DNA of 11,126 bases from Chloroflexota bacterium (GTDB lineage: Bacteria; Chloroflexota; Limnocylindria; Limnocylindrales; CSP1-4). Numbering within the stretch: position 1 is the first letter of the stretch; the number at the start of each line of letters is the position of its first letter. The notes under the pieces were generated by a model. That model was not told where the DNA came from. It searched no databases and worked only from the letters and a program-made list of their open reading frames with translations. Shown one piece after another: positions 1-11,126 of the stretch. A program made the translations under genes and the position numbers. The stretch covers positions 1 to 11,126 of the forward strand of contig JAJYGO010000135.1 of assembly GCA_021785115.1 (NCBI GenBank), given 5' to 3'.

Positions 1-471
1 CGCGCGCGTGTTGCCGAGCTCCTTGTTGAGCCAGCCGAGGCGCGAGGCGATCTCCGCCTTCGCCTCGCGCGGCGCACGCCGGTCCGCCTCCCGGTACGCG
101 TCGATCGCGCCGCGGAGGTCTCCCTTGCGGACCCGAGCCGCGGCGAGCTGCTGCCAGGCCTTCCAGCTGAGCGGGGTGGTCGGCGCCTGGGTGGCAAGCC
201 GCCATGCCTCGAGCGCGGCGTCGTCCTCGTCCATCCGGTAGCGGCACTCGGCGACGCCGAGCAGCGCCGCGACGTGCAGGTCCGCGTCGCGGTGACCGAC
301 GACGCGCGAATACAGAGCTGCGGCCTGGGGGTACTCGCCCTGGGCGGCGAGCGCCTCGGCACGCTGGAGGACGGCGAGGGCCGTCTGCCGGTCGAGCGGA
401 CCCGCGGCGAACGGGTCCGGGGCAGGTGGGCTCGCGGGGCCAGGCGGTGCTGGGGCGGGATCTTCAGGCAC
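1..471 (-). CDS. TPR-repeat protein, C-terminal part beyond window edge
   Basis: No stop is reached before the left edge, so the C-terminus is missing. The 157 visible residues start with a Pro/Ala-rich stretch (about 1-25) and continue into helix-turn-helix repeats of TPR type: ALAVLQRAEALAAQGEYPQA, then LLGVAECRYRMDEDDAALEA, then QLAAARVRKGDLRGAIDAY. The last visible residues are EIASRLGWLNKELGNTRA. TPRs are protein-binding scaffolds. The RLGWL-KE-GN end resembles the stretch I recall before the membrane domain of TPR-rhomboid fusions in Chloroflexota, but the membrane part is outside the window, so that is only a guess. The GTG at 471 was chosen because a TACACT -10-like hexamer (486-481) sits about 10 nt upstream, which would give a nearly leaderless mRNA. 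The frame stays open upstream (another GTG at 531), and no Shine-Dalgarno is visible. It is divergent from the MarR gene. Confidence 0.6.
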   Translation of the reverse strand, partial: MPEDPAPAPPGPASPPAPDPFAAGPLDRQTALAVLQRAEALAAQGEYPQAAALYSRVVGHRDADLHVAALLGVAECRYRMDEDDAALEAWRLATQAPTTPLSWKAWQQLAAARVRKGDLRGAIDAYREADRRAPREAKAEIASRLGWLNKELGNTRA

Positions 472-577
472 GGTGGCGTGAGTGTACCGACAGCGATGCC
501 GCTGGCGCGGGATCGCCAGTCGCGCGGCCACCGGGGATCGCCGGCCCCGCCGCCGAAGTCGGCTCTCGATTCTTCGC

Positions 578-607
578 ACTTGCACAAATCGTCCATGTGG
601 CGATAAT
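578..607 (+). promoter_or_regulatory. Putative promoter and operator of the MarR-exporter operon
   Basis: TTGCAC (580-585) and GATAAT (602-607, five of six matches to the -10 consensus) are separated by 16 bp. An imperfect palindrome, ACTTGCACAAAT (578-589, arms A-TTG/CAA-T), covers the -35. MarR repressors usually bind such palindromes over their own promoter, so autoregulation is plausible. The predicted transcription start is only about 6-8 nt before the ATG at 620, so the mRNA would be nearly leaderless. The site is inferred from motif matches only. Confidence 0.4.
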
Positions 608-619
608 GAACGTTGCCTC

Positions 620-1207
620 ATGAACGAATCCGCAGAAGCCTCCAGCACGAACCACTCGACATCCGGGCAGGCGACCGTCGCCGCGCCCGCATCGTGGACG
701 GACACGGACGCCGTCGTCGGCGAGATCCTGGGACTCATCGCGCGGGAGCGCGCATCGCACCTGCGGCGATGGTGCCGCCAGGATGTCAGCATGACCGCGA
801 TCCACGTCCTCCTGGCGATCGAGGCGCACGGGCCGATGCCGATGAGCCGGCTCGCCGAGATCCTCGACGTGGGGCTGTCCAACGCGACGGGCATCGTGAC
901 GCGGCTCGAGGAGCGCGGGCTCGTGCGGCGCGAGCACGACGATACGGACCGCCGCCTCGTGCTTGTGATCGCCACCGAACGCGGCCGCGAGCTGCTGGAG
1001 GACCGCGAGTTCATGAAGGCGGAGGAGCTGCACGTCGTCCTCGATGCGATGGAGCCGGCGCAGCGGGCCGGTTTCGTGCAGGCGCTGCGGGACTTCGTGA
1101 CCACGAGCGAACACCTCCGCACGACGGGGGTGCTCGTCGAGGACTGCGGAGCCGAGCTGGCGGCCGATCCCGGAGCGTCGGCGATTCCCGCGACCGAACT
1201 CCACTGA
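620..1207 (+). CDS. MarR-family transcriptional regulator
   Basis: This 195-residue protein has a winged helix-turn-helix core at about residues 57-123. The recognition helix is near LSNATGIVTRLEERGLV, and the wing carries the family signature RREHDDTDRR followed by LVLVIATERGREL. MarR proteins are dimeric, usually repress linked efflux or catabolic genes, and release DNA on binding a small ligand. The N-terminal 25 residues are low in complexity and probably disordered. The frame is open upstream to 482, but that extension is Arg-rich and unlike the family, so the ATG at 620 is preferred even though no clear Shine-Dalgarno precedes it. The exporter gene follows after 75 bp with no obvious terminator, so the two probably form one operon with the regulator controlling the pump. 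The ligand cannot be told from sequence. Confidence 0.9.
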   Translation: MNESAEASSTNHSTSGQATVAAPASWTDTDAVVGEILGLIARERASHLRRWCRQDVSMTAIHVLLAIEAHGPMPMSRLAEILDVGLSNATGIVTRLEERGLVRREHDDTDRRLVLVIATERGRELLEDREFMKAEELHVVLDAMEPAQRAGFVQALRDFVTTSEHLRTTGVLVEDCGAELAADPGASAIPATELH

Positions 1208-1282
1208 CCGCCTGATCCAGCGCCGGACGATCCGTCTGTCACGACGCCCCGGCCAGCCACCATCCGCCCAGGAGAGCGCCCC

Positions 1283-2944
1283 ATGGAACACATCCCCGCA
1301 CAGGTCGGGGCCATCGAAGATGACAACGTCGCGATTCACGTCGGATCGCGCGCCCGGTTCGAGATCCTCTTCGCAGTCCTGCTCGGGCTGTTCCTGAGCG
1401 CCCTCGACCAGACGATCGTCGGACCCGTGCTGCCCCGCATCGTCACCGACCTCAACGGTGCCAGCCTCTACACCTGGGTCGTGACCGCGTACCTGCTGAC
1501 GAGCACCGTCACGATCCCGATCTACGGCAAGCTCTCCGACCTCTACGGCCGGCGGCCGCTCCTGATGGCGGGCATCGTGCTGTTCCTCGTCGGGTCCGCG
1601 CTCTCCGGCCTCAGCCAGTCCATGGAGATGCTCATCGTGTTCCGGGCGATCCAGGGCCTCGGCGCGGGCGCGCTCTTCCCGATCTCGCTCGCGATCATCG
1701 GCGACCTGTTCTCACCGGCCGAACGGGGCAAGTACCAGGGCCTCTTCGGCGCGGTGTTCGGCGTCGCGTTCCTCGTCGGGCCGTTCCTCGGCGGGTTCCT
1801 CACCGACCACATCAGCTGGCACTGGGTCTTCTACGTGAACCTGCCGATCGGGGCCATCTCGCTGTACCTGATCTGGCGGCTGCTCCCGACCGTCCGGCGC
1901 GAGGGGGCGCGCATGAACCTCGACATCCCGGGCATCGTGACGCTCACGCTCGGAATCGTCCCGATCCTCATCGCGCTGACCATCGCGGAGAACGGCGACT
2001 GGACTGCTCCGGGCGTCATCGGCGGGTTCGCCGCCGGCATCGTGTTCCTCGTCGCGTTCGTGTTCGCCGAGACGCGCGCGGAGGATCCGGTCATCCCGCT
2101 CGGCCTGTTCCGCAACCGGACGTTCGCGGTGTCGTCGGTGGCGACGTTCCTGGCGACCTTCGGGTTCGCGACCGCGATCATCTTCCTGCCGCTCTGGTTC
2201 CAGGTCGTGCAGGGCGCAAGCTCCACGGCTTCCGGCTACGACCTGTTCCCGTTCCTGTTCGGCCTCATCGCGAGCTCGGTCATCTCCGGCCAGCTCGTGA
2301 GCCGGACGGGCCACTACAAGTGGCTGCTCGTCGGCGCCATGGTCCTGCTCGCCGTCGGGCTCGCCCTGTTCACGAACCTTCGCGCCGACACGCCCACGGC
2401 GACCCTGTGGCTGTGGATGGCCGTGGCGGGGATCGGCGTGGGCCCGATGATGGCGATCTTCACCTTGATCGTGCAGAACGCCGTCCCGATCCAGTTGCTC
2501 GGCACGGCCACGAGCGACCTCACGCTCATGCGCCAGATCGGCACCTCGTTCGGGCTGACGATCGCGTTCACGCTCTTCGAGAACAACCTGACCTGGAACC
2601 TGCTGCGGACGCAGATCGTGAAGGCGGGCGCTCCGGCGGCTTACGTGCCGGCAACGGCCCCCGCGTCGCTCAACATCGGCCAGGACCTCACGTCGGTCGG
2701 CGGGTCGGCCACGGCGCAGTTCCTGAGCCAGATCCCGCCGCAGCTCCAGTCCGCGTTCCTGCAGGGCTTCCACCAGGCGTTCTCGATCGCGCTGGCGAAC
2801 GCGATGTGGCTCGGCGCCGCGGCTGCGGTCGTCGCGGCTGCCGCGTCGCTCCTGCTGCACGAGCTGCCGCTGCGCGCGACGACGACCGCGCAGCAGCGCG
2901 CGCACGGGCGGTCGACCGTGGCAGGCGCACCCGCTCGCGACTGA
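1283..2944 (+). CDS. DHA2-family (EmrB/QacA-type) multidrug MFS exporter
   Basis: This 553-residue inner-membrane protein has the length and hydrophobic pattern of 14-TM proton/drug antiporters. TM1 holds the D1-type motif ALDQTIVGPVLP with the acidic residue at Asp42. Motif A is GKLSDLYGRRP (82-92), motif B is RAIQGLGAGALFP (121-133), and the antiporter motif C is GAVFGVAFLVGPFLGG (156-171), followed by WHWVFYVNLPIG (179-190), typical of DHA2 proteins. A last hydrophobic helix lies near residues 513-528, followed by a short basic tail. The start is well set by AGGAGAG (1270-1276), 6 nt before the ATG. It lies 75 bp behind the MarR gene and is probably its target. Such pumps expel drugs, dyes or self-made metabolites; the substrate here is unknown. 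Confidence 0.93.
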   Translation: MEHIPAQVGAIEDDNVAIHVGSRARFEILFAVLLGLFLSALDQTIVGPVLPRIVTDLNGASLYTWVVTAYLLTSTVTIPIYGKLSDLYGRRPLLMAGIVLFLVGSALSGLSQSMEMLIVFRAIQGLGAGALFPISLAIIGDLFSPAERGKYQGLFGAVFGVAFLVGPFLGGFLTDHISWHWVFYVNLPIGAISLYLIWRLLPTVRREGARMNLDIPGIVTLTLGIVPILIALTIAENGDWTAPGVIGGFAAGIVFLVAFVFAETRAEDPVIPLGLFRNRTFAVSSVATFLATFGFATAIIFLPLWFQVVQGASSTASGYDLFPFLFGLIASSVISGQLVSRTGHYKWLLVGAMVLLAVGLALFTNLRADTPTATLWLWMAVAGIGVGPMMAIFTLIVQNAVPIQLLGTATSDLTLMRQIGTSFGLTIAFTLFENNLTWNLLRTQIVKAGAPAAYVPATAPASLNIGQDLTSVGGSATAQFLSQIPPQLQSAFLQGFHQAFSIALANAMWLGAAAAVVAAAASLLLHELPLRATTTAQQRAHGRSTVAGAPARD

Positions 2945-3073
2945 CCTTCGCGCTTGGTGGCGGCGCGCGGCTGGCTCTCCGGCCCCGGCTCCGCTCATCG
3001 GCGCGGGCTCCGTCACCCGCACGCGCTGGTTCGTCGGCGCGTGGTCGGCCGGCGGCCCGGTCCGGTCGCGTCG

Positions 3074-3111
3074 GCGCCTCGGGCGCGCGAGCGTCTCGGT
3101 CGCGAAGGCGC
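3074..3111. terminator. Imperfect GC-rich stem-loop between convergent genes
   Basis: The outer arms GCGCCT (3074-3079) and AGGCGC (3106-3111) pair exactly, and an inner hairpin CGAG-cgt-CTCG lies at 3088-3098. It sits in the 219-bp gap between the convergent exporter and UspA genes, where a two-way terminator would be expected. No T-run follows on either strand, and GC-rich sequence gives such stems easily, so this is weak. Confidence 0.22.
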
Positions 3112-3163
3112 ACCGGTGGTCTCGGAGGCGCGCCGGTCCCGCAGTGGGCGCCTCGGGTGGTGC

Positions 3164-3613
3164 TCAGGATTCGGGCGCGCCGTGCCCCTCGTGCACGATC
3201 AGGACGGGGATCGGGCTGTGCCCGGCGACCTGCGCCGAGACCGAGCCGAGCAGCACGCTCTGGACGCGCCCGAGGCCGCGGGTGCCCATGACGAGCAGAT
3301 CGAACCGCCCGGACGCCACGGCGTCGAGGATCGCCGGCCCGGCATGCTGACCTGCCAGTGACTCGCGCTCCGGCTCGGGACCTCCCTCGGCCGTGACGAG
3401 TCTCGCCGCACCATCCAGGATCGCGTCGGCGGCGGCCATCGCCCGTTCCAGATCAGCCGAATACTCCGGCTCCCCCTCGAACCGGGGCGGCGCGGGGTAC
3501 ACCGTGAGAAGCGTGAGGTCCGAGCCGAGCTCCCGCGCGAGCCGCGCCGCGGTCGCCACGGCATCGTGGGCGTGCCGGCTCCCGTCGACGGCCACGAGGA
3601 TGTGCCTGAACAC
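3164..3613 (-). CDS. Universal stress protein (UspA family), ATP-binding type
   Basis: This is a complete single-domain Usp of 149 residues, the usual family length. It begins FRHILVAVDGS, with the nucleotide-contacting Asp10 after the first strand. Near the end it has the ATP-binding signature G110-x2-G113-x9-G123-S124 within MGTRGLGRVQSVLLGSVS, so it belongs to the ATP-binding rather than the UspA-like non-binding group. Such cytoplasmic proteins adjust survival under starvation, oxidative or respiratory stress, often as dimers. The start codon is GTG at 3613, with GGGAGG (3620-3625) 7 nt upstream. It converges on the exporter gene and is probably transcribed alone. Its specific stimulus is not evident. 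Confidence 0.93.
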   Translation of the reverse strand: MFRHILVAVDGSRHAHDAVATAARLARELGSDLTLLTVYPAPPRFEGEPEYSADLERAMAAADAILDGAARLVTAEGGPEPERESLAGQHAGPAILDAVASGRFDLLVMGTRGLGRVQSVLLGSVSAQVAGHSPIPVLIVHEGHGAPES

Positions 3614-3829
3614 GTGCTGCCTCCCTGTTCACGCGCCGCCAGTGGCGCAAGGGTAGCCGCGCGCCGCCGGCACCGGGAGGCGTCCGCGAGGGCAGGCGAG
3701 CGGCCCACGTGCGGACGCGGCCAGATGCCACTGCCCGCGTGCGCGGACTCGGGCCGAACAGGCCTTGATCCCCGATCATGCGTCGCGGAGGCTGGTTCCG
3801 GACAGCGTTCGAGGGAGCGAGGCGCCCGC

Positions 3830-4450
3830 GTGGGAGTGATCACCGAGGTCTGCGGGTCGGTCGGCCGGATCACCGCTCGACCTGAGAAGGTCGCGGACAT
3901 GCACGTCGTGAGGGAGATGCTGTTCACGTCGCAGCCGCTCGCCGCGACGCACATGGCCGCCTTCGGCTTGATGAACTGCTGCATGCCGCGCGACCCGCTC
4001 GAGGCGACGACCGCCGAGCTCGCCGAGCGGGTCGGAGCGACGTCGCCGCTCGTGCTTCGGATCGCGTCGACCTCGATGGACCCGAACGCGGACTTCGCGC
4101 GCTACGTGGCGGGCATCGACTGGGGGGCTGCGCTCGTCGCGGGGGCCGTCGCGGTGTGTCTCGCCGCGCTCGCGCTCAGGGTCGCGCCGCCGCTGCTCAC
4201 GCGGCTCGCGGCGCACGCCTGGACCGCGCCGCCGCTCCTTGCCGGCGTCGTCGGACGCGCGCGCCGGCTGGGGAGAGCGCCTCGAGACCCGGCCACGCGG
4301 TGGCTGTGCGGATCGTGCATGTCGTGGAACCCGCCGGGGTCGGAGGCGTGCGCACACGGGTGCGGGTCGCGCGCCGACTGCGAGCAGCCCGTCCCGGTGC
4401 GCGACGACGAGCTCGGGCGTCAGCGCGGTGGCCGCGGCCTGCGGCGGTAG
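3830..4450 (+). CDS. Single-pass membrane protein with C-terminal zinc ribbon
   Basis: This is an uncharacterised protein of 206 residues. From the GTG at 3830, a segment of about 95 residues without a recognised domain is followed by one hydrophobic helix (99-121, WGAALVAGAVAVCLAALALR) and a basic stretch. Then comes a compact zinc-ribbon-like motif with Cys160-x2-Cys163-x10-Cys174-x3-Cys178, in WLCGSCMSWNPPGSEACAHG. The C-x2-C plus W/NPP pattern recalls RanBP2-like or rubredoxin-like zinc knuckles used for protein or RNA contact. Third codon positions are strongly GC-rich throughout, which supports real coding. The start is uncertain: GTG 3830 has GAGG 7 nt upstream, while ATG 3899 (183 residues) has GAGAAGG 8 nt upstream. 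The stop lies 57 bp before tRNA-Arg. Function is unknown. Confidence 0.62.
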   Translation: MGVITEVCGSVGRITARPEKVADMHVVREMLFTSQPLAATHMAAFGLMNCCMPRDPLEATTAELAERVGATSPLVLRIASTSMDPNADFARYVAGIDWGAALVAGAVAVCLAALALRVAPPLLTRLAAHAWTAPPLLAGVVGRARRLGRAPRDPATRWLCGSCMSWNPPGSEACAHGCGSRADCEQPVPVRDDELGRQRGGRGLRR

Positions 4451-4451
4451 T

Positions 4452-4476
4452 GACGGCCAGCCACAGACGGCCAGCC
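4452..4476 (+). repeat. Short direct repeat upstream of tRNA-Arg
   Basis: GACGGCCAGCC occurs at 4452-4462 and again at 4466-4476, a 14-bp period with a 3-bp gap. It lies just ahead of a weak -10-like TACCAT (4494-4499) and the tRNA start at 4508. It may be a binding site for a regulator of tRNA transcription or a slippage duplication; nothing in the sequence decides. Confidence 0.5.
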
Positions 4477-4507
4477 GTCGCGATGCTCGCTGCTACCATC
4501 ACAGCGC

Positions 4508-4583
4508 GCGCCTGTAGCTCAGTGGATAGAGCGAGTGGCTTCGGACCACTAGGTCGCGGGTTCGAATCCTGCCGGGCGCGCCA
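4508..4583 (+). tRNA. tRNA-Arg (anticodon UCG), CCA encoded
   Basis: A full cloverleaf can be folded by hand. The acceptor strands are GCGCCTG (4508-4514) and CGGGCGC (4573-4579), with one U-G pair. The D-arm is GCTC/GAGC around AGTGGATA. The anticodon stem AGTGG/CCACT encloses loop CTTCGGA with anticodon TCG at 4541-4543. The variable loop is AGGTC, and the T-arm is GCGGG/CCTGC around TTCGAAT. The discriminator is G4580 and CCA (4581-4583) is encoded. It reads CGA codons, and possibly other CGN codons depending on modification. Its last 17 nt form the left copy of the island's attachment repeat, so the integrated element has left the tRNA intact. Confidence 0.97.
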
Positions 4584-5043
4584 AAACCACGTAGTCGGGG
4601 ATGGCCAGATCGAGCCCGAAGCGGTAGGCAGAGGGGCTCGGCTCCTCGTCGACGATTCGGTCTCCCAGGACGGTCAGTCGTCGGAATAGCGCCCGCACGA
4701 GTCCGCGACGAGTCTCGGGCTGGTGTGCGGCGTCCTGCCAAGCTGCGGCCAGGTTGCGCAGTTCCGCCACGGCGTCCTCCGGATCGATACTGTCTGCGGC
4801 GCCGGTCGTGGCGTCCAAAGCATCCAGCTCGGCGCTGAGGCGAGTGTGCTCGGCAAGGTACGCCTCGGTGGAGAGGCGGCGCGCTGCATGCGCCGCCGCC
4901 CGTTCGGCGAGCTCTCGCTCCAGTTCACGGCGTCGGAGGCATGTGGAGGACGGGGCTGCCGCCCCCGCCAGCGACCGAACCGCATCGAGCACCGGCTCCG
5001 TGAGCCGCAGCCCCGCCAGCTGGCCCTCCACCGTCCGGGCCAT
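4549..5043 (-). pseudogene. C-terminal fragment of a large serine recombinase (integrase)
   Basis: The 164 codons match the C-terminal part of recombinase-family (large serine) integrases. After a possible remnant of the zinc-ribbon exit helix (RTVEGQLAGLRLTEPVLDAV) comes a long charged coiled coil (RRRELERELAERAAAHAARR, then LAEHTRLSAELDAL). The typical closing segment includes RRGLVRALFRRLTVLGDRIV and IPDYVVLARPAG. The catalytic resolvase domain and most of the DNA-binding part are absent; intact relatives are usually around 450-550 residues. A stop codon lies in frame four codons before the ATG at 5043. In the next frame the preceding codons read RLDRAEW, so a one-base loss near 5040 could also have broken a longer gene. 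The last codons run antisense into the tRNA and stop in its anticodon arm. Catalytically dead. Confidence 0.72.
4567..4583 (+). repeat. attL-like repeat in tRNA-Arg 3' end
   Basis: These 17 nt cover the 3' strand of the T-stem, the 3' acceptor strand, the discriminator and CCA. They are identical to 10346-10362. Identity stops exactly after the CCA: the next base is A here and G at the right copy. That is expected when a tRNA 3' end is the crossover core. Confidence 0.75.
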
Positions 5044-5245
5044 TCGGCCCGGTCAAGGCGGGGCCGATGACCTTTGCCACCCCGTCCACCATTGTTCAAC
5101 GACAGGGCAATCCATACTGCACAGGTGCCGCTGTGCCGCACCGTTTCGCTGGCGATGCATATCCGAGCTGGCTTCGCACGGGACGGGAACACGTGCCCGC
5201 TAATTGCCGGATAGAACCCATCGCGGCGTGCGGAATGTCACCGCC

Positions 5246-5773
5246 ATGATCAGTGTTCTAGCTCGTTTCATCGAGCACCCGACAGCCCTGTTCCTCGCCG
5301 TAGTCTTTGCGGCGTCTGCGATTGACAAACGCCGACCGGAATGGGGCGCGGAACTCGCTGCCTACCCTTCCTTGCCTGCGCACTCGATCCACCATCTCAG
5401 ATGGGCCGTTCCGGCACTCGAGTTCATGACCGCTGTCGTCCTTGCCACGGGCCAGCCCGTCGGTCTGTTACAGGCAGGTGCCCTCCTGTTTAGCTACTCT
5501 CTGGTGCTCTCGCTTGCAATGCATCTCGGCCACTCTGGTTCGTGCGGCTGCGCATCGGGATCGGGGAGAGCGACACGAACAAAGGCATTGCGAGCCCTGG
5601 TATGGGGATTGGCGTCGACATGCCTGCCATTTCTGTCGGGAAGCGCAATGGAAGCGCCAGTGCTCCACAACTCCATCGTCCTCACAGTAGGCGAGATCAT
5701 CATCTTCGGTCTGATCTTCGGAGTCATTCGCTATGGTCGCGACCGCACAAGCGTCGCAGGTTCCCCATCGTAA
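5246..5773 (+). CDS. MauE/DoxX-like redox-associated membrane protein
   Basis: This 175-residue inner-membrane protein has about five hydrophobic segments (near 14-26, 52-68, 74-93, 115-133 and 143-162). Features shared with the MauE/DoxX group are the early AASAIDKRR, the PALEF motif in the second helix and a Cys-x-Cys (C100, C102) in GSCGCASGSG after the third helix. MauE is needed to mature the disulfide-rich methylamine dehydrogenase small subunit, and relatives are thought to pass thiol electrons to or from the membrane. A similar role in disulfide formation is inferred here, with the Cys-rich protein encoded next as the obvious candidate client. The ATG at 5246 was chosen because the first helix follows directly; TTG 5204 and GTG 5228 are in frame, and none has a good Shine-Dalgarno. 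The stop touches the ribosome site of the next gene. Confidence 0.75.
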   Translation: MISVLARFIEHPTALFLAVVFAASAIDKRRPEWGAELAAYPSLPAHSIHHLRWAVPALEFMTAVVLATGQPVGLLQAGALLFSYSLVLSLAMHLGHSGSCGCASGSGRATRTKALRALVWGLASTCLPFLSGSAMEAPVLHNSIVLTVGEIIIFGLIFGVIRYGRDRTSVAGSPS

Positions 5774-5789
5774 GGGAGGTATGTTCCAT

Positions 5790-6521
5790 ATGCACATGAC
5801 TCGACGCAGTCTCCTGCGGCGCGGATTGGCCACAATTGGCACACTGGTATTCGCCGACATCCTGAACGTCCGTTTCCCGCAGACAGCTCTCGGCTGTAGC
5901 CCGCAGTGGCCGCCAGTCTACCGTTCGCAATTCGACGGGAGCTTCTGCCAGTACGTCAACTGTGGTCCGACGTCCGCAGCGATGGTCAGATCCAGCGAGT
6001 CCTGCAATGCCTACAACCCTACGGGGGCGACCCTCCGAATCTGGTACGACCGAGCCGTGTACGGACACGACTGCGGCACGAACGGAGGGCCAATAGCGCC
6101 CTGCACCGGGCAGCCATGCCCAGACGCCGGAACGACTTACACCGGGCTCGGTCAGGCACTAGCCCTGCCTCCCGGCCGACAGACAATGTGGGATGGCGGT
6201 CCCGCATACAACTCCAAAGCGTACACCCTGCTGTGGGCCAACTTCGTCAATGATCTCAAGACGGGGGGACCGGGCTATTGCGCCGTAATGAACGGCAACT
6301 ACGACACGATGCCGGCCAAGTTCAAGTGTGACTCGCAGGCGCACGGTGGTCACTCAGTATTCGTCCTGTATGCCGACTCGGCCGGTAGCATGTTCACGGT
6401 CTACGACCCGGACAACTGCCAATCACAACCGAACGCATGGTCACAATCGGAGTTGTACCAGTTTATGAACGGCCTCTACGGTGACGGCTACGTGCGATGC
6501 GTCCTAGGCAAGCAGTCTTGA
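5790..6521 (+). CDS. Tat-exported, cysteine-rich C39-like putative peptidase
   Basis: This 243-residue protein begins with a twin-arginine signal (TRRSLLRRG, residues 4-12, then the hydrophobic GLATIGTLVF), pointing to folded export. The mature part has the papain-like C39-type elements in order: QYVNCGPTSAAMV with likely nucleophile Cys58, GGHSVFVLY with likely catalytic His188, and TVYDPDN with Asp206. It holds 11 cysteines in all, about ten beyond the nucleophile, so several disulfides are likely. There is no ABC-transporter part, so it is not a bacteriocin-processing ABC protein but a stand-alone extracytoplasmic hydrolase. The start at ATG 5790 is set by GGGAGG (5774-5779), 10 nt upstream. 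ATG 5781 is too close to that site, and 5796 is 16 nt away. The site begins just behind the MauE-like stop codon (5771-5773), so translation is probably coupled. Activity and substrate are unknown. Confidence 0.78.
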   Translation: MHMTRRSLLRRGLATIGTLVFADILNVRFPQTALGCSPQWPPVYRSQFDGSFCQYVNCGPTSAAMVRSSESCNAYNPTGATLRIWYDRAVYGHDCGTNGGPIAPCTGQPCPDAGTTYTGLGQALALPPGRQTMWDGGPAYNSKAYTLLWANFVNDLKTGGPGYCAVMNGNYDTMPAKFKCDSQAHGGHSVFVLYADSAGSMFTVYDPDNCQSQPNAWSQSELYQFMNGLYGDGYVRCVLGKQS

Positions 6522-6546
6522 GAAGCCGGCGAGGGACATAGCGGAC

Positions 6547-7557
6547 ATGACTTCGACAGCCGTACCCAGCGATCTTCTCGGAAGGACGTGGGTGACCATG
6601 CCGCCGCTTGAGGGGGTATTCCCCGCGTTCGGTGGGATTCTAGGATCAGACGCTCGCATCGTGCTGCCCTTCGGAGAGTTCCCCGTGGCGGCGGCAGGAG
6701 GGCGTATTGCGTCGCTGGTCTATGACCTGTCACCCTCAAGCGGTCTGTTCTTGGCGACGTCGCTCTACGTGCGTGACGTTGAGACAGGCGACGTGGTCTG
6801 GACCAACCGGTGGCCAGGTGGCTACGTCCATCCGCGAGGGGTGGCGCTCCTCTCGGATCGGCTGTATTTCACGCTCCAATCCGACGTGCGAGTCTGGAGT
6901 GCATCCGTTGTCCAGGTGACATTGCCAGATGGCATTCAGATGATGGTGCTCCCCGAGGCTGCCGGTCGCGGCATCCCCCAAGTCAGTCCATCTGGCCAAA
7001 TGCTGGCGACAGTCCTGGCGGGGCCCGCGCGTGCCACATCCATCGAGCTGTTCCAGTTGGCCTCCAATGCCAGCCGATCCCTTACCGTCACGGGGGAGCT
7101 CGTGACGCTCGGGATCTCCTGTTTGGTCACCAAGTCCGACGTTGGACTGATGGGATATGACTTGAGCACCGGCGCATTGAGATGGTCCATTCCCGACATT
7201 CTCTATCAACGTGGTTATGTCACGAGCGACGGCGCACGGCTCGTGGCTCAGACCGGCATCGATCCGAATCTCATCGATCAAAACTTGGCGGCGTTCTCTC
7301 TGGATGCACTTCGCTCGCGGATCGCCGTGATCGACTTGGCGACAGGCGAGAAGCACAATCTGTCAGAAGCCCCATTCGGACACGCTATGAATTACCTGTG
7401 GACTCACATTTCGGGGGATACGTACGGCAGTGTCATCGCCGCGGGCGTCTTTCCAGCCGACACCTTCCAAATCAATGGAGGCGTGTGTCCTTTGAGCCTT
7501 CTCGACCTCTCGTCAGGGGCATTGTGGGAGGATGCGATCGCTCTTACGGCATCCTAG
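6547..7557 (+). CDS. Soluble beta-propeller protein, paralogue of the anti-sigma sensor domain
   Basis: This 336-residue protein has repeated blade-like strands of WD40/PQQ type (VRDVETGDVVWTNRW, MGYDLSTGALRWSIPDIL, IAVIDLATGEKHNLS, SLLDLSSGALWEDA). It has no signal peptide, Tat motif or membrane helix, so it should stay in the cytoplasm unless exported by an unknown route. It aligns along its whole length with the outer domain of the membrane protein at 8834. For example, PDILYQRGYVTSDGARLVAQ matches PDLLFDRGYLTTDGARLVMQ, and the starts SDLLGRTWVTMPPLE and PDGLTNKAWAEMGPLE also correspond. It therefore equals that sensor without its anti-sigma segment, membrane helix and linker. GAGGGA (6531-6536) lies 10 nt before the ATG. 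It follows the C39-like gene by 25 bp, probably in one operon. A ligand-binding or decoy role is inferred; enzymatic motifs are not evident. Confidence 0.72.
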   Translation: MTSTAVPSDLLGRTWVTMPPLEGVFPAFGGILGSDARIVLPFGEFPVAAAGGRIASLVYDLSPSSGLFLATSLYVRDVETGDVVWTNRWPGGYVHPRGVALLSDRLYFTLQSDVRVWSASVVQVTLPDGIQMMVLPEAAGRGIPQVSPSGQMLATVLAGPARATSIELFQLASNASRSLTVTGELVTLGISCLVTKSDVGLMGYDLSTGALRWSIPDILYQRGYVTSDGARLVAQTGIDPNLIDQNLAAFSLDALRSRIAVIDLATGEKHNLSEAPFGHAMNYLWTHISGDTYGSVIAAGVFPADTFQINGGVCPLSLLDLSSGALWEDAIALTAS

Positions 7558-8150
7558 GGCCTGTGGAGAGGACGGCACCGACTAGTGGAGCCGCGTGGAT
7601 CTGCTGCGTCGTCCGGATCTTCCTGACGGGCAGGGCGGCGGACGATCCCCCGCGGGGCTGCTGACCGACGGCGGCACGCTCAAGGTTGGCCTCAAAGGTC
7701 GTCGGCGGGTCGCGCCCATGAAGCGATGGGGTCGTCCAGCGCTGGAGGCCGACGAGCTGTAGCAGGAGGAACGCGAGTCTCGCCGCCGGTGGCTCATAGA
7801 CGAGTTAGAGCTTGAGGCGTTCTGGCGGGAACGCTCGACCCCGCCGCATGTCCGGGGCTCAGCTCTTCCGCCACCGCCTCGAGCCGGATTCCGCCCGCTG
7901 CTTGGCCGTCGATGAACACCGGCCCGAGCGCCCATCGCGCGGGCAACTGCCCAATCTGACCGGCCGCGAGGGATCTGGCGAGAGGGCCGGCAACACTACC
8001 TTCCGCTACCTGAGCCGACTCCGCCACCTCGGCGTCGGCGTACCCTCTCCCGGCGGATTGTCCGGCCGCTAATCGCCGACGACCATATCGGGGCCGGTGA
8101 GCCAAAGGCGGCTCGTTCCTCCGGGAGTCCGTCCTCGAGGCCGCTCGCGA

Positions 8151-8164
8151 CTGCCGGGCGCGCC
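8151..8164 (+). repeat. Third, shorter copy of the tRNA-end repeat
   Basis: CTGCCGGGCGCGCC is identical to tRNA positions 4569-4582 and is in the same orientation. Flanking bases differ: A instead of C before it, and C instead of the A of CCA after it. It lies between the two cargo modules and could be an inner attachment site of a composite island. The core includes GGCGCGCC, which recurs in such GC-rich DNA (CGGGCGCGCC also occurs near 3174), so chance is possible. Confidence 0.35.
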
Positions 8165-8237
8165 CAAGCCGTTCGAGATGACGTGATAGGCGCGTCTGCG
8201 ATGCCCGAGAGAGCACGGACTGGCGTTGACGAGAATT

Positions 8238-8265
8238 GAACCTTCCGCCTTGCTCGACAGTCATA
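8238..8265 (+). promoter_or_regulatory. Possible ECF-type promoter of the sigma gene
   Basis: GAAC (8238-8241) is followed after 18 bp by GTCATA (8260-8265), about 40 nt before the GTG start. ECF factors often read a -35 with an AAC core and a -10 with GTC, and commonly transcribe their own gene. A similar arrangement, GAAC (5214-5217) with GTCA (5237-5240) and a 19-bp gap, lies upstream of the MauE-like gene. The motifs are short and spacing differs by one, so this is tentative. Confidence 0.25.
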
Positions 8266-8303
8266 TCAGGCACGAGAGACACGACCACCAGGAGATGAGG
8301 TCC

Positions 8304-8834
8304 GTGGCGCCCCACGATCGCGCAGCTGCACCGGGGGAGCCCGAAGCCGCCTTCGTCCATCTTGTTGAGGCGCACCTGGATGCCGCCTATCGGCTCGCCA
8401 CATTCATTCTGGCTGGCGACCGCTCTGAGGCGGAGGACGCGGTGCATGACGCCGCTCTCCGCGCGTGGGAGCACTTCGGGGACGTCCGCGACCGCGAGCG
8501 GTTCGAGGCGTGGTTCAGCCGGATTGTCGTGAATGCGTGCCGCGATCGGATCGCGAAGCGACGGCTGCGGCCCGTGGCTCTCGGGGATCCTGACATGGGC
8601 GCCGCTCCCGACCACGCCGACGCGCTCGTTCGCTCGGACGCAATCGAGCGGGCCATGCTGGCCCTCTCTCCCGAACACCGCGTCGTCGTCGCCCTGCGCT
8701 ACATCGAGGACCGCTCGATCCAGGAGATCGCAGTCTGCACGGGCCAGCGACCAGGAACGGTCAAGAGCCGGCTGCACTATGCCATGCGCGAGCTGCGAGC
8801 CGCCCTCGAGGCCGAGGCGCGGGAGGTAGTCTAA
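8304..8834 (+). CDS. ECF-family RNA polymerase sigma factor
   Basis: This 176-residue protein has the two ECF domains. The sigma-2 region is at about 17-85 (FVHLVEAHLDAAYRLATFIL, EAEDAVHDAALRAW as the core-binding and -10 reading part, then FEAWFSRIVVNACRDRIAKR). The sigma-4 region is at about 115-165 (LSPEHRVVVALRYIEDRSIQEIA, then GTVKSRLHYAMREL as the -35 helix-turn-helix). No extra C-terminal domain is present. GTG 8304 is preferred because AGGAG (8290-8294) lies 9 nt upstream; the in-frame ATG at 8295 directly abuts that site, and TTG 8226 has none. Its TAA shares one base with the ATG of the next gene, so it is translationally coupled to its presumed anti-sigma partner. It should direct a small regulon, possibly including the island's other operon (inference). 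Confidence 0.92.
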   Translation: MAPHDRAAAPGEPEAAFVHLVEAHLDAAYRLATFILAGDRSEAEDAVHDAALRAWEHFGDVRDRERFEAWFSRIVVNACRDRIAKRRLRPVALGDPDMGAAPDHADALVRSDAIERAMLALSPEHRVVVALRYIEDRSIQEIAVCTGQRPGTVKSRLHYAMRELRAALEAEAREVV

Positions 8835-10159
8835 TGAACGACGAGCTCTTGGAACAGCAAGTGCGCGAGATCGCGAGACGTATCGCGAGAGGGGACGCTC
8901 CTGGTTCATTGCACACGCGCGTGGCGGCCATTCCCTACGAGCATCCGCGGCGACAGCTCGCATCCCGCCATCTCCCGCCGCTCCGCCTCGGCGTGGCCGT
9001 GGCGGCGTCAGTGATCCTAGCGGTCGTGGCGCTGCTGCTCGTCTCGACGTTGCCTCCCAACGACGTGCTCGCGCCAGGCGCGACCAGCCAGGCGACCCCG
9101 AGCGCTGCGCTGACCCCCTCCCCGCCTGCTTCCGCCGCTCCGGCCCCGACCCTCGCGACATCCGTGCCGATCCTGCTGCCCGATGGTCTCACCAACAAGG
9201 CATGGGCCGAAATGGGACCGCTCGAGGCGACCGCGCCCTACGCCGTGGGCCTCCTCGACAACAGCGCGCACCTTACTCTGCCCTCCAACGAGCGCGTGCT
9301 TGCCGTGGGCGATGGAAGGGTGGCGTCGGAAACGACCGCGTTCGACACCATCGTCGTCCGCGACGTCGCTAGCGGACAACGTGTGGCGCAATATGCGCAG
9401 CCGGGCGCCCATATCTTGCTCGGCGCTCTCGGGACCTCGGACCTCTATTTCGTCATGCAGCCAGTCGCGTCCTCGCCTGCCAGTGGCGTCTATACCCTCG
9501 ACCTCGCCTCCGGCCAGGTCACGACGCTTCTGGCGCCTGACGCAGGACGGAACTCGCTTGCGCTGAGTCCGAGCGGCAAGACCCTCGTGTCCGAGATCGG
9601 GTTCCCTGCGTCGTCGCCGGTGACGGAACTGGACATCATCAACCTCCCGTCCGGGACGCATACCCGAATCCAGGTGCAGGGAACCGCGCAAGTCGTAAGC
9701 GACGCGCTCGTGGTCACCTACGACGCGCGGAACCTCTACGCGTACTTGCTCGCCTCCGGCCGGACCGCGTGGACGATCCCGGACTTACTGTTCGATCGCG
9801 GCTACCTCACGACCGACGGAGCTCGGCTTGTGATGCAGACCGGAATGGATCCAAATACCGTGGGCGCCGGTCGCGGGTTGCCGGCAGGCGCCCAGACACA
9901 GCACATTTCCATTGCCTCGATGTCTAGCGGATCGCTGCGCACCTTGGTAACGGTGGCGAGCGGGAGGCCGGCATACTACCTTTGGACGCAGGTCTCGGGC
10001 GACACCGCGGCCGTGCTCCTGACGCCTGCGGGTTTCCCACAGCAGGAGTTCCAGATTGGCGGTGGGGCTCTGTCGGCGTCCGTCCTCGATCTCGCCACTG
10101 GCAAGGTCACGCCGCACGCCTTGACAATCACCCAAGCCTCGCCCACCGGATCTCCTTGA
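8834..10159 (+). CDS. Putative anti-sigma factor with outer beta-propeller sensor
   Basis: This 441-residue, single-pass membrane protein has a short cytoplasmic head (1-50, charged helix DELLEQQVREIARRIARG). One membrane helix (51-71, LGVAVAASVILAVVALLLV) and a Pro/Ala/Ser/Thr-rich linker (75-110) follow. An outer beta-propeller of about 330 residues completes it, with blade strands such as VRDVASGQRVAQY, YTLDLASGQVTTLL and SVLDLATGKVTPH. The head lacks the His-x3-Cys-x2-Cys zinc motif of classic ECF anti-sigma factors; the assignment rests on position, overlap with the sigma gene and topology. GGGAGG (8821-8826) lies 7 nt before the ATG. The propeller is a clear paralogue of the soluble protein at 6547. 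By family logic, an outer signal would change the head's grip on the sigma factor. The ligand is unknown. Confidence 0.82.
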   Translation: MNDELLEQQVREIARRIARGDAPGSLHTRVAAIPYEHPRRQLASRHLPPLRLGVAVAASVILAVVALLLVSTLPPNDVLAPGATSQATPSAALTPSPPASAAPAPTLATSVPILLPDGLTNKAWAEMGPLEATAPYAVGLLDNSAHLTLPSNERVLAVGDGRVASETTAFDTIVVRDVASGQRVAQYAQPGAHILLGALGTSDLYFVMQPVASSPASGVYTLDLASGQVTTLLAPDAGRNSLALSPSGKTLVSEIGFPASSPVTELDIINLPSGTHTRIQVQGTAQVVSDALVVTYDARNLYAYLLASGRTAWTIPDLLFDRGYLTTDGARLVMQTGMDPNTVGAGRGLPAGAQTQHISIASMSSGSLRTLVTVASGRPAYYLWTQVSGDTAAVLLTPAGFPQQEFQIGGGALSASVLDLATGKVTPHALTITQASPTGSP

Positions 10160-10264
10160 GCCGCATGCGCTTCCGATGAGACGCGCGCCGACTCGTGCCG
10201 GTCGGACCGTGCTTGGCGCGGCCGGACGGCTTCGGGTCGTGGCTCGGTCCCGCGTCGCGCAGGT

Positions 10265-10345
10265 CTAGGCGCTCTCGCCGATCCGGGCTGCCCGCTCTGT
10301 GCGGCCGATGATATTGACGTGATAGGTGGACACCTCGTCGCCGGC
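10265..10345 (-). other. Possible original C-terminal codons of the integrase
   Basis: Read on the minus strand in the same codon phase that the recombinase fragment uses across the repeat (LARPAG), the sequence continues AGDEVSTYHVNIIGRTERAA and ends at a TAG at 10265. If the element were excised as a circle, the repeat would join the recombinase to this tail rather than to the tRNA-antisense tail FEPAT. This is an inference: the phase is seen directly, but an open frame of about 27 codons is not rare in GC-rich DNA. Confidence 0.4.
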
Positions 10346-10362
10346 TCCTGCCGGGCGCGCCA
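10346..10362 (+). repeat. attR-like repeat, copy of the tRNA-Arg 3' end
   Basis: TCCTGCCGGGCGCGCCA matches 4567-4583 perfectly and in the same orientation. Upstream the match ends at once (the T-loop is not copied), so this is not a second tRNA gene. It marks the right boundary of the island, and sequence after it probably followed the tRNA before insertion. Confidence 0.75.
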
Positions 10363-10619
10363 GTACCCCCTCCCACGACCGGTTGACGACGACGATCCCG
10401 CCGTGGCCGCCCGGCAGCGCCACCGCTGCTCCTGCGCCGTGCGCGGATGGCGGAGGTCGTTCGGCGTGCCCGGCGGCACTCGGGTTGTCACCGAGGGCGG
10501 CGAGCGGCCGGACCAGGCACGTACAATCGCCACGCGCTCCCGCCGCCAAGCCGCCGAAGGCTCCCCTCGCGGTGGCTGCCTGACCTCGACCGGGCAACCG
10601 GATGAAGGGTGATGAGGAC

Positions 10620-11126
10620 ATGATCACGGGCTACTTCCGGCCGCGCACGCTCGACGAGGCGCTCGCTCTGGCCGCCCGGACAGACGGAGTGGTGGTCGGG
10701 GGCGGCACCGCGGTCAACGCGCGCCCCGATCGGCGGCCCGTCGTGGCCGTCGACCTGCAGGCGCTCGGCCTCGACGGGATCCATGAGGAGCCCGGACGGC
10801 TGCGCGTGGGCGCGACCGCGCGCCTCCAGGACATCGTCGACTCCGACCTCGTCCCCGACGTGCTCCGCAGCCTGGCACGCCTCGAGGCTCCGAGCACGAT
10901 CCGCAACGCCGCGACCGTGGGGGGCACGATCGGTGGCGGCGATCCCGACAGCCCGCTGCTCACCGGCCTGCTCGCGTACGGCGCCATCGTCGGCGTCGCG
11001 CGGGTCGGGTCGAAGGCTCGGCACCCCCTCGACGCGGTCCTCGACGATCGCGGCCTCATCGAGGGCGGCATCATCACCGACGTGACGATCCCGCTCGTGG
11101 AGCGCGCCGGCGCACATGGGACCGGT
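10620..11126 (+). CDS. CoxM/XdhB-type FAD-binding subunit of a molybdenum hydroxylase, 3' end beyond window
   Basis: The 169 visible residues are the N-terminal, FAD-binding part of the middle subunit of xanthine-dehydrogenase/CO-dehydrogenase-type enzymes (full length usually about 270-300). The protein opens YFRPRTLDEALALAA, typical of the family. The first FAD loop is VVVGGGTAVNARPD, where many relatives have AGGTDL, so the Asp-Leu is replaced by Ala-Val. The second loop is RNAATVGGTIGGGDPDSPLL, matching the conserved T-GG pattern that holds the pyrophosphate. The subunit moves electrons from the molybdenum and iron-sulfur subunits to FAD. Those partners would be expected downstream, outside the window. 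GAAGGG (10604-10609) lies 10 nt before the ATG. The substrate cannot be told, and no coxM/xdhB symbol is assigned. Confidence 0.88.
   Translation, partial: MITGYFRPRTLDEALALAARTDGVVVGGGTAVNARPDRRPVVAVDLQALGLDGIHEEPGRLRVGATARLQDIVDSDLVPDVLRSLARLEAPSTIRNAATVGGTIGGGDPDSPLLTGLLAYGAIVGVARVGSKARHPLDAVLDDRGLIEGGIITDVTIPLVERAGAHGTG

Follow-up and report, generated by a model that had tools for sequence, protein, structure and literature searches.

The segment between positions 4567 and 10362 of the window, that is, of the whole stretch of 11,126 nucleotides that was analysed, is very probably a decayed, non-autonomous island, which stems from a lineage of Chloroflexi elements with large serine integrases and insertion at the 3' end of tRNA-Arg. 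The original prediction that a repeat pair defines both ends of an integrated element is supported by the rarity of this repeat, by the presence of two integrase tails, one at each end of the segment, and by the relic of a serine recombinase.

The putative target is a tRNA-Arg gene with the anticodon TCG (4508-4583, plus strand), which is predicted to be complete by ARAGORN and is recognised by Rfam RF00005 with 68.9 bits. Its final 17 bases, TCCTGCCGGGCGCGCCA, extend through the CCA and represent the candidate attL (4567-4583, plus strand). As had been noted before, an exact second copy in the same orientation, also stopping at the CCA, lies at 10346-10362 and represents the candidate attR. 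Thus, a direct repeat of a tRNA 3' end, by which islands of this kind are recognised, is found at the far boundary. Pattern matching revealed no further exact copies in the window, for which a first-order Markov model predicts 2.4e-5 copies (about 0.005 in 2.5 Mb). Contig C447 of the MAG WH2.bin114 (G001; L005/L161) is 99.9% identical to the window over 9,433 bases. Within this 2.5-Mb bin, which is possibly incomplete, the 16-mer core of the repeat, CCTGCCGGGCGCGCCA, is found exactly twice, both times at the sites equivalent to the repeats of the window, and the reversed pattern used as a control had no match. The repeat is thus not scattered over this genome, and the many unrelated copies that would have spoken against the original prediction were not seen. 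A degenerate third copy at 8149-8165 (plus strand) has three mismatches, for which 0.37 matches are expected by chance at up to three mismatches. It has neither a right-end tail (-74.6 bits) nor a recognisable integrase end alongside and was rejected as an internal attachment site or boundary.

At the tRNA side, a reading frame on the minus strand (4549-5043) encodes the C-terminal fragment of a large serine integrase, identified with PHROGs and tblastn, that ends inside the tRNA gene with VVLARPAGFEPAT. Fragment and tRNA overlap by 35 bases, and the TAG stop codon is located at 4549-4551 inside the tRNA. The fragment matches positions 465-569 of 651 of a PHROGs integrase family profile (E=3.5e-5) and is 54-56% identical to the C-terminus of an integrase adjoining a tRNA-Arg(TCG) in G107, which confirms its earlier description as a fragment of a serine-type recombinase. 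Alignments to the integrases of this family in tblastn extend to position 5169, beyond the in-frame stop at 5053-5055. Searches of Pfam, NCBIfam, and PDB sequences with the fragment alone yielded nothing above cut-off. Of the two hallmarks of large serine recombinases, the C-terminal DNA-binding region is represented in the window and the N-terminal resolvase catalytic domain is not: residues 1-200 of 121 integrases had no match at E<=0.01 in the whole window. Therefore, the window copy is regarded as a relic and not as an enzyme.

Relatives encode longer integrases of the large serine type that end antisense inside a tRNA 3' end, and the other end of their elements has an alternative tail, for example RPTGVGRALATYAIPIEGRDEWLAAARRLA followed by a stop codon, in the same frame beyond the repeat. 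A Resolvase domain is present in the full-length relative P0001 (PF00239, E=1.8e-11), and S29, which we take to be the nucleophilic serine, is invariant across 59 aligned integrase sequences. A low-confidence AlphaFold model of the relative P0063 (mean pLDDT 61), which served for domain type only and has no usable structure in the tail region, is aligned by Foldseek to whole serine integrases, the best matches being 9dxh (E=7.7e-14) and PhiC31 9tep (E=4.5e-11) with a TM of about 0.2. Among 120 listed homologues of P0001, a motif filter assigned the tRNA-antisense tail to 79 and the right-end tail to 19; the RPxGFEPAT-type C-termini of the former can be explained as tRNA read backwards. Where repeats lie outside tRNAs, an in-frame tail of 28-33 residues follows in 43 of 71 cases, and the same is found in the tandem array of G014. 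At least 12 contigs including the window contain a tRNA together with a downstream repeat in the same orientation at a distance of 1.4-20.2 kb.

The arrangement of integrase end and RNA gene recurs at several tRNAs and one tmRNA. In a search of the class, the integrase stop was located in a tRNA or at most 60 bases from one at 20 of 29 loci. Serine integrases had been regarded as unusual partners of tRNA genes; this holds for well-studied bacteria, in which tRNA sites pair with tyrosine integrases according to the part of the literature available, but not for this lineage, in which the pairing is frequent. Of 343 genomes of the class of L037 (titled Dehalococcoidia), 6 gave matches to P0001 with E<=1e-10, and in one of these, a distant relative (L304, 26% identity) has its stop inside a tmRNA. 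For a tmRNA as the target of a serine recombinase there is a precedent from the same phylum, as described in the available part of that report (PMC3146451). Two distant integrase relatives (43-44%) are also encoded on viral contigs, L044 and L045, the first of which has a tRNA-Tyr away from the integrase match.

The second integrase tail of the window is located in the right-end arm (10265-10357, minus strand). This arm encodes an in-frame alternative tail, RPAGAGDEVSTYHVNIIGRTERAARIGESA, with its first codons within the repeat, as identified with the tail table and a PSSM. The tail is divergent: it scores 4.1 bits, where the training arms reach 47.6-87.8, and is 47% identical to the reference arm at the nucleotide level. 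Still, among 960,187 open frames of the null set, from which frames after RP[AT]G and frames containing stops were excluded, 5 scored at least as high. Since the similarity to the tail family had first been noticed by tblastn (E=0.015), the PSSM test serves as confirmation at one given position and is not blind. It is also specific, not sensitive: of the 45 right arms that were not used for training, almost all scored below -18, the values of L240, L250, and L247 being 13.5, 0.5, and -0.4, respectively.

In relatives, the tail has a pN/pS of 0.50 in the integrase frame (bootstrap over codons 0.33-0.71), compared to 1.06 and 1.40 in the other frames of the same strand and 0.61, 1.41, and 1.42 on the opposite strand, where the frame with 0.61 has the same third positions as the integrase frame. 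These values are based on 23 of 69 arms chosen by a nucleotide criterion, with 45 others and the window excluded and with L193 as reference arm by the author's choice. An earlier count of codon positions was biased because its 15 arms had been selected by an amino-acid motif. Sequence comparison thus indicates that the tail is under protein-level constraint in relatives.

The flanks of the island are rearranged compared to relatives on both sides. On the right, a FAD-binding subunit of a chromosomal molybdenum hydroxylase operon is encoded (10602-11126, plus strand; PF00941, E=1.8e-21), and this region is conserved in G070, G071, G002, and G006. Compared to L148 (G002) and L152 (G003), the tRNA of the window has an MFS-USP block on its other side. 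An empty site with the tRNA CCA joined directly to position 10363 had been predicted for relatives. No such clean site was found in near relatives because the flanks differ: in G003, G005, G070, and G071, the tRNA is present without an integrase match alongside, the DNA 3' of the tRNA is unlike that from 10363 onward, and the two flanks of the window are not adjacent. The relatives' genomes, as far as titled, are MAGs, many of them fragmentary. The opposite case, in which relatives carry 4584-10345 as conserved chromosomal DNA, was not seen either; in blastn comparisons with 31 related loci, the island had no match except the tRNA and integrase sequence.

The missing empty site and the divergent right tail could be taken to mean that there is no element at all, the second repeat being due to chance and the integrase stub being left from an older, unrelated insertion that lost its right end. 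This is highly improbable considering that the repeat stops exactly at the CCA, that its expectation under the Markov model is so low, and that an in-frame tail rarely matched among null frames is found at the expected place. Both halves of a split integrase end are present in the window; therefore, 10346-10362 is most likely the true attR, and the attachment site would lie inside the integrase gene.

In the proposed mechanism, the integrase gene is located on the tRNA side, pointing at the tRNA and lacking a stop codon inside the element. In a circular form, its 3' end would cross the attachment core into the far end of the element and encode a tail of about 30 residues. A crossover in this core, which corresponds to the tRNA 3' end, would exchange the far-end tail for a tail encoded antisense by the tRNA. 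Insertion would thereby give the integrase a new tail because its gene runs into the tRNA, while the tRNA would remain complete and the old tail would be stranded at the opposite end of the element. It is conceivable, if rather unlikely, that this exchange acts as a switch, with a tail of some 30 residues under selection in the circle and the tRNA-encoded tail after integration. As integration would replace one by the other, the C-terminus of the enzyme would report whether the element sits integrated beside a tRNA or, alternatively, exists free or behind another element of its kind. The conservation of the tail (pN/pS 0.50) and the recurrence across several tRNAs and one tmRNA are consistent with such a switch, which, if true, could bias integration versus excision without a separate directionality factor.

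The cargo of the island is encoded on the plus strand. It comprises a MauE-like membrane protein (5204-5773; PF07291, E=4.8e-15), a Cys-rich, probably exported protein with weak similarity to C39 peptidases (5733-6521; Peptidase_C39_2, E=0.081, below cut-off), a beta-propeller-like protein (6547-7557; PQQ_2, E=3.6e-4, below cut-off), and an ECF sigma factor (8226-8834; Sigma70_r2, E=2.3e-13, and Sigma70_r4_2, E=1.8e-11) with a 72% identical paralogue at G001:C285. For the last protein (8834-10159), neither Pfam nor NCBIfam yielded a family above cut-off. It is a paralogue of the first beta-propeller-like protein (32% identity, E=8e-47) and is itself beta-propeller-like apart from its N-terminus, which is presumably anti-sigma-like because the gene follows the sigma gene and the N-terminus has a paralogue beside the sigma gene at G001:C285. 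A whole-genome search covered the C39-like gene, the sigma gene, and the propeller gene at 8834-10159. Matches to the 8834-10159 protein were found in 17 of 107 family genomes, the best one outside G001 being 50% in G003, and the C39-like gene was found in G001 alone among the 107. With the C39-like gene confined to G001 and relatives of the sigma/propeller genes being scattered, the cargo of the island is unsupported as a common cargo of the family.

The GC content of the island segments is 0.62-0.70, compared to 0.72 and 0.74 in the flanks, and it shifts within the cargo near 7560, so that the island may be composite. At least two elements could once have been arranged in tandem at the tRNA; after an internal deletion, one would be represented by the integrase stub, another by the right end, and both by cargo. 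Such a history is possible without being favoured: tandem arrays with internal repeats are found in the relatives G014, G018, and G034, and the two paralogous beta-propeller genes as well as the GC change fit this origin. The degenerate repeat at 8149 is also located between these two genes, but it has no integrase end or right-end tail, is within chance expectation, and does not coincide with the GC change.

Regarding the island as a single decayed element, excision would require a related integrase in trans because the catalytic half is lost. Both candidate sites, attL and attR, are kept without a working integrase of the island's own, as in cis-mobilizable islands, and an intact relative of the integrase, encoded in the same cell or elsewhere in the population, could still act on them. 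In Dehalococcoides, integrase-less units occur beside integrase-bearing ones according to the accessible part of the report (PMC3146451). Another long integrase relative with an open frame (35% identity) is encoded at G001:C342, the only match to P0001 at E<=1e-30 in G001 among the matches listed. However, this enzyme ends in a tRNA-Pro(CGG) and not in a tRNA-Arg, so its sites should differ, which makes present mobility in trans doubtful.

The closest published cases are the Dehalococcoides ssrA islands with the serine recombinase DsiB and the streptococcal ICEs at rumA; the element described here is a tRNA-targeting variant, present as a relic in the window. According to the available parts of the reports on ssrA islands (PMC3146451, PMC2764846), DsiB is encoded on the reverse strand adjoining attL. 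The 3' end of its gene overlaps attL in every case, and the stop is located beyond the island, in ssrA or a neighbouring island. The islands have 20-bp direct repeats of the RNA gene 3' end, occur in tandem, and lack the integration module in 15 of 31 cases. The window belongs to the same phylum and shares the reverse-strand serine recombinase next to attL, the direct repeat of an RNA gene 3' end, the overlap of the integrase 3' end with attL, and the stop outside the island. In contrast, its target is tRNA-Arg and not ssrA (tmRNA), and the six-gene integration module described there is absent, the integrase fragment and other cargo being all that is recognised. DsiB is likened here by its description, not by its sequence. 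Because an alternative tail has now been identified and appears constrained as protein, the open remark on DsiB, which end is the real C-terminus, becomes testable.

In the streptococcal ICEs that insert at rumA by means of a single serine integrase, one repeat copy lies inside the integrase gene, and target gene and integrase exchange their 3' parts on integration, which changes the integrase C-terminus, as stated in the accessible part of the report (PMC4701971). There, however, a protein-coding gene serves as the target and is changed by the insertion, whereas the tRNA of the window remains complete. The suicidal tyrosine integrases of archaea likewise have the attachment site inside the integrase gene, but as far as the available account goes (PMC8371274), these unrelated enzymes are split by integration, while here the last residues alone would change. 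The CcrA/CcrB cassette recombinases of SCCmec are serine recombinases as well, with a different target; P0001 showed weak similarity to the NCBIfam models of CcrA (E 8.3e-6) and CcrB (E 2.3e-5), well under the cut-offs of both. A clade of serine integrases in this Chloroflexi lineage often ends in tRNA 3' ends, and the ends of its elements can be read from the sequence alone.

The element is bounded by an exact direct repeat of the last 17 bases of the tRNA-Arg(TCG) gene (4508-4583), with one copy at the end of the tRNA (attL, 4567-4583) and, as in the original prediction, a second at 10346-10362 (attR) in the same orientation as the tRNA; a first-order Markov model yields 2.4e-5 expected exact 17-base copies. 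Its uniqueness in the genome, which had been left to a repeat search, is supported by the near-identical genome G001, whose corresponding locus (JAKAAV010000023.1, Chloroflexi bacterium WH2.bin114) has 99.9% identity to the window over 9,433 bases: the 16-base core of the repeat has two copies there, both at this locus, and the reversed control has none. The recombinase fragment described next to the tRNA could also be verified as an integrase C-terminus. The respective ORF (4549-5043, minus strand) corresponds to the C-terminal portion of an integrase family in PHROGs (positions 465-569 of 651, E=3.5e-5), shares 35 bases with the tRNA and has its stop codon at 4549-4551; sequence searches against Pfam, NCBIfam and PDB gave no match over the cut-off. 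The closest sequence is the integrase end adjoining tRNA-Arg(TCG) in the related genome G107 (54-56% identity), and the tblastn alignment of the fragment extends to 5169, beyond the in-frame stop codon at 5053-5055. With residues 1-200 of 121 integrases as queries, the window gave no match at E<=0.01; the catalytic half of the window integrase is lost.

The fragment is matched in 61 of 107 genomes of the family of G001. The full-length relative P0001, for which 920 homologues were obtained from 7,995 scored candidates, contains a Resolvase domain and is weakly similar to CcrA/CcrB. For another relative, P0063, the structure model has a mean pLDDT of 61 and its best Foldseek matches are solved serine integrases with TM-scores of about 0.2, which are so low that this result supports the domain type only. 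In a search of the class, considering the best places (L266-L294), the integrase stop lies in a tRNA or at most 60 bases away in 20 of 29 loci. The tRNAs at examined integrase loci are Arg (CCG, TCG, GCG, CCT, TCT), Pro(CGG) and Val(CAC), plus a single tmRNA in another class, and all listed integrase/tRNA overlaps are tail to tail. G001 encodes a second, long serine integrase relative (L305 on contig C342, match 1048-2622, stop at about 2769) with 35% identity to P0001 and its C-terminus inside tRNA-Pro(CGG). A distant relative (26%; L304, G250:C139) ends within a tmRNA gene, an arrangement resembling that of DsiB, the serine recombinase of Dehalococcoides ssrA islands; its genome is from the class of L037, titled Dehalococcoidia.

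When one frame is read through the repeat, tRNA copies encode RP[AT]GFEPAT.. or close variants (tRNA-antisense tail), and many non-tRNA copies encode an alternative, right-end tail in the same frame, e.g., RPTGVGRALATYAIPIEGRDEWLAAARRLA*. Among the other nine class-search loci, L272 and L276 finish with right-end tails, and the integrase of L283 has the C-terminus ..GFEPAT, the tRNA there being cut by the contig end. The fetched loci contain 123 distinct repeat contexts, 52 in tRNAs and 71 outside, the latter including one tRNA truncated at the edge of its contig (L110). Tail length is 28-33 residues in 43 of these 71, the others being shorter, longer or unlike. Integrase coding adjoins 25/52 tRNA and 23/71 non-tRNA contexts according to a motif filter that misses some. 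In the tandem array of G014, the reading frame of the second integrase continues into the first element's right end. Among 120 listed of the 920 P0001 homologues, 79 have tRNA-antisense tails, 19 right-end tails and 4 other tails after the motif; 18 are without the motif, some of which nonetheless finish with ..PAGFEPATF (e.g., P0065). Conservation of the right-end tail appears to act on the protein and not on the DNA alone, as suggested by a pN/pS of 0.50 (0.33-0.71) in the integrase frame of 23 of 69 right arms (nucleotide identity >=60% to one arm), in an ungapped comparison that inflates pN. The respective values are 1.06 and 1.40 for the other two same-strand frames and 1.41, 0.61 and 1.42 for the opposite strand, and the stop lies exactly at codon 31 in 15 of the 23 arms.

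In the window, an alternative tail (RPAGAGDEVSTYHVNIIGRTERAARIGESA*) is encoded at 10357-10265 on the minus strand, in the same frame as the integrase and with its stop at codon 31. It scores 4.1 bits on a profile from the 23 arms, a value reached by 5 of 960,187 open 26-mers in 676 kb of family loci; as the training arms score 47.6-87.8 bits, the window tail is a distant member. Judged from sequence, this in-frame match argues that 10346-10362 is most likely the true right end of the element and that the attachment site sits inside the integrase gene. A degenerate copy of the repeat (8149-8165) scores -74.6 bits on the same profile and was rejected as an internal attachment site.

The sequence CCTGYCGGGCGCGCCA has 128 copies in 71 of the 107 genomes (reversed control, 5). 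At least 12 contigs, the window included, carry a tRNA copy and a same-orientation downstream copy 1.4-20.2 kb apart, with one mismatch in the tRNA copy of G034. In G034, a 49-base repeat of the 3' half of a tRNA-His (L154, 1397-1472) also lies about 1.2 kb downstream. A GAACnnnnGTTC-like palindrome, which we take to be SOS-box-like, directly follows the repeat in 10 of the 123 contexts (L163, L198 (two), L200, L204, L205, L206, L242, L244 and L245). No recognised integrase end is present at any of these ten, and they may be element left ends of a second type. A TGTCTTGAGTCGCGAC-like sequence adjoining the repeat or tRNA end in several genomes (L169, L176, L191 and L196) perhaps represents another element that uses the same point.

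The anticipated empty site, with the tRNA CCA followed by the sequence from 10363 onward, was not found in the relatives G002, G003, G005, G070 and G071, because none of them is collinear with the window and not because of a contrary result. The same tRNA (99-100%) occurs without an adjoining integrase match in G003, G005, G070 and G071; in G002, a short remnant of an integrase end lies at the tRNA. The right flank of the window follows the tRNA in none of the five; in G002, G070 and G071 the right-flank hydroxylase operon and the tRNA are on separate contigs. The region 1283-4507, comprising the MFS-USP block and DNA upstream of the tRNA, is rearranged in comparison with relatives: in G002 and G003 the block, inverted with respect to the tRNA, faces the tRNA 3' end, in the window the 5' end.

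The island cargo consists of a MauE-like protein, a Cys-rich protein weakly similar to C39 peptidases, two paralogous beta-propeller-like proteins and an ECF sigma factor; the protein encoded beside the sigma gene may be its anti-sigma partner. The C39-like gene was not found in any other of the 107 genomes searched, and a related sigma gene and a relative of the N-terminus of the putative anti-sigma protein are located elsewhere in G001 (contig C285). The GC content is 0.62 up to 7560, 0.70 up to 8165 and 0.67 beyond, with flanks of 0.72 and 0.74, and because of these steps the cargo may have been acquired in more than one step.

In the available parts of the respective papers, tRNA sites are linked to tyrosine integrases (PMC5704250, PMC10654092), and the typical locations of attB, with both integrase families pooled, are tRNA, tmRNA and intergenic sequence (PMC12884075). 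In an article on serine recombinases (PMC10083194), 'tRNA' is absent from the main text. No paper on a tRNA-targeting serine integrase family in Chloroflexi/Limnocylindrales was found in the open-access literature, searched partly through best-ranked matches only. From the parts seen, streptococcal rumA ICEs swap integrase C-termini upon integration (PMC4701971), suicidal integrases are described for archaea (PMC8371274), and Dehalococcoides ssrA islands form tandem arrays (PMC3146451, PMC2764846), with DsiB overlapping attL and integrase-less units among the islands (PMC3146451). The original prediction of an element integrated at tRNA-Arg is correct and its position well chosen. The element is a relic, and as a type it represents a known architecture of the same phylum in a variant that targets tRNA.
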